Shown piece after piece: positions 1 to 64,000 of a DNA stretch of 64,000 nucleotides. The DNA is taken from contig NZ_RFSK01000005.1 in the NCBI RefSeq assembly GCF_009923995.1, positions 62,001-126,000 of the forward strand. The letters run 5' to 3'. Source of the stretch: Janthinobacterium sp. Its GTDB lineage: Bacteria > Pseudomonadota > Gammaproteobacteria > Burkholderiales > Burkholderiaceae_D. The position numbers and the translations under genes are program-made. A model generated the notes under the pieces. That model made no database searches. It worked only from the letters and a program-made list of their open reading frames with translations, and was not told the origin of the DNA. Position 1 is the first letter of the stretch. Each line of letters opens with the position of its first letter.

Positions 1-82
1 CGCAGGCAGCGCACGGCGCCCGCGCGCCATGCCATTGATTGCAAAGGGGAAATGCCCGGCACGCCAGCGCCGGGCGGGAAGC

Positions 83-2107
83 TTACTGCGCCCGGGCGGG
101 CAGGTTGCGGAAGAATTCCACCACTTCGGCGGTGTCGCGCGTACGCTTGAACGGCGGCAGGCTTTGCCAGATGCGCTTGCCATATGGCTTGGAAATGAGG
201 CGGGGATCGCAGATCATCAGCACGCCGCGGTCGCCCTCGTCACGGATCAGGCGGCCCGCGCCCTGCTTCAGGTTGATGATGGCTTCCGGCAGCGAGTGGT
301 GCATGAAACCGTTCTTGCCCTGCTTTTCCATCACTTCGATGCGCGCCGCCAGCACCGGGTCGTCGGGCGGCGCGAACGGCAGCTTGTCGATGATGACCAG
401 CGACAAGGCATCGCCGCGCACGTCGACGCCTTCCCAGAAGCTCTGGCTGCCGATCAGCACGCCATTGCCGGCCGCGCGGAACTGGTCCAGCAATTCCGTG
501 CGGCCGCGGTCGCCCTGCACGAACAGGGGGAAGTCCAGCCCCCGCTTTTTAAATTCGTCGGCAAGGCGCTCGGCGGCCCGCTTGACGGCGCGCAAGGTGG
601 TGCACAGGAAGAAGGTGCGCCCGCCCGCCGCCTCGATGATGGGCAAGGCGCAGTCGATGACGGCATCCGTGTAGCCCAGCGAATTGGGCTGCGGCAAGTT
701 CTGCGGCACGAACAGCAAGCCCTGCTGCCCATAGTCGAACGGGCTCGGCCACGTATGCGACGGTTCGCCCGTCAAGCCCATCTGTTCCGAAAAATGCTTG
801 AAATCGTTCTTCACGGCCAGGGTCGCCGACGTGAAGATCCAGCTGCGCGGCGTGCCTTCGCGCTGGTTGTTGAAGATGGGCGCGATCGACAATGGCGTTT
901 TATGCAATTGCAGGGAACTGGAAAACGCTTCCACCCAGAACACGGCCTCTTCACCGGCCGCCACCTTGGCTTTCGGGTCGAACTTCCAGCCGCTCAGCTG
1001 CTGCGCCAGCTCGACGCCGCGCACGCGGCACTGTTCCAGCGTTTCCGCCCGTTCCGCCTGGGTTTCCAGCACGGCCACCATGCCATCGAGTTCGTCCTTG
1101 AGGGTGTCGAGCGCGGGGAAGAAATCGCTGGACGGGGCGATCTGCGGCAGGGACAGGCGCACGATATCCTGCGGGAACGTCAAGCGCAGGTCGCGCGCCG
1201 CCTTTTCCACCACCGTGACGGTCTTGGCCCAGTCGATGCCGCGCGCGTGCGCCAGGCCTTCGGCCAGCACGTCGCGGCACAGTTCCAGGATCTGCGACGT
1301 CGACACGGTATTGCCAAAGAACAAAGTGGCCGTGTCGGGCAGCTGGTGCGCTTCGTCGAAGATGATGGTGTTAGCCGAGGGCAGCAATTCGGCCACGCCC
1401 GTGTCCTTCAGGGCCACGTCGGCGAAGAACAGGTGGTGGTTGACCACCACCACGTCGGCCTGCTGGGCTTCCTTGCGGGCCTTCATGACGAAGCAGTCCT
1501 GGTAATACTGGCATTCGGCGCCCATGCAGGTGTCGCGCGTGGACGTCACCAGATTCCAGATCATGGCATTTTCCGGCACCTTGGCCAGTTCCGCCTTGTC
1601 GCCGGAGCTGGTCATCTTGATGAAACGCGAGATCTCACGGAGGTGGCCCACGTCGTCGCGCGACGTCATGCGCCCGTTCTGCAAGGTGCGTTCCAGGTGG
1701 TAATGGCAGACGTAGTTCGAGCGGCCCTTGAGCAGGGCCACGGAGACGGGCGCCTGCAGCGCGGCGCGCACGGTGGGGATGTCGCGCAGAAACAGCTGAT
1801 CCTGCAAGTTCTTCGTGCCGGTGGAGACGATGGTCTTGCCGCCCCACATCAGGGCCGGCACCAGGTAGGCAAAGGTCTTGCCCGTGCCCGTGCCCGCCTC
1901 GGCGATCAGGGTGGTCTGGCTGTCGATGGCGCTGGCGATGGCTTTTGCCATCTCGGTCTGCGAACGGCGCGGCTTGTAGCTGCCCACGGCGGGACCGAGC
2001 GGGCCGCCGGCGCCAAACAGGCGTTCGATGTCGGCATCGTGCTTGCCAGGCGCAGCCTGCGGTTCGGCCGCGGCCTCGGGTGGCTGGCCGTCCTGGCTGG
2101 CTGGCAT
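83..2107 (-). CDS. DinG/YoaA-family ATP-dependent DNA helicase
   Basis: Superfamily 2 helicase of the XPD-like, iron-sulfur DinG/YoaA group, expected to unwind damaged or stalled DNA substrates 5'-3' in the cytoplasm. Counted from the ATG at 2107 (674 aa), a Walker A motif (AGTGTGKT) lies near residues 71-78. Four cysteines near 134, 194, 199 and 205 fit the [4Fe-4S] cluster site, and a DEAH box lies near 251-254. The C-terminal helicase half has a GSQSFWEGVDV segment typical of the family. A TTG at 2125 would add six residues; neither start has a clear ribosome site, so the ATG was chosen. Length fits YoaA (about 640 aa) better than DinG. It stands alone, with YdcH-like upstream on the same strand. 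Confidence 0.9.
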   Translation of the reverse strand: MPASQDGQPPEAAAEPQAAPGKHDADIERLFGAGGPLGPAVGSYKPRRSQTEMAKAIASAIDSQTTLIAEAGTGTGKTFAYLVPALMWGGKTIVSTGTKNLQDQLFLRDIPTVRAALQAPVSVALLKGRSNYVCHYHLERTLQNGRMTSRDDVGHLREISRFIKMTSSGDKAELAKVPENAMIWNLVTSTRDTCMGAECQYYQDCFVMKARKEAQQADVVVVNHHLFFADVALKDTGVAELLPSANTIIFDEAHQLPDTATLFFGNTVSTSQILELCRDVLAEGLAHARGIDWAKTVTVVEKAARDLRLTFPQDIVRLSLPQIAPSSDFFPALDTLKDELDGMVAVLETQAERAETLEQCRVRGVELAQQLSGWKFDPKAKVAAGEEAVFWVEAFSSSLQLHKTPLSIAPIFNNQREGTPRSWIFTSATLAVKNDFKHFSEQMGLTGEPSHTWPSPFDYGQQGLLFVPQNLPQPNSLGYTDAVIDCALPIIEAAGGRTFFLCTTLRAVKRAAERLADEFKKRGLDFPLFVQGDRGRTELLDQFRAAGNGVLIGSQSFWEGVDVRGDALSLVIIDKLPFAPPDDPVLAARIEVMEKQGKNGFMHHSLPEAIINLKQGAGRLIRDEGDRGVLMICDPRLISKPYGKRIWQSLPPFKRTRDTAEVVEFFRNLPARAQ

Positions 2108-2169
2108 TAAATTGTGATCGGTCAAAATATACTTAAAGTGAAGGCAGGGCTGGACGCTACTGGCGTCCT

Positions 2170-2370
2170 TCAGGCTGGAACGTCGGGCACGAGTTGCATT
2201 TTCAGCAATGTAATGTGATCCTTCAGCTGCAGTTTGCGCTTTTTCAGGCGGCGCAATTGCAGTTCGTCATGGTGGCCATCGAGTATCAGCAACTCGATGA
2301 CGGCGTCGAGGTCACGGTGTTCCACGTTCAGTTCAATCAGGCGCCGCTCTATATGCTGTGCATCGCTCAT
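2170..2370 (-). CDS. YdcH-like (DUF465) small helical protein
   Basis: A 66-residue charged protein matching the DUF465/YdcH pattern: an N-terminal helix, a variable link, then a basic helix (RRLKKRKLQLKDHI) followed by a short tail. Members are widespread small cytoplasmic proteins of unknown biochemical function. An in-frame ATG three codons upstream (2379) is also possible; the 2370 start has GGAA about eight bases before it and gives the usual family N-terminus. It is transcribed in the same direction as the helicase gene about 60 bases downstream. Confidence 0.75.
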   Translation of the reverse strand: MSDAQHIERRLIELNVEHRDLDAVIELLILDGHHDELQLRRLKKRKLQLKDHITLLKMQLVPDVPA

Positions 2371-2514
2371 GTGTTGCATTCCAGGCAGTGTTGTTCAACA
2401 GGCGCGCGCAGCATGCGCAGGCAGCCATCTGCGCCGGGATCACCGGCGAGTGCATAGTTTAACCTGCCGCGCGGCTTAGGGCACGCCATTTCCGGCCTGC
2501 CCGCGCGGCGCGGC

Positions 2515-3237
2515 TCAATTTGCGGGTGGTACGGCCGGGGCTGGCGTGCTGGCCGCTGCCGCCGCGGCCTTGGCGGCCTTGGCATCCGCGTCGGCCTGGC
2601 GCTCGGCCAGGCGCTTCGCCACGCGCTTCTGGCGCTCCACGGCCTCGGCCTGCTTGCGCGCAAAGGCCGCTTCGCGGGCCGCCCGGCGCGGCGCCTCGGC
2701 CGCGTCGTCGGCGGCCTGTTTTTTCATTTTTGCCGCATACTCGGCCTCGCGCTCGGCCACGCTCTTGCCTTGCGGCTTGGGCGCTACCGGTTCCGGCGCC
2801 ACCACCTTCACGGGCTTGGGCGTGGCGGCGGCGCGCTGTTCCGCGTCCAGGCGGGCCGTTTCCTGCGTCCTGGCCAGGTCCAGATCGCGCAGGCGCACGG
2901 ATTCGGCACGCTTGAAATGATTCGCTTCCGCTTCGATGGCGCGCAGGCGCACCAGGGTCAGGCGGCGCTTTTCCTTGGCCTTGTCGAGGCAGTTATTCAC
3001 GAAAAACTTGCTGTAGCACTCCTGCTCGCGCGCGGCATACTCGTTTTCCGCCGCCTCGCGTTCGCCGGCCGCCTGTTTCAGCTTGGCGTCCGCTTCCTCG
3101 ACGGAAAGCGTGGCAGGCACTTGCGGCGCGCCCACTTCATCCAGTGCGACGCTGCCCTGGTGGGCACAGGCGGCCAGGGCCAAGGCCAGGCCCGCGCCCG
3201 CTGCCAGCTTCCATAATGTTTTTGCCATGATCTTCAT
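2515..3237 (-). CDS. Predicted lipoprotein with long charged coiled-coil
   Basis: A 240-residue protein with a lipoprotein signal: MK then a hydrophobic stretch ending in the lipobox LAAC, putting the acylated Cys near residue 24. The mature part is almost wholly Ala/Glu/Lys/Arg-rich helix (about residues 45-225), with two further cysteines (ECYSKFFVNNC) that could form a disulfide. The tail is Ala/Pro-rich. It follows zapE with a 10-base gap and is probably co-transcribed with it. No enzymatic motif is visible. It may be an envelope spacer or a partner in division-site functions, but that rests only on its neighbour. Confidence 0.7.
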   Translation of the reverse strand: MKIMAKTLWKLAAGAGLALALAACAHQGSVALDEVGAPQVPATLSVEEADAKLKQAAGEREAAENEYAAREQECYSKFFVNNCLDKAKEKRRLTLVRLRAIEAEANHFKRAESVRLRDLDLARTQETARLDAEQRAAATPKPVKVVAPEPVAPKPQGKSVAEREAEYAAKMKKQAADDAAEAPRRAAREAAFARKQAEAVERQKRVAKRLAERQADADAKAAKAAAAAASTPAPAVPPAN

Positions 3238-3247
3238 TCTTCCTGCC

Positions 3248-4345
3248 TCAAACGATCGCGTCGGCCGCGCCGCGCTGTTCTTTTTCCATGTATTCGCGCG
3301 ATTGCATCTCGATGATACGCGAAACGGTACGGTGAAACTCGTTGGCCAGCATGCCGTTCGTGTACAACTGCTCGGGCGGCACTTCGGCCGACATGATCAG
3401 CTTGACCTTCTGGTCATAGAAGACGTCGATCAGCCACGTGAAGCGGCGTGCCTCGGACGACTGCGCCGCCGACATGGCCGGTATCCCGGACAATATCACT
3501 GTATGGAAGCGGCTGGCGATTTCCAGGTAATCATTTTGCGAGCGGGGGCCGCCGCACAGGGTGGCGAAGTCGAACCAGATGATGCCGCCGGCGCGGCGCA
3601 GGCAGTGGATTTCGCGGCTCTCGATGCGGATGCGCGCATCTTCGTCGGCCGTCTCGGCGATGCGCGCGTAGGCGTCGCGCAGGGCCTTGTCGGTGGCCGC
3701 GCCCAGCGGCGTGTAGTAGCTTTCCACCTGCTCCAGCGCCCGGCCGCGGTAGTCCACGCCCGCGTCGACGTTCATCACGTCGAGCTTTTCCTTCAACAGC
3801 GCGATGGTCGGCAGCATGCGGTCGCGGTGCAGGCCGTCCGGGTACAGCAGGTCGGGGTCGTAATTCGAAGTCATGATGAAGGACACGCCGTTGTCGAACA
3901 GGGCCGACAGCAGGTTGTACAGGATCATCGCGTCGGCGATGTCCGAGACGTGGAATTCATCGAAACAGATGAGGCGGTATTTCTTGGCGATGCGCTTGGC
4001 CACTTCGTCGAGCGGGTCGGCCACGCCCTTCAATTCATCGAGCTGCTGGTGCACGCCGCGCATGAATTCATGGAAGTGCAGGCGCGTCTTGCGCACCACG
4101 GGCACCACCGAATAGAAGCTATCCATCAGGAACGACTTGCCGCGCCCCACCCCGCCCCACATGTACACGCCCTTCGGCACGGCGGGACGGTTGATCAGGC
4201 GCTTGAAGGTGCTCGAGCGCGCGCCCTTGTAGGCCACCCACTCGTCATAGCACAGCTGCAGGCGGTCGACCGCGCGCCGCTGGGCGGCATCGGCCTTGAA
4301 ATCACGCTTCTGCAACGCGTGCTGGTAAAACTCTTCAACGTTCAT
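3248..4345 (-). CDS. zapE: Cell division protein ZapE (AFG1-like ATPase)
   Basis: A 365-residue P-loop ATPase of the AFG1/LACE1/ZapE family. It shows Walker A GGVGRGKS near residues 64-71 and Walker B LICFDEF near 125-131, followed by the family signature FHVSDIADAM. E. coli ZapE associates with the Z-ring late in division under stress. The start was taken at the MNVEEF methionine, the normal family N-terminus; an upstream ATG at 4375 would add ten residues but has no ribosome site. It is followed by the lipoprotein gene and separated from lpd by a strong hairpin terminator, so it should have its own promoter or depend on read-through. Confidence 0.92.
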   Translation of the reverse strand: MNVEEFYQHALQKRDFKADAAQRRAVDRLQLCYDEWVAYKGARSSTFKRLINRPAVPKGVYMWGGVGRGKSFLMDSFYSVVPVVRKTRLHFHEFMRGVHQQLDELKGVADPLDEVAKRIAKKYRLICFDEFHVSDIADAMILYNLLSALFDNGVSFIMTSNYDPDLLYPDGLHRDRMLPTIALLKEKLDVMNVDAGVDYRGRALEQVESYYTPLGAATDKALRDAYARIAETADEDARIRIESREIHCLRRAGGIIWFDFATLCGGPRSQNDYLEIASRFHTVILSGIPAMSAAQSSEARRFTWLIDVFYDQKVKLIMSAEVPPEQLYTNGMLANEFHRTVSRIIEMQSREYMEKEQRGAADAIV

Positions 4346-4383
4346 GGGATTCGATTCAACAGGGATTCTTGACATAGCGCAAA

Positions 4384-4419
4384 CGGGCCGGCAAGGCAGA
4401 AACTGCTTTGCCGGCCCGC
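4384..4419 (-). terminator. Terminator after the odh/lpd operon
   Basis: A near-perfect 16-bp inverted repeat (CGGGCCGGCAAGGCAG / CTGCTTTGCCGGCCCG) with a three-base loop lies 18 bases after the lpd stop. In the minus direction it is followed by a short T run (GTTTGCG). It most likely ends the odhA-odhB-pspC-lpd transcript before zapE. Confidence 0.75.
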
Positions 4420-4437
4420 TGCGAGGTACTGTAGCGC

Positions 4438-5868
4438 TTAGAAGTTCAGCGTACGCTTGTCTACCGCCAGTGCCGCTTCCTTGGTCGCTTCGGACAGGGA
4501 TGGGTGAGCGTGGCAGATGCGCGCGATGTCTTCGGCCGACGCCTTGAATTCCATCGCCACGACGGCTTCGGAAATCAGTTCGGACGCCATCGGGCCGACG
4601 ATGTGCACGCCGAGGATTTCATCGGTGGTCGCATCGGCCAGGAATTTCACCATGCCCGAGGTGTCGCCCAGCGCGCGCGCACGGCCGTTGGCCATGAACG
4701 GGAAGGTGCCGGCCTTGTAGGCGATGCCTTCGGCCTTCAGGGTTTGCTCGGTCTTGCCGACCCACGCGATTTCCGGCGAGGTGTAGATGACCCAAGGGAT
4801 GGTGTTGAAGTTGGTGTGACCGTGCTGGCCGGCGATACGCTCGGCCACGGCAACGCCTTCTTCTTCCGCCTTGTGCGCCAGCATCGGGCCGCGCACGACG
4901 TCGCCCACTGCCCACACGTTCGGCAGGTTGGTCTTGCAGTCGCCGTCGACGGCGATGAAGCCGCGTTCGTCCAGCTGCAGGCCGACCTTGTCGGCGCCCA
5001 GGCCATTCGTGTTCGGCGTGCGGCCGATCGAGATGATCAGCTTGTCGAACACGGCTTTTTGCGCTTCGCCCTTGGCGTCCACGAATTCCACGGTGACGTC
5101 TTTCTTGCCTGGCGTGATCGCGCCGATCTTGCAGCCGAGGTTGATCTTCAAGCCTTGCTTGGTGAACAACTTCGACGCTTCCTTGGCGATCTGCTCGTCC
5201 ACGGCGCCCAGGAAGACCGGCAGGCCTTCCAGCACGGTGACGTCGGCACCCAGGCGGCGCCAGACGCTGCCCATTTCCAGGCCGATCACGCCGGCACCGA
5301 TGACGCCCAGCTTGGCTGGAACGGCGTCGATGGCCAGTGCGCCCGTGTTCGACAGGATCAGTTTCTCGTCGAATGGTGCGCCCGGCAGTTCGCGCGCGTT
5401 CGAACCCGTGGCGATGACCACGTGCTTGGCGCTCAGGGTTTCGTTGGCTTCGCCCGTCACGCTGATTTCATACGCGCCGGCGGCGGCAGCAGCGAAAGCG
5501 GCACGGCCGTGGAAGAAGGCGATCTTGTTCTTCTTGAACAGATACAGGATGCCGTCGTTGTTTTGCTTGACGACGGTGTCCTTGCGCTTGAGCATCTGGC
5601 CCAGGTTCAGCTTCAGGCCGGCGACGTCGATGCCGTGCTCGGCAAAGCTGTGGCCCGCGTGTTCGAAATGCTCGGACGATTGCAGCAGCGCTTTCGACGG
5701 GATGCAGCCCACGTTGGTGCAGGTACCGCCAGGCGCGGCGCCGCCCTTGGCGTTCGACCACTCGTCGACGCAAGCGACGGAAAAGCCCAGCTGCGCTGCG
5801 CGGATGGCGGCGATGTAGCCGCCAGGGCCCGCACCGATGACAACTACGTCAAATTGTTTAGTACTCAT
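4438..5868 (-). CDS. lpdA: Dihydrolipoyl dehydrogenase (E3) of 2-oxoglutarate dehydrogenase
   Basis: A 476-residue FAD flavoprotein that reoxidises the dihydrolipoyl arm of OdhB and passes electrons to NAD+. An N-terminal FAD-binding GAGPGG lies at residues 12-17, and the redox-active disulfide is Cys50/Cys55 in GGTCTNVGC. An NAD-binding GAGVIG segment follows mid-protein, and the C-terminal catalytic His-Glu region reads HAHPSLSEATKEA. Its start overlaps the last 11 bases of the pspC-like gene, so the two are translationally coupled. Position downstream of odhA and odhB assigns it to the 2-oxoglutarate complex rather than pyruvate dehydrogenase. Confidence 0.96.
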   Translation of the reverse strand: MSTKQFDVVVIGAGPGGYIAAIRAAQLGFSVACVDEWSNAKGGAAPGGTCTNVGCIPSKALLQSSEHFEHAGHSFAEHGIDVAGLKLNLGQMLKRKDTVVKQNNDGILYLFKKNKIAFFHGRAAFAAAAAGAYEISVTGEANETLSAKHVVIATGSNARELPGAPFDEKLILSNTGALAIDAVPAKLGVIGAGVIGLEMGSVWRRLGADVTVLEGLPVFLGAVDEQIAKEASKLFTKQGLKINLGCKIGAITPGKKDVTVEFVDAKGEAQKAVFDKLIISIGRTPNTNGLGADKVGLQLDERGFIAVDGDCKTNLPNVWAVGDVVRGPMLAHKAEEEGVAVAERIAGQHGHTNFNTIPWVIYTSPEIAWVGKTEQTLKAEGIAYKAGTFPFMANGRARALGDTSGMVKFLADATTDEILGVHIVGPMASELISEAVVAMEFKASAEDIARICHAHPSLSEATKEAALAVDKRTLNF

Positions 5869-6229
5869 GTTTTGTTATTCCAATCTCTTCGTCTGGTACG
5901 AAAATCCACAATAGAAGGTAAATCGCCACGCCGAAGCCGAAGGTCAATGTAAACAGGACGAACACCAGGCGCCAGATCCACGACTCCATGCCGGAAGCCT
6001 GCCCCAGGCCGCCGCATACGCCGCCAAGCCAGCGGTCGTTGCGCGAACGGCGCAGGCGGTTGAATTCCTGCACCAGGTCGTTCGAAGGCGCGGAGCCGGA
6101 GGGGCTGTCCGCCTTGTCCAGGTTGATATTGCTCAAGAGCTTGGCTTTCGCTTGCGCGAATTCCGCCTCGCTCAGGGCGCCCGCCAGGTGCAGCTCGTGC
6201 AGACGCTTGATTTCTTCAGAGACGTTCAT
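5858..6229 (-). CDS. SHOCT-PspC domain membrane protein
   Basis: A 123-residue protein in two parts. Residues about 1-33 form a SHOCT-like helix pair (EEIKRLHELHLAGALSEAEF). Residues about 60-118 form a PspC domain with the signature RWLGGVCGGLGQ and a hydrophobic segment (LVFVLFTLTFGFGVAIYLLL) that should span the membrane. PspC proteins sense envelope stress or interact with phage-shock components. Its placement between odhB and lpd, overlapping lpd by 11 bases, is unusual: a membrane protein embedded in a central-metabolism operon. The pairing may serve translational coupling of E3 rather than shared function. Confidence 0.8.
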   Translation of the reverse strand: MNVSEEIKRLHELHLAGALSEAEFAQAKAKLLSNINLDKADSPSGSAPSNDLVQEFNRLRRSRNDRWLGGVCGGLGQASGMESWIWRLVFVLFTLTFGFGVAIYLLLWIFVPDEEIGITKHEY

Positions 6230-6291
6230 GGGAATCCTCTTTCATTGAGATCAGCCAGCTGCGTCTTCTGGCAGGGGTAGCAACTACATTG

Positions 6292-6311
6292 CCCCGGCGG
6301 CTACGCCGGGG
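6292..6311. other. Hairpin between odhB and pspC-like gene
   Basis: A perfect 8-bp stem (CCCCGGCG / CGCCGGGG) with a four-base loop lies 11 bases past the odhB stop. No T run follows on the minus strand, so it is more likely an mRNA-stabilising or processing stem inside the operon than a full terminator. It could set the ratio of E1/E2 to E3. Confidence 0.5.
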
Positions 6312-6322
6312 GACTACGGTGC

Positions 6323-7579
6323 TTACAGGTCCAGCAGCAGGCGTGCAGGATCTTCCAGCGCTTCTTTCATCGCCACCAGGCCCAGGACGGCTTCGCGGCC
6401 GTCGATGATGCGGTGGTCGTAGGACATGGCCAGGTAGTTCATCGGACGCACCACGATCTGGCCGTTTTCGACGACGGCGCGGTCCTTGGTCGCATGCACG
6501 CCCAGGATGGCCGATTGTGGCGGGTTGATGATCGGGGTCGACAGCATGGAACCGAAGGTGCCGCCGTTCGAGATCGAGAAGGTACCGCCCGTCAGGTCGT
6601 CCAGGGTCAGCTTGCCTTCCTTGGCTTTCGCGCCGAATTCACCGATTTTTTTCTCGATGTCGGCGATCGACAGCTGGTCCGCGTTGCGGATGATAGGCAC
6701 GACCAGGCCGCGCGGCGAACCGACGGCGATGCCGATGTCGAAGTAGCCGTGGTAGACGATGTCGTTGCCGTCAACGGAAGCGTTGATGATCGGGAACTTT
6801 TTCAGGGCGGCGACGGCGGCCTTGACGAAGAAGGACATGAAGCCCAGCTTGACGCCGTGCTCTTTCTCGAACTTGTCCTTGTACTTGTTGCGCAGGTCGA
6901 TGACCGGCTGCATGTTCACTTCATTGAACGTGGTCAGGATGGCGTTCGTCGATTGCGACTGCAGCAGGCGCTCGGCGATACGTGCGCGCAGGCGGCTCAT
7001 CGGCACGCGCTCTTCCGGACGGTCGCCCAGGTTGGCGGCGGCAGGTGCGGCCACTTGCTGCAGTGCTGGCTTGGCAGCGGCTGGCGCCAGTGGCGCAACG
7101 GCAGGCTTGGCGGAAGCGGCCAGGGCGTCGCCCTTGGTCACGCGGCCATCCTTGCCCGAACCGGCGACGTCGCCAGCGGACAGGCCTTTTTCGGACAGGA
7201 TCTTGGCGGCGGCAGGCATGGCCACGTCACCCTTGGTGGCAGCGGCAGGTGCCGATGCGGTGGCGGCGTCCTGGGCAGCGGCAGCCAGGGCTGGCGCGGC
7301 AACGGCCGACACTTCCATCGGGCTGACCTTGGCCGAACCGTCGGTGTCGATGATGGCGATGACTTCGCCGGCAACGACGGTGGCGCCGTTATCCTTGATG
7401 ATCTGGATGATCACGCCAGCGGCCGGCGCAGGCAGTTCCAGGACCACTTTGTCGGTTTCGATATCGATCATGTTTTCGTCGCGCGCGACTGGTTCGCCGA
7501 CTTTCTTGTGCCACGCCAGCAGGGTTGCTTCAGCAACCGATTCCGACAACTGGGGAACTTTGACTTCGATTTGTGCCAT
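6323..7579 (-). CDS. odhB: Dihydrolipoyllysine succinyltransferase (E2) OdhB/SucB
   Basis: A 418-residue E2 core of the 2-oxoglutarate dehydrogenase complex, transferring succinyl groups from the lipoyl arm to CoA. A lipoyl domain occupies about residues 1-76, with the lipoylated Lys44 in ETDKVV. An Ala/Pro-rich linker follows, then a peripheral-subunit-binding domain near 117-155. A second linker leads into the catalytic domain, whose DHRIIDG motif lies near 388-394 (His389, Asp393). It lies 116 bases downstream of odhA and is followed by a hairpin and the pspC-like gene. Confidence 0.96.
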
Positions 7580-7695
7580 GTAAAACTCCGTTTATTTTGT
7601 TATTGCGGCGCCGCCCCTGCGTAGCAAGAGCGGCGCTCCGTCATCATCTAGTTGATCAGGCGCAATGCACATCGCACGGCGCCCGTTATCCTTAC

Positions 7696-10548
7696 TTACT
7701 TGGTAAGGATAAAGCCCTTCAGCTTCGAGAACGCTGTTTCCAGCAGGTCTTTTTGCTGGGCGTAGTGCTTGTCATAGTAACCGACAGCAGGCGACGCCGA
7801 AGCAGGACGGCCGGCGTAGGCCAGACGCTGACCCGATTCCAGGCCTTCGAAGATGTTGTGCTGGATCTGGAACCAAGCGCCCTGGTTTTGCGGCTCGTCC
7901 TGTGCCCAGACGACTTCGACCAGGTTCGGGAACTTCTTCAGTTCAGCAGCAAACGACTTGTGCGGGAACGGATACAGCTGTTCCAGGCGCACGATGGCCG
8001 TGTCGGTCTGGCCGCGGGTCTTGCGTGCGTTGACCAGGTCGTAGTAGACCTTGCCCGAGCAGGCGATGACGCGCTTGACTTTCTTGGCATCGATTTTCTC
8101 GTCGACTTCGCCGATGACGGTCTGGAAACCGCCCTTGGCCAGCTCGGTCAGCGGCGAACCGGCGTCCTTGTTGCGCAGCAGCGACTTCGGCGTCAGGATG
8201 ACCAGCGGCTTGCGGAACTGGCGCACCATCTGGCGGCGCAGCAGGTGGAAGATCTGCGAAGCCGTCGTCGGCTGCACCACTTGCATGTTGTTGTCTGCGC
8301 ACAGCTGCAGGAAGCGTTCCGGACGCGCGGACGAGTGCTCGGGACCCTGGCCTTCGTAACCGTGCGGCAGCATCATGACCAGGCCCGAAGCGCGGCCCCA
8401 CTTCACTTCGCCGGAGCTGATGAACTGGTCGATCACCACTTGCGCGCCGTTGGCGAAGTCGCCGAACTGGGCTTCCCAGATCGTCAGGGTGTTCGGTTCA
8501 GCGGTCGAGTAGCCGTATTCGAAGGCCAGTACGGCTTCTTCGGACAGCACCGAGTCGATGACGGTGAACGGTGCCTGGTTGTCCGACACGTTTTGCAGCG
8601 GAATGTAGGTACCGGCATCCCAGCGCTCGCGGTTCTGGTCATGCAGCACGGCGTGGCGGTGCACGAAGGTGCCGCGGCCCGCATCCTGGCCCGTCAGACG
8701 GATGGCGTAGCCGGACGATACCAGCGAAGCGTAGGCCAGGTGTTCGCCCATGCCCCAGTCCAGGTTCATTTCGCCGCGGCCCATGGTGGCGCGGTCGCCC
8801 AGGACCTTCTCGACCAGCGAGTGGACCTTGAACTCTTCCGGCACGGTGGTGATGCGCGCGGCCAGGCGTTTCAGTTCCGTCATCGGCACGGCCGTGTCGG
8901 CCGAGTCGGTCCATTTCTTGTTCAGGAACGGCAGCCAGTCGACGGCATACTTGTTCTTGAAGTTCGAGATGACCGGATCGACGGTGTGCTTGCCGGCGTC
9001 CATGGCGTCGCGGAAGGCGGCTACCATCTTGTCGCCGCCATCGGCAGGGATCACGCCTTGCGCCACCAGCTTGTCCGCGTACAGCTTGCGGGTGCCCGGA
9101 TGCTGGCCGATGCGCTTGTACATCAGCGGCTGCGTCAGTGCCGGCGTATCCTGCTCGTTGTGACCCAGCTTGCGGTAGCAGATGATGTCGAGGACGATGT
9201 CCTTCTTGAATTCCATGCGGTAGTCGAGCGCGATCTGCGTCGCCAGTACCACGGCTTCCGGATCATCGGCGTTGATGTGCAGGACCGGTGCTTCGATCAT
9301 CTTGACGACGTCCGAGCAGTACAGGGTCGAGCGCGAGTCGCGCGGGTCCGAGGTGGTGAAACCGATCTGGTTGTTGATCACGATATGCACCGTGCCGCCC
9401 GTGCCGTAGCCGCGGGTCTGCGCCAGATTCAGCGTTTCCATGACCACGCCCTGGCCGGCGAAAGCGGCATCGCCGTGCACCAGGATAGGCAGCACTTGCG
9501 CTCCGTGCACGTCGCCGCGGCGGTCCATGCGGGCCTTGACGGAACCTTCGACCACAGGGTTGACGATTTCCAGGTGCGACGGGTTGAACGCCAGCGACAG
9601 GTGGACCGGGCCGCCTGCGGTGGAGATGTCCGACGAGAAGCCTTGATGGTACTTCACGTCGCCGGCCGGCAGGTCGTCGCCATGCTTGCCTTCGAATTCT
9701 TCGAACAGTTCCTGTGGCGCCTTGCCCAGGGTGTTCACCAGCACGTTCAGACGGCCGCGGTGGGCCATGCCGATGACGATTTCCTGCACGCCTTTTTCGC
9801 CGGCGCGCTGGATGGTTTCATCCATCGAGGCGATGAAGGTTTCGCCGCCTTCCAGGGAGAAGCGCTTCTGGCCCACGTAACGGGTGTGCAGATAGCGTTC
9901 CAGGCCTTCAGCCGCGGTCAGGCGGTCGAGGATGTGGATTTTTTTCTCTGGGGTGAAATTCGGGGTGGAGCGGATCGATTCCAGTTTCTCCTGCAGCCAG
10001 CGCTTTTCGGCCGGGTCGGAGATGTACATGAATTCGGCACCGATCGAGCGCGTGTAGGTGTCGCGCAGGTAGTTCAGCAGATCGCGCAGGGTGGCGGTCT
10101 CGGGGCCAAAATAGGTGTTGCTGATGTTGAACACGGTGTCCATGTCCGCATCGGTGAAGCCGTAGAAGCTCGGCTCCAGTTCCGGGATCATCGGACGTTC
10201 CTGGCGCTGCAGCGGGTCCAGGTTGGCCCAGTGCGTGCCCAGGTAGCGGTAAGCGGCGATCAGCTGGGTAGCGGCGACGCGCTTGCGGCCCATTTCGGCA
10301 TCGAAGGAAGCGGTGACTGTGCGGATCGGGCCTGCTTTTGCGCGCTCGGCGAACGAGGCGACGACGGAGGCATGCGCCACGTCAGGCTTGTTGGTGCCAT
10401 CGACGGCAGGCACGTGCTGCATCGCGTCGAAGTAGGAACGCCAGTTATCGGGTACCGAGCCTGGGTTGTTCAGATATGCCTCGTACAGGTCTTCCACGTA
10501 CGGAGCATTCCCACCAAACAGGTAGGAGTTGGTCGTTAATTGCTGCAT
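7696..10548 (-). CDS. odhA: 2-oxoglutarate dehydrogenase E1 component
   Basis: A 950-residue thiamine-diphosphate enzyme that decarboxylates 2-oxoglutarate and succinylates the OdhB lipoyl group. Visible are the E1 N-terminal tail (NSYLFGGNAPYVEDLYEAYL), active-site segments GMAHRGRLNVL and HGDAAFAGQGVV, and a C-terminal transketolase-like half containing GYEGQGPEHSSARPERFLQL. Length is normal for the family. It is the first gene of the odh operon. The 256-base region upstream, up to the LysR gene, must hold the operon promoter, but I could not pick a convincing -35/-10 pair there. Confidence 0.97.
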   Translation of the reverse strand: MQQLTTNSYLFGGNAPYVEDLYEAYLNNPGSVPDNWRSYFDAMQHVPAVDGTNKPDVAHASVVASFAERAKAGPIRTVTASFDAEMGRKRVAATQLIAAYRYLGTHWANLDPLQRQERPMIPELEPSFYGFTDADMDTVFNISNTYFGPETATLRDLLNYLRDTYTRSIGAEFMYISDPAEKRWLQEKLESIRSTPNFTPEKKIHILDRLTAAEGLERYLHTRYVGQKRFSLEGGETFIASMDETIQRAGEKGVQEIVIGMAHRGRLNVLVNTLGKAPQELFEEFEGKHGDDLPAGDVKYHQGFSSDISTAGGPVHLSLAFNPSHLEIVNPVVEGSVKARMDRRGDVHGAQVLPILVHGDAAFAGQGVVMETLNLAQTRGYGTGGTVHIVINNQIGFTTSDPRDSRSTLYCSDVVKMIEAPVLHINADDPEAVVLATQIALDYRMEFKKDIVLDIICYRKLGHNEQDTPALTQPLMYKRIGQHPGTRKLYADKLVAQGVIPADGGDKMVAAFRDAMDAGKHTVDPVISNFKNKYAVDWLPFLNKKWTDSADTAVPMTELKRLAARITTVPEEFKVHSLVEKVLGDRATMGRGEMNLDWGMGEHLAYASLVSSGYAIRLTGQDAGRGTFVHRHAVLHDQNRERWDAGTYIPLQNVSDNQAPFTVIDSVLSEEAVLAFEYGYSTAEPNTLTIWEAQFGDFANGAQVVIDQFISSGEVKWGRASGLVMMLPHGYEGQGPEHSSARPERFLQLCADNNMQVVQPTTASQIFHLLRRQMVRQFRKPLVILTPKSLLRNKDAGSPLTELAKGGFQTVIGEVDEKIDAKKVKRVIACSGKVYYDLVNARKTRGQTDTAIVRLEQLYPFPHKSFAAELKKFPNLVEVVWAQDEPQNQGAWFQIQHNIFEGLESGQRLAYAGRPASASPAVGYYDKHYAQQKDLLETAFSKLKGFILTK

Positions 10549-10804
10549 ATATTGCTCACCTTTCTTCGCGTTTCGCGAGGAATTAGCGGGTTAATCTAAC
10601 CTTCCGCGACACGGCCTGACCGGTTAGCGGATTGCACATCAAGTTGTGGGGAAGGGCTTTTTTATTGCACCAGCATTCTGCATACCGTCATTTAGAATAG
10701 CACGCGGTATTGTAACGCAACAACCGCTAGTTGAATTTTATTTGGCAAGCAAATGTAAGCTGTGTTGTTGATTTTCCCGGGCCGGGAGGGCCGTACTGTT
10801 GCGC

Positions 10805-11779
10805 TTACGCGATTCCGCCCTCGGCCCCGGCGCGGCGCTGGCGCGCAAGTGGTCTGCCTGACAACTGCGGGGCGGCGATGGCCGCCAGCCATTTCGGATC
10901 GCGGGCAAACCACTCCACCAGAAAGTCCAGCATGGTGCGCAGCAAGGGCGACATGTGCTGGCGCGACGTATAGATGCCGTAGATGCCCATGTCCTGCGGC
11001 GCGTAGGCGGGCAGCAGTTCCACCAGCTGCCCGCTGGCGATCAGCGGCGCGGCCGAATAGCGGGGCTGCATGGCGATGCCCGCCCCCGCCGCCGTCGCCA
11101 CCAGCAGCACCAGCGACTCATTCGCCGACAGGCGCCCGCTGACGGGCACAGTGAGCACTTCCCCCTGGTGCGTGAACTGCCACAGGCTCTTGCCAAAATA
11201 CGTATAAGTGAGGCAATTGTGCAGGGCCAGGTCTTCCACCCGGCGCGGCGTACCGTGCGCCGCCAGGTACGATGGTGCGGCGCACACCACCGAGGCGCAG
11301 CTGGCCAGCTGGCGCGCGATCAGGTTCGGTTCGAGCGCGTTCGTGATGCGGATCGCCAGGTCGATACGCTGCTCCACCAGGTTGACGGCGCGGTTTTCCA
11401 TCTGCAGGTCGACGGCGGCGCGGGGATAACGCTGCAGGTAAGCGGTCACTGCGCCTGCCAGCGCCGTCTGCGCCAGCGATTGCGAGCACGTAATGCGCAA
11501 CAATCCCTGCGGCGTGTCGGCCCCTTCCGGTGCCGCCACGGCCATGGCGTCCGCCACCTCCAGCATCTGCCGGCAGCGCGCCAGGGTGGCGTCGCCCGCA
11601 TCCGTCAGGCTCAAACGGCGCGTGGTGCGATGCAGCAGGCGCGCCCCCGCCCACTGCTCCATCTCGGCCAGGTAGCGTGTCACCATGGCACGCGACATGT
11701 CGAGCGCCTCGCTGGCGGCGACCATGCTGCCGCGCTCGGCGATAGCGACAAACACTTGTGCGGCGGTGATGCGGTCCAT
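10805..11779 (-). CDS. LysR-family transcriptional regulator
   Basis: A 324-residue LTTR. The N-terminal winged HTH covers about residues 1-60 (AAQVFVAIAERGSMVAASEALDMSRAMVTRYL), followed by the LysR substrate-binding fold. The start was set at the ATG at 11779 because GGGAGGG lies about seven bases before it; ORFs opening further upstream lack this. It is divergent from the truncated MBL-like gene 115 bases away, the usual layout for a LysR and its target. It belongs to the accessory block between odhA and gltA, and its effector cannot be read from the sequence. Confidence 0.88.
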   Translation of the reverse strand: MDRITAAQVFVAIAERGSMVAASEALDMSRAMVTRYLAEMEQWAGARLLHRTTRRLSLTDAGDATLARCRQMLEVADAMAVAAPEGADTPQGLLRITCSQSLAQTALAGAVTAYLQRYPRAAVDLQMENRAVNLVEQRIDLAIRITNALEPNLIARQLASCASVVCAAPSYLAAHGTPRRVEDLALHNCLTYTYFGKSLWQFTHQGEVLTVPVSGRLSANESLVLLVATAAGAGIAMQPRYSAAPLIASGQLVELLPAYAPQDMGIYGIYTSRQHMSPLLRTMLDFLVEWFARDPKWLAAIAAPQLSGRPLARQRRAGAEGGIA

Positions 11780-11894
11780 GCGGCCCTCCCTTGATTCATC
11801 CGATTCATGCAACTAAGTATTGCAATCTACCCTATTTCCCCCGCCTGGTCGAAAGGATACTATGCGGAAAAGTATCTAATAACGAAAGAATAAT

Positions 11895-12350
11895 ATGCTT
11901 GCTTGCGCCGCCCGCCCTTTCCGCACGCTGGAAACCTTTCATCTGGATGTGCTGGGCCGCGCGCCGTCGACTTCTCTGCTGCTGAGCGGCGTAGCCGATG
12001 CCATCCTCGTCAATGCCCAGTTCCTGCGCGACGATGCGGCGCAGTTAGCGCACACCATCGCCGCCAGCGGCAAGCGCCTGACCACCATCTATATCAGCAC
12101 GGCCGAACCGCAAGCGTATTTTGGCCTGGGCGTGCTGCAGCACGCCTTTCCGCAAGCCCGCATCCTCGCCAGCGGCGCCACGGTCGAGGCGATCCGCCGC
12201 CAGGCGGGCGCCAGGGTCGCCCACTGGGGCGGCATCCTCAAGCACAATGCGCCGCGCTGCATCGTCCTGCCCCAGCCTTATGATGACGCCAGCGTGCCGC
12301 TGGAAGGCCGGCACGTCGATCTGCGCCAGCTGGAAGCGGCGCTCCAGTAG
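11895..12350 (+). CDS. Truncated, degenerate metallo-beta-lactamase-fold protein
   Basis: A 151-residue protein resembling the N-terminal half of exported MBL-fold hydrolases. The segment KRLTTIYIS..EPQAYFGLGVLQHAFPQARILA and the later VAHWGGILKHNAPR are family hallmarks. Where the family has an HxDPDxYFG metal-binding motif, this protein reads TAEPQAYFG, so the histidine and aspartates are lost. The C-terminal half of the fold, with the remaining ligands, is absent; the gene stops 12 bases before the converging flavoprotein gene. No signal peptide is apparent. It is divergent from the LysR gene. It is either a non-catalytic binding relic or a decaying gene with an open frame. Confidence 0.65.
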   Translation: MLACAARPFRTLETFHLDVLGRAPSTSLLLSGVADAILVNAQFLRDDAAQLAHTIAASGKRLTTIYISTAEPQAYFGLGVLQHAFPQARILASGATVEAIRRQAGARVAHWGGILKHNAPRCIVLPQPYDDASVPLEGRHVDLRQLEAALQ

Positions 12351-12362
12351 GACACGCCTGAT

Positions 12363-12902
12363 TTACAGGGCCGACAGGAAACGCTCATAGTCTTGCGCGC
12401 TGCGCGCCAGCCGCTCGGCATAGCCCACCTCCTTCGGCCCGTCTTCCGCGCCATAGAAGGCAAAGAAGCGGCGATTGTCGGCACCGATGTACGCCAGGGT
12501 GACATCGAACGGCGCCAGCAGCTGCGCCAGGGTGACGTGCCACTTGCCTTCCGGCGTGAAATCCTCCTGGCGGATGCCCGCCGTGACCGCCAGCGCCACC
12601 TTGCGGCCCTTGAAGGCGTCGCCGCCCGAGCCGTAGGCCCAGCCGTACGCCAGCACGTCATCGAGCCACTTCTTCAGCAAGGGCGGACAGTTGAACCAGT
12701 ACACGGGGAACTGCAAGACCACATTGGCGTGCGCTTCCACCAGCGCCTGTTCGCGCGCCACATCGATGTTTCCGTCGGGATAAGCCGCATGCACATTGTG
12801 GATGGTGTAGCGGTCGGGATACTGCGCCAGCTCCTGCAGCCAGCGCTTGTTGGCCACCGAGGTGGCGAGGGAGGGATGGAAGACGATAACGAGGGTTTTC
12901 AT
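12363..12902 (-). CDS. NAD(P)H-dependent quinone-reductase-like flavoprotein
   Basis: A 179-residue flavodoxin-fold protein of the NQO/KefF/MdaB-YwrO group. It opens MKTLVIVFHPSL, and the central FPVYWFNCPPLLKKWLDDVL is the family's FMN/FAD-contacting and dimer region, followed by GWAYGSGG. Such enzymes make two-electron reductions of quinones or nitro compounds. The start at 12902 has AGGAAAG nine bases upstream; longer readings begin in non-coding sequence. The HxlR gene lies 223 bases upstream on the same strand, with two HxlR-type palindromes in the gap, pointing to electrophile- or quinone-induced expression. Confidence 0.85.
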   Translation of the reverse strand: MKTLVIVFHPSLATSVANKRWLQELAQYPDRYTIHNVHAAYPDGNIDVAREQALVEAHANVVLQFPVYWFNCPPLLKKWLDDVLAYGWAYGSGGDAFKGRKVALAVTAGIRQEDFTPEGKWHVTLAQLLAPFDVTLAYIGADNRRFFAFYGAEDGPKEVGYAERLARSAQDYERFLSAL

Positions 12903-13029
12903 GAGGCTGCTTTCCTGAATATGGGATGGGCGCACCGGGCCCGCATTCGCAGGAAAGCAGGCAAGCCGGTACCCTGCCCCCAGGCGCGCGCTCGCGCCTC
13001 CAGAGGCAGAAACAGCATAGCCACAGTGA

Positions 13030-13046
13030 GTACTTTTCACAAGTAC
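13030..13046. promoter_or_regulatory. Candidate HxlR operator 1
   Basis: Perfect inverted repeat GTACTT-TTCAC-AAGTAC. It contains the TACT...AGTA arrangement described for DUF24/HxlR regulators such as YodB and CatR of Bacillus. It lies in the gap between the HxlR gene and the flavoprotein gene it probably controls. Confidence 0.55.
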
Positions 13047-13052
13047 GCACAT

Positions 13053-13070
13053 TTACTACCCATACAGTAA
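13053..13070. promoter_or_regulatory. Candidate HxlR operator 2
   Basis: Second inverted repeat, TTACT-N8-AGTAA, six bases from the first and close to one-and-a-half to two helical turns away centre to centre. It shares the TACT/AGTA half-sites. Tandem sites of this kind would suit cooperative binding by HxlR dimers. Confidence 0.5.
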
Positions 13071-13125
13071 GAAAAGTAAGCAACCTAAAACCAAGAAACC
13101 CCTGGCATGCATTCGCGCATGCGGA

Positions 13126-13467
13126 TCAGCCTGGCTGGTGCCGCTCGCCCCATTCGCACAGGGTGTTGAGCACGGGAATCAGCGATGCACCCTTGCTGGA
13201 GAGGAAATACTCCACCTTGGGCGGCACCTGCGGGTATTCCTTGCGCACGATCAAGGCATCGGCTTCCAGCTCCTTCAGCACGACGCTGAGGGTCTTGAAG
13301 GCGATGCCGCCGAGATGGCGCTTGAGCTCGTTATGCCGCAGCACGGTGTTTCCCGCCAGCGCATACAGGATCAGCATCTTGTATTTGCCGCCGATCAGCG
13401 ACAGGGTATAGCCGAACCCCGTATCGCCCAGGGCCACGCCGCTGGGCGCGCATGTTTCTTCGTTCAT
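13126..13467 (-). CDS. HxlR (DUF24)-family redox-type regulator
   Basis: A 113-residue winged-helix regulator. HxlR hallmarks are GGKYKMLILYALAGNTVLRHNELKRHLGGI, KTLSVVLKELEADALI and VPPKVEYFLSSKG. The start at 13467 gives MNEETC, placing a cysteine at residue 6, the position of the redox-sensing Cys in Bacillus YodB. An upstream start would add a non-conserved basic stretch. With the flavoprotein gene downstream and TACT/AGTA palindromes between them, it is probably a thiol-based sensor of quinones or electrophiles. The function of Cys6 here is inferred by analogy. Confidence 0.88.
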   Translation of the reverse strand: MNEETCAPSGVALGDTGFGYTLSLIGGKYKMLILYALAGNTVLRHNELKRHLGGIAFKTLSVVLKELEADALIVRKEYPQVPPKVEYFLSSKGASLIPVLNTLCEWGERHQPG

Positions 13468-13548
13468 CACGTTCTGCTTCTTGGTTGACCGGGCCCCGAG
13501 CATACCAGCCCGGCCGCCTGGCCTGTAACCGGTGATGCCGGCACGCAT

Positions 13549-13577
13549 AAAAAAAGCGAGCCCGCAGGCTCGCTTTC
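13549..13577 (-). terminator. Terminator of the sdh-gltA operon
   Basis: A hairpin with stem AAAGCGAGCC / GGCTCGCTTT and a four-base loop, followed in the minus direction by seven T residues, about 45 bases after the gltA stop. A textbook intrinsic terminator closing the sdhCDAB-sdhE-gltA transcript. Confidence 0.85.
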
Positions 13578-13620
13578 GTGCGCCGGGCCCGCAGGCCCGG
13601 CAGGAACACTACGCGCTAAC

Positions 13621-14925
13621 TTAAGCGCGCTTGTCCAGAGGCAGCACTTCGCGGGTCGTCGAACCGACGAACAGCTGACGTGGACGGCCGATTTTTTGCT
13701 CTGGATCGGCGATCATTTCGTTCCACTGGGCGATCCAGCCGATGGTGCGGGCCATGGCGAAGATACCGGTGAACAGCGACACGGGGATGCCCAGCGCCGA
13801 TTGCACGATGCCCGAGTAGAAGTCGACGTTCGGGTACAGTTTGCGCGAGACGAAGTATTCGTCGTTCAGTGCAATCTTTTCCAGTTCCATCGCCAGCTTG
13901 AACAATGGGTCGTCTTGCAGGCCCAGTTCGTTCAGCACTTCGTAGCAGGTTTCACGCATCAGCTTGGCGCGCGGGTCGAAGTTCTTGTACACGCGGTGGC
14001 CAAAGCCCATCAGCTTGACGCCGGAGTTCTTGTCCTTGACTTGCTCGATGAAGGCAGGGATGTTCTCGACGGTGCCGATTTCCTTCAGCATGTTCAGTGC
14101 CGCTTCGTTGGCGCCGCCGTGGGCAGGGCCCCACAGGCAGGCGATGCCGGCAGCGATACAGGCGAACGGGTTGGCGCCCGACGAACCGGCCAGGCGGACG
14201 GTCGATGTCGAAGCGTTTTGCTCGTGGTCTGCGTGCAGGATCAGGATGCGGTCCAGGGCGCGCACCAGCACGTCGTTGACCTTGTAGTCTTCGCACGGGT
14301 TGGCGAACATCATGTGCATGAAGTTGGCGCTGTACGACAGGTCGTTGCGCGGGTACGTGAACGGCTGGCCGATCGAGTACTTGTAGGTCATGGCGACCAG
14401 GGTCGGCATCTTGGCGATCAGGCGGATGGCCGACACTTCGCGGTGACGCGGGTCGTTGATGTCCAGCGAATCATGGTAGAACGACGCCAGCGCGCCGACG
14501 GTGCCGACCAGGATCGACATCGGATGCGCGTCGCGGCGGAAGCCACGGAAGAAGAATTGCATCTGCTCGTGCACCATCGTGTGCTTGGTCACGGTGTCGA
14601 CGAACTTGGCTTTCTGCGCCGCGTTCGGCAGTTCGCCGTTCAGCAGCAGGTAGCACGATTCCATGAAGTCGGCGTTGACGGCCAACTGTTCGATCGGGTA
14701 ACCGCGGTACAGCAGTTCGCCCTTGTCGCCATCGATGTAGGTGATCGACGAATTGCACGAGGCGGTCGACATAAAGCCTGGGTCGTAGGTGAACTTGCCG
14801 CTACCGGCGTACAGTTTGCGGATGTCGATGACGTCCGGGCCAACCGTGCCTTTGTAGATTGGAAATTCAAGCGATGGGCTGCCATCGGAGAACGACAGGG
14901 TAGCTTTTGTGTCAGAGATATTCAT
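13621..14925 (-). CDS. gltA: Citrate synthase
   Basis: A 434-residue type II hexameric citrate synthase condensing oxaloacetate and acetyl-CoA. The catalytic regions are recognisable: [42 protein letters not shown], and [17 protein letters not shown]. The C-terminus contains the arginine-rich [10 protein letters not shown]. It is the last gene of the sdh operon, with GAAGGA upstream of the ATG and a strong terminator downstream. A 122-base gap after sdhE could hold an internal promoter, but none is clear. Confidence 0.97.
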
Positions 14926-15047
14926 GGGCTCTTCCTTCTCGGGAGTGAGTCGAAATTAAAATCAAAAATTCTGGCTGCAATTCGCACCGCAATTCGGCAG
15001 TGCTACAGCGCGCCACTCGCACCGCTTGCAATATATCGCCCAGGCGT

Positions 15048-15329
15048 CTAGGCAATGCGCAGTCGTTGCAGCAGTGCGCGCACATGCGGCAGATCGACTT
15101 CGCCTTCCGGCTCTTTACGGGCCAGTACCAGATCCATTAACGCATTGTCCGACAAATCCAGCAAACGCGTCAGCGCGTCAACTTCTTCATCGGTCAATTC
15201 GGTTTCATACGCATCGAGAAAACGGGTCAGGATAATGTCGTTTTCCAGCAGGCCACGGCGTGAACGCCAGCGCAGGCGGGCGCGGTTGGCCGGGTCGGCC
15301 TGATGCGAGGACAAAATTGATTCTGTCAT
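15048..15329 (-). CDS. sdhE: Succinate dehydrogenase assembly factor SdhE
   Basis: A 93-residue FAD-assembly chaperone of the SdhE/YgfY/SDH5 family, which promotes covalent flavinylation of SdhA. The motif RLRWRSRRGLLENDIILTRF contains the RRGxxE element that is essential in characterised members. An upstream in-frame start at 15362 would add a non-family extension; the ATG at 15329 gives the expected length. It lies between sdhB and gltA. Confidence 0.92.
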   Translation of the reverse strand: MTESILSSHQADPANRARLRWRSRRGLLENDIILTRFLDAYETELTDEEVDALTRLLDLSDNALMDLVLARKEPEGEVDLPHVRALLQRLRIA

Positions 15330-15446
15330 TTGGTTTACCACTTTACGTGTGCCTTGCGGCACGGTGCTGCTTTGCAGGCGCCGCCCGGCAGAAAGGGAGC
15401 ATACTCCCTTCCCGGAAACGGCGCCCGGCGGACGCGATTTGACGGA

Positions 15447-16157
15447 TCAGATCGCGCGGCGGACCATCAATTCCTTGATCTTGCCAATCGCCTTGTTCGG
15501 GTTCAACCCTTTCGGGCAGACGTCGACACAGTTCATGATCGAGTGGCAGCGGAACAGACGGTACGGATCTTCCAGGTTGTCCAGACGCGCGCCCGTGGCT
15601 TCGTCGCGCGAATCGGCGATGAAGCGGTAGGCTTGCAGCAGGCCGGCAGGACCGACGAATTTGTCCGGATTCCACCAGAACGACGGGCACGACGTGGAGC
15701 AGCAGGCGCACAGGATGCACTCGTACAGGCCATCGAGCTCTTCGCGCTGTTCCGGCGACTGCAGGCGCTCTTTTTCAGGCGGGATCGAGTCGTTGATCAG
15801 GAACGGCTTGATCGAATCGTACTGCTTGAAGAATTGCGTCATGTCGACGATCAGGTCGCGGATGACCGGCAGGCCTGGCAGGGGGCGCAGCACGATAGGC
15901 TCGCTCAGCTCGTTCAGGTTGGTGGTGCAGGCCAGACCGTTCTTGCCGTTGATGTTCATCGCGTCCGAACCGCACACGCCTTCGCGGCACGAGCGGCGCA
16001 GGGCCAGCGAGTCATCGACGTCCGCCTTGATGCGCTGCAGTGCGTCGAGCAGCATCTTGTCGGTATCTTTCAGTTCGACCGTCAGGTCTTGCATGTACGG
16101 CTTGGCATCCTGGTCGGGATCGTAGCGGTAGATTTTAAATTTGAGAGTGCGTGCCAT
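15447..16157 (-). CDS. sdhB: Succinate dehydrogenase iron-sulfur subunit
   Basis: A 236-residue electron-transfer subunit. The [2Fe-2S] region is CREGVCGSDAMN...C with Cys57, Cys62 and Cys77; Asp65 takes the third ligand position, as in E. coli SdhB. Two C-terminal cysteine clusters (CILCACCSTSC and CHSIMNCVDVCP) bind the [4Fe-4S] and [3Fe-4S] centres. It follows sdhA with a nine-base gap. Confidence 0.97.
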   Translation of the reverse strand: MARTLKFKIYRYDPDQDAKPYMQDLTVELKDTDKMLLDALQRIKADVDDSLALRRSCREGVCGSDAMNINGKNGLACTTNLNELSEPIVLRPLPGLPVIRDLIVDMTQFFKQYDSIKPFLINDSIPPEKERLQSPEQREELDGLYECILCACCSTSCPSFWWNPDKFVGPAGLLQAYRFIADSRDEATGARLDNLEDPYRLFRCHSIMNCVDVCPKGLNPNKAIGKIKELMVRRAI

Positions 16158-16166
16158 GGTATAGCC

Positions 16167-17948
16167 TTAGAAAGTACGTGGTTTCGGTTTGAAGGTATCT
16201 ACCGTCAGCGGCTTGGTCACGACTGGCTTGTATTCCAGTCGGTTGCCTTCCGAATACCACAGCGTGTGCTTCATCCAGTTGTCGTCGTCGCGTTGCGGGT
16301 GGTCGTCCTGGGCGTGGGCGCCGCGCGATTCCTTGCGGGCTGCTGCCGAGACGATGGTCGCTTTCGCCGTTTCGATCAGGTTGTCCAGTTCCAGCGCTTC
16401 CACGCGGGCCGTGTTGAAGACCATCGACTTGTCCTTGAACGAGACGTGCTTGCGGCGCTCGTCCAGCTTCATGATTTCCTCGACGCCCTTGTTCAGCATT
16501 TCGTCCGTACGGAACACGCCGCAGTACTTCTGCATCGTGGCACGGATGTCGTTCGCCACGCCTTGCACGGTTTCCGTGCCGGTCGAGTTTTCCAGGCGCT
16601 GCAGGCGGCCCATGGCGAAATCGGCGGCGTCGGCTGGCAAAGGCTTGTTTTCCTTGGCTTTCAGGCCGCTGTTGACGATGTGGTTGCCGGCCGCGCGGCC
16701 GAAGACCACCAGGTCCAGCAGCGAGTTCGTGCCCAGGCGGTTGGCGCCGTGCACGGAGACGCAGGCGCATTCGCCGATGGCGTACAGGCCGTTGACGACT
16801 TTCGCCGAATTATCCGGACCGGTCGGGGTGACGACCTGGCCGTGGATGTTCGTCGGGATACCGCCCATCTGGTAGTGAATCGTCGGCACGACAGGAATCG
16901 GTTCCTTGGTGGCGTCGACGTTGGCGAACTTGTGGCCGATTTCCAGGATCGAGGGCAGGCGCTTGGCGATGGTGTCGGCGCCGATATGGCGCAGGTCCAG
17001 CATCACGTGGTCCTTGTTCGGACCGCAGCCGCGGCCTTCCTTGATTTCCTGGTCCATCGAACGCGACACGAAGTCGCGCGGCGCCAGATCCTTCAGGGTC
17101 GGCGCATAGCGCTCCATGAAGCGTTCGCCTTCGCTATTGATCAGGATGCCGCCTTCGCCGCGCACGCCTTCAGTGATCAATACGCCCGCGCCGGCCACGC
17201 CGGTCGGGTGGAACTGCCAGAATTCCATGTCCTGCAGCGGCAGGCCGGCGCGTGCCGCCATGCCCATGCCGTCGCCGGTGTTGATGAAGGCATTCGTCGA
17301 CGCGGCGAAGATGCGGCCTGCGCCGCCCGTTGCCATGACCGTCGTTTTTGCTTCCAGGATCATGCATTCGCCGGTTTCCATTTCCAGCGCGACAACACCG
17401 ATCACGTCGCCGTCGGCGTCACGGATCAGGTCGAGTGCCATCCATTCGACGAAGAAATGCGTACGGGCGCGCACGTTGCGCTGGTACAGGGTGTGCAGCA
17501 GGGCGTGACCGGTACGGTCGGCGGCCGCGCAGGCGCGCTGCACGGGCTTTTCGCCGAAGTGGGCCGTGTGGCCGCCGAACGGACGCTGGTAGATGGTGCC
17601 GTCCGGGTTGCGGTCGAATGGCATGCCGAAGTGTTCCAGCTCGTAGACGACTTTCGGTGCTTCGCGGCACATGAATTCGATGGCATCCTGGTCGCCCAGA
17701 TAGTCGCCACCCTTGACGGTGTCGAACATGTGCCAGAACCAGTTGTCTTCGGCCATGTTGCCGAGCGACGCGCCGATACCGCCCTGCGCCGCCACGGTGT
17801 GCGAGCGGGTCGGGAAAACTTTCGAGAGTACTGCGACGTTCAGGCCGGCTTCAGCCAGCTGCAAGGACGCGCGCATGCCGGAACCGCCGGCGCCAACGAT
17901 TACCGCATCAAAGCGGCGGGTAGGGATTGCAGATTTATATGCTGCCAC
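16167..17948 (-). CDS. sdhA: Succinate dehydrogenase flavoprotein subunit
   Basis: A 593-residue catalytic subunit oxidising succinate to fumarate. A GTG at 17948, two bases after the sdhD stop, gives the start [19 protein letters not shown] and the normal family length; longer frames run back into sdhD. FAD-binding GAGGSG is at residues 19-24, and His50 in [10 protein letters not shown] is the residue expected to bind FAD covalently. Substrate residues occur around HPTGV and the C-terminal RSRGAH-type segment ([13 protein letters not shown]). SdhE downstream is the flavinylation factor. Confidence 0.96.
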
Positions 17949-17950
17949 GA

Positions 17951-18316
17951 TTACACACTCCAGAGTATCTGTACCGTCCAGCCGGCACAAGCGATCAACC
18001 ACAGCATGGTGGCAATTTGCAGGGTCAGACGGAGGCCAGCGCTTTTCACGTAGTCCATCCAGATGTCGCGTACGCCGACCCATGCGTGGTAGAACAGCGC
18101 CAGGAAGGTCACCAGGCTGAACAATTTAAACCATTGCTGCGCGAACAGACCAGCCCAGCCTTCATAGCTGAAGTTGCTGCCGGTCAGGAAAGAAATCAGC
18201 AGGATGGCAACGTAGGCCACCATGACGATGGCGGTGACGCGTTGCGCCAGCCAATCGCGCAAGCCGTAATGGGCACCGACGACGAGGCGTTTCGGTCCGA
18301 TATTATTGTCTGCCAT
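17951..18316 (-). CDS. sdhD: Succinate dehydrogenase membrane anchor subunit
   Basis: A 121-residue membrane anchor with three hydrophobic segments: [38 protein letters not shown] and [32 protein letters not shown] carries the histidine expected to ligate haem b. It starts two bases after the sdhC stop and ends two bases before the sdhA GTG, so translation is tightly coupled. Confidence 0.94.
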
Positions 18317-18318
18317 TA

Positions 18319-18741
18319 TTAAAATACTCCAAACAGTTTCAAAGCGACCAATGCCGTCAACACCAGGCTCACCACCAGCACCGAGCTGGCGGTCTTGCGT
18401 GCCGAGTCTTTTTCGATGGCGACGTGCACATCCATGAACAGGTGGCGGATACCGGCGCAGAAGTGGTGCAGGAAGGCCCAGACCAGACCCAGGGTGATCA
18501 GCTTGACGAACCAGTGCGAGGCGATGCCCTGGAAGTAGGCGAAGGACATTTCGGAACGCAGGCTCAGTTCCAGCATGTACAGGATGCACGGCAGCAGGGC
18601 GAAAATGATGAAACCGCTGATGCGATGCAGGATCGAGACGATGGCGCCGACAGCCATGCGGTAGTTCGACAATTCGGTAACATGGATGTTACGGAATTGC
18701 GGCCGTTCTTTTTTTGGTACTTCTCTTACGGCTTCAGACAT
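18319..18741 (-). CDS. sdhC: Succinate dehydrogenase cytochrome b556 subunit
   Basis: A 140-residue cytochrome b subunit. Signature segments are RPQFRNIHVTEL, MAVGAIVSILHRISG (quinone site and first helix) and LHHFCAGIRHLFMD with haem and quinone residues. Three membrane spans are visible. The start at 18741 has GGGGAGG about 11 bases upstream. It is the first gene of the sdhCDAB-sdhE-gltA operon. Confidence 0.95.
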   Translation of the reverse strand: MSEAVREVPKKERPQFRNIHVTELSNYRMAVGAIVSILHRISGFIIFALLPCILYMLELSLRSEMSFAYFQGIASHWFVKLITLGLVWAFLHHFCAGIRHLFMDVHVAIEKDSARKTASSVLVVSLVLTALVALKLFGVF

Positions 18742-19046
18742 AACAAAAACCTCCCCTTTGAATTTCAACTAAATATTGAAGCCGCGATTTTCGCCGATTT
18801 TCGCAACCCATACCAATATCTATTGTTACATATAACCAAAATGGTTTTTTACTACAAAATACCGCGCTACTTTCCGTAGTTCACGTAATTTAATTACAGA
18901 ATCGCCGGTAAAGCACAGCCCGCCGGGGCTGGCCATGCTTTACCTGCGCGTTCTGCTGTCTCCCATGCCCGCCTTGCGGCAGGCACGTTCAAGCGATGCA
19001 CTTCAGCCTTGCAGCCTGTTCGGGCGCCCGCGGGCGCCCCGCTGCT
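18742..19046. promoter_or_regulatory. sdh operon leader region and GntR 3' hairpin
   Basis: A 305-base gap. Roughly 18,780-18,900 is markedly A+T rich against its surroundings and should contain the sdhC promoter; on the minus strand GGTTATATGTAAC could supply a -10, but no firm -35 was found. At 18908-18943 lies a two-part inverted repeat (GTAAAGCA-CAGCCC / GGGCTG-TGCTTTAC). Near 19,020-19,038 is a palindromic GGGCGCCCGCGGGCGCCC. Both could limit GntR transcription into sdh; neither has a T run. Confidence 0.45.
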
Positions 19047-19931
19047 TCAGCTGAGTTCATTCTGATAGTGATGGCGACTCGTCAGGTACAAGCCCCGGCG
19101 CAGTTCGACCGGCTTGTCGCCGTAGGTAAACGACACGCGCTCGGAACTGAGCAAGGGCGTGCCGAGGTCGATGTTCAACAGCTGCGCGGCGCCCGCATCG
19201 GCGCAGACGGCGCGGATCTGCTCGGACGCGCGGATCATGCGCGTGCCAAATTCCGTTTCAAACAGGCCATACATGGGGCCCTTGTACTCCACCAGGCGCT
19301 CGGCCGTGAGTCCCTTGAAGATCAGGCCGGGCAGCCACAGCTCCTCGACAATGGTGGGGATGCCGTCGAAATACTGCACGCGCTTGATGAAGATGACGGC
19401 ATCGCCGGACTTCAGGTCCATCAGGCGCGCCACGTCGGCCGGCGCGCGCACGCGCTTGACCTCGATAAATTTGCTTTCCGGATAATGCGGCACCCCTTCG
19501 TCCGGCACCAGGCGCAGGAAGCGGAAATGCGCGCGCGCCTCGTGGTGGGTGGAGACGAAGGTGCCCTTGCCCTGCCGGCGCATGACGAGGTTCTCGGCGG
19601 CCAGTTCATCGATGGCCTTGCGCACCGTGCCCTGGCTGACCTTGAAACGGCCCGCCAGCTCGACTTCGCTGGGTATCAGCTCGCCCGGCTTCCACTCGCC
19701 CGACTGCAGGCTCTGCGTGATGAGCGCCTTGATCTGCTGGTACAGGGGACTGAAGGTGGGCGATGCACTGACGACGGGCGCGGCCGCCGCAGTGGTATTG
19801 ACGCTGGCGGCAGGTGCGGCAGAGGTGCCGGCCGGCGCGGCCGCTGGAGTGGCCGGGGCGCCCGCGGTCGGACTGACCGCCCCGCTTGCAGCAGTGGCAT
19901 TGTTGGTCAGATTGGACGAGGCGGAATTCAT
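19047..19931 (-). CDS. GntR-family (HutC/UTRA) regulator of the TCA cluster
   Basis: A 294-residue regulator. Unusually, it begins with about 60 residues of Ala/Pro/Thr/Ser-rich, probably disordered sequence. The GntR winged HTH follows at about residues 62-130 (LYQQIKALITQSLQSGEWKPG, then SQGTVRKAIDEL), and then a UTRA effector domain. It diverges from mdh and reads towards sdhC, so control of sdh and mdh is likely. The perfect palindrome at 19989-20004, 58 bases before its start, is the best operator candidate. The ATG at 19949 is an alternative start; neither has a good ribosome site. Confidence 0.88.
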   Translation of the reverse strand: MNSASSNLTNNATAASGAVSPTAGAPATPAAAPAGTSAAPAASVNTTAAAAPVVSASPTFSPLYQQIKALITQSLQSGEWKPGELIPSEVELAGRFKVSQGTVRKAIDELAAENLVMRRQGKGTFVSTHHEARAHFRFLRLVPDEGVPHYPESKFIEVKRVRAPADVARLMDLKSGDAVIFIKRVQYFDGIPTIVEELWLPGLIFKGLTAERLVEYKGPMYGLFETEFGTRMIRASEQIRAVCADAGAAQLLNIDLGTPLLSSERVSFTYGDKPVELRRGLYLTSRHHYQNELS

Positions 19932-19988
19932 AGTCCGACATTTCAACACAAATCACTGCCCGCGTCCAGTAAAACCCACGTGGTTATC

Positions 19989-20004
19989 TGTCTTATATAA
20001 GACA
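19989..20004. promoter_or_regulatory. Candidate GntR operator, perfect palindrome
   Basis: TGTCTTATATAAGACA, a perfect 16-bp palindrome in the 305-base space between the divergent GntR and mdh genes. HutC-type GntR regulators bind short AT-centred palindromes, and the position suits autoregulation together with control of mdh. I saw no second perfect copy in front of sdhC, gltA, odhA or acnA. Confidence 0.55.
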
Positions 20005-20236
20005 TAAGATATGATTGACAGATGCAGATCGGAGGCCTAAACTGCCCTCGATAAAACTTGTGAGCCAGCGTTTTATGTTGTCGGCCAGCCACTCTGGCCT
20101 CGTGCAGCACAAGCGTGACGGCAGCGTACACCAGCAATTCGGTGGCGCGGGCCGGTTTTGGTATCATTATAGTTTTTCCGGATAAGCGTAAGCCCAGCTT
20201 CAAGCCCGTTTTCTTTCCCATTTTTGGAGATTCATC

Positions 20237-21226
20237 ATGGCTAAAACCCCAATGCGTGTTGCAGTGACCGGCGCCGCCGGCCAGATCGGCTACGCCCTGT
20301 TGTTCCGCATCGCCAATGGCGACATGCTCGGCAAAGACCAGCCTGTCATCTTGCAACTGCTTGAAATCCCGGACGAAAAAGCCCAGAAGGCGCTCAAGGG
20401 CGTGATGATGGAAATCGACGACTGCGCCTTCCCGCTGCTGACGGAAATGACGGCCCACTCCGACCCGCTGACCGCATTCAAGGATGTCGACGTCGCCGTG
20501 CTGGTGGGCGCGCGTCCACGCGGCCCGGGCATGGAACGCAAGGACCTGCTGGAAGCGAATGCGCAGATCTTCACCGTGCAAGGCAAGGCGCTCGACGCCG
20601 TCGCTTCGCGCAACGTCAAAGTGCTGGTCGTCGGCAACCCTGCCAACACCAACGCCTACATCGCCATGAAATCGGCACCATCGCTGCCAGCGAAAAACTT
20701 CACCGCCATGCTGCGCCTGGACCACAACCGCGCCCTGTCGCAAGTGGCTGCCAAGACCGGCACCGCCGTGAAAGACATCGAGAAGCTGACCGTGTGGGGC
20801 AACCACTCGCCAACCATGTACGCCGACTACCGCTTCGCCACCGTGAACGGCAAGGCTGTCAAGGACCTGATCAACGACCAGGAATGGAACGCCAACGTGT
20901 TCCTGCCAACCGTCGGCAAGCGCGGCGCGGCCATCATCGAAGCGCGCGGCCTGTCGTCGGCAGCGTCGGCAGCGAACGCCGCCATCGACCACATCCATGA
21001 CTGGATGCTGGGCACGAACGGCAAGTGGACCACCATGGGCGTGCCATCGGATGGCTCGTATGGCATTCCTGAAGGTACCGTGTTCGGTTTCCCGGTCACC
21101 ACCGAGAACGGCGAGTACACCATCGTTCAAGGCCTGGAAATTGATGCATTCTCGCAAGAGCGCATCAACCTGACCCTGAAAGAGCTGACCGAAGAGCGCG
21201 AAGGCGTGAAACACCTGCTGGCCTAA
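20237..21226 (+). CDS. mdh: Malate dehydrogenase
   Basis: A 329-residue NAD-dependent malate dehydrogenase of the LDH-like group common in betaproteobacteria. NAD-binding [11 protein letters not shown] is near residues 11-21, substrate arginines occur in [15 protein letters not shown], and the catalytic His is in [20 protein letters not shown] precedes the ATG at a good distance. First gene of the plus-strand half of the TCA cluster; the GntR palindrome lies upstream. Confidence 0.97.
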
Positions 21227-21338
21227 GCCCAGTCCAGGCGGCGCGGCGTAGCTTGCGCCGCCCACCGAAGGCCGCCCCGCGCACGTCGCGGCGCGGCTGT
21301 TTTATCCAGTAGTTTTTACCTGCAGAAATGCCTTAAGC

Positions 21339-22337
21339 ATGCACCCTTCCGAGGTTTTATTCCAAGGCAAACGCCAGCCGCTGTTGCTCGCCGCTTGCGA
21401 CCACTACGCCGGCTCTGAAAAGCTGATGCGTAAATCGATTGCTTTGCAACAAGAGCTTGGCCCCCTGTTCGACATCACGTTCGACTGCGAAGACGGCGCC
21501 AGCGCCGGCAATGAAGAAGCCCACGCCCACATGATCGCCGGCCTGCTGGCCAGCGAGGAGAACCAGTTCAACCGCATCGGCGTGCGCGTGCACGACGTCG
21601 ACAGCCCGTTTTTCACGCGCGACGTGGAAATCATCTGCGCCGCCGCCGACCGCCTGGCCTACATCGCCGTGCCCAAGGTGGGCGGCGTGCAGGATGCCAT
21701 GCTGGCCATCGACCTGATCAACCTGCACGCGCGCCGCGCCGGCCGCGACAACCTGCCCGTGCACATCCTGATCGAAACGCACGGCGCGCTGCGCGACGCC
21801 TACGCCATCGCCGCCCTGCCGCAGGTCGAATGCCTGTCGTTCGGCATCATGGATTTCGTTTCCGCCCATTACGGCGCCATTCCCGCTGCCGCCATGCGCA
21901 CGCCGGGCCAGTTCACGCATCCGCTGGTGGTGCGCGCCAAGCTGGAAGTGGCGGCCGCCTGCCACGCCCACGGCAAGGTACCGTCGCATAACGTGACGAC
22001 CGACGTGCGCGATTCGGCCGTGGTGGCCAACGATGCCCAGCGCGCGACGGCCGAGTTCGGTTACACGCGCATGTGGAGCATCCACCCGGACCAGATCAAG
22101 CCCATCATCAAGGCCTTCACGCCGCGCCTGTCCGAGGTCAATGAGGCCAGCAATATCCTGAATGAGGCGCTGCGCGCCAACTGGGGCCCGATCGCCCAAA
22201 ATGGCCGCTTGCATGACCGCGCCAGCTACCGATATTATTGGACCGTTTTGCAACGCGCCAAACTGGCGGGCCTGGGCCTGCCCGAGGCGGCCGCTGCATT
22301 ATTGAATACGCCCTCTTCCAGCATCACTGAAAACTGA
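21339..22337 (+). CDS. CitE-like HpcH/HpaI-family lyase
   Basis: A 332-residue TIM-barrel lyase of the CitE-like HpcH/HpaI group, which cleaves acyl-CoA thioesters such as malyl-, citramalyl- or citryl-CoA. Metal and substrate residues are visible in FDCEDGA and HILIETHGAL, and the C-terminal MWSIHPDQIKPI is typical. No citC, citD, citF or citG genes accompany it, so it is not part of a citrate lyase complex. It lies 112 bases after mdh in the run leading to acnA. Its substrate is unknown; a role removing a dead-end CoA ester made near the TCA cycle is a guess. Confidence 0.85.
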   Translation: MHPSEVLFQGKRQPLLLAACDHYAGSEKLMRKSIALQQELGPLFDITFDCEDGASAGNEEAHAHMIAGLLASEENQFNRIGVRVHDVDSPFFTRDVEIICAAADRLAYIAVPKVGGVQDAMLAIDLINLHARRAGRDNLPVHILIETHGALRDAYAIAALPQVECLSFGIMDFVSAHYGAIPAAAMRTPGQFTHPLVVRAKLEVAAACHAHGKVPSHNVTTDVRDSAVVANDAQRATAEFGYTRMWSIHPDQIKPIIKAFTPRLSEVNEASNILNEALRANWGPIAQNGRLHDRASYRYYWTVLQRAKLAGLGLPEAAAALLNTPSSSITEN

Positions 22338-22350
22338 CAGGAATTACACG

Positions 22351-22914
22351 ATGTCCATCTCCAAACTAGCAATTGCCTGCAGCGTCGCGCTGGGCGCCCT
22401 GACACTGACGCTGGCCCCGGCCAGCTTCGCCGCCACGGATACGAAGGAAGCGGCAAACGCCAAGGCGGTCAAGACAGCCAAGGCCAAGCCGAAAGCCAAG
22501 GCCACCAAGACCAAGGCTGCCGCCAAGGAAGCCCATCCGCTGGCCATGTCGGTGCTCGACAAGGAAGAAGCGGACGAACCGGATACGGCAGGCTCGGCCT
22601 CCACGGATTTCAATTGTGAACTTGGTAATAAAATTACCATCTACACCAATGCGACTGATGACAAACACATCGCCCTGCGCTGGAAGAAGCGCCTGCACCG
22701 CCTGAGCCGTGTTGGCACCACCACCGGCGCCAACCGCTTCGAGAACCGCTTGTATGGTCTCGTCTGGATCGGCATCCCGGCCAAGGGCATGCTGCTCGAT
22801 TCCAAGCAGGGCCGCCAGCTGGCCAATGAATGCAAGGATGCGGAGCAAGCCAAGCCGGCGGCAGTGGTGGAAGCCGCACCATCGCTGGGCGTGCTGCCAG
22901 CCGCCGGCGGCTGA
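22351..22914 (+). CDS. Exported protein with MliC-like (lysozyme-inhibitor) domain
   Basis: A 187-residue protein with a signal peptide (cleavage after about residue 28, ASFAA). A Lys/Ala-rich, strongly basic linker spans about 30-65, and a compact domain lies at about 88-165. That domain runs FNCELGNKITIYTN ... NRFENRLYGLVWIGIPAKGMLLD ... ANEC and resembles the MliC/PliC C-type lysozyme inhibitor fold: two cysteines framing it, and an aromatic-rich W-x-G-x-x-A-x-L strand. The similarity is by eye. It begins 14 bases after the CitE-like gene, probably in one transcript. An Ala/Pro tail ends the protein. Confidence 0.6.
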   Translation: MSISKLAIACSVALGALTLTLAPASFAATDTKEAANAKAVKTAKAKPKAKATKTKAAAKEAHPLAMSVLDKEEADEPDTAGSASTDFNCELGNKITIYTNATDDKHIALRWKKRLHRLSRVGTTTGANRFENRLYGLVWIGIPAKGMLLDSKQGRQLANECKDAEQAKPAAVVEAAPSLGVLPAAGG

Positions 22915-23002
22915 TGTGCGTAGCAAGGGCCTCTCTGGGGGCCCGGTCATGTTTTGTACCCTGAATAATCAATAAATAGACGATACCCAACAAGGAGAGG
23001 TC

Positions 23003-25723
<2,721 letters not shown>

Positions 25724-25746
25724 TCGTCCCAGCCGTGAGGTAAGAT

Positions 25747-25777
25747 AAAAGCGCCGGTTCCGACCGGCGCTTTTTTT
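25747..25777 (+). terminator. Terminator after acnA
   Basis: A stem AAAAGCGCCGGT / ACCGGCGCTTTT with loop TCCG, followed by further T residues, 24 bases past the acnA stop. A strong intrinsic terminator for the mdh-acnA side of the cluster; the A run on the other side makes it potentially bidirectional. Confidence 0.88.
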
Positions 25778-25936
25778 CGTCCCGGCCAGCCGTTTTTACT
25801 TGAAATTGCGGCAATCGGCATGATCTACAGCCAGCTTACGTATTGCGTGTGGCCGAATCCTCTACAATACGGTTATAAGGGTTTATCATTGTTTGACTGA
25901 TCCATTTTTTCCACTTTCCGAGACTCTTATCCCGCT

Positions 25937-27190
25937 ATGCGTCGTCCTTCCAAAGATTCATCCCATAAACTGACTGCCGACAGCCAGCGCCTGGTCACCT
26001 TTGCCCAGGCGATCGTACAGGCAGCCAGCCGTCTCGAAGAGCGGTCCTGGGAACACAGCCTGGATACGCAGCTCCAGAAATTACTCAAAACCGGCCACCA
26101 GGACACCATCGACAACACCCTGGGCAGCCTGTTCAAGGAAGACTTGAACGCCTACGACGTGCTGATGGACTGCGTTGAAGCCGTCAGCGAATCGACCGTC
26201 ATCACGCATGAAGACGTGCGCTACGACGCCCTGCTGGTCGCCGTGCCCATCCTCGCGTGGACGCGCTTTTCCATCGCCTCCGGCCCCATGGCCGGCGACG
26301 CCCACGGTGTCTTGTCGGCGCACTTTGCCGCCCACCTGCTGGCCGACGGCACGAAGATGGCCATGGCACCGACCCTGTACTCGATCGACCAGTTGCCACG
26401 CAGCCACGTCGAAACCTATGCCAAGACACAAAAGCTGGCGCAAGCCGCGCTGAAGGGCACGGCCGTCAAGCCCTCAGGCAAAGACGCGGAAACGGCGCCC
26501 TTCCTGGCCGACACGCGCTACCTGCTGGTGGCCGTGGTGGCGCCGACCGGCGCACCGCTGTTCCGCTGGCAGGCGCCGGCCAGCCAGCTCGACTTCATCG
26601 CCGAGCGCAGCGCCGCCCTGGAACAATGGCGCACGCAGGCCACGCCGACCATCGCCCGCCTGCTGCCCGGCTGCGGCCTGGAACTGCTGCTGCCGGAAGC
26701 GTACTACGTGGCTTGCCGCGAAGCGGACAAGCTGATCCGCCCCGTCTCCGTGCGCGCCGCCGTGCACTACCTGACGCACACCCTGGCCATCGAGCCATCG
26801 GAGCTGCGCGCCGTCATCGCCGGCTTCGGCGAGGAAGCTGCCGACGGCCAGGTGGACGAATACCGCATCGCCTTCACGCTGCGCCAGGCACCGGACGTCA
26901 TCTATGGCATCGTCTGGCCTTTGTACGGCCAGGAAGACGAGGATGGCACGCCGATCGAAGGCCTGATCCAGGTCGGCATCGCCGCGCTGGACAAGCAGAA
27001 GACGCCCGTCGATGAGATTATCGAGCACCTGAACGCGGCCGGCGTGACGCAGATCAAACGCCATGCGGAACGCTTCGTCGGCGAATACTGCGACGACTGC
27101 GGCGCACCCCTGTTTGCCGATCCCGTCGGCGAGCTGGCGCATGCGGAAATGCCGGAAGATACGCCGCAAGGCACGGAACATTTCCATTGA
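25937..27190 (+). CDS. DUF2863 family protein
   Basis: A 417-residue protein matching the betaproteobacterial DUF2863 family, whose biochemical role is not known. It has a helical N-terminal half (residues 1-110), an alpha/beta middle with AVVAPTGAPLFRWQ, and a C-terminal CDDCGAP cysteine cluster near residue 395 that could bind zinc. No signal peptide or membrane segment. It stands alone between the acnA terminator and a double hairpin. Confidence 0.75.
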   Translation: MRRPSKDSSHKLTADSQRLVTFAQAIVQAASRLEERSWEHSLDTQLQKLLKTGHQDTIDNTLGSLFKEDLNAYDVLMDCVEAVSESTVITHEDVRYDALLVAVPILAWTRFSIASGPMAGDAHGVLSAHFAAHLLADGTKMAMAPTLYSIDQLPRSHVETYAKTQKLAQAALKGTAVKPSGKDAETAPFLADTRYLLVAVVAPTGAPLFRWQAPASQLDFIAERSAALEQWRTQATPTIARLLPGCGLELLLPEAYYVACREADKLIRPVSVRAAVHYLTHTLAIEPSELRAVIAGFGEEAADGQVDEYRIAFTLRQAPDVIYGIVWPLYGQEDEDGTPIEGLIQVGIAALDKQKTPVDEIIEHLNAAGVTQIKRHAERFVGEYCDDCGAPLFADPVGELAHAEMPEDTPQGTEHFH

Positions 27191-27196
27191 TGTGAT

Positions 27197-27295
27197 GACA
27201 CGCTCTTCAAACCTGATACGGTTTGAAGAGGTGTCGATACGTTGATGACAAGACGTTCAAAAACGAAAAAGGCGAAACCGAGGTTTCGCCTTTTT
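27197..27295. terminator. Double hairpin between convergent genes
   Basis: Two hairpins in tandem. The first, at 27197-27235, pairs 16 bases with one bulge (GACAC, CTCTTCAAACC / GGTTTGAAGAG, GTGTC). The second, at 27266-27295, is AAAAAGGCGAAAC / GTTTCGCCTTTTT around a CGAG tetraloop and works as a bidirectional intrinsic terminator for the converging DUF2863 and CYTH genes. The first lacks a T run. Confidence 0.82.
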
Positions 27296-27322
27296 CATTT
27301 CAACAAGCTTTTTGACGCCTCT

Positions 27323-27787
27323 TCACCACTGTGAAAACGGGTGGCGGATCAGATTCGCGTTGTAGTAGCGCGCGTCGCCCGACACTTCCGCGCCGACCCA
27401 TTCCGGCTTCTCGAATAGCTGGTCTTCCGAGGCCAGTTCGATCTCGGCCACCACCAGGCCGGCATTAGCGCCCAGGAACTCGTCGACTTCCCATACCATG
27501 CCCGCGTGTTCGATGCGGTGGCGGACCTTTTCGATCAGCGGCTGTTCGCACAGGCCGTCGAGCAGCTCGACGGCATCGGCCAGCGGGATCGGATACTCCC
27601 ACTCGCCGCGCGAGGCGCCCACGTTGGCGCCCTTGATGGTCAGCATCGCCTGTTCGCCTTCGATGCGCACGCGCACCACGCGCTCGCGCGCCGACGACAG
27701 ATAGCCCTGGCGCAGCAGCACCGCCTGCCCCAGGCCGCGCCAGGCGTCGCCGGCCAGCAGGAATTTACGCTCGATCTCGATACCCAT
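27323..27787 (-). CDS. CYTH domain protein
   Basis: A 154-residue CYTH protein, the fold of triphosphate tunnel metalloenzymes. The defining EIERKFLL motif is at residues 3-10, and alternating basic and acidic tunnel residues follow (RVRIEGEQAMLTIKG, WEVDEFLG, VAEIELASED). Such proteins hydrolyse inorganic triphosphate or related compounds; the substrate here is not determined. The ATG at 27787 is preferred to an in-frame TTG upstream. It follows the M14 peptidase gene by 12 bases and is probably co-transcribed. Confidence 0.88.
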   Translation of the reverse strand: MGIEIERKFLLAGDAWRGLGQAVLLRQGYLSSARERVVRVRIEGEQAMLTIKGANVGASRGEWEYPIPLADAVELLDGLCEQPLIEKVRHRIEHAGMVWEVDEFLGANAGLVVAEIELASEDQLFEKPEWVGAEVSGDARYYNANLIRHPFSQW

Positions 27788-27799
27788 GAACAACGCCGA

Positions 27800-28921
27800 T
27801 CAGTCCAGCGACAGCAGGATAGGCTGCAGCATGGCCGCGCCCAGGGCCGCGCTGCGCGCGCCATTCCAGCCGACGGCCGGATCCGGCAAGTCGGCGTTTT
27901 CCTTGAACGGCATTTCCAGGGTCAGCGCCAGGCAGCCGAAGTGGTGGCCGATGTATTTCGACGCGAGGGTCAGCATGTCCGACTTGTACTTGCTGGCTGC
28001 GTAGCCGAACTTGTCCTGGAAGTCGGGGCTGGCCTGCTTGTAGCGCTCGATGAAGGCCTTCTGGTGTGCCGCTTGCTCTGGCGTAAAGTTTTCCAGCATT
28101 TCGTTGCCGGCCACAAAGTTGTACGGCAGCGCTTCATCGCCGTGGATGTCGAAGAACATGTCGACGCCCGTTTCGTGGATCTTGTTTTTCACGCACAGTA
28201 CTTCCGGGCTGGACGCCAGCGATGGCGTCATCCATTCGCGGTTCAGGTTGGCGCCAGCCGCATTCGTGCGCAGGTTGCCGCGGATGGAGCCGTCCGGATT
28301 CATGTTCGGCACGATGTGGAACACGGCGCGCTGCAGCAGCTTGCGCGCGATCGGGTTGGCGTCGTCCAGCAGGGAGTCGATCAAACCTTCGACGAACCAT
28401 TCGGCCATCGATTCACCCGGATGCTGGCGCGCGATGACCCAGATCTTCTTTTCCGCCTGCGGGTTGCCGATGGTCACCATGTTCATGTCGCGGCCGTCGA
28501 CCGTGCTGCCCAGGTCGGACACGCGCGCCAGCGGATGCTCGGCCACTTCGCCCAGCAGGCGCAGGTGGCGTTCCCACGAATACGGCTCGAAATAAGCGTA
28601 GTAGACGCTGTCGAGTTCCGGCGTGTGCGAAATCGTCATGACCTGGCCATCAAACGAGGTCGGCACGCGGAACCAGTTTTCGCTGTCATAGCTGGCCACG
28701 GCCTGGTAGCCTTCATAGCCGGCCGGATAGGTGGCCTGGCCCGCGTTCAGGAAGCGCATGGTGCACGCCTGGCCACGGGCGCCCTGCAGGCGGAAGTGGA
28801 ACCACTGGTGGATGTCGGCGTGGCTGTCCTTGCGCAAGTTCAGGTCGATGGCGCCGGCACTGGTGGCGCTCACCACATCGATGGCGCCCGAGTCGAAGTT
28901 CTGGCTGATTTTAATGGTCAT
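27800..28921 (-). CDS. M14-type carboxypeptidase (cytosolic subfamily)
   Basis: A 373-residue zinc carboxypeptidase of the cytosolic (AGBL-like) M14 group. An N-terminal beta domain (residues 1-120) is followed by the peptidase domain. The first zinc ligands lie in ARQHPGESMAEW, and the third in FFDIHGDEALPYN. The segment NMNPDGSIRGNLRTNAAGANLNREW carries substrate-binding residues, and the catalytic Glu is in ALTLEMPFKEN. No signal peptide, so it acts in the cytoplasm. It is upstream of the CYTH gene in a two-gene operon. Confidence 0.9.
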   Translation of the reverse strand: MTIKISQNFDSGAIDVVSATSAGAIDLNLRKDSHADIHQWFHFRLQGARGQACTMRFLNAGQATYPAGYEGYQAVASYDSENWFRVPTSFDGQVMTISHTPELDSVYYAYFEPYSWERHLRLLGEVAEHPLARVSDLGSTVDGRDMNMVTIGNPQAEKKIWVIARQHPGESMAEWFVEGLIDSLLDDANPIARKLLQRAVFHIVPNMNPDGSIRGNLRTNAAGANLNREWMTPSLASSPEVLCVKNKIHETGVDMFFDIHGDEALPYNFVAGNEMLENFTPEQAAHQKAFIERYKQASPDFQDKFGYAASKYKSDMLTLASKYIGHHFGCLALTLEMPFKENADLPDPAVGWNGARSAALGAAMLQPILLSLD

Positions 28922-29219
28922 GTATTGATTCCGTCCTAGGTAAGTGTTCCGGCGCCGCCTCGTGGGCGAGCGCCGTTGCGCTAAACGCAGTGTAAGCTAT
29001 CCCGCTATTTTCCGCCCTTTGGCCCCGTTCGCAAAGCCTGGCAGCCAGATTTGTGCACCAATCCGGGGCATCGATGGCAAAGCACCGGGCAAAAGCACGA
29101 AAAATCGGCCAGCTGTCGCATCTACTGGACAAAAATCTGATTTGTAACAATGCCAGACACATTGGCAATGCACGGCAGCCCTATAATTCTTGCTTTCATA
29201 GAGTCGCCAGGAAAGAGTC

Positions 29220-29882
29220 GTGGACAAGAAGTTAACTAATATTCAGGAAAGAAAGTTACGCGAGGCTCAGGCGCGGCGCGAGCACATCATCGACGTCGTC
29301 AAGGATCTCATCAAGAAGGGCGGCGCGCGCGCCGTCTCCATCCGCAAGGTGGCCGAAGCGGCCGGATTTTCCACCACCGTCGTGTACGCGCTGTTCCGCG
29401 ACAAGGCCACCCTGATCGCCCAGGCCATGGACAAGGACTTGCTGGAACTGGTACGCGCCATGCGCGATGCCTGCGCCGGCAGCACCGACCCGTGGGAACG
29501 CATCAGCCTCGTCGGGCGCGCCTACATCGAGTATGGTTTCCAGCACCCCGACGAGTACTCGCTGATCTTCATGGAGTTGCGCCCACACGCGGAAATCGAC
29601 GCCGTCGAAGTCGAGCACGGCAATATCGAGCAAGACCCGTATGCCTACGCGCTGCACCTGTTCGGCGAGCTGGCGCAGGCAGGCCAGGTGCGCCACGACG
29701 AGGCCGCCCTGCATGCCATGACGCAGATTTTCTGGCAATCGCTGCACGGCCTCGTGTCGCTGCGCATCGTCATGGATGCGGGCGACCCGTGGACGCCGCA
29801 CCCGGAAATGAACGCGCATATTGACGACTTGCTGGCCGTCGTCACGGCAGGCATCCGCCTGCGCTTTGCGCCGGCTGCCTGA
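29220..29882 (+). CDS. TetR-family transcriptional regulator
   Basis: A 220-residue regulator starting at a GTG preceded by AGGAAAGAG. The TetR HTH spans about residues 17-63 (KKGGARAVSIRKVAEAAGFSTTVVYALFRDKATLI). The C-terminal domain resembles WHG/TetR_C_33-type ligand-binding regions. It diverges from the M14 gene across a 298-base gap, which has no motif I could assign. The target is unknown. Confidence 0.87.
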   Translation: MDKKLTNIQERKLREAQARREHIIDVVKDLIKKGGARAVSIRKVAEAAGFSTTVVYALFRDKATLIAQAMDKDLLELVRAMRDACAGSTDPWERISLVGRAYIEYGFQHPDEYSLIFMELRPHAEIDAVEVEHGNIEQDPYAYALHLFGELAQAGQVRHDEAALHAMTQIFWQSLHGLVSLRIVMDAGDPWTPHPEMNAHIDDLLAVVTAGIRLRFAPAA

Positions 29883-29978
29883 CGTTTGATCCAGCGCAAA
29901 CCGCACCGGCGGAAAAGGCGGACAGTGGAGTGAAGCCGCCTGCGCTGGTGCAGCACGGCTGGCGCGAAGGAGCGTGAG

Positions 29979-30350
29979 ATGAACGAAGCCTATGCCACGG
30001 ACCGGCTTGACAAACAGCAAAGCGCGCACAATGCTGTCCGTATGGAAGCGCGGCTGACAAAACTGGAAACGGACCGGGAACATGACCGGCAATGGTTCAA
30101 GACGCTCGAACAGCGTCTTGGCGATGGCCTCGACAACGTGCGCACGGAGTTGCGCGACGAATCGCAGCTGCTGCGCGCCGACCTGACGCAGTTTCGCGGC
30201 GACCTGCGCGGCGACTGCCACGTCCTGCGCACGGAACTGGGCGACATCCGCAAGCACATGCACACCCACTTCCTGTGGTTCATGGGCATCCAGGCCACCA
30301 CCACGTTTGCCCTGCTGGGCCTGGGCGCCAAGGCGCTGCACATGTACTAA
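29979..30350 (+). CDS. Small coiled-coil protein with C-terminal membrane anchor
   Basis: A 123-residue protein with a heptad-rich helix over about residues 20-95 (repeated RTELRDE, RADLTQF, RTELGDI blocks) and a hydrophobic segment at about 98-120 (FLWFMGIQATTTFALLGLGAKAL). It resembles the bacterial DUF1640/coiled-coil anchor class only in architecture. It lies 96 bases after the TetR gene on the same strand. Function unknown. Confidence 0.65.
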   Translation: MNEAYATDRLDKQQSAHNAVRMEARLTKLETDREHDRQWFKTLEQRLGDGLDNVRTELRDESQLLRADLTQFRGDLRGDCHVLRTELGDIRKHMHTHFLWFMGIQATTTFALLGLGAKALHMY

Positions 30351-30425
30351 GAAAACGCAAAAGGGCAGGCACGGTACCGCACCGCCCTGCCCTCGCCCTG
30401 CCTCGCATTTATCGATGCAGACCCG

Positions 30426-31922
30426 TTATCCCGCTGCCAGCATGCTCTGCGTTTCCTGGTAGCGCGTATGCCACGCCAGCGCCTCTTGCAGGATATGCGG
30501 CGTGTGCCCGCCGCGCTGGCATGCTGCATCGTAATACGCACGCAGTTGGGCGCGGTAATCGGGATGGGTGCAGCGCTTGATGATCAAGGGCGCCCGCTCG
30601 CGCGGCGCCAGTCCGCGCAAGTCCGCATACCCCCATTCCGTCACCAGCACGTCGACGTCGTGCTCCGTATGGTCCACATGCGACACCATCGGCACGACGC
30701 TGGAAATGCGCCCGCTCTTGGCCGCCGATTTCGACACGAACATCGACACTTGCCCGTTGCGCGCAAAGTCGCCCGAGCCGCCGATGCCGTTCATCATGTG
30801 CGTGCCGCACACGTGCGTGGAATTGACGTTGCCGTAGATATCGAACTCGAGCGCCGTGTTCAGGGCGATGATGCCCAGGCGGCGCACGATTTCCGGGTGG
30901 TTGCTGATCTCTTGCGGGCGCAGCACGATCTTCGAGCGGTAGTGGTCGATATTGTCCATCAGCTTCTGGTGCACGGGCGCCGACAGGGTGATCGACGAGG
31001 CCGAGGCGAACGCCAGCTGGCCCGAATCGAGCAGCTCGATGGCGCTGTCCTGCAGCACTTCCGAATACATCGTCATGTTGCGGAAAGGCGAACCGATCAG
31101 GCCGTGCAGCACGGCGTTGGCGATGGTGCCGATGCCCGCCTGCAGGGGCAGCAATTCCGGCCCCATGCGCCCGGCCGCCACTTCGCCCTCCAGGAAGGCG
31201 ATCACGTGACCGGCGATGGCCTGCGTTTCCGCATCGGGCGGCAAGGCGTTCGACGGGCTGTCGGGACTGTCCGTGATGACGATGGCGGCGATGCGGGCCG
31301 GGTCGATGGCGATGGCCGTGCTGCCCAGGCGCTGGTCGACGCGCGTGAGGGGAATCGGTTCCCGGCCCGGCAGGGTTTGCGGAATATAAATGTCGTGCAA
31401 GCCTTCCAGCGCCAGCGGCGTGGACAGGTTGATTTCGATGATGACTTGCGTGGCCTGCTGGGCAAAGGCGGCGGAGTTGCCCACCGACATGGTCGGGATG
31501 ATGGCGCCCGCGGCCGTGATGGCCGTCGCTTCGATGACGGCGATATCGACGGCCGCCAGGTTGCCCGAACGCAGCTGCTCGGCCGTTTCCGACAGATGCT
31601 GGTCGATGAACATGACGTCACCGTTGTTGATCTTGCCGCGCAAGACGGGATCGACCTGGAACGGCATGCGGCGCGCCAGCACGCCCGCCTCGGCCATCAG
31701 GCCGTCGCTGCCATTGCCCAGCGAGGCGCCCGTGATCAGGGTCAGGCTCAATGGATCTTGCAGGGCGCGCTCGGCCAGGGCGCGCGGCAGGGCCTTGGCG
31801 TCGCCGGCACGGGTAAAGCCGCTCATGCCGACACGCATGCCGTTGTGGAACAATTTGGCTGCCTCATCGGCGCTCATGATTTTGCTGAGCAAGCCTGGGT
31901 GGCGGATACGGTCCTCGTACAT
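30426..31922 (-). CDS. Acetyl-CoA hydrolase / succinyl-CoA:acetate CoA-transferase
   Basis: A 498-residue class I CoA-transferase of the acetyl-CoA hydrolase/transferase family (Cat1/AarC/ScpC type), moving CoA between succinyl-CoA and acetate or a similar acid. Family features are GMRVGMSGFTRAGDAKALP at the N-terminus, the active-site region MYSEVLQDSAIEL with the catalytic glutamate, and a C-terminal VTEWGYADLRGLAPRERA. The ATG at 31922 gives the normal N-terminus MYEDRI; the longer frame is not conserved. A LysR regulator diverges 134 bases away and probably controls it. Confidence 0.88.
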   Translation of the reverse strand: MYEDRIRHPGLLSKIMSADEAAKLFHNGMRVGMSGFTRAGDAKALPRALAERALQDPLSLTLITGASLGNGSDGLMAEAGVLARRMPFQVDPVLRGKINNGDVMFIDQHLSETAEQLRSGNLAAVDIAVIEATAITAAGAIIPTMSVGNSAAFAQQATQVIIEINLSTPLALEGLHDIYIPQTLPGREPIPLTRVDQRLGSTAIAIDPARIAAIVITDSPDSPSNALPPDAETQAIAGHVIAFLEGEVAAGRMGPELLPLQAGIGTIANAVLHGLIGSPFRNMTMYSEVLQDSAIELLDSGQLAFASASSITLSAPVHQKLMDNIDHYRSKIVLRPQEISNHPEIVRRLGIIALNTALEFDIYGNVNSTHVCGTHMMNGIGGSGDFARNGQVSMFVSKSAAKSGRISSVVPMVSHVDHTEHDVDVLVTEWGYADLRGLAPRERAPLIIKRCTHPDYRAQLRAYYDAACQRGGHTPHILQEALAWHTRYQETQSMLAAG

Positions 31923-32056
31923 CGTGATGCTCCTGATCTTCTTAATATTCTCAAACTGGATGGCTGTCATACACCAGCCCCATAAGTGGATTCAGTATAA
32001 AATCCCGGCTATATGCATGGCATGAATTAATTTCGCTACATCCAGTCGATATTTTC

Positions 32057-32977
32057 ATGTTTTGCCAACGCCGAGCACCCATCTTGGATATCCGTTCCCT
32101 GCGCTATTTCGTGGAAACCGTGCGCCTGTCGAGCTTTACGCAGGCGGCCGAATCGCTGCACCTGACCCAGTCCACCATCAGCAAGATGGTGCGCCAGCTG
32201 GAAGACGAGGTGGGCGCCCAACTGCTCGTGCGCGACGGGCGCAAGCTGACCCTGACGGACACGGGCCGCATCGTCTACCAGCACGGCCAGGAAATGCTGG
32301 CCAATATGCGCCAGCTGACGCTGGAAGTGCGCGATACGCAGGCGCTGCAGCGCGGCAGCCTGACGGTGGGCATCCCGCCCATGATCAATGTCTTGTTTAC
32401 GCCCGTGTTGAAGGCCTTCCGCGCGCGCCACCCGAACATCAGCCTGACCCTGCAGGAAGACACGGGCCAGCAGATCGAGCGCAAGGTGGCGGGGGGCGAG
32501 CTGGAAATCGGCATGACCGTGCTGCCGGCCGACCCGGAGCTCGATCTCGTGACGGTGGCCGTCGCCAGCTACCCGATCTGGGCGCTGGCCGAGCCGGGCA
32601 CGTTCCAGAAAAACCGCACGACCCTGCCCTTCAAGGCGCTGGCCGGGCTGCCGCTGGTGCTGCTGAAAGACGAGTTTGCCCTCACGCGCAGCCTGCGCCA
32701 GCATTTCGCGCAGGCGGGTTTCACGCCGACGATCGCCGCGCAGAGCGGACAATGGGACTGGCTGGTGGCGATGGCCTCGGCCGGCCTGGGCGTGGCCCTG
32801 CTGCCGGAGCCGTTCATCCACCGGCTGGCCGGCGAGCCGCTGGAGGCGGTACGCATCGTCGAGCCGGAAGTGGCGTGGCAGGTGGCGCATATCTGGAGCG
32901 GGCGCTACCTGTCGCATGCGGCGCGCGCCTGGCTCGAAGTGTGCCAGGACGTGCTGGGCACGCCGTTCGCGCACTGA
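32057..32977 (+). CDS. LysR-family transcriptional regulator
   Basis: A 306-residue LTTR with the HTH in residues 10-68 (RSLRYFVETVRLSSFTQAAESLHLTQSTISKMVRQLE) and a LysR effector domain. It is divergent from the CoA-transferase gene, its likely target. Residues before LDIRSLRYF are not typical, so translation may really begin at the TTG at 32084. A bidirectional terminator follows. Confidence 0.88.
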   Translation: MFCQRRAPILDIRSLRYFVETVRLSSFTQAAESLHLTQSTISKMVRQLEDEVGAQLLVRDGRKLTLTDTGRIVYQHGQEMLANMRQLTLEVRDTQALQRGSLTVGIPPMINVLFTPVLKAFRARHPNISLTLQEDTGQQIERKVAGGELEIGMTVLPADPELDLVTVAVASYPIWALAEPGTFQKNRTTLPFKALAGLPLVLLKDEFALTRSLRQHFAQAGFTPTIAAQSGQWDWLVAMASAGLGVALLPEPFIHRLAGEPLEAVRIVEPEVAWQVAHIWSGRYLSHAARAWLEVCQDVLGTPFAH

Positions 32978-32982
32978 CGTAA

Positions 32983-33008
32983 AAAAGGGTGGCCGAGGCC
33001 ACCCTTTT
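32983..33008. terminator. Bidirectional terminator
   Basis: A perfect repeat AAAAGGGTGGCC / GGCCACCCTTTT, folding with a small loop, lies between the converging LysR and MFS genes, six bases past the LysR stop. It ends in T residues on both strands. Confidence 0.85.
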
Positions 33009-33029
33009 GCTTGATCGCGACAGCGCGGC

Positions 33030-34331
33030 TTATTTGGCGTCGTCGTTGTACATGCTGGCGTACTTCCAGCCGAAGTACAAAATAAACGTGTAGCACAGGG
33101 CCGGCACGAGGAAGGACAGCTGCAGGTTGATGTGGTCGGCCAGGAAGCCCTGGATGAACGGCACGATGGCGCCGCCGACGATGGCCATGCACAGGATGCC
33201 CGAGCCCTGGCCCGTCTGCGCGCCCAGCTTGTTCAAGGCCATGCTGAAGATGGTCGGGAACATGATGGAATTGAACAGGCCGACGGCGATCAGCGACCAC
33301 ATGGCCGTGTGGCCACTGGAGAACACGGCGACGAGGATCAGCGCGATGACGACGGCGGCATTGAAGGCCAGGGTCTTGCCCGGGCTGACATAGCGCATGA
33401 CGGCAAAGCCGACGAAGCGGCCCAGCATGGCGCCCCCCCAGTAATAGCTGACGAAATAGGCGGCATCGGCGTGGCTCAGGCCCGCGATATGGCTCTCGCC
33501 CATGAAGTTGATCAGGAAGCTGCCGATGCTCACTTCACCGCCCACGTACAGGAAGATGGCCAGGGCGCCCAGCACCAGGTGGCGGTGCGACCAGATCGAC
33601 ACCTTGTGCGCGGCCTGCGCCAGGCTGGCCGCATCGTCCGCATGCGAAATCTTCGGCAATTTTGCCAGCGCGAACAGCACGGCCAGGATCACCAGGGTGG
33701 CGGCCAGCGCCAGGTAAGGGCCCTGCACGGCGGCCGCTTCCTTGGCGCGGTAGGCCAACTGTTCGGCGGCCGGCAGCAGGTCGAACTGCTGCACCGTCAG
33801 GACCGTACCCGACAGGATCAGCATGCCGCCCAGCGCCGGCGCCACGGTGGTGCCCAGCGCATTGAAGGCCTGCGTCAGGGTCAGGCGGCTCGACGCCGTC
33901 TGCGGGTCGCCCAGTTCCGTCACGTAGGGATTGGCGGCCACCTGCAGCACGGTGATGCCGGCCGCGAGGATGAAAAAGGACAGCAGGAACAGCGCGTAGC
34001 TGCCCGTGGAGGCGGGATAGAACATGGCGCAGCCGGCGGCGGCGATCAGCAGGCCCGCGACGACGCCGCGCTGGTAGCCGATGCGCTTGATCAGCATGCC
34101 GGCCGGCAGGGAAACGATGGCGTAGGCGCCAAAGAAGCAGAACTGCACCAGCATCGCCTGGACGTAGGTCAGGGTGTAGATCGAGCGCAGATGGGGAATC
34201 AGCACATCATTGAGCGAGGTCAACAACCCCCACATGAAAAACAGCACCGTGACAATGATCAGGGCGCCCGTATTGTTTTGCGTGCCGGCCCGTGCGGACT
34301 GTACGCCCTGGCCTTGCTTTACGTATTCCAT
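33030..34331 (-). CDS. Sugar MFS transporter (FucP/GluP family)
   Basis: A 433-residue major-facilitator protein with about 12 membrane spans, of the fucose/glucose/galactose:H+ symporter family. Signatures are [18 protein letters not shown] in the first helix, [16 protein letters not shown], and [13 protein letters not shown]. The ATG at 34331 has GGAGAAGG just upstream; the longer frame would add an unrelated basic segment. A HexR-like site 254 bases upstream suggests regulation with central sugar catabolism. The exact sugar cannot be read from sequence. Confidence 0.88.
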
Positions 34332-34768
34332 ACCTTCTCCATTTTTCAAATCCAAGTTTTGTCTTGCCAGGCAGGCAGCGCTGCCATCGAGGCGGCACCG
34401 GAACGCGCAAGCACTTGCGCCAGACATCAGCGCAGGCCATGACTGCCATCAATAATGCGCAGCAGGCATGGCGCCATGCCTGGCGCGACAGGCGCACGGC
34501 CGGGCATTTCTCGCCGGAACGTAGTTTTTGCGTACAGCACGGCTGCGGGCCGCGTCTGAAAACAACGTCCTGGCAAAAACGTCTTGTAGTAAAACTACGG
34601 TACGGCGCCCGCATTATGCCCGAAAGCCCCGCAATGCGCAGCTTTCGCGCCTGTTATTTCAAAAATGAATAGCTGACATTTGAAATCAAAAGTAGCCTTA
34701 TATCTTGGGATTGGTATACTTATGTTGCAGTGCAGCATATCGCGGCACGCCACTCACAGGAGTTTGCC
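34332..34768. promoter_or_regulatory. Intergenic control region of the sugar transporter and DUF3563 gene
   Basis: A 437-base gap between divergent genes, with no credible ORF. It holds the HexR-like site at 34585-34599 and an A+T-rich patch at about 34,650-34,740 that should carry the DUF3563 promoter. An inverted repeat GGCATGGCGCCATGCC near 34,468 could be a hairpin in the long leader of the transporter mRNA. Confidence 0.5.
34585..34599. promoter_or_regulatory. HexR-like operator
   Basis: TGTAGTAAAACTACG fits the published proteobacterial HexR consensus TGTARTwwwwwYTACA at all but its last position. HexR is an RpiR-family regulator responding to 2-keto-3-deoxy-6-phosphogluconate. Location upstream of a sugar transporter supports the assignment. 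Confidence 0.55.
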
Positions 34769-35002
34769 ATGTCTACCGCATTTACCTATCACACCACGCA
34801 AAACAACAATATCGTCGCCACCCTCGTGCACGCCGCGAAACGCCTCGGCACATGGCTGGCGCAAAACAGCGACCACCGCGAACGCGCCTATGAAGAAGCC
34901 TACCTGGCCGAATCGACCGACCGCTACGACCTGGAATACCGCATGCGCGAACTGGCCCGCGCCAACCCCCAACCGAGCTGGATGAGCGGCCTGAGCCGTT
35001 AA
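34769..35002 (+). CDS. DUF3563-like small protein
   Basis: A 77-residue acidic/basic helical protein with the DUF3563 pattern: a HRERAYEEAYLAESTDRYDLEYRMRELAR block in the second half, where a short AYLA segment and RYDLExRMRxL recur across Burkholderiales. The ATG at 34769 is preceded by CAGGAG eight bases away. Function unknown; no membrane segment. Confidence 0.7.
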   Translation: MSTAFTYHTTQNNNIVATLVHAAKRLGTWLAQNSDHRERAYEEAYLAESTDRYDLEYRMRELARANPQPSWMSGLSR

Positions 35003-35113
35003 GAGTGCCGCAGTACCCGGCCACTCATCGCAGCCCGTCACCGGCTGTTGCAATATCGATAGCGCCATCCTGCTCGCCTTGCGCTTGAGCACGGGATGGG
35101 CTATACAGGCGGG

Positions 35114-35641
35114 ATGCACACACCTCTCTCCATCCTCGCCATCGCCGGCAGCCTGCGCGCCGCCTCCCTGAACACCGCCCTGCTGCGCGCCATCGCCAAG
35201 CTTGCCCCGGCGTCATTCGACATCCGCATCTATCAGGGGCTCGGTACCCTGCCGCTGTTCAATCCCGACCTCGACGCCGACAGCCTGCCTGGCGTGACGG
35301 CCCTGCGCGACGCCATCCTGGCGGCCGACGTGCTGATGCTGGCCAGCCCCGAATACGCGCACGGCGTGAGCGGCCCCATGAAAAATGCGCTGGACTGGAT
35401 GGTGGGAAATGAATCGTTCATCGACAAGCCGCTGGTGCTGCTGAACGCCTCGCCGCGCGCCACGCATGCGCAGGCGGCCCTGCGCGAAACGGTGGGCACC
35501 ATGTCGGCACGCCTGATCGACGACGCCTGCATCAGCCTGCCCCTGCTGGGATCGGGACTCGATGCGGAAGGCATCGCCGCCGACCCGGCATTGCGCCAGG
35601 CCATCCTCGGCATGCTGCAGTGCGTCAGGTCATTTTCATGA
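35114..35641 (+). CDS. NAD(P)H-dependent FMN reductase
   Basis: A 175-residue flavodoxin-like reductase of the ChrR/YieF/SsuE group. The phosphate-binding loop GSLRAASLN is at residues 11-19, and MLASPEYAHGVSGPMKNALDWM is the family's FMN-contacting region. Possible substrates are free flavin, quinones or chromate. It is preceded by the DUF3563 gene and converges on lldP. Confidence 0.88.
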   Translation: MHTPLSILAIAGSLRAASLNTALLRAIAKLAPASFDIRIYQGLGTLPLFNPDLDADSLPGVTALRDAILAADVLMLASPEYAHGVSGPMKNALDWMVGNESFIDKPLVLLNASPRATHAQAALRETVGTMSARLIDDACISLPLLGSGLDAEGIAADPALRQAILGMLQCVRSFS

Positions 35642-35701
35642 CCCTCTGCACGTTTTACGGAAAAATCATCTAGTTTTACTACGTACTTCTACGCACTGGC
35701 C

Positions 35702-37408
35702 TCAGTGCGGAATCATGCCCGTCAACAAGTACGCCTGCAGCATGGTGATCACGCCGATGATGATGGCAAACAGCAGGCTGTGCTTCAGGGTGAAGCGGAA
35801 CAGGTCCGACTCCTTGCCCACCAGGCCCGTCGCCGCGCAGGCGACGGCGATCGACTGGGGCGAGATCATCTTCGCCGTCACGCCGCCCGTCGTATTGGCC
35901 GCCACCAGCAGGGTGTCGGACACGCCGATCTGGTGCGCCGTCGTGTTTTGCAGGGAGCAGAACAAGGCGTTCGACGAAGTGTCGGACCCCGTCAGGAAGA
36001 CGCCCAGCCAGCCGAGGAACGGCGAAAAGAACGGGAAGGCGGCGCCGCTGCCGGCCAGCAGCAGGGCCAGGGTGGACGACATGCCCGAGTAATTGGCCAC
36101 GAAGGCGAACGCCAGCACGAGGCCGATCGACAGCACGGGACGGCGCAATTCCACCACGGTTTCCACGAAGGCCTTCCAGCCGTCGCGCGGCTTCATGCGC
36201 AGCATCAGCATCGACAGCACGGCCGTCAGCAGGATCGCCGTGCCCACGGCCGACAGCAGGTCGAGCTTGAACACGGCCTCATACGCCTTCGGCGCGGCCA
36301 CGATGGGCATGGTCTTGATCACCAGCTGGTCCAGATAGGGTACGTGGATCTTGATGACCAGGCTGGACAACGCGCCGCCGGCCGCAAACAGGGCCTTGAA
36401 GCCGGGCAGGCTCCACACGGTGACGATGGCCGTCAGCAGGCCGAACGGCGCCCAGGCGCGCATGGTCTGCGCCGTCGTGTACGGCGAGGCGGCGCGACTG
36501 CCGCCGCCGCGCACGGTCCCATTGCCACTGCCGCCGCCAAAACCGGACAGCGCGGCCGTCCCGCCGCCGACGGCATGGGCCACTTTCGCATTCTTCGGCT
36601 GCCACACCTTCAGGAACAGGGTCAGCGACACCAGGCTGACGAGAGCCGAGGTGATGTCCGGCAGCTCGGGGCCGATATGGTTGGACGTGAAGTACTGGGT
36701 CACGGCAAAGCTGAAACCCGTCACCAGCGCGGCCGGCCACACTTCGCGCACGCCCCGAAAACCGTCCATCATGAACACCAGCCAGAACGGCACCAGCAGC
36801 GACAGCAGGGGCAGCTGGCGGCCCGCCATGGCGCCGATCAGGAACGGGTCGATGCCCGTCACCTGCCCCGCCACGATGATGGGGATGCCCATGGCGCCGA
36901 AGGCCACGGGCGCCGTATTGGCGATCAGGCACAGGCCCGCCGCATACAGGGGGTTGAAGCCCAGACCCACCAGCAGCGCCGAGGTGATGGCCACGGGCGC
37001 GCCGAAACCGGCCGCCCCTTCCAGGAAGGCGCCGAAGGCAAAACCGATCAGCAGCACCTGCAGGCGCTGGTCGTCCGTGACCGACAGCACGGAAGCGCGG
37101 ATGATCTCGATCTGCCCCGTCTTGACGACAATTTTATACAGGAAGACGGCCGTGACGATGATCCAGGCGATGGGCCACAGGCCATACGCGAAGCCGTAGC
37201 CGGCCGCCGCCAGCGCCTGCGGCACGGGCATGCCATACGCGAAGATGGCCACGGCCAGCGCCAGCGCCAGGGTGACGGCGGCCGCCACGTGGCCCTTGAT
37301 GCGCAGCGCCGCCAGGGCGATGAAGAAGAAAATGATGGGAACGGCTGCCGCCAGCGACGACAGCCACAAGCTGCCGAGCGGTGTGTAAAGTTGGGTCCAG
37401 GTGTGCAT
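35702..37408 (-). CDS. lldP: L-lactate permease
   Basis: A 568-residue LctP-family transporter with about 13-14 membrane spans. Typical segments are [40 protein letters not shown] and the C-terminal [21 protein letters not shown] Gly/Ser-rich loop with GGGSGNG and RGGGSRAA lies mid-protein. It imports lactate with protons. lutB follows upstream on the same strand after 93 bases, so permease and catabolic genes form one locus. Confidence 0.94.
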
Positions 37409-37501
37409 GTCGGGTCTCCTCCGGTGGATGCGGGTTGAGTGAAAAAACGGCTTTTGATGTAATTGTGTGCAGCGTGTTTTTTACGGGCTTGCGGGGCCTG
37501 G

Positions 37502-38947
37502 CTATTCCGCCTGCCCCCTTGCATCGAGCAGGTCGGCCAGGCTGCGCGGCGCCGGGACGAGGGGCTTGCGGTGCTGCGTCCAGCCCAGCTGCCTGCCCGG
37601 CGTGAGCGCGCGCAGCCGCGTGGCGGCCCAGCGGAACAGGCGGTAGCTGGCGGGGCGCGCAAAGGCGCCGCTCCAGAAGCGCCAGACCAGGCTTTCGCCG
37701 CGGCTGAATTTGGCGCCCTGCCCGCGCAGCGGATGCGCCACCTGTTCCTGCGGATTGCGGTTCGCTTCCGTGCGCAGGCGCACCAGCAATTGCGGGATCG
37801 GGATGCGCACGGGGCACACTTCGCCGCAGGCGCCGCACAGGCTCGACGCCGTCGCCAGGTCGGCCGTCGCATCGAGCCCCAGCAGGTGGGGCGAGATGAT
37901 CTTGCCGATCGGCCCCGGATACGTGGTGCCATAGGCGTGGCCGCCGATGCGCGTGTAGACGGGGCAGTGGTTCATGCAGGCGCCGCAGCGGATGCATTGC
38001 AGGGTGGCGCGCAGCTGCTCGTCCGCGTAGGCCTGGCTGCGGCCGTTGTCGAGCAGGACCAGGTGCACCTCGCGCGGGCCATCCATTTCCCCATCACGGC
38101 GCGGGCCGGAAATCAGGTTGAAATACGTGGTGATGGCCTGCCCCGTGGCCGAACGCGTGAGCAAACTGGCCAGCGGCACGATGTGCTCCAGCTTGGCCAC
38201 CACTTTTTCCATGCCCATGATGGCGATGTGCACCTCCGGCACGGACGTCGTCAGCCGGCCATTGCCCTCGTTTTCCACCAGCCACAGGGTGCCCGTGTCG
38301 GCCGCCGCGAAGTTCACGCCGGACAGACCGATGTCCGCCTCGACGAAGGCCTGGCGCAGCGCGCGCCGCCCCGTCCGGATCAGGCTGTCGACGTCTTCCG
38401 TGTAGGGCGCGTCGGGGATGTGCTCGGCGAACAGGCCGGCGATGTCCGCCTTCGTCTTGTGTATGGCCGGCATGACGATGTGCGACGGCTTTTCGCCGGC
38501 CAGCTGCACGATGTATTCGCCCATGTCCGACTCCAGGCAGGACATGCCGCGCGCTTCCAGGTAGTGATTGAGCTCGATTTCCTCGCTGGCCATCGACTTG
38601 CCCTTGATGAAGCGCGTCGCCTGCTTGCTCCTCGCGATGGCGTGGATGATGGCGTTGGCCTGCTCGCCATCCTCGGCCCAGTGCACCTGCACGCCGGCCG
38701 CCGTCAGCCTGTCTTCCAGCTGTACCAGCAAGTCGGGCAGGCGCGCCAGCGCGTGCCGGCGCACGGCTTCGCCGATGTCGCGCAGGCGTTCCAGCTCGTC
38801 GCCGTCGGGGAACTGGGCGCTGCGCTTGTCCTGCAAAAAATCCATGGCGCCGCGAAAGCTCTGGCGCAGTTTCGGGTCGTCCAGCGCGGCGCGGGCGCGC
38901 GCATGGAAGTCCGCCGGCTTGACGAATTGCATGGGCTTGGCGTTCAT
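37502..38947 (-). CDS. lutB: L-lactate utilisation iron-sulfur protein LutB
   Basis: A 481-residue LutB homologue. Two [4Fe-4S] motifs are visible: CIRCGACMNHCPVYTRIGG and CGACGEVCPVRIPI. The central region has LUD-domain features (GVNFAAADTGTLWLVENEGNG). With LutA and LutC it oxidises L-lactate to pyruvate in the LldD-independent pathway. Its ATG overlaps the lutC stop by four bases. Confidence 0.94.
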   Translation of the reverse strand: MNAKPMQFVKPADFHARARAALDDPKLRQSFRGAMDFLQDKRSAQFPDGDELERLRDIGEAVRRHALARLPDLLVQLEDRLTAAGVQVHWAEDGEQANAIIHAIARSKQATRFIKGKSMASEEIELNHYLEARGMSCLESDMGEYIVQLAGEKPSHIVMPAIHKTKADIAGLFAEHIPDAPYTEDVDSLIRTGRRALRQAFVEADIGLSGVNFAAADTGTLWLVENEGNGRLTTSVPEVHIAIMGMEKVVAKLEHIVPLASLLTRSATGQAITTYFNLISGPRRDGEMDGPREVHLVLLDNGRSQAYADEQLRATLQCIRCGACMNHCPVYTRIGGHAYGTTYPGPIGKIISPHLLGLDATADLATASSLCGACGEVCPVRIPIPQLLVRLRTEANRNPQEQVAHPLRGQGAKFSRGESLVWRFWSGAFARPASYRLFRWAATRLRALTPGRQLGWTQHRKPLVPAPRSLADLLDARGQAE

Positions 38948-39660
38948 GGCCGGCCTCCTTCCTGGGCAGTCAAATCATCGACGAGCAGCACCCACAGCCA
39001 GCGCGGGCCGTGCGCGCCATAGGCCAGCGTCTGCTGGATATCCGACGTTTTCGAAGGACCCGATACCAGCACCAGATTCGATGGCATGCCATCGGCCCAG
39101 CGCTCGGCGCGCGCCGCCGCGTGCAGGTCCACGTGCAGGGTGCTCGCATACACGAGGCAGACGTGCAGGGGCGGTGCCAGCGACACCGTGCGCGGTGCGG
39201 CCGCGTCGGGCGCGATGACGAGGGTGCCCGTGGCGGCGATGCCGGAACGGGCGACCGTGAAGCCCGCGTCGATGGTGTCGAACAATTCGCCCTTCCACTG
39301 GGCCAGCGGACGCCCGAACGCCAGCGCCTCCACGCCAGCCGGCAAGGTGGCGCGCAAGGCCTGTCCCTCGGCGCTGGCGGTATCGAACAGCAGGCGACGC
39401 ACGCCGTGCGCGCCGAGGCGCTGCGCCAGCAGGGCGGGCCAGGCGTCGCCAGACACGCAGTCAACTTCCGCATGCGCGGCGCGCAAGGCGGCCTGCATGG
39501 CCGCCATCCTGTCTCGCGCCGGCAGCGGTGCCGCGGCGCGGCGCGCCTGGTAGTGGCGGTCGATGGCGGCATCGATGGCATCCACCGCCTCTGGGGCGGA
39601 AGGCTTTGCCGCGCGCAGGCGTCCCAGCATGCGTTCGCGGGCGCTCAAGGCGGCGCTCAT
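38944..39660 (-). CDS. lutC: Lactate utilisation protein LutC
   Basis: A 238-residue LUD-domain protein. The start at 39660 (MSAALSARERML) overlaps lutA by four bases; longer frames run antiparallel through lutA. Core LUD features are visible: SGIAATGTLVIAPDA, LAPPLHVCLVYAS and LVLVSGPSKTSDIQQTLAYGAHGPRWLWVLLV. Sits between lutA and lutB with ATGA-type overlaps at both ends. Confidence 0.92.
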   Translation of the reverse strand: MSAALSARERMLGRLRAAKPSAPEAVDAIDAAIDRHYQARRAAAPLPARDRMAAMQAALRAAHAEVDCVSGDAWPALLAQRLGAHGVRRLLFDTASAEGQALRATLPAGVEALAFGRPLAQWKGELFDTIDAGFTVARSGIAATGTLVIAPDAAAPRTVSLAPPLHVCLVYASTLHVDLHAAARAERWADGMPSNLVLVSGPSKTSDIQQTLAYGAHGPRWLWVLLVDDLTAQEGGRP

Positions 39661-40460
39661 GCCGCACCTCCCGTGCGGCGCCACAGGAAGCTGGCCAGGT
39701 GCTCGACGGGCAGCGGCGCGCCCTGGTGCCGGGCCGCATGGCCGATATTGAGCAGGCAGCCGCAGTCGGCCGAGACGAGCCGGTCGCAGCCCGTGGCGCA
39801 GGCTGAGGCGATCTTGTCGCTGACCATGGCGCCGGAAATATCCGGGTGTTTCAGTGAAAACGTGCCGCCGAAGCCGCAGCATTCCGATTCGCGCTGGTGC
39901 TCGATGCGCGTCACGCCGGGCAAGGCGTCGACCAGGGCCACGCCGTGCCCCCGCGTGCCCATTTCGCGGCGCGCGCCGCACGAGGTATGCAGCACCACGC
40001 TTTCATCCGCCTGGGCGGAAGCGGCCATGCCGGCCAGGTCGAGCTGCAGCACGCAGACGAGAAATTCGCTCAGCTCATACACGCGTTCGGCCAGCTCGAC
40101 CGCCCTGGGGCCGGCCACGGGGTCGTCCTGAAACAGCTGCGGCCAGTGGTGGCGCATCATGCCGGCGCAGGAACCGGACGGCACGATCACGGGCCAGGGC
40201 TGCGCAAACAGGTCGAGCTGGGCGCGGGCCACGGCGCGCGCCTGTTCGGGATTGCCGCTGCTGTAGGCGGGCTGGCCGCAGCAGCTCTGGCCGCGTGGGT
40301 AATGCACCAGCAAGCCTTCCCGCTCCAGCAGGCGCACGGCATCGAGTCCCGCCTGCGGCACGAACAGGTCGACCAGGCAGGTGGCGAACAGGTACACCTG
40401 AAGCGGTGCGGGTGGATAGCGGCGCGGTATGTGGCGTGGCTGGCGCGGGTCTGGCTGCAT
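39657..40460 (-). CDS. lutA: Lactate utilisation protein LutA
   Basis: A 267-residue protein with two CCG (cysteine-rich) domains: CCGQPAYSSG in the first half and CCGFGGTFSLKHPDIS in the second, the usual heterodisulfide-reductase-like iron-sulfur modules. The ATG at 40460 has CGGGAGA seven bases upstream and was preferred over the ATG at 40529, which leads with a non-conserved 23-residue extension. First gene of lutACB; divergent from lutR. Confidence 0.93.
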   Translation of the reverse strand: MQPDPRQPRHIPRRYPPAPLQVYLFATCLVDLFVPQAGLDAVRLLEREGLLVHYPRGQSCCGQPAYSSGNPEQARAVARAQLDLFAQPWPVIVPSGSCAGMMRHHWPQLFQDDPVAGPRAVELAERVYELSEFLVCVLQLDLAGMAASAQADESVVLHTSCGARREMGTRGHGVALVDALPGVTRIEHQRESECCGFGGTFSLKHPDISGAMVSDKIASACATGCDRLVSADCGCLLNIGHAARHQGAPLPVEHLASFLWRRTGGAA

Positions 40461-40562
40461 GACGGTGTCTCCCGGCGCCCTGCGTGCTGCTGCGGCGCCG
40501 CTGTGTGTTGTTAAGAATGACTGGTTCACGCATAATTCCAGCTTCCGGGAGGCACTTCAAAT

Positions 40563-40573
40563 TGCTCGGACCA
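40563..40573. promoter_or_regulatory. Candidate LutR/LldR operator
   Basis: TGCTCGGACCA, differing at one half-site position from the palindrome TGGTCnGACCA bound by FadR-type lactate regulators. It lies in the 135-base divergent lutA-lutR space, 23 bases before the lutR start. Confidence 0.5.
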
Positions 40574-40595
40574 CTTTAAAACAACAGGCGGGACG

Positions 40596-41306
40596 ATGGC
40601 GACAGGCATGCAAACGCGGGGCAGGGTCGAGACGGTGATGCGCAGGCTGGAAACGGCCTTGCTGGACGGCAGCCTGCCGGCGGGCGCGCAGCTGCCGGCC
40701 GAGCGCCTGCTGGCGCAGCAATACGGGGTGTCGCGCAATACCGTGCGCGAAGCGGTGCAGCGCCTGGCCGCGCGCGGCCTCGTGCGCAGCCGGCGCGGGG
40801 CCGGCGTGTTTGTCACGGATCAATTACGTACGGGCATGGCCTCGCCGTGGAGCCAGCTGGTGGCCGACCACCCCGCCCTGCGCGACGACATCCTGGAATT
40901 TCGCCGCGTGCTGGAAGGGGCGACGGCCTACTTTGCCGCGCAGCGGGCCAGCGCGGGCGAGCGCGCGCAAATCATGGATCTGCTGGTGGAACTGGAGCGC
41001 ACGCGCGCGGACGACGACAAGCACGGCGAGGCACAGGCCGATGCGCGCCTGCATGAAACCATCGCGCAAGCGTCGCACAACACCATGTTCCTGCACTTGC
41101 ACACCAGCATCATCGGCATGCTGCGCGAACACATCACGCTCAACGGCACGGGCTTGCGCCAGCAGGACGACGCCACTTCGCTGCAACTGCTGTCGCAGCA
41201 CCGCACGCTGTGCGAAGCCATCTGCGCGCAGCAGCCGGAAGAGGCGCGCACGGCCATGCAAAGCCATATCGACTTCGTGCGCGCGCGCGTGGCCCACGAC
41301 GACTGA
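40596..41306 (+). CDS. lutR: FadR-subfamily GntR regulator (LutR/LldR-like)
   Basis: A 236-residue regulator with a GntR winged HTH at about residues 10-75 (LPAERLLAQQYGVSRNTVREAVQRLAARGLVRSRRG), followed by an FCD effector domain whose metal-binding histidines are plausible in ADARLHETIAQASHN and LSQHRTL. Divergence from lutACB indicates an L-lactate-responsive repressor. The symbol is by context. Confidence 0.85.
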   Translation: MATGMQTRGRVETVMRRLETALLDGSLPAGAQLPAERLLAQQYGVSRNTVREAVQRLAARGLVRSRRGAGVFVTDQLRTGMASPWSQLVADHPALRDDILEFRRVLEGATAYFAAQRASAGERAQIMDLLVELERTRADDDKHGEAQADARLHETIAQASHNTMFLHLHTSIIGMLREHITLNGTGLRQQDDATSLQLLSQHRTLCEAICAQQPEEARTAMQSHIDFVRARVAHDD

Positions 41307-41402
41307 GGCCACTGGTAGGACCAATGACAGCCGCACCGACGGCGGGCCACGGCGGCGGCGAAAACTGCTACCATCGCGCGCCGCCATTGATTTCATCCTG
41401 CC

Positions 41403-41825
41403 ATGACCGTCCTGAGCCATACCCACCCGCTGGTCATCCAGCTGGAAAATACCTTGCTGCCCCTGTTCCGCGCGGAGCTGCCACAGCTCACCGCAGGCGC
41501 GCCGCAGTTGCTGGCCTCCGTGTTCGCCTTTTCCAGCGGCACGGCCGAAGCCTTCCTCGCGTACCACTTCGGCATTTCCTGCCTTCTTGACAATGTTCCC
41601 GACGACCAGCCGGAAGAAGTCGCCCTGATCGTCAGCGTTGCCGGCCTCGACGCCAGCGCCCGGCTGGACGCCAAAGTGGTGTGGGGCCAGCCTTCGGGCG
41701 CCGTGGAAGCGCAGGCGGACCTGGTGGAAGCGGACCTGGCCGTCCTGCTCGCCGCCCTGCCCGGCCTGCTGGCTGCCTTGCGCCAGGCCGCCTGCCGAGG
41801 CGCGCCGATTGTGACAAGCGCATGA
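41403..41825 (+). CDS. Hypothetical protein
   Basis: A 140-residue protein of Ala/Leu-rich, mildly acidic composition, with no signal peptide and no motif I recognise. An amphipathic helical C-terminal third (EADLAVLLAALPGLLAAL) is visible. Starts 96 bases after lutR on the same strand. The frame is intact and has betaproteobacterial codon use, so it is probably real. Confidence 0.55.
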   Translation: MTVLSHTHPLVIQLENTLLPLFRAELPQLTAGAPQLLASVFAFSSGTAEAFLAYHFGISCLLDNVPDDQPEEVALIVSVAGLDASARLDAKVVWGQPSGAVEAQADLVEADLAVLLAALPGLLAALRQAACRGAPIVTSA

Positions 41826-41872
41826 AAAAGTGCAACTAAACAACAACTTACAATTTCCGTGTCGCAACTTTA

Positions 41873-41902
41873 TTGACTTGCGCTAGTCCCAGCCTCTATC
41901 CT
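41873..41902 (+). promoter_or_regulatory. Candidate promoter of torF-like gene
   Basis: TTGACT and TATCCT separated by 18 bases, within a small A+T-rich pocket 170 bases before the porin start. Reasonable sigma-70 spacing; the -10 is weak. Confidence 0.35.
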
Positions 41903-42071
41903 TTCAGTTACGTTTGGTGAGAATGTGTGCATGTTCTCGCGGCCGCCTGCCGGCCGCCTGGCGTGCATGACGGCATCACCTTCCGGCCCCGACCCAAGTC
42001 CTTTCCGCCGTTGCAACCATCAGGACAGCGCGCTGCGACAGCCGCTGCCAGCAAATACGGAGCCGACTGCC

Positions 42072-42866
42072 ATGCGACCGATCATGTATCCCCTTTTCAT
42101 TACCCTGCTGGGCTGCGCTGCGCTGGCCGCCCCGGCCGCGCACGCGCAAACGGCGCCAGCCGGCGATGCCGCCGCCACCGTCAGCGCCAATGCCACCCTC
42201 GCCTCGCAATACATCTCGCGCGGCTTTCGCCAGACCTGGGGCAAGCCCGCCCTGCAGGCGGGCCTGGACTATGCGCAGCCCGGCGGCTGGTCGCTGGGCA
42301 CGTGGGCGTCCACCGTCAGCGACCGCTACATCCAGGATGCCACCGTCGAGTGGGATATCTACGGCGGCTACAGCGGCACGGTAGGCGAGCTGGGCTACAG
42401 CGTGCTGGCGTATTACTACAAGTATCCGGGCGCCGTCTACCGCGCCACGGGCGTCAGGTACGACTATGGCGAGCTGTCGCTGGGCCTCAGCTACAAGATG
42501 CTGTACGCCAAGTACAACCGCACGGTCACGCCGGACTTCTTCGGCATCGTCAATGCGCGCGGCACGGGCTACCTGGACGTGGGCGCGAATGTCGACCTGG
42601 GCCATGCCTGGACCTTGAACTTGCACGCCGGAAATGGCCGGGTGGCGGGCGCCGGCAACGCCATGTGGAACTGGCGCGACGCCAAGGCCGGCGTCACGCG
42701 CACCTTCGACGGCGGCTGGAGCCTGAGCGGCGCCGTGACGCGCGCCTGGGGCGCCACCGACGCCTACGACCATTACACGCTGGGCATCCCGAATGCCGCG
42801 GGGCAGTTCGACACCTCGAACCCGGCCGCGGCCACCTTCGTGCTGGCCGTCAGCAAGACTTTCTGA
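42072..42866 (+). CDS. TorF-family putative outer-membrane porin
   Basis: A 264-residue protein with a signal peptide (MRPIMYPLFITLLGCAALAA, cleavage near AHA). A beta-barrel pattern follows and ends in a C-terminal phenylalanine (VSKTF), the outer-membrane insertion signal. The N-terminal VSANATLASQYISRGFRQTWGKPALQAGLDY is the TIGR02001/TorF signature. An ORF opening at 41925 is longer but reads through a non-conserved leader. The chemoreceptor gene follows after 57 bases. Confidence 0.85.
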   Translation: MRPIMYPLFITLLGCAALAAPAAHAQTAPAGDAAATVSANATLASQYISRGFRQTWGKPALQAGLDYAQPGGWSLGTWASTVSDRYIQDATVEWDIYGGYSGTVGELGYSVLAYYYKYPGAVYRATGVRYDYGELSLGLSYKMLYAKYNRTVTPDFFGIVNARGTGYLDVGANVDLGHAWTLNLHAGNGRVAGAGNAMWNWRDAKAGVTRTFDGGWSLSGAVTRAWGATDAYDHYTLGIPNAAGQFDTSNPAAATFVLAVSKTF

Positions 42867-42923
42867 GCACGCTAGCCGCGCCGCCCATGACACCGATATC
42901 CCTCCCTACCAAGGAACAGCATC

Positions 42924-45017
42924 ATGCAACTCTCACTGAACAGTAAAATCTGCGTCGCCGCCACCGCGCTGGCCGTCCTCAGCCTGGGCGTCACGGCCGC
43001 CGTGATCGGCTACAAGAGCAGCGCCAGCGCCGAGGCGGCCGCCCTGGACCTGGCGCGCACGTCGGCGCGCGAAGTGGCCGGCGCCCTGCAGGCGCGCATC
43101 GCCAGCAACCTGTCCAGCGTCTCCAGCCTGGCCGGCGCCATGCGCGGCACGAAAAGCGCGAACCTGCCCCTGCAGCGCGAGCAGATCAACGAACTGACGA
43201 AGGCCACCCTGACCAGCTCGGAAGACTTGCTCGGTTCGGCCGTGACCTGGGAGCCGAACGCGCTCGACGGCAAGGATGCGGAATTCGCCAACCAGAAGCC
43301 GAATTACGACGCCAGCGGCCGCTTCATGCCCTACTGGACGCGGGGCGCCGGCGGCAAGCTGCAGGTCGAACCCATCGTCTTCGACCCGAAACCGGGCGCC
43401 AACGACTGGTATGACGTGCCCAAGCGCACGGGCAAGACGTATTTTACGGAACCGTACATCTACCCCGTCGACGGCAAGAATGTGCTGATGGCCTCGCTGG
43501 TCGCGCCCATCATGATCGACGGCAGCTTCAAGGGCACGGCCAGCGCCGACTTCATGCTCACGCGCCTGGCGACGATCCTCGCCGGCCTGAAAGTCATCGA
43601 GGGCGGCAAGCTGGCCCTGATCTCGAACGGCGGCCTGTACGCCAGCCACCCCGTGCCCGAGCGCCTGGGCAAGAAGGCCGACGACGTGCCGGCCGCAGGC
43701 CTGGAAAAGGTGCGCCAGGGCCAGCCGTATGAATACGAGGATGACAAGGGCTACATCCACCTGCTGCAGCCGCTGCAGATCCACCCCGACATCGCGCCAT
43801 GGAGCGTGGAGCTGAACTTCCCGAAAAGCGTGGCCACCGCCTCGGCCCGCGAACTGATGACCTACACCCTCATCGTCGCCCTGCTGTGCGCGGCGGCCAC
43901 GGCCGGCATCCTGATCCTCGTCGTCAACCAGCTGACGCGCCCCCTGCGCACCCTGGGCCGCACCATGACGGACCTGTCCAGCGGCGACGCGGACCTGCGC
44001 GTCAAGCTGGAAGTCAAGGGCACGGACGAGCTGGCCGTCATCGGCAAGGGTTTCAACCAGTTCGTGGAAAAGATCCACGCCGTGCTGCTGCAAGTGCAGG
44101 CCAGCGCCGACAACGTGGCACGGGCCAGCGCGGAAATTGCGCAAGGCAATAACGACCTGTCGGCCCGCACGGAACAGCAAGCCAGTTCCCTGGAAGAAAC
44201 GGCCGCCTCCGTGGAAGAACTGACGGGCACGGTGAAGGAAAACGCCGACCATGCGCGCCAGGCGAACCAGCTGGCCGCCTCCGCCTCGAGCGTGGCCCAG
44301 AAGAGCGGCGAAGTGGTGGGCAAGGTGATCGAAACCATGACCTCGATCAATGACTCGTCGAACAAGATCGTCGACATCATCAGCGTCATCGACGGCATCG
44401 CCTTCCAGACGAATATCCTGGCCCTGAACGCGGCCGTGGAAGCGGCGCGCGCGGGCGAACAGGGACGCGGCTTCGCCGTCGTCGCGACGGAAGTGCGCAA
44501 CCTGGCGCAGCGCTCGGCCGCTGCGGCCAAGGAAATCAAGCTGCTGATCGACGACTCCGTCGGCAAGGTGGCGGCCGGCAGCAAGCTCGTCGATGAAGCG
44601 GGCGCCACCATGGAACAGGTGGTCGACAGCGTGCGCAAGGTTACCGCCATCATAGCCGACATCAGCGTCGCCACCACCGAGCAAAGCGACGGCATCGCCC
44701 AGGTCAACCAGGCGCTGGCGCAGATGGATGGCGTGACGCAGCAAAACGCCGCCCTCGTCGAGGAAGCGGCGGCGGCCGCCGAAAGCCTGCAAGACCAGGC
44801 CAGCCACCTGGCGGACGTGGTCAGCGTGTTCAAGCTGGGCGAACAGGCGCGCCAGGTGGCCGCGCCCGCGGTGGCGCCAGTGGCGCCCGCCGCGCCGCCG
44901 CGCATGCAGCCGGTAAAAACACCCGCCGCCGGCAAGCGCCTGGCCGCCGCCAGGCCAGCCGCCGCCGAACGCGCGCCGGCCAAGACGCCGGCCGGCGACG
45001 ACTGGGAAGAGTTCTAA
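42924..45017 (+). CDS. Methyl-accepting chemotaxis protein with Cache sensor
   Basis: A 697-residue chemoreceptor. TM1 is at about residues 7-29, and a periplasmic double-Cache sensor spans about 35-305 (segments [30 protein letters not shown]). TM2 is at about 313-335, followed by HAMP and a cytoplasmic signalling domain whose tip ([27 protein letters not shown]) is at about 490-516. The C-terminus ends WEEF after an Ala/Pro linker, resembling the NWETF tether for CheR/CheB. The ligand is unknown; the porin upstream may serve the same compound. Confidence 0.93.
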
Positions 45018-45229
45018 ACCGCGCGCCTGCCGCGCGAGGCCGGCGGCAGGCGCGGCCAGCCTGGCTGCCCCCGCCCCGATGGCCGGCAAGGCGGCATACG
45101 GGCAATGCCAAAAAAATATTGATTAGAATCAAGCCGCGAAGACATTCGGTGAGAATTGCGCCCCATCCCTCCTTCTATACTGGGCCCGCGCCTACGGCAC
45201 GCATGCTTGCCGACATAAAGGGATGTGGC

Positions 45230-45850
45230 ATGAAAAAAACAGTGGCAATATTGTTGACTTCCGGCAGCGCACTCCTGGCTGGCTGCGGCGGTGAGGGCAG
45301 CGAAGCACGCAATTCCATGGCAGGCACGATCAGCAATGCGCCCGCCCTGGCGGCCTATGTGGGCACCTGGCAAACCCCATGCGACGGCCATGAGCGCCAG
45401 GTCCTGGTCGTCGCGCTGCAAGCCGATGGCAGCGGCGCACTCGAACTGACGCCCGCCACCGAGACCTACCTCAAGGCCGGCTGCAGCGGCCCCGTGCTGG
45501 CCACGGAAACCCTGAGCGCGAAGATCGGCGCGGTGCCGGACGGCGTGGCCGACATCGTGATCAAGTTGAGCGGCAGCGACGTCGCAGCCAGCGTGCGCAT
45601 CGACAAGCTCACCCTGTCCATCCCCGCCTACACCTTCAACGTGGCGGGGCCGGGCGTGGAATACGTGATACATAATGACCAACAGCAACGGTGCACCGAC
45701 CATGAAAGCGGCTCCACCTGCGTCGACGACGATGGCATGCACAAGGCATACACCATCGCCGGCGGCATGGTGTTGAGCAATAACAAGCTCTACACCGTCG
45801 TCTGGAACGGCAGCGACTACGTGCCCGACACATTGTATGTAAAACAGTAA
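45230..45850 (+). CDS. Predicted lipoprotein of unknown function
   Basis: A 206-residue lipoprotein with lipobox LLAGC (Cys near residue 19) after MKKTVAILLTSG. The mature part is beta-rich and carries several cysteines (WQTPCDG, KAGCSG, RCTDHESGSTC) that could form disulfides. The ATG at 45230 has AAGGGA upstream; the frame extends to 45119 but without a start signal. It stands alone between the chemoreceptor and the acyl-CoA dehydrogenase gene. Confidence 0.72.
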   Translation: MKKTVAILLTSGSALLAGCGGEGSEARNSMAGTISNAPALAAYVGTWQTPCDGHERQVLVVALQADGSGALELTPATETYLKAGCSGPVLATETLSAKIGAVPDGVADIVIKLSGSDVAASVRIDKLTLSIPAYTFNVAGPGVEYVIHNDQQQRCTDHESGSTCVDDDGMHKAYTIAGGMVLSNNKLYTVVWNGSDYVPDTLYVKQ

Positions 45851-45994
45851 GCGCCGCCACTGCCGCAGGATCGCCCGGCCCTGCGGCCTCCTCTCGCGTC
45901 CCCGGCATTCGCCATTCTTGCATCGCGAATGTGCAGAAGCGAACATACATTGCAAAAGTAGAAAGCTATCCTGTTGAAAAAACAGGAGCTCGCC

Positions 45995-47023
45995 ATGTCG
46001 TCCACCGCCTTTTCCCTGCCGTCCAGCCTCGCCCTGAACGCCCTGCTGCGGCCGCACGAGGATGATTTCTCCCCTGCCGCTGGCTTGCGGCGCCTGCTCG
46101 ACGCGGGGCTGGACCGCTTGCCGCTGCCCGGCCATGGCGCCACCCTGCAGCGCTGGCAGGCGCTGGCCGCCGTGGCCGCCATCGACCTCTCCCTGCTCAA
46201 GCTGTACGAAGGCCATACCGATGCGCTGGCCATCCTGGCGGAAATCGACGGTCCCGGCGCGCCAGCCGGTAGCAGCTGGGGCGTCTGGTGCGCGGAAATG
46301 CCCGGCGCGCGCGTGAAGCTGCAGCAGATGGCCGACGGGCGCTACCTGCTCGATGGACGCAAGGCCTGGTGTTCCGGGGCAAGTAGCCTCAGCCATGCCT
46401 TGATCAGCTGCTGGAATGACGATGGCCAGGCTTGCCTGGCCTCCGTGGCCTTGGCGCAGCCCGGCGTGCACGTCACGGACGAAGGCTGGCACGCGGTGGG
46501 CATGGCGGCCTGCGCCAGCGTCGACGTGACGTTTTCCGCCGCGCGCGTCTTTCCCGTCGGCGCGCCGGGCGCCTACCTGGAGCGGCCCGGCTTCTGGCAC
46601 GGCGGCGCCGGCATCGCGGCCGCCTGGTATGGCGCCGCCTGCGCCATCGCCAGCCACCTGCATGCGCGCGCCCAGCACGCCGCCCCCGATCCCGTGCGCC
46701 TGGCGCAACTGGGCCAGATCGACTGCGCGCTGCGCGCCGCCGGCGCCCTGCTGCGCGAAGGCGCGGCGGAAATCGACCGCCATCCGCAGCGCGATGCCAT
46801 GGGCCTGGCCCTGCGCCTGCGCCTGGCGGTGGAAGACGCGGCGACCCTGGTGCTGCACCTGGCCACGCGCGCCCTGGGCGCCGGTCCGCTGTGCCGTGAT
46901 GCGCGCTTTGCCCGCCTGGCGGCCGACCTGCCCGTGTTCCTGCGCCAGAGCCATGCCGAACGCGACCAGGCCGTGCTGGGCGGCATCGTCGCCGGTGCCG
47001 AAGACCATCCCTGGGCGCTCTGA
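45995..47023 (+). CDS. Acyl-CoA dehydrogenase-like flavoprotein
   Basis: A 342-residue, short member of the acyl-CoA dehydrogenase superfamily (usual length about 380). The middle beta domain is recognisable (GSSWGVWCAEMPGARVKL, LLDGRKAWCSGASSLSHALI), with a four-helix C-terminal part. The canonical catalytic glutamate segment is not obvious, so it may use an unusual substrate or oxidise a non-acyl bond. CAGGAG precedes the ATG at 45995; the frame opens earlier only through a TTG. First gene of a tightly packed operon, ending one base before the PIG-L start. Confidence 0.75.
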   Translation: MSSTAFSLPSSLALNALLRPHEDDFSPAAGLRRLLDAGLDRLPLPGHGATLQRWQALAAVAAIDLSLLKLYEGHTDALAILAEIDGPGAPAGSSWGVWCAEMPGARVKLQQMADGRYLLDGRKAWCSGASSLSHALISCWNDDGQACLASVALAQPGVHVTDEGWHAVGMAACASVDVTFSAARVFPVGAPGAYLERPGFWHGGAGIAAAWYGAACAIASHLHARAQHAAPDPVRLAQLGQIDCALRAAGALLREGAAEIDRHPQRDAMGLALRLRLAVEDAATLVLHLATRALGAGPLCRDARFARLAADLPVFLRQSHAERDQAVLGGIVAGAEDHPWAL

Positions 47024-47024
47024 C

Positions 47025-47795
47025 ATGTTCGCCCATCCCGACGCGCATGCGCGCACCCTCGAAGGCAGCGGCACGCCGGACCACGTCTGGCGCGCCTGGG
47101 CCGGCATGCACGACGTGCCCCTCATCGGCGCGGACGAACTGGTGCCGCCGGGGACGCGCGCCGTCATCGTCGCGCCCCATCCCGACGATGAAATCCTCGC
47201 CTGCGGCGGCCTGCTGCAGCTGCTGGCGGCGCAGGGCAGCGAGCTGCTGCTCGTCGCCGTCACGGACGGCGACGCCAGCCATCCCGGCTCGCCGCTGTGG
47301 CCGCGGGAGCGCCTGCGCCGCGTGCGTCCGCAGGAATCCGCGCGGGCGCTGCAAGCGCTGGGACTGGCGGCGCCGGCCTGGCTGCGCCTGGGCCTGCCCG
47401 ATGGCGGCGTGGCGGGCATGACGCCGCAGCTGAGCGCCACCCTGGCCGCGCAGCTGCGTCACGGCGACCGGGTGCTGACCACCTGGCGCCTGGACGGCCA
47501 CCCGGACCATGAAGCGTGCGGCTGGGCCTGCGCTTCGGCATGCTCGGCCAGCGGCGCCGCCCTGGTGGAAATGCCCGTCTGGGGCTGGCACTGGGCCGCG
47601 CCGGGCGATGCCCGCATCCCGTGGCACCGCGCGCGCCGCCTGCCGCTGTCGGCGGACGGGCTGCGGCGCAAGCGCGATGCCTTGCGCTGCTTCGCCAGCC
47701 AGATGCAGGACGACCCGTCGACGGGCCAGCCCGCCATCGTGGCCGGCGACGCCCTGGAGCGGCTGCTGCACGCCTGGGAGGTATATTTTTTATGA
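47025..47795 (+). CDS. PIG-L family deacetylase
   Basis: A 256-residue zinc-dependent LmbE/PIG-L hydrolase. The metal motif PHPDDE is at residues 51-56, and the second ligand region is GHPDHE near 162-167. Such enzymes deacetylate N-acetyl sugars or related amides. Its stop overlaps the next start in an ATGA. The neighbours suggest action on a glycosylated or acylated metabolite. Confidence 0.88.
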   Translation: MFAHPDAHARTLEGSGTPDHVWRAWAGMHDVPLIGADELVPPGTRAVIVAPHPDDEILACGGLLQLLAAQGSELLLVAVTDGDASHPGSPLWPRERLRRVRPQESARALQALGLAAPAWLRLGLPDGGVAGMTPQLSATLAAQLRHGDRVLTTWRLDGHPDHEACGWACASACSASGAALVEMPVWGWHWAAPGDARIPWHRARRLPLSADGLRRKRDALRCFASQMQDDPSTGQPAIVAGDALERLLHAWEVYFL

Positions 47796-48436
47796 ACGCG
47801 GCGGCCACCCCGGACGACCAGCGCGGCGCCTATTTCGAGCAGCTGTATTGCCAGGATGCCGATCCGTGGCTGGTGCGCCAGCGCTGGTATGAGGAGCGCA
47901 AGCGCGCCCTGTTGCTGGCCAGCCTGCCGCAGCGGCGCTACCGCCACGCGTATGAACCGGGCTGCGGCAACGGCGAGCTGACGGTGGAGCTGGCGCGCCG
48001 CTGCGACCGCGTGCTGGCCGCCGACCTGTCGGCCGAAGCGTTGCGGCTGGCGCGCCAGCGCCTGCTCGATGCGGCATGCGAGGCCAACGTCAGCCTCGTG
48101 CAGCACCGCCTGCCGCAGGACTGGCCGCGCATCGCGCCCGGCGCAGAAAAATTCGACCTGGTCGTCCTCAGCGAGCTTGCGTATTACCTGTCGCCGCAGG
48201 AGCTGGCCCGCGTGGTCGAGCACAGCGTCGCCAGCCTGGCGCCGGGCGGCAGCATCGTCCTGTGCCACTGGCGTGCGCCGTTCGCGCAGCGCATTCTCTC
48301 GACCGTGCGCGCGCATGCCGCCTTCCAGGATGCGCCCGGCCTGCACCGCGTGCTGCGGCACGAGGAGACCGACTTCCTGCTGGGAATCTGGTCGAACGAT
48401 GCGCGCTCGGTGGCGCAGCGCGAGGGCTTCGCATGA
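47792..48436 (+). CDS. SAM-dependent methyltransferase
   Basis: A 214-residue class I methyltransferase resembling NodS-type N-methyltransferases: DPWLVRQRWYEERKRALLLASL leads into SAM-binding motif I, PGCGNGELTVELA, with the acidic DLSAEAL after it, and VVLSELAYYLSP follows. The start at 47792 overlaps the PIG-L stop and its own stop overlaps the glycosyltransferase start. NodS-like homology plus a deacetylase next door recalls N-methylation of a freshly freed amine. Confidence 0.85.
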   Translation: MNAAATPDDQRGAYFEQLYCQDADPWLVRQRWYEERKRALLLASLPQRRYRHAYEPGCGNGELTVELARRCDRVLAADLSAEALRLARQRLLDAACEANVSLVQHRLPQDWPRIAPGAEKFDLVVLSELAYYLSPQELARVVEHSVASLAPGGSIVLCHWRAPFAQRILSTVRAHAAFQDAPGLHRVLRHEETDFLLGIWSNDARSVAQREGFA

Positions 48437-49149
48437 TCGGCGTGGTGGTGCCCGTGCATGACGAGGAAGCCTGCCTGGGCGCCTGCCTCGACGCCCTGCG
48501 CGCCGCCGCCACCTGCCCCCGCCTGCGGGGCGAAGCGGTGTGCATCGTCATCGTCCTTGACGCCTGCCGCGACCAGTCGCAGCGCATCGTGCTGGCGCAC
48601 GCCATGCAGGCGGACCTGCGCTGGCGCCTCGACTGCATCGCCATCGAGGCGCACAACGTGGGCGCCGCGCGCGCCGCCGGCGCCCGGCTGCTGCTGCAGC
48701 GGGGCGCACGCTGGCTGGCCTTCACCGATGCCGACACGCGCGTCTCGCCCACCTGGCTGAGCACCCAGCTGGCACTGGACGCCGATGCCGTCTGCGGCAC
48801 GGTGGCGGTGGAGGACTGGTCGCCCCACGGTAGCAGGGCCGGCGCCCTGCGCGCGCATTTCGCGCAGACATACACGGACGCGGACGGCCACCGGCATGTC
48901 CACGGCGCCAATTTCGGCGTGCGCGCCAGCGCCTACCTGCGCGCCGGCGGCTTCGCGCCCCTGGCCTGCAGCGAAGACGTGGCCATGGTGGCCGCGCTGC
49001 AGGCCACTGGCGCGCACATCGCCTGGAGCGCCGCGCCGCGCGTCGTCACCAGCGCGCGCCGCCAGGCCCGGGCGCGGGGCGGTTTTGGCGATACCTTGCT
49101 GCAGGTGGTGGCGGCGCTGGACGCTGCCCCGCACCTGACGCTGACGTAG
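48433..49149 (+). CDS. Family 2 glycosyltransferase
   Basis: A 238-residue GT-A protein starting IGVVVPVHDEEACLGACLDAL. A metal-binding DADTRVSP triad lies near residue 99, and the acceptor region is HGANFGVRASAYLRAGGF. It lacks membrane spans, so it works in the cytoplasm. Last gene of the operon that starts at 45995, with an ATGA overlap to the methyltransferase. Confidence 0.86.
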   Translation: MIGVVVPVHDEEACLGACLDALRAAATCPRLRGEAVCIVIVLDACRDQSQRIVLAHAMQADLRWRLDCIAIEAHNVGAARAAGARLLLQRGARWLAFTDADTRVSPTWLSTQLALDADAVCGTVAVEDWSPHGSRAGALRAHFAQTYTDADGHRHVHGANFGVRASAYLRAGGFAPLACSEDVAMVAALQATGAHIAWSAAPRVVTSARRQARARGGFGDTLLQVVAALDAAPHLTLT

Positions 49150-49158
49150 GCATCAGGC

Positions 49159-49199
49159 AAAAAAAAATCGCCGGAGCGGAAGTGCTTCCCGGTCCGGCG
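49159..49199 (-). terminator. Terminator after the S9 peptidase gene
   Basis: Stem CGCCGGA...TCCGGCG with an inner GGAAG/CTTCC pairing. On the minus strand it is followed by nine T residues and lies 139 bases after the S9 peptidase stop. The mirrored stem also sits just after the glycosyltransferase, so it separates the two converging transcripts. Confidence 0.75.
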
Positions 49200-49337
49200 G
49201 TCCGCCCTGGCCTGCTGCCATGCCGCCTGCTGCTGCAGCATGGCCGTCGGACCAGATACCGGCAGTATCCGGGCGTTGCCGGCCGGGCCCGGTTCACGGC
49301 TCAGGTCCGGTCCGTACAAGCCCGTGCAACGTCACCT

Positions 49338-51350
49338 CTAGCGCATGGCCTCCGCCAGTCCCGGGGCAAACTCGGCGCCATGCTTGACTTGCGCGGTGGA
49401 CGCCTTCAAGGTGGTGCCGATCGGTTCGGCGCGGCCATCGAGGCATTTGCCGAGGAAGTTTTCCGTCACCGCATTGAAGGCGATGTTGTTGACGGGCCGG
49501 GCGAAACCATGGCCTTCGTCGGGGAACAGCACGTAGGTGACGGGAATATTCTTGGCCGCCATGGCTGCCACGATCTGGTCCGACTCGGCCACGTTGACGC
49601 GCGGGTCATTCGCTCCCTGGCCGATCAGCAGCGGGCGCTGGATGTTCTGCGCGAAGTTCAGCGGCGAGCGCTCCTTCAGCAGCGCCTTGCCCTCTTCCGT
49701 GGTCGGATCGCCCATGCGCTTGTAGAACTGCTGCTTGCCCGCTTCCCAGTAGGGCGGGATGGTTTGCAGCAAGGTGAACAGGTTGGACGGGCCGACGATA
49801 TCGACGCCGCAGGCGAAGGTGGTGGGCGTGAACGCCATGCCGGCCAGGGTGGCGTAGCCGCCGTACGAGCCGCCCATGATGGCCACCTTGTCGGCCGTCG
49901 TCACGCCGCTCTTCACGGCCCATTGCACCGCGTCGAGCAGGTCGTCATGCATCTTGCGGCCCCACTGCAGGTCGCCGGCCGAGATGAACTGCTTGCCGAA
50001 ACCCGTCGACCCCCGGTAGTTCACCGACAGCACGGCGTAGCCCCGGTTGGCCAGCCACTGGTGATAACCGTTGTAGCCGTAGGTGTCGCGCGCCCAGGGG
50101 CCGCCGTGCACCAGCAGCACCATCGGCACGGCGCGGGTGGCCTTGCCGCTGGCGTTCGCCTTCGATGCCTGCGGCAGGGTCAGGTAGGACACCAGCGTCA
50201 GGCCATCGCGCGCCTTGATTTCCTGCGGATACATGGGCACCAGCGGCGCGCCGACCAGTTCCGGCCGCGTGACGTACAGCTGCGTGAGCTTCTTGCTCTT
50301 GCGGTCATACAGCCAGCTTGACGCAGGCGCCGTGACGGCGTCGACGCCGACGAGCCACTTGTCGTCCGCTTCCGTGCGCGACGTCACGTTGAACTGGCCC
50401 TTGGTATGCTTTTTCAGGAAGGCCAGGTCGGCCTTCAGCTCGTCCGTCAGCGGCAGGTATTCCTGCTGCAGGTAGTCGACGGAATAGGCTTGCACGCGGC
50501 CCGTGCGCGTGTCGTACAGCGCATCGGCAATGTCGGCGCGCGGGTCTTGCGCCACCACCGTGGTCTTGCCGCTGGCGACGTCCTGCGCCAGCAGCGCCGA
50601 GGTATTCCGGCCGCGCGAATCGGTCCAGTACAGGGTCTTGCCGTCGACCGTAAAGGCCAGCGGCGCCGTCGTCTGCGAATCTTCCAGCCCCACTTCCGCC
50701 AGCGGCGCGCTCTCGACCTTGCCGTCCGTGATGCGGAAATACTGCATGCCGCCGTCGGCCCGCGCCTTGCTGGCGATGCGCAGATTGAGCAGTTCATCGG
50801 CCAGGTAGCCGCCATAGCCGTCGTTCTGCTCCACCAGGGTCAGCTTGCCGCTGGCCAGGTCCAGGCTGTAGACGTCATGCCAGCGCGCGTCACGGTTATT
50901 GATGCCGATCAAGATACGGTCCTTGACCTTGCTGCTGATCTGGATCACGCGCACGCGGGTCTTCTCGAAGGGCGTGTAATTGATCTGCTTGCCGGTGGCC
51001 ACATTCACGCCGTACAGCAGGAAATTTTCATCCCCGCCCTTGTCCTGGATGTACAGCAAGGTCGTCGAATCGGGCGACCAGAAGCTGCTGCGGATGGGCC
51101 GTACCTTTTCATCCGTCAGCGGACGCGCCTGCGCCAGGTCGCTGGACGGCGCCACCCACACATTGAGCACGCCGTCGCGCGGCGCGATCCACGACAGCCA
51201 CTTGCCGTCAGGACTGATGCGCCCGCCGGACTTGCTGGGATTGCCAAAGATCTTCGCCCGCTCGATCAGCGGCGTATCGTTGACTGGGGCTTGGGCGTGG
51301 GCCGGCAGTACGCTGGCAAACAACAGGGCAGGCAGGGCATAGCGAATCAT
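49338..51350 (-). CDS. S9-family prolyl-oligopeptidase-like exported peptidase
   Basis: A 670-residue serine peptidase with an N-terminal signal peptide (MIRYALPALLFASVLPAHA). A beta-propeller of about 400 residues is followed by the alpha/beta-hydrolase domain. The catalytic triad is Ser495 in GGSYGGYAT, Asp582 in NDPRVNV and His614 in DEGHGF. Likely periplasmic, trimming peptides. The start at 51350 is used because the longer frame has no ribosome site and would bury the signal peptide. Confidence 0.93.
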   Translation of the reverse strand: MIRYALPALLFASVLPAHAQAPVNDTPLIERAKIFGNPSKSGGRISPDGKWLSWIAPRDGVLNVWVAPSSDLAQARPLTDEKVRPIRSSFWSPDSTTLLYIQDKGGDENFLLYGVNVATGKQINYTPFEKTRVRVIQISSKVKDRILIGINNRDARWHDVYSLDLASGKLTLVEQNDGYGGYLADELLNLRIASKARADGGMQYFRITDGKVESAPLAEVGLEDSQTTAPLAFTVDGKTLYWTDSRGRNTSALLAQDVASGKTTVVAQDPRADIADALYDTRTGRVQAYSVDYLQQEYLPLTDELKADLAFLKKHTKGQFNVTSRTEADDKWLVGVDAVTAPASSWLYDRKSKKLTQLYVTRPELVGAPLVPMYPQEIKARDGLTLVSYLTLPQASKANASGKATRAVPMVLLVHGGPWARDTYGYNGYHQWLANRGYAVLSVNYRGSTGFGKQFISAGDLQWGRKMHDDLLDAVQWAVKSGVTTADKVAIMGGSYGGYATLAGMAFTPTTFACGVDIVGPSNLFTLLQTIPPYWEAGKQQFYKRMGDPTTEEGKALLKERSPLNFAQNIQRPLLIGQGANDPRVNVAESDQIVAAMAAKNIPVTYVLFPDEGHGFARPVNNIAFNAVTENFLGKCLDGRAEPIGTTLKASTAQVKHGAEFAPGLAEAMR

Positions 51351-51552
51351 GGACACCTCATGGTTGTTGAATGAAGGGAAAACATAATAATTGTGCACGT
51401 GCCAGCACATGATAGGCGAAAGCCATGTTGCCAGGTTGATTACGGCGATGAAGGACGAAAATCGGGGGATGGACGGGAAGAAACGGGGAATGGAACGCGG
51501 TGCAGGTCAGGCGACAGCCGGCGCGCGGCAGGCGTGACCGGACGGAGAAAAG

Positions 51553-51578
51553 AAAAAGGCCACTCCGCAGAGTGGCCT
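51553..51578 (-). terminator. tRNA-Pro terminator
   Basis: A perfect stem AGGCCACT / AGTGGCCT with a six-base loop, followed in the minus direction by a T-rich run. It lies 17 bases after the tRNA-Pro 3' end and is the natural terminator of that tRNA, showing that the core chromosome extends up to here. Confidence 0.82.
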
Positions 51579-51594
51579 GAATCCTTGAATCTAA

Positions 51595-51645
51595 TGGTCG
51601 GGGCGAGAAGATTCGAACTTCCGACCCCATGCACCCCATGCAAGT
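51595..51645 (-). repeat. tRNA-Pro 3' fragment (probable attL)
   Basis: On the minus strand these 51 bases read ACTTGC, then anticodon loop ATGGGGT, GCATG, a complete T arm with TTCGAAT, the acceptor strand CGCCCCG and encoded ACCA. This is the 3' part of tRNA-Pro(GGG). The D arm and 5' acceptor strand are missing; beyond 51645 the sequence is unrelated. One anticodon-stem pair is mismatched. The fragment abuts an integrase, so it is best read as the attachment-site duplicate left by island insertion; the reconstituted tRNA should lie at the right end of the island. Confidence 0.82.
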
Positions 51646-51808
51646 ATTCAATCAACTCAACGAAATTCATCCACTTTTTTGTGTGCTATAATTCCCTTTA
51701 TATTCAATAAGTTAAAAGACATTTTTGTATCACGGATGTTCAGCCTGTTTCAACTGCTGCCATGAACTCTGTGTACATTAAAGTGTACACAATGATGAGG
51801 ATCATGGT
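51646..51808 (+). promoter_or_regulatory. Integrase promoter and operator region
   Basis: An extended -10 (TGCTATAAT, hexamer at 51687-51692) lies 116 bases before the integrase; its -35 is weak. At 51771-51790, 18 bases before the start codon, is the inverted repeat GTGTACA-TTAAAG-TGTACAC. This could be an operator controlling the integrase, possibly bound by an island-encoded excisionase or by the integrase itself. Confidence 0.55.
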
Positions 51809-53044
51809 ATGGCACTGAACGATAAGCTACTGCGAAACCTAAAGGCACGAGACGCCCGCTATGAAGTTGCAGACGCAGGAGGCTTGAGCGTCCGCGTAAC
51901 GGCGACTGGCACGATCACTTTTCAGTATCGATTCCGGATAGAGGGTAAACAGCACCGTATGGACTTCGGCAACTACCCCGACCTTTCGTTAGCTGACGCC
52001 CGAGAACTTCATCGCAACGCTCGCAACAAGCTCGCCCTAGGCACTAATCCGATCGAAGAAAAACGAGTTCTAGAAGTAACGGAGCGTAGATCGCTTACAG
52101 TAGCCGAACTGGTAGAAGACTTCATGAAGAAGGAAATCCGAGTGACCCGCAAGCGTCCACTGTATGCAGAAGAAATACTTAACAAGAACGTAGTTAGCGT
52201 GCTTGGCAAGAAGAAGGCAAAGGATGTGTCCAGACGCGACATTGTTGAAATGCTGGAGGCCGTTGTCGCCCGGGGGTCTCCGGTGATGGCAAATCGAACT
52301 GGCTCAATCACAAAACAGATGTTCAGTTTTGCTCAAACGCGTGGCTATCTTGAAAACAATCCTTGCTCTAACATCACAAGAACAAGCATCGGCGGTCAGG
52401 AAAAGCCCAAGGAATATTTCCTTACCTATCAGGAGATATGGAAATTTTGGCATGGAATCGAAAAAGCAAACTTTAGCGAGTCCCTCAAGATTGCATTGAA
52501 AATCTTACTGACAACGGGGCAACGTCGATGCGAAATTATCTATGGGGAATGGGCGCAAATCGACTTCCTAAAGGAACGCTGGATCATCCCCGTTTCGCTT
52601 TCAAAAAACGGAAAGGAACACGTTGTTCATCTTGCGCCCATGGCAATCGAACTCTTCAAGCTACTTAAGAGCTACTCCGGTGATAGCAAGTATCTAGTTC
52701 CCTCACCAGTCCTTGAAGAAGATGTGCCGATAAGTGAACGCGCAATCAATAGAGCAGTAGCACGCAATCGAGATGAACTCGGATTGAAAGACTTATCCCC
52801 TCACGTGCTTCGGCATACCTTTAGTACAAAACTGAGCGGATTAGGCGTAGCTCCTCACGTTATTGAGAAACTGCTAAACCATCAGCTTGGGGGAATGTTT
52901 GCCGTCTACAACCATCATCCTTACTATGCAGAACGCAAAGCCGCACTTCTACTCTGGTCAAGTAAATTGGAGGAAATTCTGGCTGCGAAAACAATAGATA
53001 GTGTAATTGAAGAACCGGACTTATTTGACGACTCCCCCTCCTAA
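51809..53044 (+). CDS. int: P4-type tyrosine integrase of the island
   Basis: A 411-residue integrase with the DUF4102 arm-binding N-terminus (LNDKLLRNLKARDARYEVADAGGLSVRV), a SAM-like core-binding domain at about 105-200, and a catalytic domain. The active-site residues visible are Arg239 in TTGQRRCE, His332 and Arg335 in HVLRH, a later His in LLNHQ, and the nucleophile Tyr367 in AVYNHHPY. It probably integrates at tRNA-Pro, whose fragment lies 160 bases away. Its base composition is clearly lower in GC than the chromosome to the left. Confidence 0.94.
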   Translation: MALNDKLLRNLKARDARYEVADAGGLSVRVTATGTITFQYRFRIEGKQHRMDFGNYPDLSLADARELHRNARNKLALGTNPIEEKRVLEVTERRSLTVAELVEDFMKKEIRVTRKRPLYAEEILNKNVVSVLGKKKAKDVSRRDIVEMLEAVVARGSPVMANRTGSITKQMFSFAQTRGYLENNPCSNITRTSIGGQEKPKEYFLTYQEIWKFWHGIEKANFSESLKIALKILLTTGQRRCEIIYGEWAQIDFLKERWIIPVSLSKNGKEHVVHLAPMAIELFKLLKSYSGDSKYLVPSPVLEEDVPISERAINRAVARNRDELGLKDLSPHVLRHTFSTKLSGLGVAPHVIEKLLNHQLGGMFAVYNHHPYYAERKAALLLWSSKLEEILAAKTIDSVIEEPDLFDDSPS

Positions 53045-53053
53045 AGTAACGTC

Positions 53054-53096
53054 TCCTGCCCTTATCAAGGCAACACTTACCATGACAAGGGCAGGA
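53054..53096. repeat. 10-bp inverted repeat after the integrase
   Basis: TCCTGCCCTT and AAGGGCAGGA are perfect inverted arms separated by 23 bases, about 10 bases after the integrase stop. No T run follows, so it may be a factor-dependent terminator, a binding site or a recombination site. The 187-base gap to the next gene otherwise shows only A+T-rich sequence likely to carry a promoter. Confidence 0.5.
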
Positions 53097-53231
53097 AGAG
53101 CCCTCATTCCTCAATGCAGCTACTTAGATAGTTTACGATGACTTGCAAGATAAGTTACAATTAATCAACACGCACGTTCGGAGTACAGGGCGCCACACCC
53201 GGCTAAAAAATGAAAAAGAGGCAAATATAAA

Positions 53232-54377
53232 GTGAGCCAAAACGCATCAGGTCAATTGTTGGGTTATGCCATGCAGTTCCCTCGAGCGCTTTGCCACTTG
53301 CTCAAAGCGGGTCCTGGCTGCACAGTCTGCATTGAAGTGCACGGGGATGTCGCGACCTTGCTACCGACAGGCGAAATTATTGCTGAAGAGGACAAGTCCT
53401 CCATCAACAGCAATCCTGTCACGGACAAATCAGTCAATCTTTGGAAAACACTTTCCAATTGGGTGGACAGCGTTAGGGCCGGTGAGTTCGATGTCAAATT
53501 AACCACCTTTGTACTGTATCGGAACAAGTCAGGTCAACTGGGCCTAGCAGAGGTCTTTGACGCATGTGCAACTCGAGATCAAGCGAATCAGGCGCTGCTG
53601 GACGCGGATCCCGAATTTGCGAACCTGGATGAGTCTCACGCTATCTGGCCATATTACAAAAACGTGGTGCTCGACTATCCAGACATCCTGCTTGATGTGA
53701 TCGTCAAATTCCAACTTGAAACCGGAGATCTCGCCGGGTATGCGGATGTCGAGCAAGGACTGCGCACGAAACTGGTCGCACTGAACCAGCTCGATGCGGT
53801 CGTTCATCACCTAAATGGCTGGTTAGTCAAATTAGTGATGACGCGCATCAGCCAAAACCAGGCAGCCATAATCACATTTGACGAGTTCGCGCACGAGTGC
53901 GCCGTGCTCTTTTCCCGGGCCCGTTGCTTCGACTTACTGGACTTCACCACATACTCTCCACTATCTTCGGACGAGATCGACAAACACATCAAGAGTCGCC
54001 CTACCTATCTACGCCAGATTGAATTTCTGAAGGCTGATAATGACGACCTCATCGAAGCTGTAACGGACTTCCTCAAAGCAAAAACCAATCGCGACAAGTG
54101 GATCGAAGACGAGCTAATCGACGAAGAGTTGGCAAGTCAGTTCGAGGAAAATCTACGAAGGTTTTGGAAAAACAAGCAGAAGGAGGTGAAGCTTGTCAAC
54201 GGCACACTCGACAAAGAGGCACGAGGCATGGTCTTGTTTGTTCAGTGCCAGAGTCACCAGGAGACAATTCGCAACGTGAAGCCTCCGCCGTCCACCATTG
54301 CAGGAACCTACCACGCTCTAGCCGACAAGCCAAACCTCGGCTGGCATGAAGATTGGGAAGCGGAATTCAAGCGATGA
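53232..54377 (+). CDS. ABC-3C system component with nuclease-like N-terminus
   Basis: A 381-residue protein starting at a GTG with AGAGG ten bases before it. The N-terminal segment (about 8-100) fits a restriction-endonuclease-like fold of the Cap4/DUF4297 kind: E35 and D39 in CIEVHGDV, then E53 and K55 in AEEDKSS at the usual spacing for D...(E/Q)xK. The rest is helical, with the C-terminal region (KQKEVKLVNGTLDKEARGMVLFVQCQSHQE) fitting the C-terminal domain predicted for ABC three-component systems. Its stop overlaps the start of the middle component. Predicted effector of the system. Confidence 0.78.
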   Translation: MSQNASGQLLGYAMQFPRALCHLLKAGPGCTVCIEVHGDVATLLPTGEIIAEEDKSSINSNPVTDKSVNLWKTLSNWVDSVRAGEFDVKLTTFVLYRNKSGQLGLAEVFDACATRDQANQALLDADPEFANLDESHAIWPYYKNVVLDYPDILLDVIVKFQLETGDLAGYADVEQGLRTKLVALNQLDAVVHHLNGWLVKLVMTRISQNQAAIITFDEFAHECAVLFSRARCFDLLDFTTYSPLSSDEIDKHIKSRPTYLRQIEFLKADNDDLIEAVTDFLKAKTNRDKWIEDELIDEELASQFEENLRRFWKNKQKEVKLVNGTLDKEARGMVLFVQCQSHQETIRNVKPPPSTIAGTYHALADKPNLGWHEDWEAEFKR

Positions 54378-54913
54378 GTGAGCCAACCCCCGAAAAGCCA
54401 GAGGCAGATGATCACTCCTTGCTCGCCGAAGAAGTGCGCACGTGGAATACTCCGCTAATTGGCGCTTACCAGCTTTGGCAATTCACGCTAGGCTATTGCC
54501 AATCCCGAGCAGATGGCGATGCCCCAGTCGGATTACTCCACTTTATAGCCGGGCCAATTCTCGCAAGTCCCCAGCTCAGCGAGACCGTTAGCTTGCGTCG
54601 CAAGAGCTTGCAGTCATACGCCCTTGGTTTCGAGGACAAGAAGCAGATGGATCTACTACTCGGCCTGCAGGACCGGATACGTCGTCGTCGCCCTCAGACG
54701 ATGGCGGCTATCGATGCCGCCATCTGCGCGGGATTGTTGATCTGGGATGCCGAAAGCGGCAAGCTATATCCGCGTCCAGCTCCAACCGCAAGTCGCGGCC
54801 GCAATTTGCGTAGCACACTCAAGCGTGAAGGCGACAAGGCACGTATATTGGGCGCCTGGTTTGCCGCACATGACCTTCCAACCATCGCCGCATATCTGAA
54901 AGTGGTGTTGTAA
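54374..54913 (+). CDS. ABC-3C middle component
   Basis: A 179-residue helical protein with WNTPLIGAYQLWQFTLGY near residue 25, which resembles the middle-component (MC) family of ABC three-component systems. It starts at the ATG at 54374 inside the previous stop and ends in TAATG, sharing one base with the ATPase start. It is expected to link the ATPase to the nuclease-like component. Assignment relies on motif and gene order. Confidence 0.78.
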   Translation: MSEPTPEKPEADDHSLLAEEVRTWNTPLIGAYQLWQFTLGYCQSRADGDAPVGLLHFIAGPILASPQLSETVSLRRKSLQSYALGFEDKKQMDLLLGLQDRIRRRRPQTMAAIDAAICAGLLIWDAESGKLYPRPAPTASRGRNLRSTLKREGDKARILGAWFAAHDLPTIAAYLKVVL

Positions 54914-56901
54914 TGCAGCTTCAACTAGTCAAGCTCATCATCTGGCCGAAGATCCAGACTCATGGCCTACATTCTATAAAATTCAAGAAGGGTGCTGTCA
55001 ACGTCATCACTGGTGGATCCCGCACAGGCAAGTCGGCAATCATCCCGATCATCGACTATTGCTTGGCCTCTAGCGAGTGCCAAATTCCCATCGACACCAT
55101 CCGTGATCACTCCGCTTGGTACGGACTTCTTCTGGAAACCGAGAACGAGCAAATTCTGGTCGCTCGAAATGGGCCGAGCGGTCGCGAACCATCGGACGAG
55201 TTTTATCTGATGCGAGGCCAAGCTCTCAGTATCCCACCAACCATCGTCGCGCCAAACGAAAAGCTCGATAGTGTGAAGCATATCCTGAATTCGCTGGCAG
55301 GCACTCCCTACTTTCGATTAAGTGGCGCCGACGACCCTCGCCCCTATCAGGAGCGGCTCGGCTTCCGGGACCTGATGGCCTTAGTCTTCCAAAGCCAGGA
55401 AGTAGTGGCAAATCAAAACATCCTTTTTTACAAGACCCATGCCCACGAGCACCGGGAACGACTGAAAAATTGGCTACCCTACATTCTCGGTGCAGAAACA
55501 CTCGAAGTCTTGATGGCGAGGCAACGACTAAGCGTGGTGCAGGCTAAGCTCAACCAGCTTCGCCGAGAATTCCAGAAGACCAGGAGCGTCTCTGACAACT
55601 GGATCGCTAACATGATGGGCCACTTTCAGGTCGCTAAAAGCTATGGACTGGTTGATGAAACCTATGATTTGCCTGAAGCACCTCTTCCCGACGACCTGAT
55701 CCGTATGGCTAAGGACATCCTTGCTGCCAAGCCGGACCACCCGACCCCGACTGCGCAGCGGGTCGATCAGGACGTACAGGAAATGCTTCGACTTGAGAGG
55801 GAAGATGACAAGCTCAGCGATGAGATCAGCCTCGTTCGCAAACGCCTCAACGACATAAATCAACTCAAAGCAGGGCTGACCGGATATGGCGGCACGGCGA
55901 GACGCCGTGCCGATCGACTGCAAATCTCCCAATGGTTCGATGACATAGCACGGGAAGCGCAGGATTGCCCGTTGTGTGGAGAGGCGAAGCACGACAAAAG
56001 TCGCGATGAAATCAAAAAGATCGCGGCCGCATTCCAAGTGGTCGAAGCAGAAGCCAATCGCACGAAGGAGATTCCCACTTCATTCGAACGTGAGCAAGTA
56101 TCCTTGACGCGCCAGCTCGAAACGGCGCTTGACCGCCGCAAGGCCCTCAATAGCCGCATGGACAGGACACTCGCGCAAAACCGCGCCACTAGGGAACTGT
56201 TCGATAGACGTCAGAGCATGTTTTTCTTCCTCGGGCACCTCAAGGCTTCTGCAGACATGTTTCAGAACCTTGTCCCCGGCGGAGATATGGCCCAGGCGAT
56301 CGCTGCCATGGAAAATGAGGAACAAGAACTACTGAAGCAGATGGATCCGCAAGGCGTCCAACGCCGACTTGACGCAGCGCTGAAGATCATCGCACAAAAA
56401 GCCTTGGTGCGTCTTGATACCCTCGATGTAGAGGAGAAATACAAGCGCACATCTCCGCAGTTCTCGGTGAAAGACCTGAGCCTTAAGGTAATGAGTAACG
56501 ATGGCCATTGGCATTTTCTTGCCGAAGTGGGCAGCGCATCGAATTGGCTATCCTTCCATATCGCTTTCGTTTGTGCGCTGCACGAGTATTTCAACGAACT
56601 ACCAGAATCCTGTGTGCCCAGCTTTGCCGTCTTTGATCAGCCCAGCCAGGTATATTTCCCAAAAACGAACCGCAACACGCAAAGCGATGACCAGTCGCAG
56701 TATGACGATGAGGATGTACAAGCAGTCATCGGCATCTTCAAAACGTTGGCTAATTCAGTGCGAGCACAACGGGGAAAGTGGCAGTGCATTGTGCTGGACC
56801 ATGCGAGAGATGAAATCTATGGTGGAGTCGATGAAGTCTACGAAGTGGATGTCTGGCGGGATGGCAAAAAACTTATTCCGCCACACTGGTACGAATCTTA
56901 G
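54913..56901 (+). CDS. ABC-3C ATPase (DUF3732, Rad50-like)
   Basis: A 662-residue SMC/Rad50-like ABC ATPase. Walker A GGSRTGKS is at residues 34-41. A long coiled coil over about 195-450 is broken near the apex by CPLC (Cys352, Cys355), a possible zinc-hook half. The C-terminal head has VPSFAVFDQPSQVYFPKTN, a Walker-B-like segment typical of DUF3732. Members power conflict systems in which the ATPase senses DNA ends or invading replication. Translation is coupled to the MC by TAATG. Confidence 0.85.
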   Translation: MQLQLVKLIIWPKIQTHGLHSIKFKKGAVNVITGGSRTGKSAIIPIIDYCLASSECQIPIDTIRDHSAWYGLLLETENEQILVARNGPSGREPSDEFYLMRGQALSIPPTIVAPNEKLDSVKHILNSLAGTPYFRLSGADDPRPYQERLGFRDLMALVFQSQEVVANQNILFYKTHAHEHRERLKNWLPYILGAETLEVLMARQRLSVVQAKLNQLRREFQKTRSVSDNWIANMMGHFQVAKSYGLVDETYDLPEAPLPDDLIRMAKDILAAKPDHPTPTAQRVDQDVQEMLRLEREDDKLSDEISLVRKRLNDINQLKAGLTGYGGTARRRADRLQISQWFDDIAREAQDCPLCGEAKHDKSRDEIKKIAAAFQVVEAEANRTKEIPTSFEREQVSLTRQLETALDRRKALNSRMDRTLAQNRATRELFDRRQSMFFFLGHLKASADMFQNLVPGGDMAQAIAAMENEEQELLKQMDPQGVQRRLDAALKIIAQKALVRLDTLDVEEKYKRTSPQFSVKDLSLKVMSNDGHWHFLAEVGSASNWLSFHIAFVCALHEYFNELPESCVPSFAVFDQPSQVYFPKTNRNTQSDDQSQYDDEDVQAVIGIFKTLANSVRAQRGKWQCIVLDHARDEIYGGVDEVYEVDVWRDGKKLIPPHWYES

Positions 56902-56992
56902 CTGTATTGATCGAGACTTGACCTGACGTAAACGGCTTTGTTACACAAATGCCCGAGGCGCGCCGGAATCGCGCTCCAGGTAGACTATCGGC

Positions 56993-58026
56993 ATGAGTGT
57001 ACCGAGCAAACCGATGTATCGAACGACCAACTGGAGGGAGTACAACGCGGCGTAGAAGACACATGTTTCGCTGCTCATTTGGTTGAACCAGGACATGTGC
57101 TGGCACGGCAGTTGCAGTGGCAAACGTGGGCGCAGCCGGAAGTACAGCGAGGCGGCGATTCAATTTTGCCTGACCATCAAGGTGTTGTTCAATCTGGCAC
57201 TACGGCAGGCGACGGGCATGGTGCAAAGATTGCTCAAGCTAGCGGGCCTCGACTGGGAAGTTCCCGACTTCAGCACCGTGAGCCGCCGACAAAAGCATCT
57301 CGCCGTGAAGATTACAGCGAACCCGACGATGACGGGATTACACTTACTAGTCGACGGTACCGACATCAAGATGTTGGGTGAGGGGGAGTGGAAAACGAGG
57401 AAACATGGTGCCGACTACCGCCGTCAATGTCGTAAGGTGCACCTTGGAATTGATGCCACGACCTTGGAAATCCGGACTATTGAAGTGACGGCCAACGCCA
57501 CCGACGATGCGCCGACGCTACCGTGCTTGCCCGACCAGATTGGCGCAAGCGAAGCTATCGCTGGCGTCAGCGGCGATGGCGCCTACGACACCAAGTCCTG
57601 CCATGAGGCCATTGCCCTACGTAGCGCACATGCCATTATTCCGACACGCAAAAACGGCAAACCCTGGAAAGACCGTCGGCGGGGGCTGAGGAGCGCAACG
57701 CGATACTACATGCCATGCGGCGCCTTGGTCGTCGGATATGGAAGAAGTGGACCGGCTACCATCGGCGCAGCCCGGTGGAAACCAAAATACGCTGCTTCAA
57801 GCTACTAGGGGACCACTGATTAATTCGACTTTTCGATGAAACCTCGTATATAAGTATTTGATTTTTAAGGCGACGAGTTTTGTAAATTGAATTAATCAGC
57901 GCTTCCCTAGGAGAACGAGTGATGGTACGCGATTTTGACCGTTAGGTCGCCGAGTTGCAAGTGCGCACCGCAATTCTCAACGGATTCACCCAACTCGGCA
58001 CACCGAAGACGGTGACCATGGCATAA
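56993..58026 (+). pseudogene. IS5-family transposase, multiply broken
   Basis: Reads as an IS5-group transposase beginning MYRTTNWREYN, with catalytic D in LLVDGTD and later VSGDGAYD. Four lesions are seen: a TAG at 57053-57055 where the family has a coding residue, a frameshift in the GC run near 57,675-57,686, the MITE inserted at 57,809, and a TAG at 57943-57945 (VRDFDR*VAELQV, where the family usually has a glutamine codon). The element cannot make transposase. Confidence 0.85.
57809..57906. mobile_element. 98-bp MITE-like insertion
   Basis: The 18-bp inverted ends GGGACCACTGATTAATTC and GGAAGCGCTGATTAATTC (reverse complement of the right end) match at 15 positions. The element is flanked by CTAG on both sides (57805-57808 and 57907-57910), a YTAR-type 4-bp duplication as generated by IS5-group transposases. 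Removing it and one CTAG restores the transposase sequence (KLL-GERVM). Too short to code; moved in trans. Confidence 0.8.
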
Positions 58027-58203
58027 CTTCGTTTGGGAAAAAGGGTATTACGCTCTCAATTTATTTGTGCAACAAAGCCGTTTCGCAGAAATAATCGTAT
58101 CAGCGAGCATATTACTTCTCGGCATTAAGATAGAATCGGGTGTTTCAACTGTAATGAAAAACGCTTTCAATTTCGTATCTTTTGCCCTGGGAATAACAAG
58201 AAC

Positions 58204-59409
58204 ATGTCTGAAAAGTGGACTGAGCGACAGAGACGCACGAATCAAATGGCCCGCATACTGGGGACTTACTTGCTTAGCCAGGACACTGTCACGCCTCGTC
58301 AGCTATACGGACTATCGAAATTATCGTGGATTACCAGCAGCTATGAAGACGATGATGCCGCCTACATTCAAAGCACGAAAATCCCCGCGCTCGGTGATAT
58401 TTTTGAAGAAAATTATTCTTCTTTGTCACTAAACGATGTCGCTGCCGAGGTTTCAAATCGACTCGATAGCGAGCTTGTCGGGCGCCTGATTCTGCAACAC
58501 ACCGGTTTTACCAATTTCTACAAGGCATATAGGAATAGCGTCAGCACCTGGATCGAAGCGAATCATTCGCGCTTGTTGCCGATGTACCGCGCCGCGTTGC
58601 AGGCCACCAATAGCGGCCACCGGCTGAGGATTATTCAAGCCATTCAGGACCTGCCAGGAATATCAAAGGCAAACCATGAAGAGCAAAGGATGCGACCGGA
58701 ATATTTCTTGACGCCAGCATTTTTCATACTGGATCCGGAAATAAAATTTCCGCTGATTAATGGGAACGCCTGGGTTAAGAACTTGCTCGATACGTTGAAG
58801 GTGAAAGATTCCGGGTTGGATGAACAGTACCTAGCAATGGTGGGACTGTACGGCGTCGGCGGCATCAACGATGCCGCCGATCTCGATCAGGTCGGACGTG
58901 ATTCGCCCGATTTCATAACGACCGAAACCCGCACCGCGACGAAACAACTGCTGCAATCGAAACAGACCGAAGACAATGTCACTTTGCCGCTGAAGGATGA
59001 AGCTGACGTCGAGTCGATCAGGAAAGCGGGGTCGGTTATGCAACGGCGTATCCACAACCGACTGACCAATCTGGTGCGCTCCAAATTGTCTGGCTACACC
59101 TTGCTGGAGGGACGCGCCCCCGAATGCATGTTCGATGTGCTAGTCAAGAAATACAACGATGAGATTGACTTGCTGATCGAGGTCAAAAGTTCAATCGAAG
59201 TCGCGCACGTCCGGATGGCGATCGGCCAGCTGTTCGACTATCGCATGCGGTTGAACGCAACACCAGGGCCACACCTTGCGATACTGTTGCCGGCACGTCC
59301 CGAGGAAGAAGTGATGGATCTGCTGATTTGGTTAGAGATTGGCTTGATGTGGTTTGAGGGAGACGCATTATGTACCGAGGACGTATGGTTGGCGCACCTG
59401 CAAGGCTAG
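58204..59409 (+). CDS. Uncharacterised PD-(D/E)XK nuclease-like protein
   Basis: A 401-residue protein. The N-terminal 290 residues are helical with no family I recognise. The C-terminal third has the PD-(D/E)XK pattern: Asp311 in CMFDVLV, Glu326 and Lys328 in LLIEVKSS, and Gln342 in AIGQLFDYR, matching a nuclease core with the D-x14-ExK spacing. The gene starts after the IS element and has no partner in the same direction. It lies just before a converging type III restriction pair, so it may be a stand-alone defence nuclease. Confidence 0.65.
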   Translation: MSEKWTERQRRTNQMARILGTYLLSQDTVTPRQLYGLSKLSWITSSYEDDDAAYIQSTKIPALGDIFEENYSSLSLNDVAAEVSNRLDSELVGRLILQHTGFTNFYKAYRNSVSTWIEANHSRLLPMYRAALQATNSGHRLRIIQAIQDLPGISKANHEEQRMRPEYFLTPAFFILDPEIKFPLINGNAWVKNLLDTLKVKDSGLDEQYLAMVGLYGVGGINDAADLDQVGRDSPDFITTETRTATKQLLQSKQTEDNVTLPLKDEADVESIRKAGSVMQRRIHNRLTNLVRSKLSGYTLLEGRAPECMFDVLVKKYNDEIDLLIEVKSSIEVAHVRMAIGQLFDYRMRLNATPGPHLAILLPARPEEEVMDLLIWLEIGLMWFEGDALCTEDVWLAHLQG

Positions 59410-59710
59410 CGCTGTGAATGAGATTGCCGCATGCATTGCACCCGGTCAAATTGCATGCAGATCAGGATTTATTGACCGCACCGGATAATAGCTGCGCGGT
59501 GGTGCGCAGCATGCTGGAATAGGCAGGCGGGGAGTTTCATGCTATCGACTTTGGACGCGAAATGCATTTGATATTGGACCTTCGCTAAAAAGTTAGGCCG
59601 ACAGTGCCGTTTTAACCTATATGCCACGGTTCAATTGTGCCATCGTCATTGCGCCAAGCTTTCAAAATCCACGCCCCTGAAAAGTACGGGACGTGGGGCT
59701 TGAAGTCGAC
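59410..59710. other. Gap between nuclease-like gene and res
   Basis: A 301-base space between converging genes. I see no ORF. An imperfect hairpin at 59669-59696 (CCACG-CCCC / GGGA-CGTGG) lies just past the res stop, with TTTTGAA beyond it on the minus strand; it is a weak terminator for the restriction operon. The rest shows no structure. Confidence 0.45.
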
Positions 59711-62422
59711 TTACATCAGCACCCGGTAGTGCCGATTGTCCGCGTCAGTTGACTTCATGAGACGGTATTCCATGCCGCTTGCCACAGCGATTTGGTGAGC
59801 GAAGTCCTTTTTGGCTTGGACCACCGCATCGTTGATTTGGTTGTCGGCTTTGACCTCAACGATAACGTATTTTTCGCTGCCATCCGGTTCCGCACGCAGA
59901 AAAACGAAATCGGGATAGTAGCTGCGCACGGTCTGCGAGTCCGGATCGATATACTGAATGAAGAAATCTGACTGACCATGTGTCAGCATTCCTGTGAAGT
60001 AGATTTTCTTGACGCGCTGTTCACGGAGTAGGTCCCAAAAAAGCAATCGTTCAGACCCCGAATCGAAGCAATACGTGTCGAGGTGGAAGCTTTTTCCGCG
60101 CTCGGCGTCATTAACATCAGCCATGCGGACGATCTTGTCTTTCGCCGCTGTTACCTCGTAGTAGCCACTAGGTGGCAGCTTGATGAGATCAACTTCGTGC
60201 TCCTCAGTTTGCTGCGCCTCGTCCAAATCGAACATCAGGCGGAAGAGTCGGGGAATGATCTCGTCGTAGAGCAACTCGTTAAACTCATTGGCCATCGCCA
60301 CCAGTTCCTCAGTGCCTTCCGTGGTCGAATCAAGTAAGTCTTCGATTTCCAAAGGGCGGCGGTTGAGGTAGCGAGAAACCTCCGCGATCATGGTCATGCG
60401 CGAAAACGCCTGCTTTTCACGGCGAGTGGTCAGATCGAAAGTGCGACTGGTCGGTGCTCGCGCGGCATCTGCAAGGTTGAGCCCGTCCTGTTGAGTTTCA
60501 ATTAGGCGGTACTTCTCAACCATATTGTTCCAGGCGACCTTATCCGACCGATCAAGACCGAGAGATTGCCCGGGAAGTACTAATTTCTCACGCATCTCGT
60601 ACTGCTTGCGCACCCGCACAAGTTTGATTTTGACAGGAGGCGCAACGACGCGCACCTCGATGCGCTCCTTGTCGCTGGCGATCTTCTGCAGGTCATCAAC
60701 ACTGATGTGGAAGTTCTGCTGAAGCTCCTCGTTGAGGATATCGAGATTGGCATTTGAAAGGAATACATGACCGGTGTGCTGGGCTTGGCCAATGGACCGT
60801 AGGCAGCGCATCGTAGCTTGAAGAACAAAAACGCGCGACTTCGGTTCGCGGAACATGCCCACACCAAAGAGCGAGCGACAGTTCCACCCTTCGCGCCCTT
60901 TGTTGACCAACAGAATAAATTGCTTCTCCGACGCTTCAGTGTCGAGGCGATTGAACTCGCGGATGTCATCATTGGTGGTGAGCTTTTCGTCGCCGACGTT
61001 CACTAGGATGCGAGAAGTAGGAATGCCATACTTCATCAGCGCCCGCTCGACTGCGGGCTTCAACTCACCAGTCAACTCATCGATGGTGGCTGCGAAGAAA
61101 GCTAGCTTTGGCAACAAGCCCTCGGGACGCAGGCCCCCAGCCTCTATGAGAAAGCGCTCGATGGCGATGTCCACGAACTCGTCCGTACGAGAATTTCCGT
61201 AGCCGTGCAATAAGACTTTCTTAAGAAACGCCTTATCGATAGCCTCTTTCAAGCCATAGGCGTAAACCACCTCCGGCAACACTTCACGCCCGACGTACGG
61301 CGTACCGGTATAGTTGTAGCACGCCACTACGCGCGTTCCTGCAGCGTTGAGGCTTGCTGCAAGAATGTCGATGGTTGTCCGGAGGCTGGTGTCGCTCGCC
61401 TTCGCGCCAACGCCCATGTCTTTGGCAAGCGCCTTCCCAAACGCGTGATGAGCCTCATCCACGTAGATACCTAGCTGTTCAAGGCGACGCAGTTTCTCGA
61501 AGCGTTGGTTGGTGGTCAGTTCGCCTTCCTCTTCTGGTTGATCGAAGTTATAAAGATCAGCTGCGTCTGCATAAACACCGGTAGCCCCGAGAGTTTCGCC
61601 GGTCGCGCCGAAAAGTTTGTCAACGGAAGACCTCTCCTTGCGCTGGCGCTTGAGAATGATCTTCTGTGTATTAGAGACGATGATATTGAAGCGCGAGCGA
61701 TCCAGAGCATCCAGCGACGTGCCTGCTTCTTCAAGATAGTGAAAGCGCAAATGCGTGGTCAGAAAGTTGACATACTCCGGCGGCACCACACGAGTGAGAT
61801 CGAACGATTCGATCTCCTTCAGTGAATGCAGGACCGTTTTGTCAGGCGCGAACACGAGCGCGTTGTGGCAATAGCGCGCGTCTTTCTCGAATTTGTTACC
61901 CAGTAGAAATTCGTAGAAGATACAGGTTGCCATTAGGATGGTTTTGCCAGTGCCCATCGTCAATGCGAAGATATAGTTTGGGTAGACACGGGAATTCTTG
62001 CGCATCTTCTCGAACAACACTTTGTATGAGTTCAATTCAAGCTCATCACTTTCGCCGAACTCGAACATCTCCTGCCTGGCGTTACCGAGGAAGGATCCGA
62101 ATTTGCGGCCCTCGAACTTGCCGCTGCGCTCGTACCATGCCTTGAAGATTTCCTCGACCTTTGCATTTCCGAGGAACTCCTTAAGGAAGACGTAGGTCTC
62201 CAGTGCCTCAAACTGCGGCTGGCGCAGGAAAGCTTTGGGATTACTCTCAGGATTATTGAAGTCGAGAAACTTTCGGGTGAGCTCTTTGTAATTCTGCCGA
62301 ATCTTCCCTCGGTTGTCTTGATAGAACCGCCATAGAAAACGAAAGAAGGCGAAGTCGAGCGACGCGCCCGACGTGCTCGCCCCCTTGGCGCCGGCCTTTG
62401 TCATTGCACGCTTAGTCGCCAT
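59711..62422 (-). CDS. res: Type III restriction endonuclease subunit (Res)
   Basis: A 903-residue SF2 translocase-nuclease. Walker A MGTGKT is near residues 156-161, and a DEAH-type box (IYVDEAHHAFGK) follows. Helicase motifs such as GREGWNCRSLFGV are in the middle. A C-terminal PD-(D/E)XK nuclease has Asp838 in YYPDFVF and Glu856/Lys858 in VIVEVKAD. The ATG at 62422 overlaps the mod stop by 11 bases, the usual mod-res coupling; the TTG at 62428 is an alternative. Cuts only when Mod-Res meets head-to-head unmethylated sites. Confidence 0.94.
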   Translation of the reverse strand: MATKRAMTKAGAKGASTSGASLDFAFFRFLWRFYQDNRGKIRQNYKELTRKFLDFNNPESNPKAFLRQPQFEALETYVFLKEFLGNAKVEEIFKAWYERSGKFEGRKFGSFLGNARQEMFEFGESDELELNSYKVLFEKMRKNSRVYPNYIFALTMGTGKTILMATCIFYEFLLGNKFEKDARYCHNALVFAPDKTVLHSLKEIESFDLTRVVPPEYVNFLTTHLRFHYLEEAGTSLDALDRSRFNIIVSNTQKIILKRQRKERSSVDKLFGATGETLGATGVYADAADLYNFDQPEEEGELTTNQRFEKLRRLEQLGIYVDEAHHAFGKALAKDMGVGAKASDTSLRTTIDILAASLNAAGTRVVACYNYTGTPYVGREVLPEVVYAYGLKEAIDKAFLKKVLLHGYGNSRTDEFVDIAIERFLIEAGGLRPEGLLPKLAFFAATIDELTGELKPAVERALMKYGIPTSRILVNVGDEKLTTNDDIREFNRLDTEASEKQFILLVNKGREGWNCRSLFGVGMFREPKSRVFVLQATMRCLRSIGQAQHTGHVFLSNANLDILNEELQQNFHISVDDLQKIASDKERIEVRVVAPPVKIKLVRVRKQYEMREKLVLPGQSLGLDRSDKVAWNNMVEKYRLIETQQDGLNLADAARAPTSRTFDLTTRREKQAFSRMTMIAEVSRYLNRRPLEIEDLLDSTTEGTEELVAMANEFNELLYDEIIPRLFRLMFDLDEAQQTEEHEVDLIKLPPSGYYEVTAAKDKIVRMADVNDAERGKSFHLDTYCFDSGSERLLFWDLLREQRVKKIYFTGMLTHGQSDFFIQYIDPDSQTVRSYYPDFVFLRAEPDGSEKYVIVEVKADNQINDAVVQAKKDFAHQIAVASGMEYRLMKSTDADNRHYRVLM

Positions 62423-64000
62423 TGCCAACGCTCCCTTCCCACGATTCCGAAAGCAGGTCAGTGATCTTCACGCGGATGGTACCCGCGTTGTCCGGCACGT
62501 TGTAAATGCCCCTTACCAGGTCGCCCTTGCTCGGAATATCTAGCACTGTCGGTTGCAACACTGCTCCATCGTAGTTCCAGTCGATCAGCACGCTTTCCGT
62601 AAGCTCCCTCCAGTCGTCCACTACCTCTTTCTGGAGAGAGAGCTTCTGTAACAGATTCATCGGGTAGAAATTGACGATGACCAGCTCACCCTCCTTTATA
62701 GCAACCTTTGCCTCAGAGTCACGCCTGAACTCCAGATCGGCCTTATCTCGCAGGATATCGACCACCTTTACATCGATCTTGAAGGGCTTCGCAACCAGAA
62801 TCAGTTGCGCTGCCAAATCTGGCTCGTGGCCCATACAGACAAGGGTGATCTTCTCGACTGCGCGATTCGGGTTTTCGTTATGACGGCGCTGCCACGTTTT
62901 CTGGTCAAAGTTGTGGATCAGCTCGTTCAAGTCTGCGCGCGTGGCAATGCGGTTGACTGGCATTATCTTAACCATACGCCCGTCCTTCTCACCATCGAAC
63001 ACGGTGTTGAATTCCAGCTTCTGCACCTCCAACGCCTCGATCAGCAGCTCCTTCGCTTGGACTGGGTTCCGGAAAATGTCATAGTGATTGACGTTGTGCA
63101 ACTCGAACCCAGTGAAGGACTTCGTCTCGCCACTGAGTGATTTCTGTCGCAATTCCTCGGCAATGCCGAGGAGACGCTTGGTGGTCGTCTGGATCGCGCC
63201 AAGGTTGATGTCGGCACCAATGAAGCGACGACCCAGTTGCATCGCGACAGCTTGCGTAGTTCCTGATCCCATGAAGCAATCGAGAACAAGTTCACCCGGC
63301 CGGGAACAAGCCAAGATGATTCGTTCCAAAAGGGTTTCTGTCTTCTCTGTAGGATAGTCAACGTACTGAGGGTCTTTCATGGTCCATACATCTTGTACGC
63401 GATTCCCTTCATCTTCGTCTGCATACCGAATTAATCGTGGATTACCGGAGGACGACCATTCAATCTTTCCCTGAGTATCAAAGTGATCAAGTTGCGAATG
63501 AACGTATGCCCAGTGTCGCCCACGTGGTGGTGGCAAGCCGCGCCATGGCTGACCGGTCTGCCCTGCTCGCTCTCCAGGTGCGTGCAAAGCCACCGTCGTA
63601 AATCTGCGACCTGTGCCATCCACCTTTTCAAAGATGCGAACTAAGTCTTCTGAATCTTTTTCTTCACGGAGCGGTGTCCAGGCGTAGTTGTCCCCACCCT
63701 TTCGATAGAAAAGTACAGTGTCATGAATATTGCCGAACGCAGTCAAATCCGAGTTTTTCGGGTTTGACTTAATTCGTGCGATCTCATTGCAGAAGTTTAC
63801 CTGACCGAAAATTTCGTCAAGCAGACAACGGATATGATGATTTTTATGCCAGTCGCAGTGAAGAAAAATAGCACCAGTTGGGCTAAGTAGCTCTCTCAGT
63901 AGGAGAAGTCTTTCATATAGGAACTGGAGATACTCGTCGTTCGTCCAGATATCCCCATACTGTTTTTCCTCAAATGCAGCTTGATCTCCTCTTGCCTTGT
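62412..64000 (-). CDS. mod: Type III DNA methyltransferase subunit (Mod), 5'-truncated by the window
   Basis: A beta-class N6-adenine methyltransferase and recognition subunit. The frame stays open to position 64000, adding AFEEKQYGDIW, SPTGAIFLHCDWHKNHHI and FGQVNFCNEI upstream of the TTG at 63746, so that codon is not the start. The SAM-binding motif DCFMGSGTTQAVA is visible. The catalytic DPPY box and target-recognition start lie beyond the right edge, which marks the gene as partial. It is upstream of res and overlaps it by 11 bases. Confidence 0.93.
   Translation of the reverse strand, partial: KARGDQAAFEEKQYGDIWTNDEYLQFLYERLLLLRELLSPTGAIFLHCDWHKNHHIRCLLDEIFGQVNFCNEIARIKSNPKNSDLTAFGNIHDTVLFYRKGGDNYAWTPLREEKDSEDLVRIFEKVDGTGRRFTTVALHAPGERAGQTGQPWRGLPPPRGRHWAYVHSQLDHFDTQGKIEWSSSGNPRLIRYADEDEGNRVQDVWTMKDPQYVDYPTEKTETLLERIILACSRPGELVLDCFMGSGTTQAVAMQLGRRFIGADINLGAIQTTTKRLLGIAEELRQKSLSGETKSFTGFELHNVNHYDIFRNPVQAKELLIEALEVQKLEFNTVFDGEKDGRMVKIMPVNRIATRADLNELIHNFDQKTWQRRHNENPNRAVEKITLVCMGHEPDLAAQLILVAKPFKIDVKVVDILRDKADLEFRRDSEAKVAIKEGELVIVNFYPMNLLQKLSLQKEVVDDWRELTESVLIDWNYDGAVLQPTVLDIPSKGDLVRGIYNVPDNAGTIRVKITDLLSESWEGSVGNGD

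Follow-up and report, generated by a model that had tools for sequence, protein, structure and literature searches.

Lamassu systems and their relatives

Passages of PMC10586767, PMC12409362, and PMC12799240 treat Lamassu, ABC-three-component (ABC-3C), and DdmABC systems as one superfamily, describe the Vibrio cholerae DdmABC system, which has a Cap4 effector, as acting on plasmids as well as phages, and report from recent work that the nuclease LmuA is liberated and then forms a homo-tetramer. The share of DdmABC in protection against one phage, VIB04, is the subject of conflicting data in the passages of PMC12409362. Solved complexes are also available: the Salmonella enterica Lamassu entries are titled 'LmuACB in nuclease sequestration state' (9hqu), 'LmuACB bound to DNA duplex' (9hqx), and 'LmuA nuclease tetramer bound to DNA duplex' (9hr5), and 9uxl is, per its title, type II Lamassu LmuACB from V. 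cholerae O1, with an LmuA sequence that recurs in 9nxx, 9ny5, 9nyg, 9uxh, 9uxi, and 9uxk. The locus considered here was originally predicted to encode an ABC-3C system with a nuclease-like component, of a kind on which there was said to be little or no direct experimental work. The family placement is borne out below, under the present name Lamassu type II; the statement on experimental work does not hold, given the DdmABC experiments and the complexes from S. enterica and V. cholerae.

An intact three-gene operon of the Lamassu type II family

The window (the whole 64,000-nucleotide stretch of DNA analysed) carries at 53232-56901 (+) an intact three-gene operon in the order lmuA-lmuC-lmuB. 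The first gene, lmuA (53232..54377, +), starts with GTG and encodes a 381-aa effector with a predicted N-terminal restriction endonuclease (REase)-fold nuclease, whose motif region (residues E35 to K55) lies at 53334..53396 (+), and a C-terminal CTD7 domain. It is followed by lmuC (54374..54913, +; 179 aa), encoding the middle component MC3, and by lmuB (54913..56901, +; 662 aa), encoding an SMC/Rad50-like ATPase with DUF3732. Successive genes overlap, by 4 nt between lmuA and lmuC (ATGA) and by 1 nt between lmuC and lmuB (TAATG), and are probably translationally coupled; the original prediction, which spoke of three fused genes, was thus right as to their place, the GTG start, and both overlaps, but the genes are overlapping and not fused. 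The GTG start of lmuA is supported by residues A5, Q8, and G11, which are invariant across 17 rows. Gene order is identical in all 16 relatives laid out (from 18 LmuB loci, with L010 and L022 excluded), 15 of which also have the 1-nt stop-start overlap between LmuC and LmuB; the spacing between LmuA and LmuC in the relatives runs from -62 to +12, an approximate range because each start was shifted to the start codon closest to it. Scans of 52900-57200 gave 2 promoter-like sites (2.9 in shuffles) and 3 terminator-like sites (4.9 in shuffles), in neither case above chance, and the four Rfam matches in 50000-64000 all fall under the gathering score.

Profile searches place each protein in the family. 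LmuA matches PADLOC LmuA (1.5e-46, residues 2-377), and its C-terminal domain matches Pfam CTD7 (3.3e-17, residues 260-376); LmuC matches Pfam MC3 (6.7e-15), with no PADLOC match; and LmuB matches both Pfam DUF3732 (1.1e-48), in agreement with the DUF3732 ATPase of the original prediction, and PADLOC LmuB (3.1e-107, residues 1-660). Against PDB sequences, phmmer gave nearly full-length matches for LmuA (2e-43), LmuC (1.5e-11), and LmuB (1.7e-129), the best chain for each coming from 9hqu, whose numbers of chains are consistent with a complex of two LmuB with one LmuC and one LmuA. Among PHROGs there was no match for LmuA or LmuC and two weak ones for LmuB. The E-values in Pfam and PADLOC, which run from 6.7e-15 to 3.1e-107, argue that these matches are not due to chance, as do, for the operon, the kept gene order, the kept LmuC/LmuB overlap, and the strong purifying selection described below. 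The small middle component that had been predicted accordingly matches both Pfam MC3 and the solved LmuC. Comparison with ABC-3C and Cap4/DUF4297 families had been proposed as a check: the ABC-3C families are matched, but Pfam DUF4297 finds no match in LmuA at E up to 1, and it is PADLOC LmuA, the solved LmuA structures, and the reviews that tie LmuA to Cap4.

A CBASS Cap4 effector, or some other Cap4-bearing system outside Lamassu, would have the same nuclease domain type as LmuA (passages of the review PMC10586767). We give this reading practically no chance, since the C-terminus of LmuA is CTD7 and its partners are MC3 and DUF3732, and since the operon differs from CBASS Cap4 in having no SAVED domain in LmuA and no CD-NTase found among the scanned neighbours: searches of Pfam, NCBIfam, and PADLOC with the operon proteins and 4 window neighbours matched neither, and the same held for another 6 island proteins searched in Pfam and PADLOC.

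Predicted fold and active site of LmuA

The core of the restriction-endonuclease fold runs helix, three strands, helix, strand. The AlphaFold2 model of LmuA, built from a 17-row alignment (mean pLDDT 85.8, pTM 0.60), has a helix at 15-25, strands at 31-34, 40-43, and 49-54, a helix at 68-82, and a strand at 91-97, with E35, D39, E53, and K55 at or beside strand ends; on this model, the N-terminus is predicted to have restriction-endonuclease topology. In a Foldseek search against the PDB, Lamassu chains take ranks 1-19 of 497 matches, led by 9hr5_C (E 1.6e-26, TM 0.57) and followed by a HerA-DUF assembly, Avs3, and Hachiman. Identity to solved LmuA is 19-27% (Foldseek rows 1-19). Whole-chain matches have TM 0.34-0.57 and rmsd 8-16 A, which means that the model does not reproduce how the domains are placed; only two part chains fit tightly (9hr5_D over 137 columns and 9hqu_C over 124 columns, rmsd 1.3 A). 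The nuclease-like N-terminus with D39, E53, and K55 that had been read from the sequence is present residue for residue, and the model gives it an REase-like fold. The original prediction had named two grounds for its own rejection, a small protein matching no MC family and an N-terminal fold unrelated to restriction endonucleases; we find the MC3 match on the one side and the REase-like prediction on the other.

The third motif reads EDK in the window LmuA, compared with QSK in solved LmuA from S. enterica and QDK in that from V. cholerae, in keeping with the earlier remark that the QxK position is ExK here; forms of solved LmuA with the motif K changed to A have also been deposited (9ny1 holds a K-to-A LmuA). 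The combination E35/D39/E53/K55 (EEDK) is found in 17 of 17 readable LmuA rows, from four phyla. K55 is constant over all 18 rows, and E35, D39, and E53 are each present in 17, the sole exception being L003, cut by its locus edge just before K55. In the wider set, L042 is also EEDK, L043 and L048 are EQDK, L044 and L045 EQSK, L046 LQTK, L047 ASLK, L049 ISLK, and L050 FQLK. A 25-row tree of LmuA (L003 left out, as was L045, whose score and motif equal those of L044) sets 18 EEDK rows, namely the window, 16 loci, and L042, on one side of a single branch, with moderate support (90/75), long-branch warnings, and an unsettled bootstrap; their named sources are Pseudomonadota, Bacteroidota, Planctomycetota, and Elusimicrobiota. 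Because the EEDK rows share one side of the tree and the solved LmuA have QSK and QDK, the ExK of LmuA looks, from the alignment, like a lineage trait and not a loss. No solved structure of an EEDK member was found, and a literature search, in which the group could not be named, yielded no experimental study of this operon or of any EEDK member. More tentatively, and with low expectation, we suggest that the EEDK rows may form a deep Lamassu type II sub-clade whose ExK site could differ from QxK in metal use, cleavage pattern, or activation threshold.

In PD-(D/E)XK nucleases, the third motif is classically ExK, the form common in the superfamily. This bears on the possibility that the operon is a Lamassu type II system with an inactive nuclease, acting by DNA binding alone or surviving as a remnant, because E53 replaces Q. 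The original prediction had doubted activity on that account, and the QSK and QDK of the two solved nucleases do lend the idea some weight. We nonetheless consider it very unlikely: the commonness of ExK speaks against it, as does the conservation of E53 with E35, D39, and K55 in every readable row and in L042, from which the earlier doubt would appear misplaced. Substitution patterns point the same way. Identity to the two nearest relatives is 38.5-44.2% at third codon positions and 83.4-88.8% at second positions, a far greater divergence at third positions that indicates strong purifying selection. Decay is further argued against by dN of 0.18-0.25 in comparisons with L005 and L006, in which dS is saturated (no value) in 5 of 6 cases and 2.1 in the other.

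Motifs of the LmuB ATPase

The Lamassu type II reading extends to LmuB. Its Walker A motif reads GGSRTGKS, with T38-G39-K40-S41 in 17 of 17 LmuB rows, and equally constant are G540, S541, N544, and W545 of the GSASNW motif, D575-Q576-P-S-Q of the Walker B motif FDQPSQ (Glu to Gln), and H630-A631. The CPLC hook that had been pointed out lies at 352-355, and CxxC is present in 16 of the 17 rows, being absent from L003; remaining motif positions vary in single rows, for example L003 and L013. The LmuB of L020, split into two ORF pieces, was excluded from the alignment. Passages of the 2023 review (PMC10586767) describe the Walker B Glu-to-Gln change as general for LmuB and infer low or no ATP hydrolysis from it; by the same reasoning, the natural Q576 suggests slow or no hydrolysis here, and so a one-way switch.

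Genomic island and distribution

The operon lies near one end of an island of approximately 27.5 kb bounded by 53-bp exact direct repeats. The left att site (51590..51642, -; C89:113590-113642) is mostly a 3' fragment of tRNA-Pro(GGG), which is why ARAGORN finds no tRNA within the window; the right copy (C89:141115-141167) lies beyond the window and overlaps the intact tRNA-Pro(GGG). Just within the left end is a tyrosine integrase (51809..53044, +) with Arm-DNA-bind_3, Phage_int_M, and Phage_integrase domains, P4-type by domain make-up. This integrase-bearing island carries other defence cargo besides the Lamassu operon; its contents include a DDE transposase fragment, P0004, a G2P-like replication protein, an N6/N4 methylase, a ResIII/TnsA-like protein, a UvrD-PDDEXK protein, a TmtA-like sacsin-domain protein, and an AAA_13 protein (PADLOC PDC-S06). 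A structure prediction for the neighbour P0004 from 2 rows has a mean pLDDT of 50, too low for a structure search, and the protein has no solved relative and none in viral_contigs. The cargo is not common to the relatives, as BLASTP of 7 island proteins including the integrase against ORFs of at least 60 aa in L003-L022 returned just a pair of weak matches.

The left-flank query has some match in 39 of 40 genus genomes, including its own. Apart from the latter, in three genomes (G006, G029, and G023) the match is continuous and covers the entire query, with an intact tRNA-Pro and the same TetR gene beyond (96-99% protein identity), and we take these as empty sites (3 of 40) on the strength of the unbroken flank, the intact tRNA, and the shared gene. 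In many other genus genomes, the peptidase end is separated from the tRNA end by approximately 1 to approximately 51 kb, a range that suggests that the tRNA-Pro site is an integration hot spot.

Relatives of LmuB occur at 18 loci, 17 of which also have LmuA and LmuC. The remaining one, L022, holds LmuB residues 106-350 only, with neither LmuA nor LmuC in its 16.7 kb, and is possibly a remnant. It was dropped before counts were made, along with L010 (whose BLAST figures equal those of L011) and L004 (a weak LmuB match, with no LmuA or LmuC found). Counting the operon's own genome, LmuB is present in 3 of 61 near genomes, one of them with a weak match. LmuA, again counting its own genome, is present in 10 of 398 genomes across the phylum, several of them with distant forms; 49 of 72,556 plasmid records have it too, all at <60% identity (the best among the matches listed being 28.1%), with 16 of these records from Agrobacterium and 14 from Rhizobium. 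Only 2 of the 14 relative loci scanned (L009 and L017) have tRNA genes near the operon.

Such patchy presence bears on whether the operon encodes a housekeeping DNA repair complex of the Rad50/SbcCD kind. LmuB does match NCBIfam Rad50_Sulf, weakly (2.4e-07; 29.1 bits, the cut-off being 1000), and is called a putative Rad50 relative in passages of PMC10586767. Yet a complex of this kind is extremely unlikely, given the scattered occurrence, the location on an integrase-bearing defence island, and the match of LmuA and LmuC to Lamassu structures. Having considered CBASS Cap4, housekeeping Rad50/SbcCD, and an inactive or decayed operon, we rejected all three.

Proposed mode of action and comparison with known systems

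The operon has these features of Lamassu type II: three genes; an effector LmuA with an N-terminal Cap4/PD-(D/E)XK nuclease domain, its catalytic residues, and a CTD; a small LmuC as middle component; and an SMC-like LmuB with Walker A, zinc hook, and a Walker B Glu-to-Gln change. We conclude that it is very probably a Lamassu type II (ABC-3C, DdmABC-like) abortive-infection system with a Cap4-type nuclease. In the general picture of such systems, the nuclease is sequestered by two LmuB, and DNA ends act as the trigger. By analogy with solved homologues and reviews, two SMC-like LmuB together with LmuC would keep the nuclease LmuA inactive and sequestered until a trigger at infection (DNA ends) frees it; freed LmuA molecules would then come together as a tetramer in which the Cap4-type active site (E35, D39, E53, and K55) works, and the tetramer would cut DNA, including that of the host, bringing phage growth or plasmid upkeep to a halt.

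This settles the label as an intact Lamassu type II operon of an already characterised kind, on an integrase-bearing defence island, and ordinary for its family. The additions are small, namely the putative EEDK sub-clade with its constant ExK and an island with clean ends, for which the genus also offers empty sites; if active, LmuA would add an ExK form to the known Lamassu nucleases, of which the two solved examples have QxK.

Among described systems, no difference was found from ABC-3C, an earlier computational name that covers Lamassu-type operons (in passages of PMC10586767 and PMC12409362), and the operon matches Pfam CTD7 and MC3, two families that take their names from ABC-3C, as well as DUF3732. 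V. cholerae DdmABC likewise has three components, a Cap4 nuclease effector, and a DUF3732 LmuB with DQPSQ, but differs in the QDK of its LmuA, in an LmuB lacking CPxC at the aligned place, and in lower scores to the window proteins. The S. enterica LmuACB (9hqu, 9hqx, and 9hr5) differs in the QSK of its LmuA, at 22-27% identity in the Foldseek rows, but is matched nearly full length by all three window proteins, and its LmuB has a CPxC hook, in the form CPMC, together with a DQPSQ Walker B.

Boundaries and cargo of the island

The island that carries the Lamassu operon spans 27.5 kb, from position 51590 of the window to C89:141167 (past the window end, in contig coordinates reaching beyond it); it lies in tRNA-Pro(GGG) and has 53-bp att repeats and an integrase. 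An empty version of this site occurs in three of 40 genomes from the genus, and the site is apparently a hot spot. Along with the Lamassu operon, the island holds a TmtA-like sacsin/NOV_C protein (1119 aa; L027:7573-10932, + strand, in the numbering of the locus carrying further island proteins; E = 3.6e-64) and an AAA_13 ATPase (769 aa; L027:15666-17975, +; PADLOC candidate PDC-S06, 5.2e-135). The presence of a filamentous-phage G2P-like replication protein (L027:12880-13947, -; Pfam Phage_CRI 1.4e-20, phrog_702 1.7e-31) suggests that parts of the island are phage-derived or self-replicating. There is also a DDE transposase fragment (window 57083-57808, +; DDE_Tnp_1_5 3.4e-34), whose DDE_Tnp_1 match reaches only position 116 of 200.

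As a separate observation, a locus in Cupriavidus agavae (L022) shows 75% identity to LmuB, confined to residues 106-350, and neither LmuA nor LmuC was found within its 16.7 kb; this LmuB is possibly a remnant or a recombinant.

A candidate nuclease and a restriction-modification-like set

The neighbouring protein P0004 (window 58204-59409, +; 401 aa), for which searches of Pfam, NCBIfam, PADLOC and PHROGs gave no hit, is possibly an unnamed defence nuclease. Its C-terminus carries a PD-(D/E)XK-like pattern, D311...E326xK328...Q342xxxY346, also present in its single full relative (52%). That relative turned up in just one genome when 273 others from the class were searched, and it lies ~2.7 kb from an HmaA-like helicase. 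The order-level search yielded one match, short and weak, among 398 other genomes, and the structure model was of too poor a quality for a structural search.

Encoded consecutively on the - strand (window 59711-62428 and L027:2413-7316), a ResIII/TnsA-like protein (905 aa), an N6/N4 methylase (651 aa) and a UvrD-PDDEXK helicase (991 aa) form a set resembling a restriction-modification system.
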